Origin: Betaproteobacteria bacterium
GTDB taxonomy: Bacteria > Pseudomonadota > Gammaproteobacteria > Burkholderiales > SG8-39
Assembly (NCBI GenBank): GCA_022340285.1
Contig: JAJDOG010000082.1
Span: forward strand, 31,195-95,194
Length of the DNA stretch: 64,000 nucleotides
Direction of reading: 5' to 3'
The position numbers and the translations under genes were made by a program. This document shows positions 1 to 64,000 of the stretch, piece by piece; within the stretch, counting starts at the first letter, position 1, and the number at the start of each line of letters is the position of its first letter. The notes beneath the pieces were generated by a model. That model saw nothing but the letters and a program-made list of their open reading frames with translations, did no database searches and was not told where the DNA came from.

Positions 1-670
1 CGGTCATGATCGCGCGGGGCGCCATGTGGCTATCGAGCCAGCGGACCACGGGCAGGAACTCCTCGCGTTCCGCCGTGGTGGCGAACGCGTCCATGTCGAA
101 CACCCCCATACCCTGTTCGGCGGCGCGAATGTAGGTATCGGAGTCGCTGATCCGGGTGAGGAAGGGCAGGCTCAGGGATCGCAGGAACCGCTCGAGCGGC
201 TCGTACACCGGCATGGAGCTCCGCACCCGGTTGGCCAGGACCGCGATCTTGATGTTTCTCGCGCGCACCCGGCCGAGCAGCAGCAGGTTCTTGAGGAAGT
301 CCGCCGTCGCATGAACATCGATTGACGAAGGTCCGACAGGGATGACCACCATATCGGCCTTTGCGACCACGTCCTGCAGCAATAAACCCTTGACGCCGCC
401 CGGGGCATCGATGAGCTGGATGTCCGTTTCGGCCGGCACCCAGGTTTGCAGCGTGCGGAGCAGGTGAGCCTTCTGGGGCGTGCCGTTGGCGCCGTGAATC
501 CGAGTGAGGTGCTGTGGACGCAACTTCAGCCATTGCAGGCTGGAGCCCTGCGGGTCGTAGTCCTGGATCGCTACTCGAGCATTGGCGGCGGCGTAATAGC
601 TTGCGATGTTGGTCGCGACGGTCGTCTTCCCGCAACCGCCCTTCGAATTGATGACCAGTATCGTCCGCAT
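1..670 (-). CDS. ParA/MinD-like P-loop ATPase, C-terminus cut by window edge
   Basis: Reverse-complement translation from ATG at 670: MRTILVINSKGGCGKTTVATNIASYYAAANARVAIQDYDPQGSSLQWL...; deviant Walker A KGGCGKTT, then DYDPQGS and LIDAPGG. Absent from the ORF track because it is open to the edge. Confidence 0.9.
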   Translation of the reverse strand, partial: MRTILVINSKGGCGKTTVATNIASYYAAANARVAIQDYDPQGSSLQWLKLRPQHLTRIHGANGTPQKAHLLRTLQTWVPAETDIQLIDAPGGVKGLLLQDVVAKADMVVIPVGPSSIDVHATADFLKNLLLLGRVRARNIKIAVLANRVRSSMPVYEPLERFLRSLSLPFLTRISDSDTYIRAAEQGMGVFDMDAFATTAEREEFLPVVRWLDSHMAPRAIMT

Positions 671-886
671 GTTCGACCCCGCCCGATCGTGTAATGCGAG
701 TCCTTAAGCATCAGCCATGCCGATTCTCCTTAAGTTTCATCGTGGTGGGTGTGTTTATGTCACAGGTTCTCCCGGCTCGCACGCCCTCGCCCGGGCGATG
801 TGACGCAGTTCTCGGACGCGTCGCCCGCGGGTCGCCGGTCCCAGCGTGGACGGCGGGGTCCGGAGGGTCCGTTATATAGTTCGCGC

Positions 887-1870
887 ATGGACTTTCGGAC
901 CCTCGGACGCACCGGCGTGCGCGTCTCGCAGCTCTGTTTCGGGACCATGTCCTTCGGCGGGGACGCGGACGAGACGACCTCGGAGGAGATGTATCGCGCC
1001 TGCCGCGAGGCCGGCATCAATTTCATCGACACCGCGAACTCGTACAACGGTGGGCGCTCCGAGGAGATCCTCGGTCGCCTGATCCGCGGCCATCGCGAGG
1101 AGCTCGTGCTTGCCACCAAGTGCTTCAATCCCACCGGCAAGGACGTCAATGCGCGAGGCGGCTCGCGGCGGCACATCACGCGCGCGATCGACGAAAGCCT
1201 GAAACGGCTCGGCACCGATCGCGTCGAAGTGTTCTATCTGCACCAGTACGACGCGCGGACGCCGTTCGAGGAGTCGCTGCGCGCGCTGGAGGATCTCGTG
1301 CGCGCGGGCAAGATCCTCTACCCTGCGATCAGCAACTTCGCCGCCTGGCAGATCCAGAGATGCATCGGTATCCAGGACGCGCACGGCTGGGCGCGCGTCC
1401 AGGTCATTCAGCCCATGTACAACCTGGTCAAGCGCCAGGCGGAGGTGGAGATCCTGCCGATGGCCGAGGCGAACGGCGTTGCGGTCGTTCCTTATGGTCC
1501 GACGGGCGGCGGATTGTTATCGGGGAAGTACGAGCAGAAGCAGCAACCCGCGACCGGGCGCCTGGCGCAGAACGCGCAATACCGGGCGCGGTACGGCGAG
1601 GACTGGATGCACGAGACCGCAGGCGGTTTTGCGGCGTTTTGCAAGTCGCGGAGCGTGCACCCTGTGAGCATGGCCGTCGCGTGGGTCGGTAGCCATCCAG
1701 GCGTCACCGCGCCGATCATCGGCGCACGCAACCTCGACCAGCTTCGCGCCTCGCTCGATGCGGTGAAGGTTGCCATGACTCCCGAGCTTCGCGCGGAGAT
1801 TGCGGCGCTGTCGCGCACGCCGCCGCCTGCCACCGATCGGCTCGAAGAGATCAAGCCGAACCAGGTCTAG
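887..1870 (+). CDS. Aldo/keto reductase
   Basis: MDFRTLGRTGVRVSQLCFGTMSFGG...; AKR hallmarks (FIDTANSYNGGRSEEILG, LATKCF, YLHQYD). Start moved inside the longer 749 ORF. Confidence 0.92.
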   Translation: MDFRTLGRTGVRVSQLCFGTMSFGGDADETTSEEMYRACREAGINFIDTANSYNGGRSEEILGRLIRGHREELVLATKCFNPTGKDVNARGGSRRHITRAIDESLKRLGTDRVEVFYLHQYDARTPFEESLRALEDLVRAGKILYPAISNFAAWQIQRCIGIQDAHGWARVQVIQPMYNLVKRQAEVEILPMAEANGVAVVPYGPTGGGLLSGKYEQKQQPATGRLAQNAQYRARYGEDWMHETAGGFAAFCKSRSVHPVSMAVAWVGSHPGVTAPIIGARNLDQLRASLDAVKVAMTPELRAEIAALSRTPPPATDRLEEIKPNQV

Positions 1871-2520
1871 GCCTTTGCGACGTCGCCCAACCCGGGCGGT
1901 GAAGAGATTCCCATCGATATATACGTGCTGGTGAGGCGCTCCACGCCGATTCCGGCAGGCTTCACCCACTCCTCGGGCACGTAGAGGAGCCCGCCACCGA
2001 ACGGCACGGGTGCCGTGGGAATGAGCACGGCGCGATAGGGTTTGCCGTCCAGCGTGACAGTTTCCGGGCTCGGCATGAGCGCAAGCGCAGCGGCGCCACC
2101 CTCGCCGCCGAAAAAGCACCAGACCGTGGTCATCGTGTCGAGAGTCGCGACATCCTTATCCTTGCGGTCGAGCAGCGCCACGAACTTGCTTGCCACGTCG
2201 TAGAGCCGACCGACCACCGGAATGGGACCAACGATCGCGGTGACAAGCGACATGATGCGTCCCTTCAGTCGCGTTCGCACGATCATGCCGAGCACGTAGA
2301 TCGCTGCAATGAGGATCAGCAATCCGAGGGCGTAAGCCGCGGCCGGCTGCGCGACGAACTGGAAGCCGAGGTTCGCGAGCAGGTTGCCGACGGTGCTTCC
2401 CGGCCCGAGAAACCTCGCGATGAAGGTCGCCAGCCAGGCGACGAGGCCAAGGGTGAGCGCGAGGGGCAGGAGCGCGATGAAGCCCGCGGCGAGGCGGGCT
2501 AGATGGATGTTGGCGTGCAT
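1867..2520 (-). CDS. DUF502 family membrane protein
   Basis: MHANIHLARLAAGFIALLPLALTLGLVAWL...; two N-terminal TM segments, then GPIPVVGRLYDVASKFV typical of DUF502. Confidence 0.85.
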   Translation of the reverse strand: MHANIHLARLAAGFIALLPLALTLGLVAWLATFIARFLGPGSTVGNLLANLGFQFVAQPAAAYALGLLILIAAIYVLGMIVRTRLKGRIMSLVTAIVGPIPVVGRLYDVASKFVALLDRKDKDVATLDTMTTVWCFFGGEGGAAALALMPSPETVTLDGKPYRAVLIPTAPVPFGGGLLYVPEEWVKPAGIGVERLTSTYISMGISSPPGLGDVAKA

Positions 2521-2663
2521 GGCGTGGCTCCGAGCAAGGTGGCGTTGTGAGGATTCTGGCGTCCGCGGCGATTTGATCTGGCGCAATCCCGGCATGTCAC
2601 GGAATGTTAGGGTAGATCTATGGGCTGATGCCGAAGAAAGACCGATAGAGAAAGAGGAAGGCC

Positions 2664-2978
2664 ATGTTCATCGTCATATGGAAATACGACGTCATGGAAG
2701 GCAAGAGCCGGCAGGATCTGATCGACGCGGCGAAAGCCGACGCGCAGGATTATCTTGGCGTTCCCGGACTGATCCAGAAAGCGTACGGCATCTCGCCGGA
2801 TCACAAGTCGGTCAGCGAGATCTACCTGTGGAAGACCAAGGGCGACGCCGACAGATTCTTTGACCGCGAATGGGATGGCGCTGCCGGCCGTCGCTGGGAA
2901 TCGGCGTTGATGACCCGGCAGGATCTCGAGGTCCCGGTGATCGCCGACAGCGAGTCGAAGCGGCTGGTCTCCGGCTAA
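2664..2978 (+). CDS. Small YdhR/ABM-like (dimeric alpha-beta barrel) protein
   Basis: 104 aa, MFIVIWKYDVMEGKSRQDL...GLIQKAYGISPDHKSVSEIYLWKTKGDADRFF; purine-rich RBS upstream. Confidence 0.6.
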   Translation: MFIVIWKYDVMEGKSRQDLIDAAKADAQDYLGVPGLIQKAYGISPDHKSVSEIYLWKTKGDADRFFDREWDGAAGRRWESALMTRQDLEVPVIADSESKRLVSG

Positions 2979-2993
2979 CGGAGCCGGATCCTC

Positions 2994-3803
2994 TCAAGCG
3001 CGACGCGGCGGCGCGTAATTCTCGCGGATGTACGCCTCGCGGAATCCCATCCGTTGAATATTGCTGTAGGAATGTTGGGGGTCCCCCTCGACCGCCTCGC
3101 CCGTGGCCGTGACAACGAGGCGGCAGCCGAGATCCAGTGCGTCGATGATTCTGTGGCGCAGCAGTGCGCTCTGGCTTCCTTTGCCCCGATGTTGGGGAGC
3201 GGTCGAACCGAAGTCGAGCCAGCCGGTGCCGTCTCGGACGAACAACCCGCCCGTCCCGACGACCTCGCCGTCGGCCACACTCACATACGCGCGCCAGCCC
3301 TCGGCACGATCCAGACACGCAAGCCAGTTTGCGGACGCGTCGCCGAGATCGAACGCCGCCGCGGCAATGCGTCCGAACGCCGGCATATGCTCGGGTCCGG
3401 CGCGGCACACGGTGACGGGCGAATCCACGCGCGGCGGCGCCTCGCGTCCACGCGTGAACTTCATCCAGCCGCGCGCTTTCTCGAGTGCCCGGTCGAGAAG
3501 CCACTGCCGAAGCGCTGGCGGCCGTGATTCCGGGTGGACGTGAATGAAGTAGCGCTGGACGCCGGCTGCACGATACCGCTCGATGATCGCGTCGACGGTT
3601 TCCGGACGCGCGACATCTTCCACACCGAGCCCGATCGTGCGGTTCACGACGATTCCACTTGCGGGCACCTTGGCCGCGATCGATACCAGCGCCGTCCCGA
3701 TCGCTTCGCACGCGAGGCCCAGTTCGCTTCTGATCTCGCCGGTAGCCGCGGCGTGCAGCGCCTCGATTTCAGCCCGTTCGATCGCTTCGAGCTCGATGGT
3801 CAC
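2994..3803 (-). CDS. GNAT family N-acetyltransferase
   Basis: C-terminal half VVGTGGLFVRDGTGWLDFGSTAPQHRGKGSQSALLRHRI matches the GNAT acetyl-CoA motif. Confidence 0.8.
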   Translation of the reverse strand: MTIELEAIERAEIEALHAAATGEIRSELGLACEAIGTALVSIAAKVPASGIVVNRTIGLGVEDVARPETVDAIIERYRAAGVQRYFIHVHPESRPPALRQWLLDRALEKARGWMKFTRGREAPPRVDSPVTVCRAGPEHMPAFGRIAAAAFDLGDASANWLACLDRAEGWRAYVSVADGEVVGTGGLFVRDGTGWLDFGSTAPQHRGKGSQSALLRHRIIDALDLGCRLVVTATGEAVEGDPQHSYSNIQRMGFREAYIRENYAPPRRA

Positions 3804-3880
3804 GCCTCCTCCTCGTCCGGCGTCCTGGTCCCGAAAGCGTCACAATACTCCCTGCGGGCCACGCGACGGGAGCGGAGGGC

Positions 3881-4909
3881 ATGCTCAGCAAACTTTTACC
3901 GACGACGGTCGTGGGTAGTTATCCCCAGCCTGACTGGCTCGTCGACCGGACGGCTCTGTCGAAGACCGTTCCCCGTGTTCGGGTGCGCGCGCTCTGGCGC
4001 GTGGCGGACGAGCATCTGGAGCAGGCCCAGGACGACGCCACGCTGCTCGCGATCCGCGACATGGAGCGAGCCGGCATCGACATCGTCAGCGACGGCGAGA
4101 TGCGTCGCGAGAGCTACTCGAACCGCTTTGCCACGGCACTCGAGGGCGTGGATGCGGACCACCCCGCGATGATCACCAATCCCTCGGGCCGCACATTGCC
4201 GGTGCCCCGGGTGGTCGGGCGAATCCGCCGCCGCGAGGCGGTCGAGGTCCGCGACATGCAGTTCCTGCGGCGCAATACCGATCGGCTTGCCAAGATCACG
4301 CTCCCCGGTCCCTTCACGCTCTCGCAGCAGGCCAGCAACGAGTTCTATCGCGACGCTGCGGAGATGGCCATGGACTTCGCGGTGGTCGTGAACGAGGAGG
4401 CGCGCGATTTGCAGGCCGCCGGCGCGGACGTGATCCAGCTCGACGAGCCGTGGCTGCGGAACGATCCGGAGGCGGCGAAGCGCTACGCGGTGCAAGCGAT
4501 CGATCGTGCGCTCGAGGGACTGACCGTGCCGACGGTCGTGCACCTGTGCTTTGGTTATGCGGCGGTCGTCAACCGCAAGCCGACCGGCTATTCGTTCCTG
4601 CCGCAGCTCGCCGACTGCGGCGCCAGGCAGATATCGATCGAGGCGGCGCAGCCTCGGCTCGATCTCGGCATCCTGAAGGAGTTCGCGGGCAAGCAGATCG
4701 TGCTCGGCGTGCTCGACCTGGGCGACGCGCAGATCGAGACGCCGCAGCAGGTCGCGGAGCGGATCCGCAACGGGCTGCGCTACGTGAGCGCGGATCGGCT
4801 GATTCCGGCGCCCGACTGCGGCATGAAGTATCTGCCGCGCGACGTCGCGTTCGGAAAGCTCCGATCCCTCTGCGAGGGTGCGACCATCGTGCGCCGGGAA
4901 CTGGCGTAG
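3881..4909 (+). CDS. Stand-alone MetE C-terminal-like (UROD/MetE) methyltransferase
   Basis: TTVVGSYPQPDWL, DIVSDGEMRRESY, VIQLDEPWL, VHLCFGY and LIPAPDCGMKYL are MetE-like catalytic-domain motifs; no N-terminal MetE half. Confidence 0.85.
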   Translation: MLSKLLPTTVVGSYPQPDWLVDRTALSKTVPRVRVRALWRVADEHLEQAQDDATLLAIRDMERAGIDIVSDGEMRRESYSNRFATALEGVDADHPAMITNPSGRTLPVPRVVGRIRRREAVEVRDMQFLRRNTDRLAKITLPGPFTLSQQASNEFYRDAAEMAMDFAVVVNEEARDLQAAGADVIQLDEPWLRNDPEAAKRYAVQAIDRALEGLTVPTVVHLCFGYAAVVNRKPTGYSFLPQLADCGARQISIEAAQPRLDLGILKEFAGKQIVLGVLDLGDAQIETPQQVAERIRNGLRYVSADRLIPAPDCGMKYLPRDVAFGKLRSLCEGATIVRRELA

Positions 4910-5011
4910 GGCGCACGGGCGAAGCGCGGCGCGTGCGCCCCGTTTGGGTCGTGGTGAAAAGGGCGCTAGGATGTAACACGCGCCCGATGTGACGGGCTTT
5001 CTGGAGGCGTC

Positions 5012-5506
5012 GTGCACGAGTCTCGCATCGCAGCGCTACAGGCGATGCCCATCTTCGGGGGCGTCCGCGCCGACGTGCTCGAGGTGCTCGTCGACAGCGG
5101 GAGGACGATCGCCGTCGAAAAGGAGGCGTTCTTCTTCCACGAGGGAGACCGGGCCGAATCGATGTTCGTGCTCGAGTCGGGCGAGGTGGTGCTGCTCAAG
5201 GATTGGGCGGGCGCGCAGCACGTGCTCGGGCGACTGAGCCAAGGGGACTGTTTCGGCGAGATGGCGCTCTTGGATCTCTTCCCGCGGAGCGCCTCGGTGC
5301 AGGCGGTCACGCCGTGTGCCGCGCTCGAACTGTTCACCGCGAGTCTCTTCAAGCTCTACGAGACCGACCTCGAGCAGTTCGCGCTCGTGCAGACCAACAT
5401 CGCACGCGAGCTGAGCCGGCGCCTGCGCGCGGCGGACGAGCGCGCGTTCCGCGATCGCATCGGTCTCCATCACTCAGGAGCGGACTGGACGCTGCTCCTG
5501 ACCTGA
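5012..5506 (+). CDS. Cyclic nucleotide-binding (CRP/FNR-type) domain protein without an HTH
   Basis: GTG start; LSQGDCFGEMALLDLFPRSASVQAVTPCAALEL is a cNMP-binding motif; 164 aa, ends without an HTH. Confidence 0.85.
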   Translation: MHESRIAALQAMPIFGGVRADVLEVLVDSGRTIAVEKEAFFFHEGDRAESMFVLESGEVVLLKDWAGAQHVLGRLSQGDCFGEMALLDLFPRSASVQAVTPCAALELFTASLFKLYETDLEQFALVQTNIARELSRRLRAADERAFRDRIGLHHSGADWTLLLT

Positions 5507-5518
5507 ACGGCCCGCCCG

Positions 5519-6055
5519 TCACTTGTTGACGTAAACCACGAACCGATCGTCACCCAGGAGCTGGGTCACTGCATACATGAGCGAGCCATCGACCGAGCGC
5601 CACGCGTCGGAAGGCGAGCTGTTCTTGGTCATGATCATGCTCTTCGTGCCGTCTCCGTAGACGGCTTCGAGCGTCAACGAAGAGTGGATGACCCAGCCCG
5701 GGCTCGCGCTCACGTCGTAGACCCGCAAGGTCACCGTTTTTTGCGCTTTTGGATCGACGGCGATGCTTCGCTTCTGCATTTCCCGGCCTAGCATCGTGAT
5801 GGCCGTGTCGGTGTACTGCTTCATGTCCCCGAACCAGCCGCTATCGCCGTACACCCAGATCTTTACCTTTGTCTCGGCCGGGTACGCATTGTTCAGGGCG
5901 ACCGTTCCGCCCTCGTGCAGGTACTTCGTGGCGTCCTTGGGCACTTCGAACGTGTCCGGGTTGGTCTTGATGACGGGCGGGGCGCAGCCGGCGAGCGCGC
6001 CGACCAGCAAGACGACGACACCCTTCGCGAAACGACGACTCCATCGGATCGACAT
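5519..6055 (-). CDS. DUF4410-like lipoprotein
   Basis: Signal peptide with lipobox LVGALAGC; 178 aa. Confidence 0.6.
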   Translation of the reverse strand: MSIRWSRRFAKGVVVLLVGALAGCAPPVIKTNPDTFEVPKDATKYLHEGGTVALNNAYPAETKVKIWVYGDSGWFGDMKQYTDTAITMLGREMQKRSIAVDPKAQKTVTLRVYDVSASPGWVIHSSLTLEAVYGDGTKSMIMTKNSSPSDAWRSVDGSLMYAVTQLLGDDRFVVYVNK

Positions 6056-6135
6056 CCTTCCCTCCGCTGACGAGCGGGCAATGCGCCCAATTCAGCATAG
6101 GCCATTCCCGAGGGGTTCGCGGTCTCTTGTTGCGC

Positions 6136-7203
6136 CTATCTTCCGTAGAACCGCAGCACGTTGTCGTGGAAGATCGCCTGCTTCACTTCGTCGGAGAGAT
6201 CGGGGCGGTCCGAAAGCTCCTCGATCTCGTGCTTCGCGCGGGCCACGTTCGTCTCGTGCGGAAAGTCGGACGCGTATAGCAGCGTGCGGTGCCCGATGCG
6301 CTCGATCGCATGCGCCATCGACGGCTCACCGCCCTCGGAGCTGAAATAGATCCGTCCCGAGCGCAGATATTCGCTCGGCGGGCGTTTCAGCCATTCGGGG
6401 AACTCCCGATAGGCCTTGCCGGCCCAGACTTCGTAGGAGCGGTCGAGGCGATCCATGATGTAGGGCACCCAGCCCGCGCCCGCCTCCAGATATGCGACCC
6501 GCAGTTTCGGGAAGCGCTCGAAGACGCCTTCCATCACCATGCTGGTCAGTTGGATCATCTGCGCGATCGGGTGTTCGAGCGCCTGCGTCATGGCAAAGCG
6601 GGTGAAGAAGTTGATTCCCAGGTTGAACGACGGCGCGCCGTGGACGGCGATCGGCACGTCGAGCCGCTCGGCTTCCTCGTAGAGCGGCCAGAAGTCGGGA
6701 TGCCCCAGCGCCTTGCGCACGCCGAGGTCGGCGTTGTTCGCGGTGAGCACTGCGCCGACCATGCCGAGCTCGGTGACGGCACGTCGGAGCTCGACAACCG
6801 CCGCGGGGACATCCTGCAGCGGCACCAGCGCCACGGCGCGCAGACGCGGGCTCACACGGTGGTAGCGCTCGGTGAACCAGCTGTTGTAAGCACGTGCGAG
6901 CGCGACGGCCCACACCGGATCCTGGATGATGCCGAACGCGAGGCCCGCGGTCGGGTAAAGGACGGTGGTCTCGATACCGACCTCGTCGAGAAAGTCCACC
7001 CACGTCCGCGCGGTGATCGTGTAGCCCTTGTGGATTCCGAGTCGGCTCATGATCGCGCCGCGGTTGTAGCCGTCGAGCGTGGGGAAGAAGGGATAGCCGA
7101 GCAGCGTCTCGTTGCCGGCGTACGGCGCCTCGAGATGCTCGAGGAGCTCGGCGTCGCGCTCGATGATGTGCCCGTCGCCGTCGAGAATCTTCTGCGGTCT
7201 CAT
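6136..7203 (-). CDS. Amidohydrolase family (amidohydrolase_2) protein
   Basis: MRPQKILDGDGHIIERD...; PIAVHGAPS, AYLEAGAGWVPYIMDRLDRSYE and LLYASDFPHET motifs. Confidence 0.9.
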   Translation of the reverse strand: MRPQKILDGDGHIIERDAELLEHLEAPYAGNETLLGYPFFPTLDGYNRGAIMSRLGIHKGYTITARTWVDFLDEVGIETTVLYPTAGLAFGIIQDPVWAVALARAYNSWFTERYHRVSPRLRAVALVPLQDVPAAVVELRRAVTELGMVGAVLTANNADLGVRKALGHPDFWPLYEEAERLDVPIAVHGAPSFNLGINFFTRFAMTQALEHPIAQMIQLTSMVMEGVFERFPKLRVAYLEAGAGWVPYIMDRLDRSYEVWAGKAYREFPEWLKRPPSEYLRSGRIYFSSEGGEPSMAHAIERIGHRTLLYASDFPHETNVARAKHEIEELSDRPDLSDEVKQAIFHDNVLRFYGR

Positions 7204-8177
7204 GCGGAACCCTCCTGTGCGGACCTGTGCGCCCGATACCACGAAACATAGTCGCGCACGGCGGCGGCCATGTCATAGGCCGGCTCGTAGCCGAGCTCGG
7301 CGCGCGACCGGGAAAGATCCACCGCGCCGGCCATCGGCTGCACCGCGACGGCGGTGCCGGGTGGCGTCTCGACGCGGATGCGCGCGTTCGGAATCACTTC
7401 CCGCACGGCGGCGGCCATTTCCTCGCCGTCGTACAGGCGGCCCATGGCGATGTTGAACACGCGGCTTTCGAGGTGGCTTGCGTTGAGTGCGAGCACCGCG
7501 CCGGCGGCTGCGTCTTTCGAGTACACCCAGTCCATCGCGCCCGGCGGCACGCTTGCCTCCTCGCCGCGCAGCGCGCCTTCCACCGCTGCTCGGAAGATAT
7601 TGCTTGGCCCGCCGCCGCCCGTACCGCGCCAGGGACCGGCGGCCGCGCCGTAGCGCACGGCGACGAAGTCCACGCCGCACCAGCGCGCGTAATTGATGCC
7701 AAGTGCTTCCACCGCCTGCTTGGTGGCGGCGTAAAACGTCGCCGGCCGTGGAAAGGGATCTTCCTTCATGACATCCCCGCCGTCCGCGCCGCCGGCGAGA
7801 TGATGCGAGAGCACGTTCGAGCTCGCCACGACGACCCGCCCGAGCTTGAGCGCGCGCGCCGCCTCGAGCACGTTACAGGTGCCCACGATGTTCACCTGGA
7901 CGGCGGAGTATGGATTCTCCTGTGCGCCGAGAGTCAGGAGCGGGTTCGCGGCGGTATGCACGACGCGGGTCACGCCGTTCTCGCGCATGATGCGTTCCAG
8001 ACCGGGCCGATCGAGGACGTCGCCCCGGACGAGCGTGATCCGTCCCGGATCCACGATGTCGCCGAGCGCCTCGGGCTGCGGTGCGACGTCCATCACTACG
8101 GGACGTTCGCCCGATTCAGCCAGGATTCGCGCGATCTGCGATCCGATCAACCCACCGCCGATGACCAGCACGCTCAC
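7200..8177 (-). CDS. NAD-dependent epimerase/dehydratase
   Basis: MSVLVIGGGLIGSQIARILAESG Rossmann motif; FYAATKQAVEALGINYAR (YxxxK). Confidence 0.9.
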   Translation of the reverse strand: MSVLVIGGGLIGSQIARILAESGERPVVMDVAPQPEALGDIVDPGRITLVRGDVLDRPGLERIMRENGVTRVVHTAANPLLTLGAQENPYSAVQVNIVGTCNVLEAARALKLGRVVVASSNVLSHHLAGGADGGDVMKEDPFPRPATFYAATKQAVEALGINYARWCGVDFVAVRYGAAAGPWRGTGGGGPSNIFRAAVEGALRGEEASVPPGAMDWVYSKDAAAGAVLALNASHLESRVFNIAMGRLYDGEEMAAAVREVIPNARIRVETPPGTAVAVQPMAGAVDLSRSRAELGYEPAYDMAAAVRDYVSWYRAHRSAQEGSA

Positions 8178-8325
8178 GACGTATTACTACGGTCGGGCGG
8201 GACCATCTGTCCCATCTGCTTCTCCTTGCGATTTGGCGTCCGCTGAAATTATGGCCCATGGACAGATTGGCCGGTTGCCCTGGGCGGTGAAAGTCGCTAG
8301 GTTACGGCCCGGGCGACTACGGGCC

Positions 8326-9207
8326 ATGCACGACTACTCATGGGATCCCTGGCGTGTGCTGCGGCGCGCGGCTGCCATCATCTTTCTGGTCGCCGCCGGT
8401 TCGGGCTGCGCGACCATGGTCTCGACCGCAACGGCGCGGATGGCGCAGAACCTGTCTGCGGCGGTGCTCAATCAGGACGATCCGGAGACCGTTCGACAAG
8501 GGGCGCCGGCGTACCTGCTCCTCGTCGATTCGCTGATCGCGGACGACCCCCAAGCGAGCTCGCTCCTGCAGGGCGGGGCGCGGCTCTATGTCGCCTACGC
8601 CGCCGCATTCGTGACCGACCCCGATCGCGCACGGCGACTGACCCGCCGTGCGGTGGATTACGCCGACCGCGCGCTCTGCGTGGAACTTCCTGCCGCGTGC
8701 GCGCCGGCGGCGCGCGGCGTCGATGGATTCAAGGCTGCGATCTCCGGTGCGGGCAAGGCGCAAGTTCCGGCGCTCTACACGTGGGGCGTTGCGCACGCCG
8801 GGTGGATCCAGGCGGCGAGCGACGACTGGAACGCGATCGCCGAGCTGCCCAAGGTCGAGGCGGCCATGAGCCGCGTGGTGGAGCTCTACGAAACCTACGA
8901 GCGCGGCGCTGCGTACATGTACCTTGGCATCCTCGCCACGCTGCGACCCGCGGCGCTGGGCGGGCGCCCGGAAGAGGGCCGCCGCTACTTCGAGCGGGCG
9001 ATCGAGCTGTCGGACGGAAAGAATCTGATGGAGCAGGTACAGTTTGCGCGATTCTACGCACGGCTCGTGTTCGACCGGCCGCTTCACGACCGGCTGCTGG
9101 AGGAGGTGCTTGCGGCCGAGACGGAGCAGCCCGGCCTGACACTGAGCAACACGTTGGCGAAAGAGCAGGCGCGCGAGCTGCTCGCCGACGCAGATGCGTA
9201 TTTCTGA
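8326..9207 (+). CDS. TRAP transporter-associated TatT-type lipoprotein
   Basis: Lipobox GSGC followed by CATMVSTATARMAQNLSAAVLNQDDPETVRQGAPAYLLLVDSL, typical of TatT; directly upstream of DctP. Confidence 0.85.
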   Translation: MHDYSWDPWRVLRRAAAIIFLVAAGSGCATMVSTATARMAQNLSAAVLNQDDPETVRQGAPAYLLLVDSLIADDPQASSLLQGGARLYVAYAAAFVTDPDRARRLTRRAVDYADRALCVELPAACAPAARGVDGFKAAISGAGKAQVPALYTWGVAHAGWIQAASDDWNAIAELPKVEAAMSRVVELYETYERGAAYMYLGILATLRPAALGGRPEEGRRYFERAIELSDGKNLMEQVQFARFYARLVFDRPLHDRLLEEVLAAETEQPGLTLSNTLAKEQARELLADADAYF

Positions 9208-9208
9208 G

Positions 9209-10222
9209 ATGAGAATCGCAGCGACAATCCTGGCCATCCTCCTCGCATGCGGCGCGGCGCCGCCCGCCGTGGGCGCAGTGCTCAAGATCGCCACGCTGGC
9301 GCCCGACGGGACGGCGTGGATGAAGGAGATGCGCGCCGCGGGCGCGGAGATCCGCAAGCGCACCGAGGGGCGCGTCGAACTCAAGTTCTATCCGGGGGGC
9401 GTCATGGGGAACGACGCCACGGTGCTGCGCAAGATGCAGATCGGCCAGCTACACGGCGGCGCAGTCACCGTGCTCGCGCTCGCGCGGATCTTTCCCGACA
9501 GCCAGCTCTACGGCCTGCCGCTGCTCTTTCGCTCGCATGCCGAAGTGGACTATGTCCGCGCGCGCATGGATCCGCTGCTCATGGAAGGGCTGGCGCGCAA
9601 CGGGATGATCGCGTTTGGGCTCGTCGAGGGCGGCTTCGCCTACCTGATGTCGAGCTCGCCGGTGCGCCGGATCGCCGACCTCAAGGCGGAGAAGATGTGG
9701 GCGCCGGAGGGCGACGTGATCACGCCGACGCTCTACAAGGCGGCGGGCGTGGCGCCCGTCGTCCTGCCGCTTGCCGACGTGTACACCGGCCTGCAGACTG
9801 GGCTGATCACGGGAGTGGGGATCTCGGCCACCGGTGCGATCGCACTGCAGTGGTATACGAAGACCAAGTACCTGACCGACGTGCCCGTCTACTTTACAGC
9901 CGGGGCACTCGTGATCGCCGGGCGCGCCTACGAGCGCCTTGCGCCCGCGGATCGCGAAATCATCCGCAGCGTGCTGACGCCCACTTTCCGGAATCTCGAC
10001 CGCGCCAGCCGTCGCGACAACGAGGCGGCGCGCACCGCGCTCAAGAACCAGGGCATCGAGTTTGTGCGACCGGATGCCGCGGCGATGCAGGAGTTCGAGC
10101 GCGTCGCCGCCGAAGCGCGCGCGGCGATCGGCAAGAAAGGCCTCTATACGCCTGCGCTCCTGGAGGCGCTGGAGGCTCATCTCCGGGAGTTCCGGGCGAA
10201 GCCCAATGCCGGAGGACGCTAA
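9209..10222 (+). CDS. TRAP transporter substrate-binding protein (DctP family)
   Basis: Signal peptide, LKIATLAPDGTAWMKEMRAAGAEI...FYPGGVMGND...; alternative ATG at 9194. Confidence 0.92.
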   Translation: MRIAATILAILLACGAAPPAVGAVLKIATLAPDGTAWMKEMRAAGAEIRKRTEGRVELKFYPGGVMGNDATVLRKMQIGQLHGGAVTVLALARIFPDSQLYGLPLLFRSHAEVDYVRARMDPLLMEGLARNGMIAFGLVEGGFAYLMSSSPVRRIADLKAEKMWAPEGDVITPTLYKAAGVAPVVLPLADVYTGLQTGLITGVGISATGAIALQWYTKTKYLTDVPVYFTAGALVIAGRAYERLAPADREIIRSVLTPTFRNLDRASRRDNEAARTALKNQGIEFVRPDAAAMQEFERVAAEARAAIGKKGLYTPALLEALEAHLREFRAKPNAGGR

Positions 10223-10733
10223 CGCCGAGTCGCAAGCGGGCGCGCCGTCGCGCGGGTTGCCGCGAGCGCTCGCGCTGGCCGAGAACGCCGTCCTCGTCGT
10301 GCTGCTCGCCATGCTCGTGCTCGTCGCAGGCGGCCAGATCCTCCTGCGCCAGCTCGACATCGCAATGACCTGGTCCGATCCGCTGGCGCGGCTCCTGGTG
10401 CTCTGGATCGGCGTATTCGGCGCCGTGGCGGCAAGCCGCGAGAACCAGCACATCGCGATCGACGCCCTGTCCCGCTTCCTTCCGGCCCGCCTGCAACTCG
10501 CGGCCGGCGCCCTCGTCGGCCTCTTTGCGAGCGGGGTGTGCGCGGTGCTTACCTACGAGGCCGCGCGATTCGTGCAATTCGAGTACGAAGGGCACACCGC
10601 CGCGCTAGGGGGCGTGCCCGCGTGGAGCCTTGCGGTCGTGCTCCCGCTCGGCTTCGCGTTGATCGGCATCCGCTACGCCATCTACTTCGTCACGCGCGTG
10701 CGCGCGCTCGTCGCAGCGAGGACCGAGGCGTGA
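10206..10733 (+). CDS. TRAP transporter small permease (DctQ family)
   Basis: MPEDANAESQ...; TM segments with TWSDPLARLLVLWIGVFGAVAASRENQHIAIDAL typical of DctQ. Confidence 0.92.
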   Translation: MPEDANAESQAGAPSRGLPRALALAENAVLVVLLAMLVLVAGGQILLRQLDIAMTWSDPLARLLVLWIGVFGAVAASRENQHIAIDALSRFLPARLQLAAGALVGLFASGVCAVLTYEAARFVQFEYEGHTAALGGVPAWSLAVVLPLGFALIGIRYAIYFVTRVRALVAARTEA

Positions 10734-12007
10734 TCGCCGTCTCGCTTGCGCTCCTCGCGATCGCGCTGCTCGGAGCACCGCTCTTCGTCGTGATCGCCGC
10801 GAGCGCGCTGACCGGGTTTGCGTCCAAGGGCATCGACCTGTCGGCTGTGGTGATCGAGTTCCATCGCATCGCCGAGACGCCGGTGCTCGTGGCGATTCCG
10901 CTTTTCACCTTCGCCGGCTACCTGCTCGGCGAGAGCGGGGCGCCGCAGCGCATCGTGCGATTGACCCAGGCCTTTCTCGGCTGGCTGCCCGGTGGCCTCG
11001 CGATCGTGGCCATCGCGACCTGCGCGCTCTTCACAGCGTTCACGGGTGCGTCCGGCGTGACCATTATCGCGCTGGGGGCGCTCCTCTATCCGGCATTCCA
11101 GTACGCGGGCTATCCGGAACGATTCAGTCTCGGTCTCATCACGAGCTCGGGCAGCCTGGGCGTGCTCTTTGCGCCCTCGCTGCCGCTCATCCTCTACGGG
11201 ATCGTGGCACAGCAATTGGGCGTCGGGCGCCCGGTGTCGATCGAGCAGCTCTTCGTCGCGGGGCTCCTGCCCGGGCTCCTCATGCTCGTGATGCTCGGGG
11301 CGTGGAGCGTCTGGCGAAACCGCGGACTGCGCACGCCGATTGCGGCATTTTCGTGGGCCGAAGCCTTCGGTGCCGTGCGCGAGTCCGCCTGGGAGATTCC
11401 GCTGCCGTTCGTCGTGCTCGGGGGAATCTACGGCGGCTTCTTCGCGGTCTCGGAAGCAGCTGCCGTGACCGTGATCTACGTCCTCGTCGTCGAGGTCTTG
11501 GTTCTGCGCGAGATCCCGCCCGCCAGGCTGCCCGAGATCATGCGCCGGTCCATGGTGCTCGTCGGGGCGGTGCTCGCGATCCTCGGCATGGCGCTCGCTT
11601 CCACGAACTACCTGATCGACGCCGAGGTGCCGGCCAGGCTCTTCGAAGCGGTCCGGAGCCAGATCTCGAGCCCGCTCACGTTCCTGCTCGTGCTCAACGC
11701 CTTTCTGCTCGTCCTGGGCATGATCCTCGACATCTTCTCGGCCATCGTGATCATGATTCCGCTCATTCTGCCGATGGCTGTCGGGTACGGAATCGATCCG
11801 CTGCACCTCGGCATCGTGTTCCTTGCCAACATGCAGATCGGGTACTTCACCCCGCCCGTCGGGATGAACCTTTTCATCGCCAGCCACCGCTTCGGCAAGC
11901 CGGTGCTCGAATTGTGCCGCGCCGTGCTGCCGTTCTTCTTTATTCTTCTCGCGAGCGTGCTCATCATTACGTACTGGCCGGCGCTGTCGCTGGCGCTGGT
12001 ACGCTAG
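10730..12007 (+). CDS. TRAP transporter large permease (DctM family)
   Basis: GTG start overlapping the DctQ TGA; GASGVTIIALGALLYPAF and FTPPVGMNLFIASHRFGKP motifs. Confidence 0.93.
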   Translation: MIAVSLALLAIALLGAPLFVVIAASALTGFASKGIDLSAVVIEFHRIAETPVLVAIPLFTFAGYLLGESGAPQRIVRLTQAFLGWLPGGLAIVAIATCALFTAFTGASGVTIIALGALLYPAFQYAGYPERFSLGLITSSGSLGVLFAPSLPLILYGIVAQQLGVGRPVSIEQLFVAGLLPGLLMLVMLGAWSVWRNRGLRTPIAAFSWAEAFGAVRESAWEIPLPFVVLGGIYGGFFAVSEAAAVTVIYVLVVEVLVLREIPPARLPEIMRRSMVLVGAVLAILGMALASTNYLIDAEVPARLFEAVRSQISSPLTFLLVLNAFLLVLGMILDIFSAIVIMIPLILPMAVGYGIDPLHLGIVFLANMQIGYFTPPVGMNLFIASHRFGKPVLELCRAVLPFFFILLASVLIITYWPALSLALVR

Positions 12008-12040
12008 GCGGACGCACCAAAGCTTCGGCCGGGACCCTGA

Positions 12041-12805
12041 ATGACCAACTCGGACGCCATTGGCAAAGTACGCGGCTGGATCGAGTCCGCCGAGCGCATC
12101 GTCGCGCTGACCGGTGCGGGCATCTCGACGGATTCCGGCATTCCGGATTTCCGCGGCCCGCAGGGCGTTTGGACGAAGAACCCCTCGGCGGAGAAGCTTT
12201 CCACGCTGCAGCACTATCTCGCCGATCCCGAGGTGCGTAAGACCTCCTGGCAGATGCGTGTCGCCAGCCCGGCCTGGACCGCGCAGCCTAACGCCGGGCA
12301 TCTGGCGCTGGTCGCTCTCGAACGGCGGGGCAACCTGCATGCGCTGGTCACGCAGAACATCGACGGTCTGCACCTGCGGGCCGGCCACTCGGCGGCGCGC
12401 GTGATCGAAGTGCACGGCACGTTGCATGAGGTCACGTGCTGGGGCTGCGGCTGGCGCGGGCCCATGCAGCCGGTGCTCGAGCGCGTGCGCGCGGGGGAAG
12501 AGGACCCCGCGTGCGATGCCTGCGGCGGCATCTTGAAGAGCGCGACCATCTCGTTCGGTCAGGCGCTCGAGCCCGAGGTGATCGAGCGCGCGCTGCGCGT
12601 GGCAGGGGAGGCGGATCTGCTGCTGGCAGTTGGCACCAGCCTGCAGGTCTACCCGGTGGCGAATGCCGTGCCGCTAGCGCGGGAGGCGGGGGCGCGTGTG
12701 GTCATCGTCAACGCACAGCCGACGCCCTATGACGACATCGCCGACGCCGTGCTGCGCCAGCCGATCGGGCGGGTTCTGCCGCAGATCGTCGGCACGGCGA
12801 GCTGA
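12041..12805 (+). CDS. SIR2 family NAD-dependent deacylase (sirtuin)
   Basis: ALTGAGISTDSGIPDFRGPQGVW, TQNIDGLHLRAG, EVHGTLHEVTCWGCG...CDACGG (four Zn Cys), LLLAVGTSLQVYPVA. Confidence 0.95.
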   Translation: MTNSDAIGKVRGWIESAERIVALTGAGISTDSGIPDFRGPQGVWTKNPSAEKLSTLQHYLADPEVRKTSWQMRVASPAWTAQPNAGHLALVALERRGNLHALVTQNIDGLHLRAGHSAARVIEVHGTLHEVTCWGCGWRGPMQPVLERVRAGEEDPACDACGGILKSATISFGQALEPEVIERALRVAGEADLLLAVGTSLQVYPVANAVPLAREAGARVVIVNAQPTPYDDIADAVLRQPIGRVLPQIVGTAS

Positions 12806-12838
12806 GACGCAGCGCTTGCCGGCCCGGCAACGGGAACC

Positions 12839-14095
12839 ATGATCGCGGCCCTCCACTCCGTGTCGTCCATCCTGCTCGGGGCGGCGATCCTGATCGTGGG
12901 AAGCGGCCTCTTCGGCACCCTGATCGGGGTGCGCGCAGGACAGGAAGGGTTCGCCGACGTCGTCATCGGCCTCGTCATGTCGGCCTACTTCGTCGGTTTC
13001 TTCATCGGAACCTATGTCTGCCCCGCGATCGTGCGCCGCGTCGGGCACATACGGGCCTTCACGATGTTCGCCGCAATCGCCTCCGCCACGGCGATCCTGC
13101 AAGCGCTGTATGTCGGGCCCTGGGTTTGGGCCGCGCTGCGCGTGATCAATGGAATGTGCATGGTCGGGTTCTTCATGGTGACGGAGAGCTGGCTCAACTC
13201 GATCACGACGAACGAGCGGCGCGGCCAGGTCTTCGCCGCATACGTCGCCGTGACGCTCGGCGCGCTGGGGCTCGGCCAGATCCTGATCGCCACCGCAGAT
13301 CCGGCCGGCTTCACGCTTTTCGGGGTGGTGTCGATCCTCTTCTCGCTCGCGCTCGTTCCGGTGGCTTTCACGCGCATCGAGCAGCCCAAGCCCATCACCG
13401 TGCCGCACCTCGGCGTGCGATTCCTCTACGAGGCCGCGCCCGCGGCAGTGGTGGGCGCATTCGCCACGGGGCTTGCGGGCAGCGCACTATGGGGCATGGC
13501 TCCGGTATTCGTGCAGCGAATCGGACTGGATACCGGAGCCGTCGCGGGGATCATGGGCGCCGCCGTGTTCGGCGGGGCGATACTCCAGTGGCCGATCGGC
13601 CGGCTATCCGATCGCGTAGACCGCCGCTACGTGCTCGCAGCGATCTGCGCGGCGGCATCCGTGCTGGCGCTCGCCGCGCTGGCGGCCACGACGTGGTCGC
13701 CAGCGGCGCTCATCGTCAGCATGTTCTTCTACGGCGGCGTCGCGTTCTCGATCTACCCGGTGAGCGTTGCTTTCCTGAACGATCGCCTGGCTCGCGAGCA
13801 TGCGCTCGCGAGCTCGAGCGGTCTGCTCCTCGTGTACGGTGTGGGTGCCGCGATCGGGCCGACGCTTGCCGGCTCGGCGATGGAGATCTTCGGGCCCCGC
13901 GTGCTGTTCGCGTATTTCGCGATCGTGTTCGCACCGGTCGCGATTTTCGCGTACTACCGCACTCGCAAGTCTCCCGAGCCCGAGGACGCGACGCGCGGTC
14001 AGTTCGTGGCCATGATCCGCACCTCGGCGACCGCTATCGATATGATGTCCGGTACCGAGCCCACAGTGGACGAGCAGCCCCCCCAACCGCGCTGA
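12839..14095 (+). CDS. MFS transporter (YcaD-like)
   Basis: 418 aa multi-TM; VIGLVMSAYFVGFFIGTYVCPAIVRRVGHIRAF, FFMVTESWLNSITTNERRGQ. Confidence 0.9.
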   Translation: MIAALHSVSSILLGAAILIVGSGLFGTLIGVRAGQEGFADVVIGLVMSAYFVGFFIGTYVCPAIVRRVGHIRAFTMFAAIASATAILQALYVGPWVWAALRVINGMCMVGFFMVTESWLNSITTNERRGQVFAAYVAVTLGALGLGQILIATADPAGFTLFGVVSILFSLALVPVAFTRIEQPKPITVPHLGVRFLYEAAPAAVVGAFATGLAGSALWGMAPVFVQRIGLDTGAVAGIMGAAVFGGAILQWPIGRLSDRVDRRYVLAAICAAASVLALAALAATTWSPAALIVSMFFYGGVAFSIYPVSVAFLNDRLAREHALASSSGLLLVYGVGAAIGPTLAGSAMEIFGPRVLFAYFAIVFAPVAIFAYYRTRKSPEPEDATRGQFVAMIRTSATAIDMMSGTEPTVDEQPPQPR

Positions 14096-14271
14096 GCGAC
14101 TTGTCAAGGCGCGCTGCAAGCTGCGCGAGGAGAAGAGAATGCCGAAATCAGAAGGTTCGGAGGGTCTCGTCGATGCGATCTCCCGTTTCACGGTCGTCTT
14201 CGGCAAGGTGCTCTATTTCGTCATCGCGCTCACCTTGCTCGGGATCGCGATCGGGGTCAATATCGGCCGCC

Positions 14272-14378
14272 ACGTGCGCAATGCGCCATCCGGCAATCGC
14301 AATGACCGCGCCCGACCCGAGGAAGATGAGCACGTTGAGCGGCAGCGAGAAATGCGCGAAGTCCAGGGACGGCAACAT
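14272..14378 (-). pseudogene. Possible 5' remnant of a sodium/calcium antiporter gene
   Basis: MLPSLDFAHFSLPLNVLIFLGSGAVIAIAGWRIAHVA resembles the N-terminus of CaxA/YrbG-type exchangers, then turns into charged non-membrane sequence. Confidence 0.35.
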
Positions 14379-14409
14379 CGTCGTTCAGCAAGGGCGATCA
14401 ATCATGTCT

Positions 14410-14751
14410 TCAAGCGCCGTGCGCCATGTGTTTCGGGCTGTGCATGCCTTTCTTCACTCCCAAGCGGATCAGCAGGACGTTCATCGGATAGGCCGCGATC
14501 AGCCCAATGGATAAGCTGAAGACGAGCGAGGACCAGAATAGCGGGTCGCCCGAGCAATAGTAGACAGCGAGACCCAGGGGCCCCGAGTACGCGACGGTGA
14601 ACGTCCACACCCATTTCATGAGACTCACAAGGTGCGCGTTGTTTCGCATCAGGTCTCGCCACAGCACGGCGAGCGAGATTGCCGTGGCCAGCGACCAGAT
14701 GGCGAGAAACCATAGGGACGTGAGCGATGAACGGAGCGTCTGTTCCAGCAT
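14410..14751 (-). CDS. DUF4396-like membrane protein
   Basis: TVAYSGPLGLAVYYCSGDPLFW...GLIAAYPMNVLLIRLGVKKGMH; 113 aa with several TM segments. Confidence 0.55.
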   Translation of the reverse strand: MLEQTLRSSLTSLWFLAIWSLATAISLAVLWRDLMRNNAHLVSLMKWVWTFTVAYSGPLGLAVYYCSGDPLFWSSLVFSLSIGLIAAYPMNVLLIRLGVKKGMHSPKHMAHGA

Positions 14752-14868
14752 TCAGAGCTTTGGAAGCGAAGCTCATCGGCGAGCTCATGCGGCAGTCAAA
14801 GCGCCCCGCACAGCATGTGCGCGCCGCCCACCGCCCAGTCGGTTACCCTACCAAGAACGCCGGCGCCG

Positions 14869-17649
14869 TCAAGCGTCGTGCGACGCCGCGGTCGCAACCT
14901 CCGCAACGAGCTCGGCGAGCGTTTCGCGGTCTGGCGACTTGCCGCGCTCGCGCAGACGCGCAACGGCGTTCTGCAGCACTGCACGGCCCACGTGGTGGCC
15001 GAGCTTGCGGTAACTCTCGAACTGCGGTTCGTCGAAGAACTGGTCCGCGGTGGACTGGTGCGGAAAGCCGCTCTGCTCGAACGCGTAGTTCATGAGGTCG
15101 GGCGGTTCGCCACCGACGAGCGACGCCTTGATGTAGAGCAGCGTGCCGGTAAAGCCGGGACGACCGCTGCGTTCCGGGTAGCGTATCTCTCCGACTGCGT
15201 GATGCGACCGGACGTATCGCTCGCCCTCGGCCGGTCGGATCGCGGACACGTCGATGTCGATCACCACACCAAAGTCCGCGTAGCACTTGCGGATCGCGTT
15301 GGCGAGATCGGTAAACTGGTAGCCGGGATCGCAACCGGCGTCGACCGCCACGACGGTGCTGCAGCCGCGGCGCACCAGCTCGTAGATGCCGAGATTCTCG
15401 AAGTGGCCGCCGTCCGACAGGTACACGTACGGTGCGCTCCGGTTGGTGAGGCCGAGCATCTCGGAGACGAGATACCGCCCGCCGAGGTCCGGGCCGAGGC
15501 GTTTCCAGGTCTTCGGATGGCAGGGATTGCCGCACCAGCGGCCGAGCCGGACATCGAACACCGTGAGCAGGAATGCCACGCCGCCGCTCGTGTGGCTTCC
15601 CATGCTCGGGCTCACCGCCGCGCCCGAGATCGCGACCGCGCTGCCCAGTGTGACGCCACGCATGTACTCGCTTGCCGGCCGGTAGCCGCCTGTCCATCCG
15701 GTGCCGCCCGCCTGTCCGGGGCTGTGCGGCGGCAGCTCGAAACCGCATGCGAGCGGCGTGAACGTGAAGGAGGCCGCCTTGCGGGTCTGCCACGCGAGCT
15801 CGCTGCCTCGCACCAGGTTCACCGCCGTATTGACGATGTGCAAGGGCCGCTGTTTCGTGGCGATGTCTGCGAGCCGCAGGTCGTCGTCCGGGTCGAATCC
15901 GGTGAAGCCGTGCGCTTCGCGCTTGCCCGCTGCGGCGTTCGAGGCGCCGAGGAAGCAGCGGATCAGACGGTCACGATAGAAGGCGTACAGCGAGAACACG
16001 TTGACGTCGATCCGCCACGAGAGCACCAGCGCGATCACGACTGTCGCGGCGGCCGTGATCAGCACCGTCTTCAGCGGCACGACGCTTACGGCAATCAGCG
16101 TCGGCAGCACCGCCTGCCGCCATCCGACCCCGTCGCTGAATGCGGGCAGCGCGCGACCGTCGATCGTCAGCAGCGCGAGGTGAATGCCGTAGGAGAGCAG
16201 GATCAGCGCGCCGGTGACGAACACGAGCGGCGCAAGCTTGAGCAGCCAGGCACGCATCCTGCCGCTCTCCGCACCACCGAGCTTTCCGCGACCGAGCAGC
16301 ACGCCGAGCACCGAGGTGCCGATCCACGACGCGCCGCCCGCCGCGATGACCCACCCGCGCGCCCAGAAGAAGAAGACCGGCGCGAACATGACGATCGCGC
16401 TGAGCGCCGCCCAGCCGAGCGCGGCGGCGGTCAACCAGCCGCCGAGCCGCGCCCACCATTCGCGGTCCGCGTCGGTCCACATGCGACCCATCAAGCCGAT
16501 GTGAACGACAGCCGTGCCGCAGAACACGACGAACAGCATTGCACTCGCGCCCATTCCGACCGCCCACCATTTCCCCACGGGGTCGACGAAGTTGCCCGCC
16601 TCCGCGGCCCAAAATGGGTCGTCGGGCAGCACGGCCCAGTCGGTGAACGCGACGAAGAGCGCCAGGAGCACGCCGGCGATCATGCCGGCGACCAGCGTGA
16701 AGACGAGACTCAGTGCCAGGCGCCGCACTCGCCGAGCGCCATCGTCGCGCCTGCCCGCCTCGCGCTGCCCACGACGCCCGTTGTAGACGAACCAGCCCAG
16801 GATCCAGTGCGGGAAGTACAGCAGCACTCCGAGCCCAAGCCACTCGGCGAGTGTGAGTTCCGCTTGCGCCCGAAGCGAGAAGAAGACGAAGCAACTCAGC
16901 ATGATCGACGCCAGCATCGCGAGCACCGCCACCACGGTCGCCATAACCAGCGCACCCTGGCTGGCGCCAGTGTGTTTTCCCGCGGCGCCTGGCAGGCTCG
17001 CGGCGATGCCGGCCGCCGCCAGGAGCACCAGGACCCATGCGATGACGAGCAACCACGAGCCCGCCCACAGCGAGAGCCGCTCTGCGAGCGGCACGATCGC
17101 GCGCAGCGCGAGCAGCGGGAACGCCAGGCCGAAGATGAGACAGAGCAGGTTGAGATCGAAATTGCGCAGATAGGTCGCGACGGCGGCCCACGTGTCGCCC
17201 GACAGCAGGCCGCGCCGCGGCGTCAGGTAGTTGCTGTAGTCGCGCAGATAGCGCACGGCCGGATAGTCCGGACGCGGCACGCCGTCGGGCGTTGCGGGGG
17301 CTACCTGCTCCTCGATCGTCCGGACATCGCCCTTGCCTTCTCTATGAACCAGCGCGGTGAGCCAGCCTCCGATATAGCCTCCACCGGAGACGGTGGAGAG
17401 GTAGTCGAAGGCGCGCAAGGTGCGCAGCTCGCCAAGTGCCTGGATGATGCCGAGGTTGAACGTCGCGCTGCGGATGCCGCCGCCCGAGAAGGCGAGGCCG
17501 GTCAGGCGCGCTTCGCGCGCACGCTCCGGGGCATCCGATCCGTCCGCTCGCGCGGCCACGTCGAAGGCACGCAGCTCTTCGGCGAGCGCCTTGGCAAAGT
17601 CCGCGGGCGCATCCGTTTCAGCTTCCCTTTCCGCGCCCGCATCGGCCAT
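14869..17649 (-). CDS. Large patatin-like phospholipase with central multi-TM region
   Basis: LTGLAFSGGGIRSATFNLGIIQALGELRTLRAFDYLSTVSGGGYIGGW at the N-terminus, many TM segments, then VYLSDGGHFENLGIYELVRRG near the C-terminus. Confidence 0.9.
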   Translation of the reverse strand: MADAGAEREAETDAPADFAKALAEELRAFDVAARADGSDAPERAREARLTGLAFSGGGIRSATFNLGIIQALGELRTLRAFDYLSTVSGGGYIGGWLTALVHREGKGDVRTIEEQVAPATPDGVPRPDYPAVRYLRDYSNYLTPRRGLLSGDTWAAVATYLRNFDLNLLCLIFGLAFPLLALRAIVPLAERLSLWAGSWLLVIAWVLVLLAAAGIAASLPGAAGKHTGASQGALVMATVVAVLAMLASIMLSCFVFFSLRAQAELTLAEWLGLGVLLYFPHWILGWFVYNGRRGQREAGRRDDGARRVRRLALSLVFTLVAGMIAGVLLALFVAFTDWAVLPDDPFWAAEAGNFVDPVGKWWAVGMGASAMLFVVFCGTAVVHIGLMGRMWTDADREWWARLGGWLTAAALGWAALSAIVMFAPVFFFWARGWVIAAGGASWIGTSVLGVLLGRGKLGGAESGRMRAWLLKLAPLVFVTGALILLSYGIHLALLTIDGRALPAFSDGVGWRQAVLPTLIAVSVVPLKTVLITAAATVVIALVLSWRIDVNVFSLYAFYRDRLIRCFLGASNAAAGKREAHGFTGFDPDDDLRLADIATKQRPLHIVNTAVNLVRGSELAWQTRKAASFTFTPLACGFELPPHSPGQAGGTGWTGGYRPASEYMRGVTLGSAVAISGAAVSPSMGSHTSGGVAFLLTVFDVRLGRWCGNPCHPKTWKRLGPDLGGRYLVSEMLGLTNRSAPYVYLSDGGHFENLGIYELVRRGCSTVVAVDAGCDPGYQFTDLANAIRKCYADFGVVIDIDVSAIRPAEGERYVRSHHAVGEIRYPERSGRPGFTGTLLYIKASLVGGEPPDLMNYAFEQSGFPHQSTADQFFDEPQFESYRKLGHHVGRAVLQNAVARLRERGKSPDRETLAELVAEVATAASHDA

Positions 17650-17847
17650 CGCCGCAGCGTAGCGGGCTCGTCGCTCGACCGCAATGTGTCTTTCGGTCTA
17701 AGAAGGTTAGCGCGCGAGCCCCGCTTCGCGCTGGCGCACCGAACGGTCCACGGGTGATCCCAGCGTAGCCCAGGGTGACCCTGCTGATGTCATGCCTCGG
17801 GACCCGCTTGGCAGCAATGCGCATGGCCCGGTTAAGATGACGCTGCG

Positions 17848-19131
17848 ATGCCACTCGAAGGAATCGGAGATTTCGGCGCGCGCCGTTCCCGGGGCGAAGC
17901 GTCTGCAATCGGTAACGTGGATGCGCGGCTACGCGAGATCGAGGCGCTCAATCCGCGGCTGAATGCATTCGTTTGCGTCGACATGGAGGGCGCGCGTGCG
18001 GCCGCGCGCGCATCGGATGAGCGCTTGCGGCGTGGAGCACTCCGGGGGCCGATCGACGGCGTCCCGCTGGCGGTGAAGGACAACATCGACGTTGCCGGCT
18101 TGCCTGCAACGGCCGGCATCGGCGCGCGCAAGGCCCGCATCGCACGGCACGACGCGACCTGCGTCGCGCGCCTGCGCGAGCGCGGCGCGGTGTTCCTCGG
18201 CAAGACCCTCATGGACGAGGCGGCGCTCGGCGCCCTCGGCGACAATCCTGTTTTCGGCCGCTGCCACAATCCCCGAGCACATGACCATACGGCCGGCGGC
18301 TCGAGCGCCGGATCGGCGGCCGCGGTAGCCGCCGGACTCTGCACGGCGGCACTCGGCACCGACACGCTCGGCTCGGTACGCATTCCCGCGTCGTACTGCG
18401 GGGTCGTCGGATTCGTGCCAAGCGAGGGGCGCATCGACTCGCTCGGCGTGCTCCCGCTCTCGCCCTCGCTCGATCGGATCGGCGTGCTCGCCCGGTCCGT
18501 GGCTGACGCCGCCTGCGTTGCCGCGGCGCTGTGCGATTTCCTCCGACCAGAACCCACGCCGCGCGTGTCGATCGGCGTGCTGCGCGGACTGACACCGGTT
18601 GTTCCCGACGCGATTCTCGCGGCTGTCGAGGGCACCGCGCGTGCGCTTGCCCGCGCCGGTCAACGCATCGTCGAGCTCGACGCCGGCGCGTTCGATTGGT
18701 CGGGAGCACGCCGCGCCGCCTTCCTCCTTACCGAAATCGAAGGCGCGCGGGTGCATGCGGCACTACTCGACGACCCCGCTTCCGAGATCTCCGCGGCCCT
18801 GCGTGCCGCGCTCGAATTCGGTCGACGGGCCAGCGCGGAGAGGACCGACCGGGCAAAGACGCAAATCGAGCGCGCCCGGAGCGCCGTGCTCGCGTGGCTC
18901 GCGCGCTGCGACGTGTTGCTCCTTCCCACGACACCGCAGGTCGCGTTCTCATTCGACGCCGAAACGCCCTCCAGCCAGGCTGACCTCACGGCGCCGGCGA
19001 GCATTGCCGGGCTACCGGCGGTCAGTGTGCCCGCGGGCGCGGTCGCAGGCGGACTACCTGTCGGCGCACAGCTCGTCGCGGCGCACGGCCAGGACACGAT
19101 GTTGCTCGGTGTCGCCGCGCAGGTCGGTTAG
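17848..19131 (+). CDS. Amidase (amidase signature family)
   Basis: GVPLAVKDNIDVAGLPATAG (Lys), HTAGGSSAGSAAAVAAGLCTAALGTDTLGSVRIPASYCGVVGF (Ser-Ser). Confidence 0.93.
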   Translation: MPLEGIGDFGARRSRGEASAIGNVDARLREIEALNPRLNAFVCVDMEGARAAARASDERLRRGALRGPIDGVPLAVKDNIDVAGLPATAGIGARKARIARHDATCVARLRERGAVFLGKTLMDEAALGALGDNPVFGRCHNPRAHDHTAGGSSAGSAAAVAAGLCTAALGTDTLGSVRIPASYCGVVGFVPSEGRIDSLGVLPLSPSLDRIGVLARSVADAACVAAALCDFLRPEPTPRVSIGVLRGLTPVVPDAILAAVEGTARALARAGQRIVELDAGAFDWSGARRAAFLLTEIEGARVHAALLDDPASEISAALRAALEFGRRASAERTDRAKTQIERARSAVLAWLARCDVLLLPTTPQVAFSFDAETPSSQADLTAPASIAGLPAVSVPAGAVAGGLPVGAQLVAAHGQDTMLLGVAAQVG

Positions 19132-19170
19132 CGTTAATCTCCGACTCTCGCTGTCCCGATCCGTTTCCAC

Positions 19171-20361
19171 ATGCCGCACACACCCGCTTCCCCGGCTCTT
19201 GCGCGATTTCGCGTGCTTGATCTCACGCGCGTTCGGGCGGGTCCGACGTGTGTCAAACAGCTCGCCGATTTCGGTGCGGACGTGATCAAGATCGAGCTGC
19301 CGCCGTCTGTCGAGGTCGACACCATGAGCGGACCGAGGCACGGTTTCGACATGCAGAATCTGCATCGCAACAAGCGGTCGATGACGCTCAACCTCAAAGT
19401 GTCGGAGGGCCGGGAGATCTTCATGCAGCTCGTCGCGCGTGCCGACGTGGTGGTCGAGAATTTCCGGCCAGACGTGAAGGACCGGCTCGGCATCGGCTAC
19501 GCGGCGTTGAAGCGTGTCAATCCGCGCATCGTGCTCGCGTCGATTTCTGGGTTCGGGCAAGACGGGCCGTATGCCGGCCGGCCCGGCTTCGACCAGATCG
19601 CGCAGGGCATGGGCGGATTGATGGCGGTCACTGGCGAACCTGGGCGTGGCCCGATGCGCGCGGGCACGGCGGTTGCCGACCTGGCCGCGGGCATCTACGC
19701 GGCCTGCGGCGTGCTCACCGCGCTGCTCGAACGAGAGGTGTCCGGCGAGGGCCAGTGGGTACAGTCGAATCTCTTGCAGGCACAGATCGGCCTGATGGAC
19801 TTTCAGGCCGCGCGGTTTCTCGTGACCGGCGACGTCCCGCGGCAGGCGGGCAACGATCATCCGCACTCGATGCCGACTTCCGCCTACCGGACGAAGGACG
19901 GTTACCTCAACGTCGGCGCATCCGGTCAGGTCATTTTTCGGCGATTCTGCGAGGCGATCGGCAAGAGAGAGTGGGCGGACCGGCCGGAGTTCGCCGATGA
20001 AGCGGCGCGCTCGGCGAACCGCGCGCAGCTGAACGCCGAGATCGGCCGGATCCTGGCGAGCAAGACCACTGCCGAATGGAGCGCGATCCTGAACGAGGCG
20101 GGCGTGCCCTCGGGCCCGATCTACTCGATGGATCAGGTCTTTACCGATCCGCAGGTGCAGCACCTCGGTGCGGCCGCGGCGGTGAAACATTCCACGTTGG
20201 GCGAGATCCGCATCGTCAATCAGGTGGTCAAGCTTTCGCGCACACCCGCCGCGGTCGTGCAGGCGACGCCCGAGATCGGCGAGCACACGGACGAGCTCCT
20301 CGCCGAGCTCGGCTTCACGGCCGAGGATCTGGCCGGGTTGCGCGAGCGCCGCGTCATCTGA
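19171..20361 (+). CDS. CoA transferase family III (CaiB/BaiF)
   Basis: FRVLDLTRVRAGPTCVKQLADFGADVIKIE; NKRSMTLNLKVSEGREIF; PGFDQIAQGMGGLMAVTG. Confidence 0.94.
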   Translation: MPHTPASPALARFRVLDLTRVRAGPTCVKQLADFGADVIKIELPPSVEVDTMSGPRHGFDMQNLHRNKRSMTLNLKVSEGREIFMQLVARADVVVENFRPDVKDRLGIGYAALKRVNPRIVLASISGFGQDGPYAGRPGFDQIAQGMGGLMAVTGEPGRGPMRAGTAVADLAAGIYAACGVLTALLEREVSGEGQWVQSNLLQAQIGLMDFQAARFLVTGDVPRQAGNDHPHSMPTSAYRTKDGYLNVGASGQVIFRRFCEAIGKREWADRPEFADEAARSANRAQLNAEIGRILASKTTAEWSAILNEAGVPSGPIYSMDQVFTDPQVQHLGAAAAVKHSTLGEIRIVNQVVKLSRTPAAVVQATPEIGEHTDELLAELGFTAEDLAGLRERRVI

Positions 20362-20376
20362 CTCGAAGGGAAAGTC

Positions 20377-21243
20377 ATGTCAAATCCCCGCATCGACTAC
20401 CAGTTCTCGACTTCGCGCGCGAGGCTCGCGCCGCCGGACGGCAAGCCGATCGTCGTCATTCTGGTCGTCAACGTCGAGCACTGGCGCATCGAAGATCCCA
20501 TGCCGCGCACGCTCATTACCCCGCCGCATGGCAAGGAGACGATCCCCGACGTGCCGAACTTCAGTTGGGCCGACTACGGCATGCGCTGCGGTCTGCCGCG
20601 CATGCTCGAGCTCTTCACCGGCCGGCGCCTACCGGTCTCGACAAGCTTCAATGCCGGTGTGATCGACGCCTACCCGCAGGCCGCGCAGGCGATGCTCGAG
20701 GCCGGCTGGGAGTTCGTCGGGCACGGGCTGCACCAGAAAACCCTCAACGCGGCGGCGAACGAGCGCGACATCATCGATGCCTCGCTGGAGAAGATCGAGC
20801 GCTTCACCGGCAAGCGGCCCCGCGGCTGGCTCTCGCCGGGGCTGCGCCAGACCTGGAACACGCTCGATCTCCTGAAATCCTGCGGCATCGAGTACTGCCA
20901 CGACTGGGTGATCGAGGATGTTCCGGTCTGGCTGAAGACCAAGCACGGTCCGATCATCGGCATGCCGTACAACCTCGAGGTGAACGACAGCTTGATCTAC
21001 GCCGTGCAGCAGCAATCGACCGACGAGATGTATAAGCGGCTCGTGCGCACCGTCGAATGCTTCGAGCGTGAGGCGCAGCGCCAGACACGCGTCCTCCCGA
21101 TCGGCCTGCACCCGCACCTGATGGGCGTGCCGCACCGCTGGGGCGACATGGAGCGCATGATCGATTTTCTGCAGGCGCGCAACGATGTTTGCTTCATGAC
21201 CGGCAGCCAGATAGCCGACTGGTTCGTCGGGCAGGCGAGCTAG
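20377..21243 (+). CDS. Polysaccharide deacetylase / PuuE-like NodB-fold hydrolase
   Basis: VPNFSWADYGMRCGLPRML...FVGHGLHQ...RGWLSPGLRQT...LPIGLHPHLMGVPHRW. Confidence 0.87.
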   Translation: MSNPRIDYQFSTSRARLAPPDGKPIVVILVVNVEHWRIEDPMPRTLITPPHGKETIPDVPNFSWADYGMRCGLPRMLELFTGRRLPVSTSFNAGVIDAYPQAAQAMLEAGWEFVGHGLHQKTLNAAANERDIIDASLEKIERFTGKRPRGWLSPGLRQTWNTLDLLKSCGIEYCHDWVIEDVPVWLKTKHGPIIGMPYNLEVNDSLIYAVQQQSTDEMYKRLVRTVECFEREAQRQTRVLPIGLHPHLMGVPHRWGDMERMIDFLQARNDVCFMTGSQIADWFVGQAS

Positions 21244-21276
21244 CTCGCGCGCAAACACGCTGCGTGGCGTGCGCGC

Positions 21277-22377
21277 TCAGCTGGTGTGCAGTCGCGCGTC
21301 CTCCATGTGCCAGGCGAGTCGGACCTGCGCACCGGGCTCGATCCGCGCGGTGCCCCGGGCTCCCGAGAACCGTCGCACGCCGACTTCCGCGCCGTCGGGC
21401 AGGCGCACGCGATGCGAGCTCGTGAGTCCGAGGTAGATCGTCTTCTCGTAGGTGGCGGGCACACTTTGCATCGCAGCACTCGCCGTCTCGTCCGGCGCGA
21501 GCAGCTCCAGCAGCTCGGACCGTATCGAGATCGAGACCGCGTCGCGCACCCGGACATTGGCGTCGCGATTTCCGACTTCGATCACACCGATGCCGATGTC
21601 GACGCGTGCCCGTGCACCGTCGGCCGCCTCGACCGTGCCCTCGAAGATCTTCGTCTCGCCGATGAACTCCGCCGTGAAGCGCCGCGCGGGATGCTCGTAG
21701 ATCTCGCGCGAGCTCCCTTCCTCGATGAGACGACCGCTGGCGATGATGGCAATCCGGTCGGCTACCGTCATCGCTTCTTCCTGGTTGTGGGTGACGTGGA
21801 TGAACGTGATTCCGACCTGCTCCTGGATGCGCTTGAGTTCGAAGCACATCTCCTTGCGCAGCTTCTCATCGAGCGCGGCAAGCGGCTCGTCGAGCAGCAG
21901 CACGTCGCGATCGAGCACCAGCGAGCGCGCGAGCTGTACCCGCTGCTGCTGGCCGCCCGACAACTCATGCGGCATGCGCTCCTGGTATCCGGTGAGCCCG
22001 ACCAGATCGAGCATCCGGTCCACCCGTTCACGCACCTCGCGCTTCGCGACGCGGCGCAGCGCGAGCCCGAAGCCGACGTTGCGCGCCACGCTCATGTGCG
22101 GGAACAGCGCGTAGCTCTGGAATACCATCGTCGTAGGGCGCTCGTTGGCCGGCAGATCGGTTACGTCCCGCCCGTGGAGGCGCACGCGCCCGGCGCTGGG
22201 CCGCACCAGTCCGCCGATGAGTCGAAGCAGCGTCGTCTTGCCGCCGCCGCTCGGCCCGAGTAGCACAAAGTAGCTCCCCTTCGTGACCCGAAGATTCACA
22301 CCTTCGAGTGCAGTCACCCGTCCGTATCTCCGGCCGAGCTCGAGCGTCTCGACAGCGAGTTCTGAATTCCCGCTCAC
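21277..22377 (-). CDS. ABC transporter ATP-binding protein (PotA/UgpC-like, with TOBE)
   Basis: LLGPSGGGKTTLLRLIGG Walker [16 protein letters not shown] signature, VLLLDEPLAALD Walker B; C-terminal TOBE-like region. Confidence 0.94.
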   Translation of the reverse strand: MSGNSELAVETLELGRRYGRVTALEGVNLRVTKGSYFVLLGPSGGGKTTLLRLIGGLVRPSAGRVRLHGRDVTDLPANERPTTMVFQSYALFPHMSVARNVGFGLALRRVAKREVRERVDRMLDLVGLTGYQERMPHELSGGQQQRVQLARSLVLDRDVLLLDEPLAALDEKLRKEMCFELKRIQEQVGITFIHVTHNQEEAMTVADRIAIIASGRLIEEGSSREIYEHPARRFTAEFIGETKIFEGTVEAADGARARVDIGIGVIEVGNRDANVRVRDAVSISIRSELLELLAPDETASAAMQSVPATYEKTIYLGLTSSHRVRLPDGAEVGVRRFSGARGTARIEPGAQVRLAWHMEDARLHTS

Positions 22378-22417
22378 CCGCCTCTCCCCCGGGGAAGCTT
22401 CGCGCGCCCCCCGGAGC

Positions 22418-23308
22418 TCATGCCGAGCCCAATGGCGTTGCCGCCGCGCGCGCCTCGCGCTCGAGCCGCTCCACGCGCGCGAGGCTCCACACCAGTACCC
22501 CGCCCACGACGAGCATCGAGATAACGCTCACCGTGCCGGCCATCGCGTATGAATCCTCGGACATGCCGGTGTTGAACATGTGCGAGATGAGCACTGTCGT
22601 GAACGTGTCGAAGCCCCCCTTGAGCAAGTTGGTGCGCGTGTATTCGTTGAACGACAGAATGAAGACGAACGCACTGGCGCTCGCGACGCCAACCCGGATC
22701 TGCGGAAATTCGACCCGCCAGAATGCCTGCCAGCCCGTGGCTCCGCAGGAGCGCGCTGCCTCCGTCTGCTGCGCGTGATAACGCGACATGGTGATCAGGA
22801 TCACGATGAACGCGTAGGGGACCGTCCACAGCACCTGGCCGACAAGGGCGGTGCCGAAGCCGAGCTCGAACCACGTCCGGATCCATTCGAGGCCGAGCGT
22901 ATCGGCGAGCCAGTTGCAAGCGCGGTTCAGGTTCTTGAAGTACACGAGCAGCGCCGAACCGAGGATGTCCGCGGGCACGAAGAGCGGAGCCAGCATCAGG
23001 GTCACCAGCACAAGCTTGTGACGCGTGCGCTTGTAGTGCTTGGCGGCGATGAGCCCCATTGGGACGGCAATGGCGACCGTGGCCGCTCCGAGCCCGAGCG
23101 TCCAGCGCAGCGAATCGATGATCTGCGTATTCCCGAGCATCACCCGATACCAGTCCCAGGTGAAGTCGTAGATCTGCGCGCCGAAGCCGTGCTCGTTGAA
23201 CGAGATGTAGATCGTGTAGAACACGGGCAGCAGCAGGGCGCCCACGAGCAGCAGCAGGTACACCCACATACCGCGATAGAGCCAGGGGTTGCGATAGTCC
23301 TGGAGCAT
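22418..23308 (-). CDS. ABC transporter permease (PotC-like)
   Basis: Multi-TM; ARSCGATGWQAFWRVEFPQIRVGVASASAFVFILSFNEY (EAA loop). Confidence 0.92.
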   Translation of the reverse strand: MLQDYRNPWLYRGMWVYLLLLVGALLLPVFYTIYISFNEHGFGAQIYDFTWDWYRVMLGNTQIIDSLRWTLGLGAATVAIAVPMGLIAAKHYKRTRHKLVLVTLMLAPLFVPADILGSALLVYFKNLNRACNWLADTLGLEWIRTWFELGFGTALVGQVLWTVPYAFIVILITMSRYHAQQTEAARSCGATGWQAFWRVEFPQIRVGVASASAFVFILSFNEYTRTNLLKGGFDTFTTVLISHMFNTGMSEDSYAMAGTVSVISMLVVGGVLVWSLARVERLEREARAAATPLGSA

Positions 23309-23321
23309 GGGTGGTGCCGCG

Positions 23322-24221
23322 TCAGCTGATCGGCTCGAGGACGCGCGTGAGGTCGAACAGCCAATGCCCGATCCAGAGCAACGCGACCAGCGTGACGATC
23401 ATGATGGCGCTGATCGCCATCGCGAGGGGGAAGTCGAGCGCAACGATGGACTCGAACACGATCGATCCGGCGTTCACGGCGCCGGGCCCGCCGAGGATGT
23501 TGGGGATGAGTCCGACGCCGAGCCCGTTCACGAAGATGAAGACGCTGCCCGCGAAGATGCCGGGGGCGGCGAGCGGCAGGATCACATCCTTGAAGGTGTG
23601 CAGGGCGCCCGCGCCGAGATCGTCGCAGACCTCAAACACGTAGCGCTGCACCGCCTCCATGGCGAGAAAGCCGGAGAACACCATGAAGGGCAGGAACGAC
23701 ATCACGTCGCCGATGATCACCCCGAGGGGAGTGAAAAGAATCGCCGAGATGGGCTCGTCGATGACTCCGAGCTGCAGAAGGAACTCGTTGACGAGGCCAT
23801 GCCGGGCAAGGACCGGGCGGAGCGCGAAGACGCGAATCAGCTCCGAGATCATGAACGGCAGAATGAAGAGCAGGATCACCCGGTGCTGGATCGAGACGGG
23901 GACCCGCCGCCGGACGAACACCGCGATCGGAAAGCCGAGTAGGAAGGAGACAACTACCGCGATGGCCGCGTGGACCATGGCATACGCGAAGTTCTCGGCC
24001 CGCGCGGAGGTGAAGAAGGTCTCGTAGGCGAAAAGGGTAAGCCCCGGCTCCATCCAGAACTGGGTGCGCTTGAACACGCTCCAGACCAGCGTAAGGCCGA
24101 CCGGAACGGCAAAGCAAAGGACCATGAAGGCGGCGGGCAGGAGGAACACGTAGCGAACGAGCCCCTCCTCGCCGAACACGCGGCGGCGCCAGGAGCCCGC
24201 GGCAACAGGAACGCCACCCAC
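23322..24221 (-). CDS. ABC transporter permease (PotB-like)
   Basis: VRYVFLLPAAFMVLCFAVPVGLTLVWSVFKR...; EAA loop CDDLGAGALHTFKDVILPLAAPGIFAG. GTG start at 24221 is a guess. Confidence 0.88.
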   Translation of the reverse strand: MGGVPVAAGSWRRRVFGEEGLVRYVFLLPAAFMVLCFAVPVGLTLVWSVFKRTQFWMEPGLTLFAYETFFTSARAENFAYAMVHAAIAVVVSFLLGFPIAVFVRRRVPVSIQHRVILLFILPFMISELIRVFALRPVLARHGLVNEFLLQLGVIDEPISAILFTPLGVIIGDVMSFLPFMVFSGFLAMEAVQRYVFEVCDDLGAGALHTFKDVILPLAAPGIFAGSVFIFVNGLGVGLIPNILGGPGAVNAGSIVFESIVALDFPLAMAISAIMIVTLVALLWIGHWLFDLTRVLEPIS

Positions 24222-24235
24222 CGCCCTACTGGTCC

Positions 24236-25408
24236 TCAAGCGGCTTGCAACCGGCTCCACCAATCCTGGTACGCGCGCATGTTCTTCGGGAAGACGTTCT
24301 GCCATGCGTTGCCGGCAACGGCGTAGCGTTGGGCCTTGCGTGCCATGATGTCCTTGACGTTCTGGCGCGTCGCGGCATCGAAATCGGCAGGATGAGCATC
24401 GAGGTAGACGTCCACGCCCTTCATCTGGGGCGCAAAGCCCAAGCCCGACACGGTCCGCGCGCCGAACCACGGCGAGAGATAGACGTTCGCGAGGCTATAG
24501 AACGCCGCATCCATGCCGCGCTGCCGTCCGCCCTTGGTGAGCATCACCACGTTGTTCCAGGTCTGGTGGCCCTCCTTCATGGTGCCGTAGCGGACGTCGA
24601 CGCCCTTCTTGCGCGCGACGAGCTGAATCGGCTCCCAGCACGACGACAACACGACCTCCTTGCTCGCGAGCAGGTCCACGCCGTTCTGAAACCCGTCCCA
24701 GAACGTCCGGAACTGACCCTTCTTCTTGTAGCCGATGAGAAATTCGCAAACTGCCTTCACCTCCCCGGGGGACATGTCGGCCGCGTCCTTGATCTCGACC
24801 TTCCCGCTCTGCTGGAGATAGATGGCCACATTGGTGAGCGTGGGGCCAAAGTCGTTCTGCAGGGCGACGCGTCCCTTGAACTGCGCGTCGAACATCACGC
24901 CCCAACTATCTGGATGGAAGCCGAGCGCCTCGTAGTTGTACGCCATGGAATCTGCGTTGGAGATGTAGGGCACGGCGTACACCTTGCCGCCGTAGCGCAG
25001 CGTGTCGGCGGCGGGAGCTCCTTCGTGGTAGACGTCGATGATGTTCTGCCAATTCGGGATGCGGCTCGTGTCGAGCTCGACGATCGCCTTGTTTTCGGCG
25101 AGCGCATCCTCCATGCCGCCGCCGTTGTCGGTCAGTGCGTCGAAGAGCTTCTGCCCGTCCCCGACCACCATCTTCTGGATTGCCTCGTCGGCGCGGGCGC
25201 TCTTGGCGGTGTTCTTGATCTGGATCTTCGCCTGGGCCGCCATGGCGCTGAAGTCCTTGGCGCCGACCTTGGCGATGCCGGGCGCCCAGTAGCGCAGCGC
25301 GTCCCCCTCCGCGGCCGAAACGCCGGGGATACGCCCTAGCGCTGCCGCCGCCGCGATGCCGCCCAGGCTGTTGATGAACATTCGACGCGAGAATTCCTGC
25401 TGATTCAT
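24236..25408 (-). CDS. ABC transporter substrate-binding protein (PotD-like), Tat-type leader
   Basis: MNQQEFSRRMFINSLGGIAAAAALGRIPGVSAAEGDALRYWAPGIAKVGAKDF...; SRRMFI resembles a Tat motif. Confidence 0.9.
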   Translation of the reverse strand: MNQQEFSRRMFINSLGGIAAAAALGRIPGVSAAEGDALRYWAPGIAKVGAKDFSAMAAQAKIQIKNTAKSARADEAIQKMVVGDGQKLFDALTDNGGGMEDALAENKAIVELDTSRIPNWQNIIDVYHEGAPAADTLRYGGKVYAVPYISNADSMAYNYEALGFHPDSWGVMFDAQFKGRVALQNDFGPTLTNVAIYLQQSGKVEIKDAADMSPGEVKAVCEFLIGYKKKGQFRTFWDGFQNGVDLLASKEVVLSSCWEPIQLVARKKGVDVRYGTMKEGHQTWNNVVMLTKGGRQRGMDAAFYSLANVYLSPWFGARTVSGLGFAPQMKGVDVYLDAHPADFDAATRQNVKDIMARKAQRYAVAGNAWQNVFPKNMRAYQDWWSRLQAA

Positions 25409-25533
25409 GGTCTCCTCCTTGTCGTGATACGCGGCCAGTGCCGCGTGAATCCGCAATCTACCACGGGGATCTGCGCGCCTCCGGAAGACGATGTCGCGAT
25501 CGGGCGCGTGACCGAGGCCCAATCTGTCGTCGT

Positions 25534-26277
25534 CTAGTGACCCAGGATCTGGCTGAGAAACAGCTTGGCGCGCTCGGTTTGCGGCGCCGCAAAAAACGCA
25601 TCCGGACGCGCCGCCTCGACGATCTCGCCCTGGTCCATGAACACGACCCGGTCAGCAACGGTGCGCGCAAAGCCCATCTCGTGGGTGACCACCACCATCG
25701 TCATGCCCTCCCGGGCGAGCTCGACCATCACGTCGAGCACTTCCTTGATCATCTCCGGATCGAGCGCGGAAGTCGGCTCGTCGAACAGCATCAGTTTCGG
25801 TCGCATCGCGAGCGCCCGCGCGATCGCGACGCGCTGCTGCTGTCCGCCCGAGAGCTGTCCGGGATACTTGCCCGCCTGCTCGGGGATCTTCACCCGCTCG
25901 AGCAGCTCCATCGCGAGCGCATCGGCGTCTTTCTTCGGCAGCTTGCGCACCCAGATCGGCGCGAGCGTCAGGTTCTCGAGCACCGTGATGTGCGGGAACA
26001 GGTTGAAGCTCTGGAACACCATCCCGACCTCGGTGCGGATCGCCTCGATCTTGCGTAGGTCGTCGCCGAGCTCGATGCCGTCGACGATCACCGTGCCGGA
26101 ATCGTGCGCTTCCAGCGCGTTGACGAGGCGAATGAGCGTCGACTTGCCCGAGCCCGACGGGCCGCACACGACGATTTTTTCCCCCTTGGCGACCGAGAGG
26201 TCGATGTCCTTGAGGGCCTGGAACGCGCCGAACCACTTGCTCACCCTGCACATCTCGATCATCGGTTGGCCGCTCAT
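25534..26277 (-). CDS. aapP: Polar amino-acid ABC transporter ATP-binding protein (AapP/GlnQ-like)
   Basis: [54 protein letters not shown]. Confidence 0.93.
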
Positions 26278-27344
26278 CGCCGCTGCCCCGGTTCGGGTTT
26301 TGCGAGCTCGCGCTCGAGATTCTGACTGTAGCGCGACATCGCGAAGCAGAACGCGAAATACACCAGCGCGGCGAAGAGATACGCCTCGACGCCGAAGCCG
26401 CTCCACGCCGGCTCGGTGAGCGACACCTTGATCGTCGAGAGCAGGTCGAAGAGCCCGATGATCAGCACCAGCGACGTGTCCTTGAAGAAGCCGATGAACG
26501 TGTTGACCAGCGGCGGAATCGAGATCCTGAGCGCCTGCGGCAGAATGATGAGCAGGGTCTTCTTCCAGTACGAGAGCCCGAGCGCATCGGCCGCTTCGTA
26601 CTGGCCGCGCGGGATCGCCTGCAGCCCGCCCCGCACCACCTCCGCGAGATAGGCGGCGGCGAAGAGAATCATCGCGATCTGCGCGCGCAACAGCTTGTCG
26701 ATGGTGACGCCGGCCGGCAGGAAGAGCGGCAGCATCACCGAGGCCATGAATAGGAGCGAGATGAGCGGCACGCCCCGGATGAGCTCGATGAATCCCACGC
26801 ACAGACCCTGGATCACCGGCATGCCTGAGCGCCTGCCGAGGGCGAGCAGGACCGACAGGGGAAACGCGATCGCGAGTCCGAACGTCGAGAGCAGCAGCGT
26901 CAGGATGAGGCCGCCCCACCGCTCGTTCTCGACGTAGGGCAGGCCGAGCACGCCGCCCCACATCAGCACGCCGACCACGACGAGGCCTACGATCCAGATC
27001 GGCACGAGCCGCCAGCTCCAGAACCGGCGGAGCGCGCTCGCGATCCAGAGCCCGATCAGAACGGCACAGGCGAGCGCCGGCCGCCAGTGCTGGTCGTACG
27101 GATAGGTGCCGAACAGGATGAAGCGGTGCTTGTCGGCGATGAACGCCCAGCACGCCCCTTCGCCCGCGGCGGCACGGCAGGCCTTCGAGTCGGGCGCATA
27201 CCAGATTGCGTCGAGGAATGCCCAGTCGATCAGCGGCGGCACCGCGCGCCACAGGAGCCACAGTGCGCCGATCGTCAGCAGCGCGTTCGGCCAGCTCGAG
27301 AAGAGATTCGCGCGCAGCCAGCGCAAAATGAAGGCGTTCGTCAT
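26274..27344 (-). CDS. aapM: General L-amino-acid ABC permease (AapM-like)
   Basis: 356 aa; [70 protein letters not shown]; 4-bp overlap with aapP. Confidence 0.92.
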
Positions 27345-27466
27345 CCTGTAAAAGAACTCCGCGATGGCGCAGGAGGGGATATACCAGGGGGAGTTCCCCC
27401 GTGTTCGTTTAAGGGGCGATTGCGGCGCACTCTTATTGCGTTGATCGAAATCACGGGCACTGACAT
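27341..27466 (-). CDS. Putative 41-aa leader/small protein coupled to aapM
   Basis: [41 protein letters not shown]; its TGA overlaps the aapM ATG. No homology visible; could be chance. Confidence 0.25.
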
Positions 27467-27480
27467 GGCTAGTTCCCTCA

Positions 27481-28635
27481 CTAGCGCTCTGTCAGAGCGA
27501 TGCGTGCGTTGTACCAGTTCATGAAAGCCGAGATCGACAGCGAGATCGTCAGGTAGACCGCCATGATGATTGCGATGCCCTCGATCGCCTGACCGGTCTG
27601 GTTCATCGTGGTGTTCGCGATCGACACCAGATCGGGATAGCCGATCGCCACCGCGAGCGAGCTGTTCTTGGCGAGATTGAGGTACTGGCTGGTCAACGGC
27701 GGCACGATCACCCGCAGCGCCTGCGGCAGAACGACGAGCCGCATGGTGAGGCCGCGGCGCAGGCCGAGCGCGTACGCGGCCTCGAACTGGCCGCGATGGA
27801 TCGCGAGCACCCCTGCGCGCACGATCTCGGCGATGAAGGATGCGGTGTAAGTGATGAGTCCCGCCGTGAGTGCCGCGAATTCCGGTGCCAGCACCGCGCC
27901 GCCGGAAAAGTTGAAGCCTTCGAATGCCGGCACGCTCATCGTGGTGGGAGCGCCCCCGACGAGCCAGGCGATCACCGGGGGAGCGATGAGCAGGGCGAGC
28001 GCCACTTCCGATACGGGGGGGCGTCGGCCCGTCTTCGCCTGGTGCTTGTCGGCCCACCACGCGAACGCGATCGCTGCAACGATTCCCGCGGCAAGGGCGC
28101 CAATCACCCAGGTGTATGCCGCGTCCCACGCCGGCACTGGAAAGAAGATGCCGCGGTTGGCAAGATAGACGCCGGGCAGCGGCTCGATTGCCGCGCGCGG
28201 TCCGGGAAGGTTCTCGGTGATGATCGCGTACCAGAAGAAGAGCTGCACCAGCAGCGGCACGTTGCGCACGAACTCGACGTAGGCGGCGGCGAGCTTTGCC
28301 ACCAGCCAGTTGCGGGAGAGCCGTGCAAGGCCGATGAGGGTGCCCAGCACCGTTGCGGCGACGATGCCGATCAGCGCGACGCGGAAGGTGTTCGCCAGGC
28401 CGACCGTGAGCGCGCGAAGGTATGTGTCCGCCGCGCTGTAGGGGATCAGCGTCGTCTCGCCGATCTCGAAGCCTGCCTCGCGCGACAGGAATCCGAAGCC
28501 GCTGGCAATATGCCGCGCCTCGAGGTTGGCGAGCGTGTTCGAGACCAGGTACCAGCCGATCAGAACTGCTGCCACGATCGCCCCGGCCTGGTACGCGACG
28601 GCGCGCAGCTTCGGATCGCCGGCCGAGAGCCTCAT
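27481..28635 (-). CDS. aapQ: General L-amino-acid ABC permease (AapQ-like)
   Basis: MRLSAGDPKLRAVAYQAGAIVAAVLIGWYLVSNTLANLEARHIASGFGFLSREAGFEIGE...; EFVRNVPLLVQLFFWYAII; APEFAALTAGLITYTASFIAEIVRAGVLAI. Confidence 0.94.
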   Translation of the reverse strand: MRLSAGDPKLRAVAYQAGAIVAAVLIGWYLVSNTLANLEARHIASGFGFLSREAGFEIGETTLIPYSAADTYLRALTVGLANTFRVALIGIVAATVLGTLIGLARLSRNWLVAKLAAAYVEFVRNVPLLVQLFFWYAIITENLPGPRAAIEPLPGVYLANRGIFFPVPAWDAAYTWVIGALAAGIVAAIAFAWWADKHQAKTGRRPPVSEVALALLIAPPVIAWLVGGAPTTMSVPAFEGFNFSGGAVLAPEFAALTAGLITYTASFIAEIVRAGVLAIHRGQFEAAYALGLRRGLTMRLVVLPQALRVIVPPLTSQYLNLAKNSSLAVAIGYPDLVSIANTTMNQTGQAIEGIAIIMAVYLTISLSISAFMNWYNARIALTER

Positions 28636-30194
28636 CAGGCCTTGAGCGCGACCACGTTGAGTGCGGGAACGGGCTTGAGCAGCCCCTTGAGGGTGAGTGA
28701 TCCGACTTCCTCGGTGTCGACCAGGTGCTCGACCGCACCTGCCAGGCGGGACGATACGAGGATCTGGCCACCCTTGGCTTCGCCGCATAAGCGCGCGGCC
28801 AGGTTCGTTACCGTGCCGATCGCGGCGTAGTCCCGGCGGCCCTCGAAGCCGATCGCGCCGATGGTCGCGTAGCCCTGTGCGATTCCCACGCCGAGCGCGA
28901 GATCCCAGCCCTGCTTCTTCCAGCCCGCCGCAAGTCTGGCAACGCACTCCCGCATCGCCAGCGCCATGCGCACCGCACGCTCGGCATGGTCCGGCACCTC
29001 CATCGGGTCGTTGAAGAAGATCATCATGCCGTCGCCGGTGAATCGTTCCAGCGTGCCCTCGTGCGCGAGGATGAGCTCGCCCATCGCGGCGTGGTATTCG
29101 CCCAGCACGCTCATGATCTCCTCGGGCTCGGCCGTCTCGGCGAACGACGTGAAGCCGCGGAGGTCGAGGAACACGACCGTCACCTGGCGGCGGTGCGTGC
29201 GCAGCGGGTCTTCTGCGCCGCCGCCCACGATCAGCTCGGCAAGCTGCGGCGAGAAGAAGCGCTTGAGGCGACCCAGCCGCTCGAGATGCGACACCCCCTC
29301 CTGGACGCGTTGCTCGAGCGTGCGGTTCCATTCCTCGAGCTCGGCAGCGTGGCGCACATCCTGGTCGCGCAGGCGCTTGCGCTCGAGGCAGGCGCTCACC
29401 CGGGCGCGCAGGATGACCGGACTGAAGGGCTTCGGCAGGAAGTCGTCGGCGCCGAGCTCGATGCAGCGCGCGACGCTTTCATCCTCGTCGAGCGACGAGA
29501 TCATGAGCACGGGGATGTCGCGCAACCGCTCATCCGCCTTGAGACGCTTCAGGACGTCGTAACCGTTGATGTCCGGCATCATCACGTCGAGCAGCACGAG
29601 ATCCACGGCCGCGGTCTCGAGCGTCGCGAGCGCCTCGGCGCCGCCCGCGGCCCGCAGGACCGCGAACCCTTCGCGCCCCAGGCGGCGCGCGAGCATCTCG
29701 CGGTTCTCGGGGTTGTCGTCCACCACGAGAACCACCCCGGCCCCCGATGCTGCGGCATGGCCGGCGACCGTCGGCAGTTCCGGCGTCGCCTTCGAAGCGG
29801 CGCGCTCGGTCACGCGCTGGGCGAGCCCGCCTTTGACGAGCAGGGCAAGGTGCTCTGCCGCGCCATTGATTCGACCGGCGTCCTTGGCGGCTTCCTCGGC
29901 GCCGCTGGCAACGAGTTCATCCTTGATGGCCTGGCTCGCCGCGAGGATGCGCTCGAGGGGCGAAGTGAGCTGCGCGGCGAGATGCTGCGCGGACTCGAGC
30001 GAGCCCGCGGCGGCCGGGCCGAGCAGCTCGTTGATCAGGCCGAGCAGCGCCTGGGCGTCGTCGAGCACCGCGCGGAGCCGCGGGGCGAGCTCGGCCCGCC
30101 CGCCGTCCTCGATCAGCATCTCGGTGTAGCCGATGATGTGATTCAGCGGCGTGCGCAGCTCGTGACGCAGCTGGGCGAGGGTCTCGCGATCCAT
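28635..30194 (-). CDS. HisKA(DHp)-REC-class III adenylate/guanylate cyclase fusion without HATPase
   Basis: [22 protein letters not shown] (H-box), VVLVVDDNPENREMLARRLG...DLVLLDVMMPDINGYDVL...PVLMISS...FLPKPFSP (REC), TVVFLDLRGFTSFAE...FTGDGMMIFFND...YAAIGTVTNLAARL (cyclase). Confidence 0.92.
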   Translation of the reverse strand: MDRETLAQLRHELRTPLNHIIGYTEMLIEDGGRAELAPRLRAVLDDAQALLGLINELLGPAAAGSLESAQHLAAQLTSPLERILAASQAIKDELVASGAEEAAKDAGRINGAAEHLALLVKGGLAQRVTERAASKATPELPTVAGHAAASGAGVVLVVDDNPENREMLARRLGREGFAVLRAAGGAEALATLETAAVDLVLLDVMMPDINGYDVLKRLKADERLRDIPVLMISSLDEDESVARCIELGADDFLPKPFSPVILRARVSACLERKRLRDQDVRHAAELEEWNRTLEQRVQEGVSHLERLGRLKRFFSPQLAELIVGGGAEDPLRTHRRQVTVVFLDLRGFTSFAETAEPEEIMSVLGEYHAAMGELILAHEGTLERFTGDGMMIFFNDPMEVPDHAERAVRMALAMRECVARLAAGWKKQGWDLALGVGIAQGYATIGAIGFEGRRDYAAIGTVTNLAARLCGEAKGGQILVSSRLAGAVEHLVDTEEVGSLTLKGLLKPVPALNVVALKA

Positions 30195-30196
30195 CG

Positions 30197-30570
30197 TCAG
30201 CCGGCCGCTTTGCGTCCCAGCAGCGCTTCGATCTTGCCGAGCAGGCGCTCCATCTCCACGGGCTTCGTATCGAAGTCGTCGACGCCCGCCGCGAGCGCTT
30301 TCTCGCGGTCGCCCTCCATCGCATGCGCCGTCAGCGCGATGACCGGAATGCCCTGCGTGGCGGGAGACGCCTTGATCTGGCGCGTGGCCTCCCACCCGTC
30401 GACGCCGGGCAGGCTCATGTCCATCAGGATGAGCGCCGGGGATTCGGAGGCGGCCAGTGCGATACCCTGCTCGCCGTCTACCGCCATCGCGACCTCGTAG
30501 CCGCGCCGCACCAGGCGGCGCGAGAGCATGTCGCGGTTCATCTCGTTGTCCTCGACGAGCAGGATCTTGG

Positions 30571-30574
<4 letters not shown>
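30197..30574 (-). CDS. Single-domain response regulator (receiver)
   Basis: [28 protein letters not shown]...[23 protein letters not shown]...[17 protein letters not shown]...[11 protein letters not shown]. Confidence 0.94.
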
Positions 30575-39576
<9,002 letters not shown>

Positions 39577-39613
39577 TACTCCACGAGTTGACGCGCATGT
39601 CGAGCAGCCCGAC

Positions 39614-41152
39614 TCATGCTGCAGCCCCCAGCATGGCGTAGAGTGCGTCGAGTTGCGCGCGGCGCTCCGGGGCAAGGTATGAGAAGTTGGCGCCCCGGTT
39701 CTCGATCTCGGAGTAGTGTGGGGACACCTCGCGTTCGATGTCCGCGCGAACGCTGGCGAGGAGCTCGCGCCGCTCGCCGGCCAGGTCGCCGACGATACGC
39801 TGCGCCGTAGCGGTATCGCCGCGCGCGAGGAAGAACGTCGCGAGCTGCACCTGGGCGCGCCGCACGCCGGGCAGGCTCTGCGCGCCCGGCTGATCGATTC
39901 CGAGCAGGATGTCGAGCAGCGCGTCGCGCGCAGTCACGTTCGCAACGGCCAACTCGACCAGCTGGGCGACGTCGTAGGCGGCGACCTCGAGCAGGAAGGG
40001 GAGACCGCTCGCCTTGGCCAGGCGCCCGTAGAACCGGATGCGGCTTGCCACCTCGAGCGCCGCCGGCTCGTCGCCGCGTGCGAGCAGCGTCTCGCCGAGC
40101 ATGCGGTACTGGTGCAGCACGTAGTAGGCGGTGCGCACATCCGACCCGTTGATCGACGCGCGCAGGTAGCTGTTGAAGGCACGCTGGCAGAGCACCACGA
40201 GCTCCGGTCGCTCCGCCCCGCAGAGCTCCGCAAGCCGACGGGTGTGGATCGCGATCATGCCCGCCACGTCGCGCGCGCTATTGACCGCATCGATGAACAG
40301 CGCGTGATACTGGCGCAGGATTTTCGACTCGAACCAGCTCCGCGTTCGGGCGACCTCTTCGAGCGCGGTCTGAGACATCGAGACGAAATCCGGGTCGCGG
40401 GCGATCGCGTCGTCGACGCGAAACCACTCCTCGGGCAGGGCGCCGCGCAGCCGCTCGACGTCCGTGAGCAACGTCGCGAGCGCCTCGATGGCGGACATCG
40501 CGATGGCGCGGTCGTAGCTGTTCATGGCGCCGCGCGCAACGTCCTCGAGCTCCTCGATGCTTTCGATCACGGCGAGCTCGGCGGCGTGCGGATCGCCCGT
40601 GACTGCATCTTGCACCTCGTTCAGCGCGGCGGCACGGATGCGGCGGATGACGCTGAGCGGTGAGACGAAGCGGAACACGTAGCCGAAATACGGGACGAGC
40701 GCGATCACGCACGCGGTCATCAGGCCCATGGCCAGGAGGAAACCGCCTCGAGGAACGATCGGCGCGTCGTGCACCTCCCCGGTGAGCACCAGCGCAAGCC
40801 AGATGCAGAGCGCCGTCGTGAGCACGAACAGCGTCATCACGGCCTGGTTCACGCGATCGCGCACGAACAGCGTGGTGACGCGATGCGTATAGCGGGTCGC
40901 GGCGAGTTGCACGACGATCGCGACCACAGTGATCAGGATTGCGAGCATGCCCGCGACGACCTGCGCCGCCGCGATGAGGACCGCGAGCGCCGCCGACTGG
41001 TCGAGCGTCTCGAGCCAGCGCAGCGGATGGCGCCACGCCGCGCTGCCCTCGAGCCAGCTCGCCAGTGCGAGAAGTGCTATGGAGAGCGCGAGCAGCCACG
41101 CGAAACCGCGCAGTCCGCCGCCGCGATCGCGTCGCTCGCCTTGCTGCGTCAT
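39614..41152 (-). CDS. DUF2254 family predicted membrane protein
   Basis: 512 aa; [70 protein letters not shown] is DUF2254-like. Confidence 0.88.
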
Positions 41153-41209
41153 CTCCCCCCTCTCGTCGACAGTCGCATCCTGTCTCCCGTCAGGATGCGG
41201 ATCAACGAC

Positions 41210-42232
41210 CTACCGGATCGGCGGCGAGTACATCAGTCCGCCTTTCGTCCAGAGATTGTTGATCCCGCGATCGAATCCCAGCGGCTTGAGATTGACGTCG
41301 AAGACCTCGCCGTAGTTGCCGACCTGCTTGACGATGTTGAACGACCAGCGATTGTCCAGGCCGAGCATCTTGCCGATGTCGCCGGTCGCCCCGACGAAGC
41401 GCTGGATCGAGGGATTGGTGCTCGACAGGTTCTGGTCGATGTTCTTAGACGTGAGCCCCAGCTCTTCAGCTTCGAGCATCGCGAAGAGCGTCCACTTGAC
41501 GACGTCGAACCACTTGTCGTCGCCGTGCCGCACCGCGGGCCCGAGAGGTTCCTTCGAAATCACCTCGGGTAGGATCACGTGGTCCGCTGGGTTCGGCGCC
41601 CGCGAAGCGCGGACCGCGACCAGGCCCGAAACGTCGGTCGTGTACACATCGCAGCGCCCGGCGAAGTACGCGTTCAGCACCTCCTCGAGCTTCTCGATCA
41701 CCACCGGCTTGAAGGTCATCCCGTTGGCGCGGAAATAGTCCGCGAGATTGAGCTCGGTGGTGGTGCCCGGTTGCACGCAAACGGTGGCGCCGTTCAGCTG
41801 CTTGGCGCTCGTCACGTTGAGCTTCTTCGGCACCATGAAGCCCTGGCCGTCGTAGTACAGTACCCCCGCGAAATTCAACCCGAGGCTCGTGTCGCGGCTT
41901 GCCGTCCAGGTGGTGTTGCGCGAGAGGACATCGATCTCGCCGGACTGAAGCGCGGTGAAGCGCTGCTGCGCCGTGAGCGGCGTGAAGCGCACCTTGGTCG
42001 GGTCGCCGAACACCGCTGCCGCCACCGCCCGGCACAGGTCGACGTCGATGCCCTTCCACTCGCCCTTCGAGTCGGGTTGCGAGAATCCGGCGAGCCCGGT
42101 GTTCACGCCGCACTGCACATAGCCTTTCGCCTTCACCGCATCGAGCGTGGACTGGGCCGTGGCGCGATCGGGCGCTGCGGCAAGCAGCATGCACGTCGCA
42201 CCAACGACCAACGCGAGCTTTCTCATCTTCAT
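41210..42232 (-). CDS. aapJ: General L-amino-acid ABC substrate-binding protein (AapJ-like)
   Basis: Signal peptide, STLDAVKAKGYVQCGVNTGLAGFSQPDSKGEWKGIDVDLCRAVAAAVFGDPTKVRFTPLTAQQRFTALQSGEIDVLSRNTTWTASRDTSLGLNFAGV. Confidence 0.95.
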   Translation of the reverse strand: MKMRKLALVVGATCMLLAAAPDRATAQSTLDAVKAKGYVQCGVNTGLAGFSQPDSKGEWKGIDVDLCRAVAAAVFGDPTKVRFTPLTAQQRFTALQSGEIDVLSRNTTWTASRDTSLGLNFAGVLYYDGQGFMVPKKLNVTSAKQLNGATVCVQPGTTTELNLADYFRANGMTFKPVVIEKLEEVLNAYFAGRCDVYTTDVSGLVAVRASRAPNPADHVILPEVISKEPLGPAVRHGDDKWFDVVKWTLFAMLEAEELGLTSKNIDQNLSSTNPSIQRFVGATGDIGKMLGLDNRWSFNIVKQVGNYGEVFDVNLKPLGFDRGINNLWTKGGLMYSPPIR

Positions 42233-42358
42233 GCCTCCTCGGGGATGTTGCCGGGAACTCCGGACGGGCCAGTCTAGTCCCGCAGCACGCATCGCGGCAA
42301 CCGGACCCGATCCGCCCGGCTTCGCGGTAGGCTTCGCCTCTCGCCAACGGAGAAGACC

Positions 42359-43243
42359 ATGCCCCACGCGACTGCGAGCGACGGCGTCCGGCTCTACTAC
42401 GAGGAGGCCGGCAGCGGCGCCACCGTCATCTTCGTGCACGAGCTCGCCGGCGATCACCAGAGCTGGGAGCCGCAGATGCGCTACTTCTCACGACGTTACC
42501 GTTGCATCGCCTACAATGCGCGCGGTTACGTGCCCTCGGACGTTCCCGAGGACGCCGCGAGTTACTCGCAGGAGCGCGCCCGCGACGACGTGATCGCGGT
42601 GCTCGATCATCTGAAGGTGGACAAGGCGCACGTGGTCGGGTTGTCCATGGGCGGCTTCGCCACGCTGCACGTGGGGCTCGCGTATCCCGACCGCGCTCGC
42701 TCGCTCGTCATCGGGGGGTGCGGCTACGGCGCGCAGCCGGGCGCGGAGGAGACCTTTCGGGCCGAATGCGAAGCCGCCGCGCGCCGTTTCGAGACGGACG
42801 GTGTCGCCGCGGCAATGAAGTACGCCGAGGGTCCGACCCGGATTCGCTTCCAGAACAAGGATCCTCGTGGATGGCGGGACGCGGCCGAGGCGTTCGCGGG
42901 CCGGCCGCTGGAGGGCGTGGTGCGCACGCTGCGCGGCGTGCAGATGCGCCGGCCGCTGCTCTACCAGCTGGTCGAGCCGATGCAGCGGCTCGACGTTCCC
43001 ACGCTCGTGATGACCGGCGACGAGGACGACCCGTGCCTCGAGGCCGGCATCCTGCTGAAACGCAACATCGCACGCTCCGGGCTCGTCGTGATTCCGCGCT
43101 CGGGGCATGCGATCAACCTCGAGGAGCCGGACGCGTTCAACGCGGCGGTTGCCGACTTTCTCGCCGCGGTGGACGCCGGGCGCTGGGAGCGGCGCGATCC
43201 GCGGTCGGTCGCGGGCGGCATCCTCGGATTCGAAAAGAAGTGA
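42359..43243 (+). CDS. Alpha/beta hydrolase
   Basis: VHELAGDHQSWEPQMRYFSRRYRCIAYNARGY; HVVGLSMGGFATLH nucleophile elbow; PRSGHAINLEEPDAFNAAV. Confidence 0.93.
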   Translation: MPHATASDGVRLYYEEAGSGATVIFVHELAGDHQSWEPQMRYFSRRYRCIAYNARGYVPSDVPEDAASYSQERARDDVIAVLDHLKVDKAHVVGLSMGGFATLHVGLAYPDRARSLVIGGCGYGAQPGAEETFRAECEAAARRFETDGVAAAMKYAEGPTRIRFQNKDPRGWRDAAEAFAGRPLEGVVRTLRGVQMRRPLLYQLVEPMQRLDVPTLVMTGDEDDPCLEAGILLKRNIARSGLVVIPRSGHAINLEEPDAFNAAVADFLAAVDAGRWERRDPRSVAGGILGFEKK

Positions 43244-43256
43244 CAAGGAGCACGAC

Positions 43257-44012
43257 ATGGATCTCGGGCTTAAGGGGAAGACCGTACTTATCACCGGCGG
43301 CTCGAAAGGCATCGGGCTCGCTTGCGCGAAGAGTTTCGCAGCCGAGGGATGCAACCTGCATCTCGTCTCGCGCGACGCCGGCCGCCTGGAGGCCGCGCGC
43401 AAGCAGGTGCGTTACGAACACCCGGTCGAAATCGCGCTGCACCCGGCCGACCTGCGCGACAGCGCGGCCGTGAAGCAAGTCGCCGCGGCGTGCAGCGACG
43501 CCGACATTCTGGTGAACAACGCGGGCGACATTCCCGGCGGTTCGGTACTCGACATCGACGAGGCCGGCTGGCGTCATGCCTGGGACTTGAAGGTCTTCGG
43601 CTATGTCAACATGACGCGCGAGATGCTCGGCCACATGAAGAGCCGTGGCCATGGCGTCATCGTGAACGTGATCGGCATGGCCGGCGAGAAGCCATCCTTC
43701 GAATACGTGTGCGGTGCGACGGCCAACGCAGGGCTCGCGGCGTTCACCAAGGGCGTCGGGCAGAAATCGACCCAGTTCGGCGTGCGCGTCGTCGCGGTTC
43801 ACCCGCCGGCGACGCGCACCGACCGAATCGTCGCGCTGATGCGCAACGTGGCGAAGCAGAAGTACGGCGACGAGTCGCGCGTCGACGACGTCGTCAAGGA
43901 TGGCAGCTTCGGCAAGATCATCGAGCCCGAGCAGGTCGGCGATACCGTGGCCTTCCTCGCCTCCGACCGGGCGGCGCATCTTTCCGGCATCGTCCTGAAC
44001 CTCGGTGCCTAG
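43257..44012 (+). CDS. SDR family oxidoreductase
   Basis: GKTVLITGGSKGIGLACAKSFAAEG; DILVNNAGDIPGG. Position of the catalytic Tyr is ambiguous (FEYVCGATANAG). Confidence 0.92.
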   Translation: MDLGLKGKTVLITGGSKGIGLACAKSFAAEGCNLHLVSRDAGRLEAARKQVRYEHPVEIALHPADLRDSAAVKQVAAACSDADILVNNAGDIPGGSVLDIDEAGWRHAWDLKVFGYVNMTREMLGHMKSRGHGVIVNVIGMAGEKPSFEYVCGATANAGLAAFTKGVGQKSTQFGVRVVAVHPPATRTDRIVALMRNVAKQKYGDESRVDDVVKDGSFGKIIEPEQVGDTVAFLASDRAAHLSGIVLNLGA

Positions 44013-44023
44013 GTTCGTGGTTC

Positions 44024-44050
44024 TTTCCCCTCCTCCTGGAGGAGGGGAAA
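44024..44050. terminator. Near-perfect palindrome between convergent genes, candidate bidirectional terminator
   Basis: tttcccctcctcc-t-ggaggaggggaaa: 13-nt complementary arms around one T; lies between the SDR stop (44012) and the BNR stop (44079). Confidence 0.6.
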
Positions 44051-44078
44051 CTTCAAACACCCGACACGCCCCCTTCCT

Positions 44079-45167
44079 TTAGGGCGCGAATCGCACCGCG
44101 CTGATCGGCGGCAGGTTGAGCGACACGCACTGCCAGGAATCGCCCGCGTCCTCGGAGATCCACAGCCCGCCGGTGGTCGAGCCCATCGCGAGCCGCGTCC
44201 CGGTCGAATCGACCGCCAGGCCATGGCGGTAGACGAGATCGTAGGACGGTTCCGTCGGCAGGCCTGTGCTCAGCACGTCGAAGTGCTTGCCCCCGTCGCG
44301 CGTGCGGGTCGCCACGAAACGCGCGTCCACCGGGACACGCCGCTCGTCCTTGATCGCCGGCACGAACCAGGCGACGTCGGGATCGTGCGGGTGCACCGCA
44401 ACCGCAAAGCCGAACGATGACGGCGCGACGTCCGTGATCTCGGTCCACGTCGCCGCCGCGTCGGTCGAGCGGAAGATGCCGCAGTGATGCTGCACCCAGA
44501 GCGTCTCCGGCCGCGCGGTACACGCGACGATGCGATGTATGTCCTGCGCAATCGGATCGCCTTGAAGTTCCGGAGGCATGTAGGTGGCGCGCATGCCGGT
44601 CGCCGCAACGCGCCATGTCTCGCCCGCATCCTCGCTGATCCAGACGCCTCCCGTCGAGACGCCGATCGTCACGCGTGCCGAGTCGCGTGGATCGACGAGG
44701 ATCGAGTGGATGCCCGGGTGGTCGTACCCACCGCCCGCCCACTTGAGTCGGTCGGGATGGTCCCACAGCGATCGGTCGAGCTGCCACGATCGGCCGCGAT
44801 CCCGCGACCGGAAGAGTCCCCCGGGTATCGTTCCCGCCCAGAGCACGCCCGGCTCGTCCTTCCCGCCCGTCTCGAGGGCCCAGATCTGCACGAGCTTCCA
44901 GGGCGCGCCCTCCGCGCCCTCCGGCTGCGCCGGATAGGCAGGCGGATCGAGCTCTTCCCAGGTCTTGCCATCGTCACCGGAGCGCTTGAGCTTCACGCCG
45001 AAGTGCCCGAGGTTGAGCGCGGCGTAGAGTGTCCGGTCGGAGGGATCGTCCAGCACGATCGTGACCGGGTCGCCCAGGAAGGCCGGCTCGCCCAGGTGCC
45101 AGCGACCACTTCGCCGGGTGACGGTGAACAGTCCCTTTCGAGTGGCAACACGCACGCGATCGCTCAT
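44079..45167 (-). CDS. BNR/WD40-like repeat (sialidase/sortilin-type propeller) protein
   Basis: Repeated SGDDGKTWEELD, SRDRGRSWQLD, SEDAGETWRVA, STDAAATWTEI, TRDGGKHFDVL, SEDAGDSWQCV Asp-box motifs. Confidence 0.9.
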   Translation of the reverse strand: MSDRVRVATRKGLFTVTRRSGRWHLGEPAFLGDPVTIVLDDPSDRTLYAALNLGHFGVKLKRSGDDGKTWEELDPPAYPAQPEGAEGAPWKLVQIWALETGGKDEPGVLWAGTIPGGLFRSRDRGRSWQLDRSLWDHPDRLKWAGGGYDHPGIHSILVDPRDSARVTIGVSTGGVWISEDAGETWRVAATGMRATYMPPELQGDPIAQDIHRIVACTARPETLWVQHHCGIFRSTDAAATWTEITDVAPSSFGFAVAVHPHDPDVAWFVPAIKDERRVPVDARFVATRTRDGGKHFDVLSTGLPTEPSYDLVYRHGLAVDSTGTRLAMGSTTGGLWISEDAGDSWQCVSLNLPPISAVRFAP

Positions 45168-45168
45168 C

Positions 45169-45438
45169 TCAGCCTCCGGTCAACGCCTGCAGGACGTGGA
45201 TCTCGCTCTCGGGGCCGACCGGATCGGTCAGCCGTTCACGGTCGCGGACGCGCGCACCGTCGACGAAGACCGCGACGTGCTTGCGCAGGTGCCCCTGTTC
45301 GTCGAGGACATAGCCGCGCAGTGTCCGGTGCTCCGCGAATACCGCGTCGAGCGCCGCGCCCACCGTCGCGCCGGCAACGTCGCAATTCGGCGCCGGCACG
45401 TGTCGCTGCAACTGGGAGGTGAACACGACTCTTGGCAT
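45169..45438 (-). CDS. MoaD/ThiS family beta-grasp protein with C-terminal GG
   Basis: 89 aa, MPRVVFTSQLQRHVPAPNCDVAGATVGAALDAVF...HVAVFVDGARVRDRERLTDPVGPESEIHVLQALTGG*. Confidence 0.87.
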   Translation of the reverse strand: MPRVVFTSQLQRHVPAPNCDVAGATVGAALDAVFAEHRTLRGYVLDEQGHLRKHVAVFVDGARVRDRERLTDPVGPESEIHVLQALTGG

Positions 45439-45474
45439 CGGTTGTCCGGTCCTCGCCGGCTCGCGTCCGCGGCG

Positions 45475-46365
45475 CTAGGGATTCGAACCGACTTTCATCG
45501 CTGTACCGGGCGGAACGGACGGCGTGCGCTCGAGCTGGCGCAGGAACTCGCCGACCGCCCGCCAGAACTCGTCGCGCCGCTCGATGCCGTAGTGGCGCGC
45601 GCCGGCGAGCGTGACGATGCGGTACGGCCCACCCCAGACCCGCGCCAGCGCCTCGCCGTTCGCGACCGGCGTGACGTTGTCGTTCTCCGCCAGCACGAAG
45701 AGCGCCGGTACGGTGACGGCGGGCGCGAGCGCGGCCGAGTCGTAGTGGCCGTTGAGCAGGACGCCGACCGGCAGGTACGGATAGCGCTCCGCGCCCAGCG
45801 CAGCGAAGCTGTCGAAGGGGGTGGCGAGGATCGTCCCGCGCGTCTTTCGCTCGGCGGCGACCGCGACCGCGACATAGGTGCCGAGGCTGCGGCCCAGGAG
45901 CACGATCGACGACGCGTCCACGTCGGGGCGCGCAGCCGCGTAGTCGTACACGAGCTTGGCGTCGTCCAGCACGACCCGCTCGGAAGGCTCGCCCTGCGAG
46001 AGGCCGTAACCGCGATAGTTGATGAACAGCCACCCCCAGCGGCCGGGCTTCTCGCCCTGGTTGATCATCCACGACGTCTCGCGCCGCACGCCGCCGAAGA
46101 CGATCACGAGCGGGAACCGCTCGCCGCGCCGCGCTCGCGGCGGGTGCTTGAGCCAGCCGTGCAGCTTGACGCCGTCGGGCGTCGTGAGGCGCACCTCCTC
46201 GATGCCGTCGTTGCGCGAGGCAACCGATGCGAGGTACGACGGATCGGCCGACCACGGGCGATAGAGCAGGCGCTGCTCGAGCGGCTCGAGCATGACCGCG
46301 CAGCCGACGACGAGGACGGAAATCCCGGCGGTGAGTAGGGTAATCAGGAGGCGCATCGGCGCCAT
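45475..46365 (-). CDS. Alpha/beta hydrolase, membrane-anchored or exported
   Basis: N-terminal hydrophobic segment; VIVFGGVRRETSW, NYRGYGLSQGEPSE, VLLGRSLGTYVAVAVAAE, FVLAENDNVTPVANGEAL. Confidence 0.88.
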   Translation of the reverse strand: MAPMRLLITLLTAGISVLVVGCAVMLEPLEQRLLYRPWSADPSYLASVASRNDGIEEVRLTTPDGVKLHGWLKHPPRARRGERFPLVIVFGGVRRETSWMINQGEKPGRWGWLFINYRGYGLSQGEPSERVVLDDAKLVYDYAAARPDVDASSIVLLGRSLGTYVAVAVAAERKTRGTILATPFDSFAALGAERYPYLPVGVLLNGHYDSAALAPAVTVPALFVLAENDNVTPVANGEALARVWGGPYRIVTLAGARHYGIERRDEFWRAVGEFLRQLERTPSVPPGTAMKVGSNP

Positions 46366-46427
46366 TCTAGGAGGGTTGCCGCGGATAGGGAATGTCGTCA
46401 CCGGGCGACGGTCGTCGCCCGTTCACA

Positions 46428-47312
46428 TCAGGGCACGAGCCGCGAAACGTGATCGTAAATCGCCCCCGGCGTCGTCCACCACGCCTGCCCGCTCTGCACG
46501 ATGTGCGCGAGCGCGCGGCGCAGGTGCCGCAGGCGGTGCGGCTGGCCGACGATGTAAGGATGCAGCGCGATGCCCATGACCACCGACTGCCGCGCCGACT
46601 GCGCGAGCATCTCGTCGTAGCAGTCGATGATCATGTTGGCGAACTCGTCGGCGCCGGCGAGGCGCGCCATCACCGCGGGGATGTCGTTGATCTCCTGCGG
46701 GTAGGGAATCGACCAGAACGATCCGCCGCGCGTGCGGAAACGCGTCGGCTGATCGTCGTGCGCCCAGTTCAGCACGTACTTGTACCCCGCTTCCTGAAGG
46801 AGATCGGGCGTGGCGTGGCTTTCCGCGATCCACGGCGACAGCCATCCCGCCGGGGGGAGGCCCTCTTCGCGCGCAATGCGCGCGGCGCAATAGTCGATGA
46901 GCCGACGTTCTTCAATTTCGGGCATCTCGCCCTGGTGATCGGCATTCGTGTGGCCGTGACCGATCACTTCCGCGCCCCACGCGTATTGACCACGCCGGAA
47001 TGCCGCCATGACCTCGGGGCAGTAGTCGTAGATGCTGGTGTTGACCAGCACGCCGACCGGCAGCTTCAGCGAATCGAAGAGCTCGATGCAACGCCACACG
47101 CCGACGCGGTTGCCGTAATCGCGCCACGAGTAGTTGAGCACGTCCGGTTCGCTCGACGGCGCAAGCTTGGCGCCGCGCCCGGCTCCGAACTCGAAGTGCT
47201 CGATGTTGAATCCGATGTAGACCGCAAGACGCCTGCCGTCGGGCCACGCAAAGTCGGGGCGGCGCGTGATCGGCGAGTAGTCGTAGCGGTCGTGGGAGCG
47301 AAGCGGGCGCAT
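46428..47312 (-). CDS. Polysaccharide deacetylase / PuuE-like NodB-fold hydrolase
   Basis: NYSWRDYGNRVGVWRCIELFDSLKLPVGVLVNTSIYDYCPEVMAAFRRGQYAWGAEVIGHGHTNADHQGEM; ALHPYIVGQPHRLRHL. Confidence 0.88.
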   Translation of the reverse strand: MRPLRSHDRYDYSPITRRPDFAWPDGRRLAVYIGFNIEHFEFGAGRGAKLAPSSEPDVLNYSWRDYGNRVGVWRCIELFDSLKLPVGVLVNTSIYDYCPEVMAAFRRGQYAWGAEVIGHGHTNADHQGEMPEIEERRLIDYCAARIAREEGLPPAGWLSPWIAESHATPDLLQEAGYKYVLNWAHDDQPTRFRTRGGSFWSIPYPQEINDIPAVMARLAGADEFANMIIDCYDEMLAQSARQSVVMGIALHPYIVGQPHRLRHLRRALAHIVQSGQAWWTTPGAIYDHVSRLVP

Positions 47313-47315
47313 GCT

Positions 47316-47948
47316 TCAGATCTCGTCGATCGAGGTCGAGCTCTCCGGATGAGGCCCCTCGCTGATCGCGAACCGGTCTCGTGTGCGAGTGTAGAAGCTT
47401 GCGCCGAACCGGGCGATCGGGAAGTAGTTCTGCAGCCGCACGCGGTAGCGCTCGAGGTCGATCAGATCATCACGCGCGTGCATCCAGAGCACGCGCCCGA
47501 TGAAGATGTGCCGGCTCGGCGTCTCGAGCTTCTCGAAGAGGGTGCATTCCAGCGCTACCGGCGCTTCCGCGATGCGCGGGGGCTTGATCGCATTGGAGGG
47601 TATGGTACTGAATCCGACGACCTGCACTTCGCTGACCTCCGGCGGGAAATGCTCGCCGCAGCGATGCATCCGGTCGGCGATCGATTCATCCACCAGGTGC
47701 ACCACGAACTCGCCGCTCGCGAGGATGTTGGCCGCCGTGTCCTTGATCTCGCCGCTTTCGCGCTTGTTCAGGCTGATCATCACGATGGGCGGCTCCTCGC
47801 CCAGCATGTTGAACATGCTGAAGGGCGCTGCATTGACCACGCCTTGCGCGTTGACCGTGGTGACGAGCGCGATGGGCCGGGGGATGATGAGGCTCGCCAT
47901 CAGCTTGTAGCGCTGATGCTCGGTGAGCTTGCCGAAATCGAGGTCCAT
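47316..47948 (-). CDS. Flavin reductase family protein
   Basis: MDLDFGKLTEHQRYKLMASLIIPRPIALVTTVNAQGVVNAAPFSMFNMLGEEPPIVMISLNKR. Confidence 0.92.
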   Translation of the reverse strand: MDLDFGKLTEHQRYKLMASLIIPRPIALVTTVNAQGVVNAAPFSMFNMLGEEPPIVMISLNKRESGEIKDTAANILASGEFVVHLVDESIADRMHRCGEHFPPEVSEVQVVGFSTIPSNAIKPPRIAEAPVALECTLFEKLETPSRHIFIGRVLWMHARDDLIDLERYRVRLQNYFPIARFGASFYTRTRDRFAISEGPHPESSTSIDEI

Positions 47949-48263
47949 GAATGAATCCGCGAACGAATTGTGGAAATTGGAACCATCGCCCCGATGCAAT
48001 GCGCGGGGCACTAGGGTGGTGCGCGATCTCGGTCGACGTCGGCCGTCAGTGCCGCGCTATGGGCCCCGCAAGGGTGTCGGCGGGGCTGGGGCGGGTTGGG
48101 TTAGTATGCGGCGGCACGGAGGTCTCCCTGAGCACTTCGCCGCGATCTTAGCAGGCCGCGGCGCAACATCACGTGGCCGCGTTGGCACGTCGCTTGCTGA
48201 AAGGCGCTTGACCTGGCTCGAGCCGGGTCGGGCAGCAGTTGTTCTCAAACAAAGGAGGTTTTC

Positions 48264-49463
48264 ATGACTCGCATCGACAAGGCCGCCTGGCGGCGTCGTT
48301 CGGTCCTCAAGCTCGGCGCGTTTGCAATCGGCGCGGGGTTGGCACTCCCGGCCCTGGCAGCCGACCCGATCAAGATCGGTCTGACCACCGCGCTTTCCGG
48401 GCAATCGGCCCGGGCGGGTGAAGCGATCACCCGTGGACTCACCATCGCAGTCGAGGAGCTGAATGCCAACGGCGGCGTCCTCGGCGGGCGCAAATTCGAG
48501 CTCATCCGGCGCGACGACGAGGCGACGCCGGCGAAGGGTGTCATCGCCGCGCGCGAGCTCGTCTTCAAGGAGAAGGTCGCGGTTCTTTTCGGCGGTCTCG
48601 ACACCCCGGTGTCGCTCGCGATCGTCCCGATCATGAACCAGGCGAAAGTGCCCTTCATCGGGCCCTGGGCCGCGGGCACGCCGATCACCAAGAATGGCGC
48701 GAACCCCAACTACGTGTTCCGCGTCTCGGCGGTCGACGAGATCGTCGACAAGGCGATGCTCCAGTACGCGCAGAAGAACTTCAACACGAAGAAGCCCGGC
48801 CTGATTCTCATCAACAATCCCTGGGGCGAATCGAACGAGAAGGGGCTGCGCGCGGCCATGGCGGCCAAGGACGTCAAGCCTGCGGGCATCGAGAAGTTCG
48901 AATCGAACGACATCGACGTCGTGCCGCAGCTCACGCGCCTCAAGGAGGCCGGCGCCGACACGCTGTTCATGGTCGGCAACGTCGGGCCCTCCGCGCAGGT
49001 CGTGAAGTCGCTGGACCGGATGGGCTGGGACGTCCCCATCGTCTCGCACTGGGGACCGGCGGGCGGCCGCTTCTCCGAGCTCGCAGGCCCGAACGCGAAG
49101 AAGGTGCACTTCGTGCAGACCTACAGCTTCTTCGGCAAGCAGACCCCCGTCGGGGAAAAGGTGATGAAGGCGCTGATGGCGAAGTACTCGGACATCAAGG
49201 GCCCGGATGACGTGACGCCGGCGGTCGGGGTCGCGAACGCCTACGACGCGATGATGCTGGTGGCGCAGGCGATCCAGATCGCGGGCTCCACCGATGGCGA
49301 CGCGATCCGCCAGGGCTTCTACAAGATCGACAAGTACGAGGGTCTGATCAAGACTTATGTGAAGCCGTTCTCACCCAAGGTCCACGACGCGATCACGGAG
49401 AACGACTACGTCTGGACGCAGTTCATCGACGGCAAGATCCTGCCGGTCGGGATGGTGAAGTAA
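48264..49463 (+). CDS. Branched-chain amino-acid-type ABC substrate-binding protein (LivK-like)
   Basis: MTRIDKAAWRRRSVLKLGAFAIGAGLALPALAADPIKIGLTTALSGQSARAGEAITRGLTIAVEELNANGGVLGGRKFELI. Confidence 0.94.
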   Translation: MTRIDKAAWRRRSVLKLGAFAIGAGLALPALAADPIKIGLTTALSGQSARAGEAITRGLTIAVEELNANGGVLGGRKFELIRRDDEATPAKGVIAARELVFKEKVAVLFGGLDTPVSLAIVPIMNQAKVPFIGPWAAGTPITKNGANPNYVFRVSAVDEIVDKAMLQYAQKNFNTKKPGLILINNPWGESNEKGLRAAMAAKDVKPAGIEKFESNDIDVVPQLTRLKEAGADTLFMVGNVGPSAQVVKSLDRMGWDVPIVSHWGPAGGRFSELAGPNAKKVHFVQTYSFFGKQTPVGEKVMKALMAKYSDIKGPDDVTPAVGVANAYDAMMLVAQAIQIAGSTDGDAIRQGFYKIDKYEGLIKTYVKPFSPKVHDAITENDYVWTQFIDGKILPVGMVK

Positions 49464-49517
49464 CGGGCTGCGCGCGGGACGCGATCGCGCGCCCCGGTCG
49501 GCTATCATTGGCCGAGT

Positions 49518-49545
49518 AAGACGGCCGCCGCGCGGCGGCCGTCTT
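49518..49545. terminator. Perfect 28-nt palindrome between livK-like and livH-like genes, candidate attenuator/terminator
   Basis: aagacggccgccgc/gcggcggccgtctt with cattt gtttt following, in the 49464-49568 gap. Confidence 0.7.
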
Positions 49546-49568
49546 CATTTGTTTTCACCCGTTTCGCC

Positions 49569-50441
49569 ATGCTATTCGCCTCCGCCCTCGTCTCCGGTCT
49601 CGGCCTGGGAAGCATGTACGGGCTTCTCGCGCTGGGGTTCTACATCACCTACTCGGTGTCGAGCACCGTCAATTTCTCGCAGGGCAGCTCGATGATGCTC
49701 GGCGCGGTGTTCGCCTACACCTTCGCGGTGACGTACGGCTGGCCGCTTGCGCCCGCGATAATCATGGCGCTCGTCCTGTGCGCGCTGTACGGCGTGGTCG
49801 TCGAGCGGGTCGCGATCCGGCCGTTCGCACTGCGCGGGTCGAGCGCGTGGCTGATGGCCACCGTGGCGATCGGGATCGTGGCCGACAACGCGGTGCTCTT
49901 CACGTTCGGCAAGGAGCCGCGCGGGTTTCCGATGCCGCTTGCCAGCGGGTCCGTCCAGATCCTGGGCATCGGCGTGTCGCCGCTGCAGCTCGCGATTCCG
50001 GTCATCGGCCTGGCCCTCGCCGGACTCCTGCACTTCTTCTCGCGGAAGACGCGCCTCGGCAAGGCGATGCTCGCGGTCGTGCAGAACCGCGATGCGGCGC
50101 GCCTGATGGGGATCAACGTCTCGGCGGCCGTCTCGCTGGCATTTGCCGTCTCGACGGTGTTCGCCGGCGTGGCCGGGATCATGATCGCGCCGCTCTTCAA
50201 CGTGCATTCCGACATGGGAACGCTTTTCGGCCTGAAGGCCTTCGCCGTCGCGATCCTCGGCGGCATCACGAGCGCGTGGGGCGTGATGATCGCGGGGCTG
50301 CTCTTCGGCGTCGTCGAGGGACTCATCACGGCCGGCCTGGGATCGACCTATACGCATATCCTGACGTTTGCGCTCGTGATCGTTGCGCTGGCGTTGCGGC
50401 CGAACGGTTTGTTCGGGCGCGCGGAAGTGAAGAAGGTATGA
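49569..50441 (+). CDS. Branched-chain amino-acid ABC permease (LivH-like)
   Basis: GLGLGSMYGLLALGFYITYSVSSTVNFSQGSSMMLGAVFAYT; AVAILGGITSAWGVMIAGLLFGVVEGL. Confidence 0.95.
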   Translation: MLFASALVSGLGLGSMYGLLALGFYITYSVSSTVNFSQGSSMMLGAVFAYTFAVTYGWPLAPAIIMALVLCALYGVVVERVAIRPFALRGSSAWLMATVAIGIVADNAVLFTFGKEPRGFPMPLASGSVQILGIGVSPLQLAIPVIGLALAGLLHFFSRKTRLGKAMLAVVQNRDAARLMGINVSAAVSLAFAVSTVFAGVAGIMIAPLFNVHSDMGTLFGLKAFAVAILGGITSAWGVMIAGLLFGVVEGLITAGLGSTYTHILTFALVIVALALRPNGLFGRAEVKKV

Positions 50442-52939
50442 GCGTCTCCGGGACCATGCCGCGATTGGGGCTGCTCCCCACGGCGCTGGTCGTCGTCTGC
50501 TTTCTGGGCATTGCGGGATTCGCCGCGGTGGCGAACGGCTATTACGTGTTCGTGATCGGAACGCTGGCACTCACCGCAATCGTCGGCATCGGACTGAACG
50601 TCCTGCTCGGTTTGACCGGACAGGTCTCGTTCGGTCACGTCGGCTTCTATGCCATCGGCGCCTACGCGGTGGCGATTCTCACCACGAAAACCGACATCGC
50701 CTTCTGGCTCGCCCTGCCGATCGCCGCGGTGCTCGCCGGGGTCACGGGCGCCCTGCTCGCGCTGCCGGCGGTGCGGGTGAAGGGTCCGTACCTCGCGATG
50801 GTGACGATCGCGTTCGGCTTCATCGTCGAGCACAGCGCCGTCGAATGGCGTGACCTTACCGGCGGCCAGAACGGGATCATGGGGATTCCCTCGCCGTCCG
50901 CGATGGGCATCGCGTTCGGCGAGCGCGGCGTGACGCTGCTCGCGATCCTGATCGCCGCGATCCTGCTTTACGCCTTCTGGCGGCTCTCGGTGAGCTCCTG
51001 GGGGCATGCGATGCGCGCGGTCAAGGACTCCGAAACGGCGGCCGAGTCGATTGGGCTCAACCCGGTCGCGATCAAGACCGTTGCCTTCGGCCTTTCGGCG
51101 TTCTGTGCCGGGATCGCCGGGGGGCTCTTCGCGCCGCTATCGAGCTTCGTCACGCCGTCGACCTTCACGTTTCTGCAGTCGATCCTCTTCGTGCTCGTGG
51201 TGATGGTCGGCGGCGCCGGCACCGTCACGGGTCCGATCATCGGCGCAGTCGTGGTAGTGCTGTTGCCCGAGGCGCTCGCCGGGCTTGCCGAGTACCGGCT
51301 GCTCTTCTTCGGCGGGCTGATGCTCCTCGTCCTGTGGGTGGCGCCGCAGGGCATCGTGGGTGCGGCGGCGCGGTTATTCGGACGACGCGCGGCCGCATGG
51401 AATGCGTCGGCGCAAGCTCCGGTGCGCGCCGGCGCCCTGCATTCCCAGCGGCGGCCGCTGATCCTCGAGAATCTCTCGATCAGCTTCGGCGGCCTCCAGG
51501 CCGTGAATGGTCTTGCCTTCACCGCTGATCCCGGTGCGGTGACCAGCCTCATCGGACCGAATGGCGCCGGCAAGACCACGGTGCTCAACATGCTGAGCGG
51601 CTTCTATCGGCCCGACAGCGGCACGATCCACCTCGGTGTCCAGGCGCTCGAGCGACGGCCTGCCTACTATGCGGCGCGCGCGGGAATCGCGCGGACCTAC
51701 CAGACCTCGCAGCTCTTCGGCAGCATGACCGTGCTCGACAACCTGGTGATCGCCCAGTCGCAGGGGCGGCTCGGCGTGCCGCTTTTTCGCGCAGAGCGCG
51801 CCGCCCGCCGGGACGCCGTCCTGCGTGCCGAGGCGCTCGCGACATTCGTCGGCTATCGCGGCGACCTGCTGCGCCGCGCCGCCGATCTCCCGCACGTCGA
51901 TCGCCGGCTTCTGGAAATCGCGCGGGCGCTCGCAACGGCGCCTGCGGCGCTGCTTCTGGACGAGCCCGCGGCAGGGCTTTCGCGCGAGGACAAGGAACAC
52001 GTCGGCAAGCTGCTGCGGGAAGTCGCTGTGGGCGGTGTCGCGGTCCTGCTGGTCGAGCACGACATGTCGCTCGTCATGGGGATCTCCGATCACGTCGTCG
52101 TCATCGACGCGGGCGCGCGCATCGCCGCGGGCTCGCCGCAGGACGTGCAGCAGGACCCGGCCGTGAAGCAGGCCTATCTCGGCGAGGGCGCGCGCGCCGA
52201 GGTGGCGGCGACGGAGCGCCGCGCGCCTGGCGAGCGGATGCTCGAAGTGGGCCGACTGACCGCCGGCTATGGCGCCGAGCCCGTGCTGCGCGAGGTCGGC
52301 CTCGACGTGCGGGAGCGCGAGATGGTCGCCGTGCTCGGCGCAAACGGGGCAGGCAAATCGACGCTGATGCGTGCGCTCGCAGGACTTCATCGTCCGGTCA
52401 CGGGCAGCATCGCCTTCCAGGGCGCCGAGCTCGGCGATATGCCGACGCATCGGGTCGTTGCCCAGGGCGTCGCCCTGGTCCCGGAAGGTCGTCAGGTCTT
52501 TCCCGAGCTGACGGTGCTCGACAACATCCGGCTCGGCGCTTTTCTGCGCAAGGACGCGACGGATGCCGAACTGGACGAACTGCTCGAACGTTTTCCGCGG
52601 TTGAGGGAACGGTTGCACCAGCGCGCAGGGCTGCTTTCGGGCGGCGAGCAACAGATGCTCGCGATCGCGCGAGGCCTGATGGCCAAGCCGAAGCTGCTGC
52701 TGCTCGACGAACCGTCGCTCGGACTGGCGCCAGCCGTGATCGCGGAATTGTTCCGCGTGCTGGACCGCCTGCGACAGGAGGAAGCCACGATTCTGCTCGT
52801 CGATCAGATGGCCGGTCTCGCGCTCGCGCTCTCCGATCGCGCGTACGTCATGGATACCGGCGTCGTCGCCGCGAGCGGCACCGCGGCGGAGATCGCGGCC
52901 GACGGCGCGCTCGAGCGCGCCTATCTGGGATCGAGCTGA
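50438..52939 (+). CDS. LivM-LivG-LivF fusion (permease + two ATPase domains) in one ORF
   Basis: ATG overlaps the LivH TGA. Permease NVLLGLTGQVSFGHVGFYAIGAY; first ATPase LIGPNGAGKTTVLNMLSGFYRP; second ATPase VLGANGAGKSTLMRALAGL...LLSGGEQQMLAIARGLMAKPKLLLLDEPSLGLAP. About 833 aa, no internal stop. Confidence 0.93.
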   Translation: MSVSGTMPRLGLLPTALVVVCFLGIAGFAAVANGYYVFVIGTLALTAIVGIGLNVLLGLTGQVSFGHVGFYAIGAYAVAILTTKTDIAFWLALPIAAVLAGVTGALLALPAVRVKGPYLAMVTIAFGFIVEHSAVEWRDLTGGQNGIMGIPSPSAMGIAFGERGVTLLAILIAAILLYAFWRLSVSSWGHAMRAVKDSETAAESIGLNPVAIKTVAFGLSAFCAGIAGGLFAPLSSFVTPSTFTFLQSILFVLVVMVGGAGTVTGPIIGAVVVVLLPEALAGLAEYRLLFFGGLMLLVLWVAPQGIVGAAARLFGRRAAAWNASAQAPVRAGALHSQRRPLILENLSISFGGLQAVNGLAFTADPGAVTSLIGPNGAGKTTVLNMLSGFYRPDSGTIHLGVQALERRPAYYAARAGIARTYQTSQLFGSMTVLDNLVIAQSQGRLGVPLFRAERAARRDAVLRAEALATFVGYRGDLLRRAADLPHVDRRLLEIARALATAPAALLLDEPAAGLSREDKEHVGKLLREVAVGGVAVLLVEHDMSLVMGISDHVVVIDAGARIAAGSPQDVQQDPAVKQAYLGEGARAEVAATERRAPGERMLEVGRLTAGYGAEPVLREVGLDVREREMVAVLGANGAGKSTLMRALAGLHRPVTGSIAFQGAELGDMPTHRVVAQGVALVPEGRQVFPELTVLDNIRLGAFLRKDATDAELDELLERFPRLRERLHQRAGLLSGGEQQMLAIARGLMAKPKLLLLDEPSLGLAPAVIAELFRVLDRLRQEEATILLVDQMAGLALALSDRAYVMDTGVVAASGTAAEIAADGALERAYLGSS

Positions 52940-52941
52940 CG

Positions 52942-53724
52942 CTACAACGCGGGCGGCTCGATCCAGTTGTGTAGCGCGATCCCGCCGTCCACGACCACCG
53001 TCGTGCCGGTCACGTATGCCGAGAACCGATCGGCCAGGAGCGCCACGGCCATGCCCGCGACGTCCTGGGGCGTGCCAAGGCGCCCGAGGCTTGTGCAGCG
53101 CGTGAGGCGCTCGACGCCCGCCCCCGTGGCGTCGAAACCCCCGCCCGGAATGGCGCCCGGCGCGATGGCGTTCACGCGGATGCCATGCGGGCCCAGCGCG
53201 CGCGCGAGTTCCTTCATCAGCATCGTCTGGCCCGCCTTCGACGCGCTGTAGTGCGGCAGGTTGCGCGGCGTCTCGGCGTGAAGCGACGTGAGGAACAACA
53301 TGCGGCCCTTCACCTTGCGCGAGATCATCTCGCGCGCGGCGCCGCGCGCGAGGGAAAAGCCAGCGTGGAGATTGACCGCGATCATCGCGTGCCACGTCTC
53401 GTCGCTGACCGCGAGGATGTTGTCCGACTCCAGGCGGCGCGGGCTCGCGCTATGGACGAAAACCGAGATCGAGCCGAGCGCATCGAGGGTGCGCTTCAGC
53501 AGCGTTGCCGGCCCCTCCGCAGTCGAGAGATCCGATGCGATGAACCGCGCGTCGCAGCCTTCCTTTTGCAACGCGGCGGCGATGGGCTCGCCGCGACCCG
53601 CGTCGATATCAGTGAGCGCCACGCGCGCCCCCTCGTGCGCCAGCGCCTCGGCGATTCCTCGCCCGATGCCCGATGCCGCGCCGGTGACCAGCGCCGTGTC
53701 GCCTTCCAGCAGCTTGCCGCTCAT
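52942..53724 (-). CDS. SDR family oxidoreductase
   Basis: GDTALVTGAASGIGRGIAEALAHEGARVALTDID; HYSASKAGQTMLMKELARALGPHGIRVNAIAPGAI. Confidence 0.94.
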   Translation of the reverse strand: MSGKLLEGDTALVTGAASGIGRGIAEALAHEGARVALTDIDAGRGEPIAAALQKEGCDARFIASDLSTAEGPATLLKRTLDALGSISVFVHSASPRRLESDNILAVSDETWHAMIAVNLHAGFSLARGAAREMISRKVKGRMLFLTSLHAETPRNLPHYSASKAGQTMLMKELARALGPHGIRVNAIAPGAIPGGGFDATGAGVERLTRCTSLGRLGTPQDVAGMAVALLADRFSAYVTGTTVVVDGGIALHNWIEPPAL

Positions 53725-53804
53725 GGACTCGCCTCCTCGTGTGACGAAAGCGTACACTTGCCGCCGCTTCCTGTCGCCCCGCCGCCATTGTTCGAGGAGA
53801 TCCG

Positions 53805-54212
53805 ATGAACGCACGTTCGAGCGCCATGGCGGTCGTCCCGCTGCTCACCCGCCTCCTCATCGCCCCGCTTTTTCTCGTGTCGGCGATCCGCTCACTCGGC
53901 GCCGTTGCAGGGACGGCCGGTTATCTCGGCAGGCTCGGCCTGCCCATGCCCGAAGTCATGGCGTGGATCGTGATCGTCGTCGAGATCTCCGGTGCGATCA
54001 TGCTGATCGTCGGCTGGAAGACACGCTTCGCCGCATGGATGCTGGCTGCGTTCGTGGTGGTCGCCACGCTCCTCGCGCATCGCTTCTGGGCTCTGGATCC
54101 CGCGCAGTACGTGAACCAGCTGAATCATTTTCTGAAGAATCTCGCCGTCCTCGGCGGCCTGCTGCTCCTGGCCGCGCATGGCCCGGGACGGCTGGCGTTC
54201 GACCGCCGCTAG
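53805..54212 (+). CDS. DoxX family membrane protein
   Basis: LTRLLIAPLFLVSAIRSLGAVAGTAGYLGRLGLPMPEVMAWIVIVVEISGAIMLIVGWKTRFAAW. Confidence 0.9.
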   Translation: MNARSSAMAVVPLLTRLLIAPLFLVSAIRSLGAVAGTAGYLGRLGLPMPEVMAWIVIVVEISGAIMLIVGWKTRFAAWMLAAFVVVATLLAHRFWALDPAQYVNQLNHFLKNLAVLGGLLLLAAHGPGRLAFDRR

Positions 54213-54257
54213 CGAACCCGCCTGTCGGCGCGGGTACACTGCGGGCTTTCGCCCGCC

Positions 54258-55406
54258 ATGACCAGCCTTTCCCGCGCATTCAACATCGAGGACCTGCGCC
54301 GCATCGCGCGCGCAAGGATTCCGCGCGCCATCTTCGATTTCTACGACGGCGGCGCCGAGGACGAGGTGACGCTGCGCGCCAACCGCGCTGCGTTCGAGCG
54401 CGTCCAGCTGCTGCCGAGAGCCCTGGTCAACGTCGCCGAGGTGGACACACGCGCCGCGCTGTTCGGGGTCGAGTCGCGGTTTCCGCTCGCCATCGCGCCG
54501 ATGGGCGCGGTCGGCGCCGGCCGACCGGGCGCAGACCTGTCATTGGCGCGCGCCGCGAAGGCCTACGGAATTCCGTACACGCTCGCGACGCCGGCGACTA
54601 CGTCGATCGAGCGTGTCGCGAACGAAGTGGGCGGGCGCCTTTGGTTCCAGCTCTACGTGCTGAACGATGCCGATTTTCGCCGCAAGCTGATGGAGCGCGC
54701 GCACGCGGCGGGCTACGAGGCGCTGCTCGTGACCGTGGACGTGCCGGTCGGCGGCAAGCGCGAGCGCGACTCGCGCAACGACTTCACGGCGCCGTTTCGT
54801 CCGACGTGGCGGAACTCGCGCGACTTCTGGCGCAAGCCTGCCTGGGTGATCGACATGCTGCGGAATGGCATCCCGCGCATGGAGAATCTCGATGGCTTCG
54901 TGCAGTGGTCGACTCGGGTGACCGATGCAGGCGCCGCGTCGGTCGGCCGCTCGCAGGACGCGTCCTTCGACTGGGAGGGATTGAAGCGGGTCCGGGACAT
55001 CTGGCCGGGCAAGCTCCTCGTCAAGGGAATCGAGCGCGCCGACGATGCCGAGCGTCTGCTCGCCATCGGTGGAGATGGTCTGGTGGTCTCCAATCACGGC
55101 GGACGGCAGCTCGACGGCGCGGCAGCGACGCTCGACGCCTTGCCGGCAATCGCCCACGCGGTCGGATCCCGGCTCACCGTGCTCCTCGACGGGGGCGTGC
55201 GCCGTGGCGTCGACATTCTGAAGGCGCGGGCGCTCGGGGCGCAGGCGGTGCTCGCAGGGCGCGCGCCGCTTTTCGGGGTGATGGCAGCCGGCGAGCCGGG
55301 CGCGCGCCGGGCGCTGGAGATTCTCACCGGCGAGTTCGAGCGCGCGATGAAGCTGGCGGGCGCGCGTACGATCACGGAAATCACGCCTGATCTGATTCGT
55401 CACTGA
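54258..55406 (+). CDS. FMN-dependent alpha-hydroxy-acid dehydrogenase/oxidase (LldD-like)
   Basis: FNIEDLRRIARARIPRAIFDFYDGGAEDEVTLRANRAAFERV; LVVSNHGGRQLDGAAATLDALPAI; LLDGGVRRGVDILKARALGAQAVLAGR. Confidence 0.95.
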   Translation: MTSLSRAFNIEDLRRIARARIPRAIFDFYDGGAEDEVTLRANRAAFERVQLLPRALVNVAEVDTRAALFGVESRFPLAIAPMGAVGAGRPGADLSLARAAKAYGIPYTLATPATTSIERVANEVGGRLWFQLYVLNDADFRRKLMERAHAAGYEALLVTVDVPVGGKRERDSRNDFTAPFRPTWRNSRDFWRKPAWVIDMLRNGIPRMENLDGFVQWSTRVTDAGAASVGRSQDASFDWEGLKRVRDIWPGKLLVKGIERADDAERLLAIGGDGLVVSNHGGRQLDGAAATLDALPAIAHAVGSRLTVLLDGGVRRGVDILKARALGAQAVLAGRAPLFGVMAAGEPGARRALEILTGEFERAMKLAGARTITEITPDLIRH

Positions 55407-55413
55407 GGCAGCC

Positions 55414-56502
55414 GTGGAATTCGCCGTCGATCTGCAACCCGCGCACGTCCGGTTCGGTGTCGGTGCGCGCGAACTGCTGCCGGAAGAGTGCGATCGCCTG
55501 GGCGTCGGGCGGGTCCTGCTGGTGTGCACGCCTTCCGGTGCGGCGCGCTATCGGACTGTCGCCGACGCACTCGGTTCGCGTCTCGTCGCGACCTTCGCCG
55601 AGGCCGAACCGCATTGTCCCGAGCCCGTCGTCGAGCGCTGCCGCGCGCTGTGGCGCAGCGCGGGCGCCGACGGGGTGGTGACGGTCGGGGGCGGCTCCAC
55701 GATCGGGCTCGGCAAGATCCTGACCGCGGAGGAGCGCGCGAAGTTCGTCTGCATCCCGACCACCTACTCGGGCTCCGAGATGACCGATATATTCGGGCGC
55801 AAGATCGGCAGGGAGAAACGCACCGCGCGCAATCCCGCGTGCCGCGCGCACACGGTTCTCTACGATCCCGAGCTGACGCTGGGGCTGCCGAGGCACGAAA
55901 CGGTGACCACCGGCATGAACAGCCTCGCTCACGCGGTCGAGGCGCTCTATCCGCCGCTGCCCAACCCGGTGGCTTTCGTGATCGCGCGCGAGGCGCTTCG
56001 CGCGCATCGCGACGGGTTGCCGGGCGCCGCCGCGAATCCGACCGACATCGACGCGCGATCGCAAGCGCTCTACGGGGGCTTTCTCGGTGGGCTGCTGGTC
56101 GGCATGACCGGGATCGCCCTGCATCACCGGCTGTGTCACGTGCTGGGCGGGCTCTTCGACCTTCCTCACGGCGAGACGAACAGCGTCGTGCTGGCGCACG
56201 TCGTCGCGTACAACGCGGCCGCCGCCCCGGAAGCCGCTCGCGCGATCTCCGACGTGTTCGGCGATGTCGAGCCCGCCCGCGCCATCGATGCCTTCGCGCG
56301 GCGCATCGGCGCGCCGACGAGTCTGCGGGAGATCGGCATGCCCGAGGACGGCGTCGACGCCGTGGTGAAGGAAACGCTGGCGCGAGGCGGCTGGAATCCG
56401 CGTGCGCCGGATGAGGCCAGCCTGCGCGAGCTCGTCCGCGCCGCGTGGGACGGGCAGCGCCCCCAGATTCATGCCACTTCAGAGGCTAATCGTATAACCT
56501 AA
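55414..56502 (+). CDS. Maleylacetate reductase / iron-containing alcohol dehydrogenase family
   Basis: GTG start; VVTVGGGSTIGLGKILTAEERAKFVCIPTTYSGSEMTDIFG; GLLVGMTGIALHHRLCHVLGGLFDLPHGETNSVVLAHVVAYN. Confidence 0.92.
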   Translation: MEFAVDLQPAHVRFGVGARELLPEECDRLGVGRVLLVCTPSGAARYRTVADALGSRLVATFAEAEPHCPEPVVERCRALWRSAGADGVVTVGGGSTIGLGKILTAEERAKFVCIPTTYSGSEMTDIFGRKIGREKRTARNPACRAHTVLYDPELTLGLPRHETVTTGMNSLAHAVEALYPPLPNPVAFVIAREALRAHRDGLPGAAANPTDIDARSQALYGGFLGGLLVGMTGIALHHRLCHVLGGLFDLPHGETNSVVLAHVVAYNAAAAPEAARAISDVFGDVEPARAIDAFARRIGAPTSLREIGMPEDGVDAVVKETLARGGWNPRAPDEASLRELVRAAWDGQRPQIHATSEANRIT

Positions 56503-56560
56503 GCGCTTGCCGCACGAATCAGGAAGTGTGCGCTGCGGCAATCCCGAAGGAGGAAACGAC

Positions 56561-57232
56561 ATGGGCGAGATGATCAAATTCAAGCGGCCCGACGGCAAGG
56601 AATGCGTCGGCTACTACGCGCGTCCTGCGGCCGGCGACAAGGCCCCTGGGGTCGTCGTCATCCAGGAATGGTGGGGGCTCAACGACCAGATCAAGGGCGT
56701 CGCGGATCGACTGGCGGCGGCCGGCTATCGCGCGCTGGTTCCCGATCTGTATCGCGGCAAGGTGACGCTGGACGCTGCAGAAGCGTCGCACATGATGACC
56801 AACCTCGATTTCAAGGACGCCGCGACGCAGGACGTGCGCGGGGCTGCGCAATACCTGAAGAAGGACAGTGCGAAGGTCGCGACCATGGGCTTCTGCATGG
56901 GTGGCGCCTTGACGATGCTCGCCGCGATGTACGTGCCGGAGACCGATGCCGTCTCGTCCTGGTACGGGGTGCCGCCGCCGGAGGCCGGCGACCCGAGCAA
57001 GATCCGCATTCCGGTGCAATGTCACGGCGCGCTGAAGGACGAGTATTTCACCCCTGCCTCGGTCGATGCATTCGAGGCCAAGCTAAAGCAGGGCAACGTG
57101 CCTCACGAGTTCCATCGCTACGACGCGAATCACGCGTTTGGCAACGAGACCGGCGCCAATCACCATCCCGCGTCGGCCAAGCTTGCGTGGGAGCGCACGC
57201 TCGCCTTCCTGAAGAAGCATATGCCGGCCTGA
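56561..57232 (+). CDS. Dienelactone hydrolase family protein
   Basis: GVVVIQEWWGLNDQIKGVADRLAAAGYRALVPDLYRGKVTLD; KVATMGFCMGGALTMLAA; YDANHAFGNE. Confidence 0.95.
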   Translation: MGEMIKFKRPDGKECVGYYARPAAGDKAPGVVVIQEWWGLNDQIKGVADRLAAAGYRALVPDLYRGKVTLDAAEASHMMTNLDFKDAATQDVRGAAQYLKKDSAKVATMGFCMGGALTMLAAMYVPETDAVSSWYGVPPPEAGDPSKIRIPVQCHGALKDEYFTPASVDAFEAKLKQGNVPHEFHRYDANHAFGNETGANHHPASAKLAWERTLAFLKKHMPA

Positions 57233-57263
57233 TCCGAGAGCAGTCGCGGAAAGTATCGGCGCT

Positions 57264-58952
57264 ATGCTCGACCTGGCGATTCGCGGCGCGACGGTGTACG
57301 ACGGGTCGGGGGCGCCGGCACGCCGTGTTGACGTCGGTGTGCGCGAAGGGCGTGTCACCACAGTTGGTCCCCTCGAGGAGGCGGCGCGCGAGACCGTGGA
57401 GGCGAACGGTCTTGCGCTCGCTCCCGGCCTCGTCGACGTGCACACCCACTACGATGCGCAGGCGACGTGGGATTCGACGCTCTCGCCATCGCCTTCGCTG
57501 GGCGTCACGACCGCGGTGATCGGCAACTGCGGCTTCGGCATCGCGCCGTGTCCGCCCGCGCATCGCGAGTTGCTGCTGAAGAACCTCTCGGTCGTCGAAG
57601 GGATGGATCTCGACGCGCTGCTTGCCGGCACGCAGTGGGATTTCGAGACGTTCGACGAATACCTGGCGGCACTCCGCCGGCGGCGGCTGTTCGCGAACGT
57701 CGCGGTGCTCGCCCAACACTCGACTATACGCACCGCCGTGATGGGCGAGGCGGCGTGCGAGCGCGCGGAAGTGACCTCGGACGAGTTGCGCCGGATGCGC
57801 GACATCGTGCGCGGCGCGATCCGCGCGGGCGCGATCGGGCTCGCTTCGTCCTTTTCGCCCAATCACAGCGGCTGGGGCTCGCGGCCGATGCCCTCGACAC
57901 TTGCCGCGGACGACGAGCTGGCCGCGCTGGTCGGCGTGCTGGGCGAAGAGCGCCGCGGGATGTTCGTTTCGGCGACCGGGCCGCGCGCGACGCCCGAGTA
58001 CATGGAGAACATCGCCGCGACGACCGGAAGGCCGGCGTTCATCGTCACGGTGCTCACCATGTACAATGACGCACATCCCGGTCAGGCCCTCGACTACTAC
58101 GAGCGCTGTCGCGCCGCGAACGAGCGTGGCCATGAAGTGTTCATCCACGCCAGCTGCCAGCCGCTCTCGTTCGATTTCACGCTGCGCGACCCCTACGTGC
58201 TCTACAGCCATGGTTCGTTCTCGCGCGTGAAGCAGGCGGACAAGGCGGATTTGCCGGCGGTTTACGGGGACCCCGCATTCCGTTCGGCCTTCCGCGCCGA
58301 TCTCGCGCGCCCGAAGGCCGGCATCATCTTCGCCGGTGATTGGGGCAAGATCGAGATCGGTCAGGCGGCGACCGACTCGATCCGCGCGCTCGAGGGCCGC
58401 ACGATCGCCGAGCTCGCGCGGGAGTCCCGCCGCGATCCGGTGGACGTTCTCTGCGAGACGGCGCTGGCCGACGGGCTCGACACCGTGTTCGTCGGCAAGT
58501 TCTTCAACAGCGATGACGACGGAGTCCAGCCACTCCTGCAGCATCCGGCCGGCGTGGTCGCCCTCTCGGACGCCGGCGCGCACCTCAAGTTCCTGTGCGA
58601 TGCAGGCTTCGGATTGCATTTCCTCGGGCACTGGGTGCGCGAGCGCGGCGCGTTCACTCTCGAAGAAGGCGTCCGTCGCCTGACCTGCGATCCGGCGCGG
58701 AAGTACCGCATCCCCGACCGCGGCCGCATCGCGCCCGGTGCCTGGGCCGACCTGCTGCTCTTCGATCCGAAGACCGTGGGCATCTCGAAGCTCGAGCGGG
58801 TGGGCGATCTTCCCGCCGGCGGGACGCGAATGATCCGGCGCCCGCACGGCGTGCATGGAGTGTGGGTGAACGGCGCGCAGGTGTTCGACGGCGAGCGGTA
58901 TGCTGCGCTCGAGGCCGGACCGGGACACGTGCTCGACCGTTTTCTTGATTGA
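57264..58952 (+). CDS. N-acyl-D-amino-acid deacylase-like amidohydrolase
   Basis: DLAIRGATVYDGSGAPARRVDVGVREGRV; APGLVDVHTHYDAQATWDSTLSPSPSLGVTTAVIGNCGFGIAP; GVVALSDAGAHLKFLCDAGF. Confidence 0.94.
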   Translation: MLDLAIRGATVYDGSGAPARRVDVGVREGRVTTVGPLEEAARETVEANGLALAPGLVDVHTHYDAQATWDSTLSPSPSLGVTTAVIGNCGFGIAPCPPAHRELLLKNLSVVEGMDLDALLAGTQWDFETFDEYLAALRRRRLFANVAVLAQHSTIRTAVMGEAACERAEVTSDELRRMRDIVRGAIRAGAIGLASSFSPNHSGWGSRPMPSTLAADDELAALVGVLGEERRGMFVSATGPRATPEYMENIAATTGRPAFIVTVLTMYNDAHPGQALDYYERCRAANERGHEVFIHASCQPLSFDFTLRDPYVLYSHGSFSRVKQADKADLPAVYGDPAFRSAFRADLARPKAGIIFAGDWGKIEIGQAATDSIRALEGRTIAELARESRRDPVDVLCETALADGLDTVFVGKFFNSDDDGVQPLLQHPAGVVALSDAGAHLKFLCDAGFGLHFLGHWVRERGAFTLEEGVRRLTCDPARKYRIPDRGRIAPGAWADLLLFDPKTVGISKLERVGDLPAGGTRMIRRPHGVHGVWVNGAQVFDGERYAALEAGPGHVLDRFLD

Positions 58953-58963
58953 CAGGAGGAATC

Positions 58964-59551
58964 ATGAATCGCATCGAGGAGCGCAACAGCTTGATCGCGT
59001 CCGCGGTCGCCGACGTCCGCGCCATTGAGGCGGGCGAAGGCGTCACCCGCGAGAGCCTCGGAAAGATCCGCACGCGTCTCGCGAAACTCGCGGAGCGCAC
59101 GGACCTCTTCACCCTCGATGATTTCCCGCCGCCGAAGCCCGGCGATCGACGCAGCTCGTGTCTCTACCGGCTCGCCGAGGATGACGACCACCGGTTTGCG
59201 CTTTACGCGAACACCGGCAACGGCAGCTACGCGTCGCCGGCGCACAATCACACGACCTGGGCCGTCATCGTCGGGGTGAGCGGCGAGGAGCTGAACCGCC
59301 TCTACGATCGCATTCCTGGGGGCGGCGTGCGCGAGAAGGGCCAGCACGTCGTGCGGCAGGGCACCGGCGTCGCGTTCATGCCGGACGATTTCCACTCCAT
59401 CCACATCGACGGAGCGGTCCTGAATTTCCACATGTACGGCCTCGCGCTTGAGCAGCTGCCACGGCGGGAATACTACGACCCCGCGAAAGACGCCTGGGCG
59501 GTGTACCCGCCACACTCCGACATCCGCGAAGCGCGCCCCGGACGCGCATGA
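58964..59551 (+). CDS. Cysteine dioxygenase-like cupin protein
   Basis: SPAHNHTTWAVIVGVSGEELNRLYDR; GTGVAFMPDDFHSIHIDGAVLNFHMYGLALEQLPRREYYD. Confidence 0.8.
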   Translation: MNRIEERNSLIASAVADVRAIEAGEGVTRESLGKIRTRLAKLAERTDLFTLDDFPPPKPGDRRSSCLYRLAEDDDHRFALYANTGNGSYASPAHNHTTWAVIVGVSGEELNRLYDRIPGGGVREKGQHVVRQGTGVAFMPDDFHSIHIDGAVLNFHMYGLALEQLPRREYYDPAKDAWAVYPPHSDIREARPGRA

Positions 59552-61167
59552 CGAAACGAATCACGGCCGCGGCGCTGCGCGAGCGCCTGGTCGACGGCAG
59601 CGAGCTTGCGCTCCTCGATGTGCGCGAGCAGGGCGTGCACTATCGAGGGCATCCTTTCTTCGCCTGCTCGCTGCCGCTTTCCCGCCTGGAGCTCATGGTC
59701 GAGGACCTGGTCCCGCGGCGCGTGGCGCCGATCGTGGTGCTGGACGGTGGGGACGAGGGGCTCGCCGAGCGCGCCGCGGCCAGGCTCGACGCACTCGGCT
59801 ACAGGGACGTTGCAATGCTCGAAGGGGGTTGCGCACGGTGGCAGGCGACGGGCGGTGAGCTCTTCAGCGGCGTCAATGTGCCCTCGAAGGCGTTCGGCGA
59901 GTTCGTCGAGCACCACTTCGAAACCCCGCGGATTCCGCCGCAGGAGCTGAAGCGCCTGATGGATTCGGGCACCCGGCTCGTCGTCCTCGACTCGCGTCCG
60001 TACGGCGAGTATCACCGGATGAACATACCCGGCGGCGTGGATGTGCCGGGTGCGGAGCTCGCCTACCGCGTGCACGATCTCGCGCCGGACCCCGACACGC
60101 TCGTCGTCGTCAATTGCGCCGGCCGGACCCGCAGCATCATCGGCTGCCAGTCGCTGCGCAACGCCGGAATCCCGAATCGAGTCGTGGCGTTGAAGGATGG
60201 CACCATGGGCTGGGAGCTCGCGGGCTTCTCCTGCGAGCGTGGCGCGACGAACGTGGCGCCGCCGCCGTCGGAAGCGGGTCTATCGCAGGCGCGTGCGGCG
60301 GCAGACCGCGTCGCAAAGCGGTTTCAGGTGAAGTTCGCGTCGCGCGAGACCGTGCTGGCGTGGCAGCAGGACACCAACCGCACGCTCTATCTTCTCGACG
60401 TGAGATCGCGCGACGAATACGAAGCGCGGCACATTGCGGGCTCGCGCCATGCACCGGGTGGCCAGGTCGTGCAAGCGACCGACGAATTCGTGGGCGTGCG
60501 CAATGCGCGCGTCGTGCTCATCGACCCGGCACGCGTGCGCTCGGTCATGACCGCGTCCTGGCTGAACCAGATGGGCTGGGACGATGTGTACGTGCTCGAA
60601 CCCGAGGGCGCAGACGGCTTCGCCGGGTGGTCGCTCGCAAGCGGGCCGCACCGGCGCGAGATTCCCGGCTTCGTTGCGGCGCCGACCGCCAGCGTTGGTG
60701 AGCTCGTGAGGCGGCTGTCGGGCGACGAGACGACGGTGCTCGACCTCGCAACCAGCCTCAAATTCCGGGATCGCCACGTGCCCGGCGCATGGTGGGCCGT
60801 GCGCTCGCGCCTAGAGTCGGCACGCGCGCGCCTTGCTGATGCACGCCGAATGGTGCTCACGTCGGAGGACGGCGCGCTCGCGCATCTCGCTGCGCCCGAG
60901 GCGGCCGCGCTCTGGCCCGCTGCGGATATTCGCGTGCTGGCTGGTGGTAACGCCGCATGGTTCGCCGCGGACGCGCCGACCGAATCCGGAATCGACCGCG
61001 CGACCACCTCGCTCGACGATGTCTGGTACAAGCCCTACGACCACGCGCAGGGTTACGAGCAGCACGCGCGCGCGTACCTCAGCTGGGAGGTCGGACTGGT
61101 CGAGCAGATCAAGCGCGACCCGACGATTCGTTTCCGGGCTTACGATGGGCTCGCGGCGTTGAAGTAG
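59548..61167 (+). CDS. Four-rhodanese-domain protein
   Basis: Domain starts LALLDVREQGVHYRGHP, LVVLDSRPYGEYHRMNIPGGVDVPG, LYLLDVRSRDEYEARHIAGSRHAPG, VLDLATSLKFRDRHVPGAWWAVR; Cys loop only in domain 2 (VVVNCAGRTRSIIG). Confidence 0.92.
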   Translation: MTKRITAAALRERLVDGSELALLDVREQGVHYRGHPFFACSLPLSRLELMVEDLVPRRVAPIVVLDGGDEGLAERAAARLDALGYRDVAMLEGGCARWQATGGELFSGVNVPSKAFGEFVEHHFETPRIPPQELKRLMDSGTRLVVLDSRPYGEYHRMNIPGGVDVPGAELAYRVHDLAPDPDTLVVVNCAGRTRSIIGCQSLRNAGIPNRVVALKDGTMGWELAGFSCERGATNVAPPPSEAGLSQARAAADRVAKRFQVKFASRETVLAWQQDTNRTLYLLDVRSRDEYEARHIAGSRHAPGGQVVQATDEFVGVRNARVVLIDPARVRSVMTASWLNQMGWDDVYVLEPEGADGFAGWSLASGPHRREIPGFVAAPTASVGELVRRLSGDETTVLDLATSLKFRDRHVPGAWWAVRSRLESARARLADARRMVLTSEDGALAHLAAPEAAALWPAADIRVLAGGNAAWFAADAPTESGIDRATTSLDDVWYKPYDHAQGYEQHARAYLSWEVGLVEQIKRDPTIRFRAYDGLAALK

Positions 61168-61175
61168 CGGCGTCG

Positions 61176-62549
61176 CTAACCGCGATCGTCCCCGCGCGAC
61201 CGGCTCGGCTGCACGACCTGACCTTCCGCCGGCTTGCCGGGTTCGGGTCGGGCGCGCTCGCTTTCCGCTTCGCGTCGCGGTTGCGCGCGCGCCGCTGGAG
61301 CGTGCGCGGCAGTGCGCTTATCCTGCCGGCCGCTGGCGGCGGGCGGCTCGCGGCGCGCTTCCTGAGCGGCCGGTGCCTTGGTCGCGACGCGAGGGGCTGC
61401 GCGTGGCGCCGCTGGCGGCGTCGCTACTACGTGCGGTGCAGCCGCCGCTGGCTGCCGAAGAACCGTGCGACCAGATTGAGATGAACCGTCTTTGCGGACC
61501 TGGGCGTGCTCATCCCGGCGCGGCGCTTCACGGGTGACTTGCTTAGCGGGATCGGTGCGCACCGCACGCGGTTCCGGGCGCGCCGGCGCGGGGTCGGGCC
61601 GATGCTCGACTGCGCGGTGTGCTTCGTGCGGCGGCGCAGGTGCAAGCCGCCGCACGACGTCAGGGGTCCGATAGGTTGCGCCGCGGCGGTGCCACGGATC
61701 ATGGCGCCACGGGCCCGGTGCCACGTAGGCAGGCGTGACGTGCTGAGCATCCCGCCGCACGATCACCGGGCGATAGTAGTAATTGGTGACGTTCACGACC
61801 CGCACCTCGCGGTGCGGCCAGTCGATCGCGCCGAAGAAGAAGCCGACCGAGATGCGGACCGCCGGTCCCCAGAAGAATCCGACTGCGACACCCGGTCGTG
61901 GAGGCGGGTAATGCACCGCATAGCCTGGCCACGGGGCCCAGACCACCGGCGGGTAGGCCGGCCACCACCATGTACCATAGGCAAGGCGCGGATCGTAGTA
62001 GGGCACGTAGACGACGCGCGGGTCGACGGGCTGGACGACGATCGTGCGGCCCTCATCGAGAACGCGTATGCGCGCGTCACTCGCGAGCGTTCCCGCCGCG
62101 CGCGCGCGCTGCCGCAGTTTCTGGACCGTATCCATCACCTGGGGCTCCTGCGCGAGGAAAGCATCGCCGAGGTCACGCGTCCAGTCGAGGTTCTCGTCCA
62201 TGCGCGCGAGCACGTTCGGAAATGCGACGAGCGATTTCACACTGGGATCCCAATCCTTTTCCTCGACCTTGCGCACGGCGTCGTCGTCCCGCAGGCTCGG
62301 ATTCGCGCGGGACCACCGCGCCGCCTCGACCACCTCGATCGGGTAGGTGGCGGCCATGAGGATCTGCGACAGCAGCGGGTCGGGATAGAGCGCGATCGGC
62401 GCGAGCATCCGGTCGAGCTCGGGCTGCGTGTACGCGGATTGCGACTGTGCAGCGGCGCTTCCGTGCGCGACGGCGAGCAAGGCGCTCGTCAGCAGTGCGG
62501 CCACCCATGTGAGCGCGCGCTTGTAGATCAGACTTGTCGGTGTAAGCAT
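61176..62549 (-). CDS. DUF3300 domain protein with disordered C-terminal tail
   Basis: YTQPELDRMLAPIALYPDPLLSQILMAATYPIEVVEAARWSRANPSLRDDDAVRKVEEKDWDPSVKSLVAFPNVLARM; Pro/Ala/Arg-rich tail. Confidence 0.93.
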   Translation of the reverse strand: MLTPTSLIYKRALTWVAALLTSALLAVAHGSAAAQSQSAYTQPELDRMLAPIALYPDPLLSQILMAATYPIEVVEAARWSRANPSLRDDDAVRKVEEKDWDPSVKSLVAFPNVLARMDENLDWTRDLGDAFLAQEPQVMDTVQKLRQRARAAGTLASDARIRVLDEGRTIVVQPVDPRVVYVPYYDPRLAYGTWWWPAYPPVVWAPWPGYAVHYPPPRPGVAVGFFWGPAVRISVGFFFGAIDWPHREVRVVNVTNYYYRPVIVRRDAQHVTPAYVAPGPWRHDPWHRRGATYRTPDVVRRLAPAPPHEAHRAVEHRPDPAPARPEPRAVRTDPAKQVTREAPRRDEHAQVRKDGSSQSGRTVLRQPAAAAPHVVATPPAAPRAAPRVATKAPAAQEARREPPAASGRQDKRTAAHAPAARAQPRREAESERARPEPGKPAEGQVVQPSRSRGDDRG

Positions 62550-62624
62550 TTGGCACCTCCACGCCCATTAACGCGCGGACGGGCATCGCAAACCACCGCA
62601 AATCCGTATCAGTTGCAACACTTT

Positions 62625-62684
62625 GTATCTTCGTTCCGGGTATCTGCGTTCCGGGTATCTAGGTCCCCGGTATCGGTGTCCGCG
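62625..62684. repeat. Degenerate 15-bp tandem repeat, about 4 copies
   Basis: gtatcttcgttccgg / gtatctgcgttccgg / gtatctaggtccccg / gtatcggtgtccgcg, in the gap between divergent genes. Confidence 0.8.
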
Positions 62685-62779
62685 TCCCGTCAAAGTGCCG
62701 GGGTGATAAAGTCACTGTCTGCTCGGCAGAGCGGCAACGGTTCCGCGCTCGCGGATCCTCGGCGCGCGGGTCACTCCAC

Positions 62780-64000
62780 ATGAACGACGACGTTCTCGAT
62801 CTCTTCCATCCCGCTGTGGGCGCGTGGTTCGGCTCGGCGTTCGCCGGGCCGACCGCACCGCAGGTCGAAGCGTGGCCGGCAATCAAGTCCGGGCGGCATG
62901 CGCTGGTGGCGGCACCGACCGGCTCGGGCAAGACGCTTGCGGCGTTTCTCGCCGCAGTCGACGGGCTCGTGCGTGAGGGAGTCGAACGCGGGCTCGCCGA
63001 CGAGACACACGTCGTCTACGTCTCGCCGCTCAAGGCCCTCTCGAACGACATCCGGAAGAATCTGGAAGCGCCGCTCGCGGGAATCCGCGCGGAACTGGAA
63101 GCACTCGGCTTGCCGGACGTGGAGATCCGCACGTTCGTGCGCACGGGTGACACGCGCCAGGCCGAGCGCGAGGCCATGCGCCGCCGCCCCCCGCACATCG
63201 TGGTCACGACGCCCGAGTCGCTCTACATCCTGCTGACGAGCAAGTCGGGGCGCAAGATGCTAGCGACGACTCGCACGGTCATCGTGGACGAGATCCACGC
63301 CCTGGCGGGAAGCAAGCGCGGCGCACATCTTGCGCTCTCGCTCGAGCGGCTGGAGGCCCTCACGGGCGCGGAGCTGGTGCGCATCGGACTCTCCGCGACC
63401 GTGAAACCCATCGAAGAGATCGCCCGCTTCCTCACCGGCGCGCGTCCGAAGGCGGATTGCGCCATCGTCGATACCGGACACGTGCGCGAGCGCGATCTCG
63501 CGATCGAGCTGCCGAAGGCGCCCCTCGAGGCGGTGATGTCGGGCGACGTATGGCGCGAGCTCTACGACCGGCTGGCCGAGCTCGCCGGAGAGCACCGCAC
63601 CACGCTGGTCTTCGTCAACACGCGGCGGCTCGCGGAGCGTGCGGCGCGGCATCTTTCCGAGCGGCTCGGCGAGGACCAGGTGGCGGCGCATCACGGCAGC
63701 CTGTCGCGCGAGATCCGGCTCGACGCGGAGCAGCGTCTGAAGCGCGGGGAGCTGAAGGTGCTCGTCGCGACCGCTTCGCTGGAGCTCGGCATCGACATCG
63801 GTGATGTCGATCTCGCCTGCCAGATCGGGTCGACGCGCACGATCGCAGCGTTTTTGCAGCGCGTGGGGCGCTCGGGTCATGCGGTCGGTGGCGTGCCGAA
63901 AGGCCGCCTTTTTCCGCTCTCGCGCGACGATCTCTGCGATGCGGCCGCGCTGCTCGATGCCGCGCGGCGCGGCGAGCTCGACAGGATCGCCGTGCCGGCG
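62780..64000 (+). CDS. Lhr-like DEAD/DEAH-box ATP-dependent helicase, C-terminus cut by window edge
   Basis: [129 protein letters not shown]. Confidence 0.93.

Follow-up and report, generated by a model that had tools for sequence, protein, structure and literature searches.

The window, the whole 64,000-nt stretch of DNA that was analysed, carried a compact run of genes on its minus strand. A hybrid kinase of unusual size was followed by a stand-alone receiver, a receiver-cyclase gene and a transporter gene. Their features, in the order of reading on that strand, were:

30571–39675, minus strand: giant hybrid kinase with about 14 GAF domains, HisKA, HATPase and two receivers; 3034 aa from a putative TTG start
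31855–32058, minus strand: DHp (HisKA) of the giant kinase, residues 2540–2607 (Pfam)
31375–31716, minus strand: HATPase of the giant kinase, residues 2654–2767 (Pfam)
30652–31314, minus strand: the two C-terminal receivers of the giant kinase
30197–30574, minus strand: stand-alone CheY/DivK-like receiver with a GTG start, whose first 4 nt overlap the kinase stop and whose end lies 2 nt before the ATG of the DHp-cyclase gene
28635–30194, minus strand: tandem-DHp, receiver (REC) and class III cyclase gene, 519 aa
30021–30188, minus strand: DHp hairpin 1, residues 3–58, with putative phospho-acceptor His11 (Pfam HisKA, E 7.6e-14; AlphaFold2 helices 3–29 and 34–57)
29790–29990, minus strand: degenerate DHp hairpin 2, residues 69–135, with Ala74 in place of His (DHp HMM, Pfam, AlphaFold2 helices 69–97 and 100–135)
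29397–29732, minus strand: receiver domain, residues 155–266, with D159/D160, D203, S233 and K255 (Pfam Response_reg, E 2.8e-29)
29262–29420, minus strand: long helix linking receiver to cyclase, residues 259–311 (full-length AlphaFold2 model)
28683–29189, minus strand: class III cyclase domain, residues 336–504, with Asp344, Asp388, Asn464, Arg468 and Arg383 (Pfam Guanylate_cyc; alignment to CyaB 3r5g and others)
27481–28635, minus strand: ABC-transporter permease (BPD_transp_1), whose start codon overlaps the cyclase stop (TGATG)

The cyclase frame ran from an ATG at 30194 to a TGA at 28637–28635. These were exactly the limits, 28635–30194, given in a previous reading made from the letters alone (the sequence-only reading). 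That reading had also described an intact H-box, a receiver with its D and K, and a cyclase with metal-binding Asp motifs, and all three were recovered. Hairpin 1 scored 51.9 bits against Pfam HisKA (PF00512; cut-off 26.9), and its H-box, HELRTP, contained the phospho-acceptor His. The receiver was complete, with the acidic pair D159/D160, the phospho-acceptor Asp203, Ser233 and Lys255. Typing of receivers by the FATGUY motif is limited to some families (PMC9981736).

The cyclase domain matched Pfam Guanylate_cyc with an E value of 1.5e-20, and alignment placed the metal-binding residues at D344 and D388 and the transition-state residues at N464 and R468. Domains of the same fold have solved structures (3r5g and 2w01 among those aligned). 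The Lys that precedes FxGD in class III adenylate cyclases was replaced by Arg383 (LERFTGD). This position is Lys in Pseudomonas aeruginosa CyaB (3r5g) and Glu in the 2w01 cyclase, and the Arg therefore does not predict ATP or GTP as the substrate. The domain is predicted to make cyclic nucleotides.

No ATPase domain accompanied the H-box. Pfam found no HATPase_c in the 519-aa protein up to an E value of 0.1, and phmmer with the HATPase of the neighboring kinase found no match. Neither the N-terminal nor the full-length AlphaFold2 model contained an alpha/beta sandwich before the receiver. A cryptic HATPase in the 97 residues between HisKA and the receiver was thus rejected, in line with the sequence-only reading, which had seen none. 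The protein does not classify as a histidine kinase, which has HATPase_c in the same chain. Likewise, no Pfam Hpt match was found in the giant kinase or in the cyclase protein.

The same reading had the H-box leading directly to the receiver. This did not hold, for the intervening 97 residues, in which no Pfam family rose above its cut-off, contained a second DHp-like hairpin. An HMM built from 24 kinase DHps matched it with 13.6 bits, a score reached by none of 500 shuffled sequences. The DHp of the neighboring kinase matched it in phmmer (iE 2.8e-3), and HisKA was the best, though weak, Pfam match of the stretch by itself (E 0.045). Ala74 occupied the position of the phospho-acceptor His in an otherwise homologous hairpin.

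AlphaFold2 predicted four helices for the N-terminus, at residues 3–29, 34–57, 69–97 and 100–135 (pLDDT 82, pTM 0.74, from an alignment of four sequences). The full-length model reproduced them, followed by a low-confidence linker (128–151), the receiver, the helix 259–311 and the cyclase, with a mean pLDDT of 76.8 and a pTM of 0.45, at which the placement of the domains is not reliable. When the four-helix model was searched in the PDB with Foldseek, only generic helical bundles and no match with E < 0.001 were returned; this null is uninformative, since a model of one chain cannot be matched to a dimer. We interpreted the model to suggest that the N-terminus resembles a DHp bundle formed within one chain and bearing one phospho-acceptor. 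The two hairpins would then pack into one intramolecular bundle, as opposed to a domain-swapped dimer.

To follow the second hairpin beyond the window, 23 proteins of the same layout from several phyla were compared, the window protein included. Nine of them, the window protein among these, were found without a tandem profile. The other eight were L079 from a Rokubacteria metagenome-assembled genome, L080 from Pedosphaera, L081 from Acidimicrobiia, L159–L162 on rhizobial plasmids and the order relative L075/L203. Profile A1, which was built from the first full-length relatives and contained both hairpins, gave the remaining 14 within the phylum.

The DHp HMM detected two hairpins in 23/23, a count that arises partly by selection because 14 were found with a two-hairpin profile. 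The nine found without it all fitted the pattern. The His-less hairpin beat 500/500 shuffles in 22 of the 23 proteins; in L195, which kept both His, the hairpin to be tested against shuffles was chosen by the motif filter only. Pfam HisKA by itself rose above cut-off on 2 of 10 His-less hairpins (L081 and L201). The evidence for hairpin 2 was modest in the window alone and strong in the relatives, and by these profile comparisons we take the His-less hairpin to be a real DHp homologue.

Exactly one His was present in 22/23 tandem proteins, the exception being L195. In 16, a group that included Sinorhizobium meliloti, hairpin 1 had Gln and hairpin 2 had the His. In six, including the window protein, the His was in hairpin 1 and hairpin 2 had A, A, R, L, G or F. 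A tree of the tandem plus receiver, which was midpoint-rooted and had several long branches, contained a branch that split the two arrangements with support of 99/98. Each group has lost a different His, that of hairpin 2 in the window's group and that of hairpin 1 in the S. meliloti group, a pattern expected if a single His per chain is retained. In the His-bearing hairpin, an acidic residue followed the His in 22/23, and position +4 was T, S or N.

A tree of the receiver plus cyclase placed 18 DHp-bearing proteins on one side of a branch (97/91), with the window protein beside L079 at 73% identity. L079, the closest receiver-cyclase, lies outside the window's own family. Horizontal transfer and loss within the family are both possible explanations. 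Among 399 genomes of the phylum, a survey at E 1e-22 found the layout in seven proteins apart from that of the window, and in one order the layout occurred in 6/197 genomes at 1e-28. No other clear case appeared among 98 members of the window's family. The supposition that every relative of the window cyclase carries a DHp was rejected, as none of the inspected frames from its family or order had an H-box. The genome of the window also encodes a paralogous receiver-cyclase (L002, G000:C111) that lacks a DHp and shares 46% identity; its contig carries many kinases and receivers.

The effectors behind the tandem DHp-REC varied. They were class III cyclases of two subtypes, PP2C (L203, L194), a PAS-kinase (L195) and a DUF4062-like domain that fell below cut-off (L196). 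The last two proteins may define further branches of the module.

The gene neighborhoods were similar. A hybrid kinase (DHp-HATPase-REC-REC) lay near the gene in 20/23 and a CheY-like receiver in 21/23; no hybrid kinase was found near L080, L081 or L196 in the stretch examined. The three-gene set is common to several unrelated bacteria, including the legume symbiont S. meliloti. The sequence-only reading had pointed to the adjacent giant kinase, and the two genes proved to lie in a compact operon with counterparts in other bacteria. From gene order and domain content, the window gene evidently encodes the output component of a cassette that recurs and comprises kinase, CheY-like receiver and effector.

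The pSymB cassette of S. meliloti (WKL29147.1, WKL29146.1, WKL29145.1) has the gene order and the module of the window, namely hybrid kinase, CheY-like receiver and tandem DHp-REC-cyclase. The same gene is at NC_003078.1 367812–369371 in strain 1021 and is not annotated as a tandem DHp. It differs from the window gene in having the His in hairpin 2, with the His of hairpin 1 replaced by Gln, and a class III cyclase of another subtype.

Known systems resembled the window protein only in part. In CyaC of Spirulina and Anabaena, phosphotransfer to the receiver reportedly controls the cyclase (Kasahara and Ohmori 1999, listed among the references of PMC1183210). CyaC, like the window protein, has HisKA, then a receiver, then a class III cyclase in one chain. 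However, CyaC has its own HATPase and autophosphorylates, whereas the window protein has two DHp hairpins with one His, no HATPase, and a kinase in the neighboring gene. It thus lacks the HisKA-HATPase-REC-cyclase chain of the CyaC type.

In ChpT and Spo0B, a DHp four-helix bundle acts as a phosphotransferase without autokinase activity; both are homodimers with two His per bundle, and ChpT has a Bergerat-like second domain (PMC3433190). The window module, on the other hand, has both hairpins in one chain, has one His and is fused to the receiver that it would serve. Hairpin 1 is followed by a second hairpin and then the receiver, and not, as in a dimeric DHp of the ChpT type, by a C-terminal ATPase-like domain. 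EL346, a monomeric HWE kinase with a DHp-like domain, functions without dimerising (PMC10359499). It resembles the proposed module as a histidine-kinase protein whose DHp-type domain is active without dimerisation. In contrast to the window protein, it is an autokinase, its LOV sensor covers the dimer face of the DHp, and its domain is HWE/HisKA2 and not HisKA.

The second hairpin also changed how the input is to be read. The sequence-only reading had proposed a phosphotransfer or dimerisation input on the cyclase. Its broad idea, that a phosphotransfer input lacking a kinase of its own sits on a receiver-cyclase, was retained. The dimerisation part was not, as that reading had missed hairpin 2, which shifts the interpretation toward a four-helix bundle that is probably built from a single chain and has one His.

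DHp domains are normally homodimers, in which the hairpin of one chain pairs with that of a second. HPt domains are monomers of a family different from DHp, with one His per chain. The tandem DHp is, by Pfam, not a member of the HPt family, though it may work like one. We favored, at a probability of roughly 0.48, a reading in which it acts in an HPt-like manner in a three-gene His-Asp cassette, with His11 fed by a receiver and passing the phosphoryl group to Asp203 for control of the cyclase.

The two hairpins of one chain would fold together as a four-helix bundle in which only hairpin 1 has a phospho-acceptor. With no ATPase, the protein could not autophosphorylate and would therefore work like an HPt. 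The donor to His11 would be either the CheY-like protein or one of the giant kinase's receivers, and His11 would hand the phosphoryl group to Asp203 in the receiver of the same chain. This receiver would act, via the long helix, on the cyclase dimer and so set the cyclic-nucleotide output. Since the cassette has two kinase receivers and a stand-alone receiver, and no Pfam Hpt match in the kinase or the cyclase protein, the simplest route would run from the kinase His to a receiver Asp, then to His11, Asp203 and the cyclase. We infer this route, together with the direction and sign of control and the product of the system.

His11 might instead be phosphorylated directly by the HATPase of the giant kinase and then pass the group to Asp203, which would make the pair a split CyaC, as the sequence-only reading had suggested. 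The adjacent kinase has the HATPase, the H-box HELRTP is intact, and the acidic residue beside the His was kept in 22/23. However, the ATPase domain of a canonical kinase works on a DHp within the same dimer, and hairpin 1 seems to have an internal partner of its own. Direct phosphorylation would also leave the two kinase receivers and the CheY-like protein without a role. We considered this improbable, and a His-Asp-His-Asp relay through the single His at least as plausible.

L205 and L206, the receiver-cyclases closest to the window protein within its own family, belong to the same cassette but carry no tandem DHp. This suggested that the kinase can reach this type of cyclase without the DHp, and that the module is optional. 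The kinase may then phosphorylate Asp203 directly, and the tandem DHp may be a phosphatase or docking domain that removes the phosphoryl group or holds the receiver off. The nearness of the window and L079 cyclases to those of L205 and L206 in the receiver-plus-cyclase tree is consistent with this. So is the His-bearing hairpin, which keeps H-E/D-x-x-T/N/S, the pattern used by HisKA phosphatases. Yet the His is often dispensable for HisKA-type phosphatase activity, and exactly one was kept in 22/23; moreover, L198–L200 have S in place of T/N at +4. Such a brake was judged unlikely. The motif would suit a phosphatase just as well as phosphorylation in trans, and the module is optional, and for these reasons the HPt-like reading is held no more firmly.

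The module could also be a relic of a duplicated kinase fragment, serving only as a dimerisation or spacer bundle before the receiver-cyclase, with no phosphotransfer. Hairpin 2 is degenerate, and relatives without the module exist. But loss of both H-boxes would be expected in a relic, and one was retained across several phyla and effector types. This explanation appeared very improbable.

A broader proposal built on the HPt-like reading is tentative and somewhat doubtful. The tandem DHp may represent a distinct class of phosphotransfer domain, a duplicated DHp that forms a single-chain bundle, has lost one His from either hairpin and carries one phosphoryl group. It would be a plug-in that connects hybrid kinases to effectors of various kinds (cyclases, PP2C, a kinase, DUF4062-like), and would mark a route from the dimeric DHp to an HPt-like module. 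If this is true, the tandem single-His DHp is a natural intermediate between DHp and HPt and a portable phosphorelay adaptor, and large multi-GAF kinases are linked to cyclic-nucleotide signaling.

The architecture is already in public records, annotated for example as 'adenylate/guanylate cyclase domain-containing protein', and the protein itself is thus not new. Among the matches listed for NCBIfam there were only receiver models and no whole-protein family model for the window protein. The literature searched, mostly outside subscription journals, contained no account of the cassette or of the tandem DHp with a single His, the S. meliloti copy included. A recent study of cAMP in S. meliloti tested many cyclase deletions (PMC13001267), but its gene names could not be linked to the pSymB cassette. 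The copy in this species makes the module testable in a model organism.

Other features of the locus were observed. The giant kinase has about 14 GAF domains in a row (31900–39000; 14 stretches each for GAF, GAF_2 and GAF_3). Before this array, its frame opens with a transposase-type HTH (39400–39675; HTH_23 / HTH_Tnp_1, residues 53–86, near or below cut-off). About 60 nt of a frame for a DUF2254 membrane protein (39614–41152) are shared with the beginning of the kinase frame. The cassette lies inside an apparent ABC uptake locus (24236–28635 and 41210–42457). Upstream of the giant kinase is a solute-binding protein of family 3 (SBP_bac_3), and downstream are an ABC ATPase and two permeases of the BPD_transp_1 type. 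The solute transported by this locus may be the signal.
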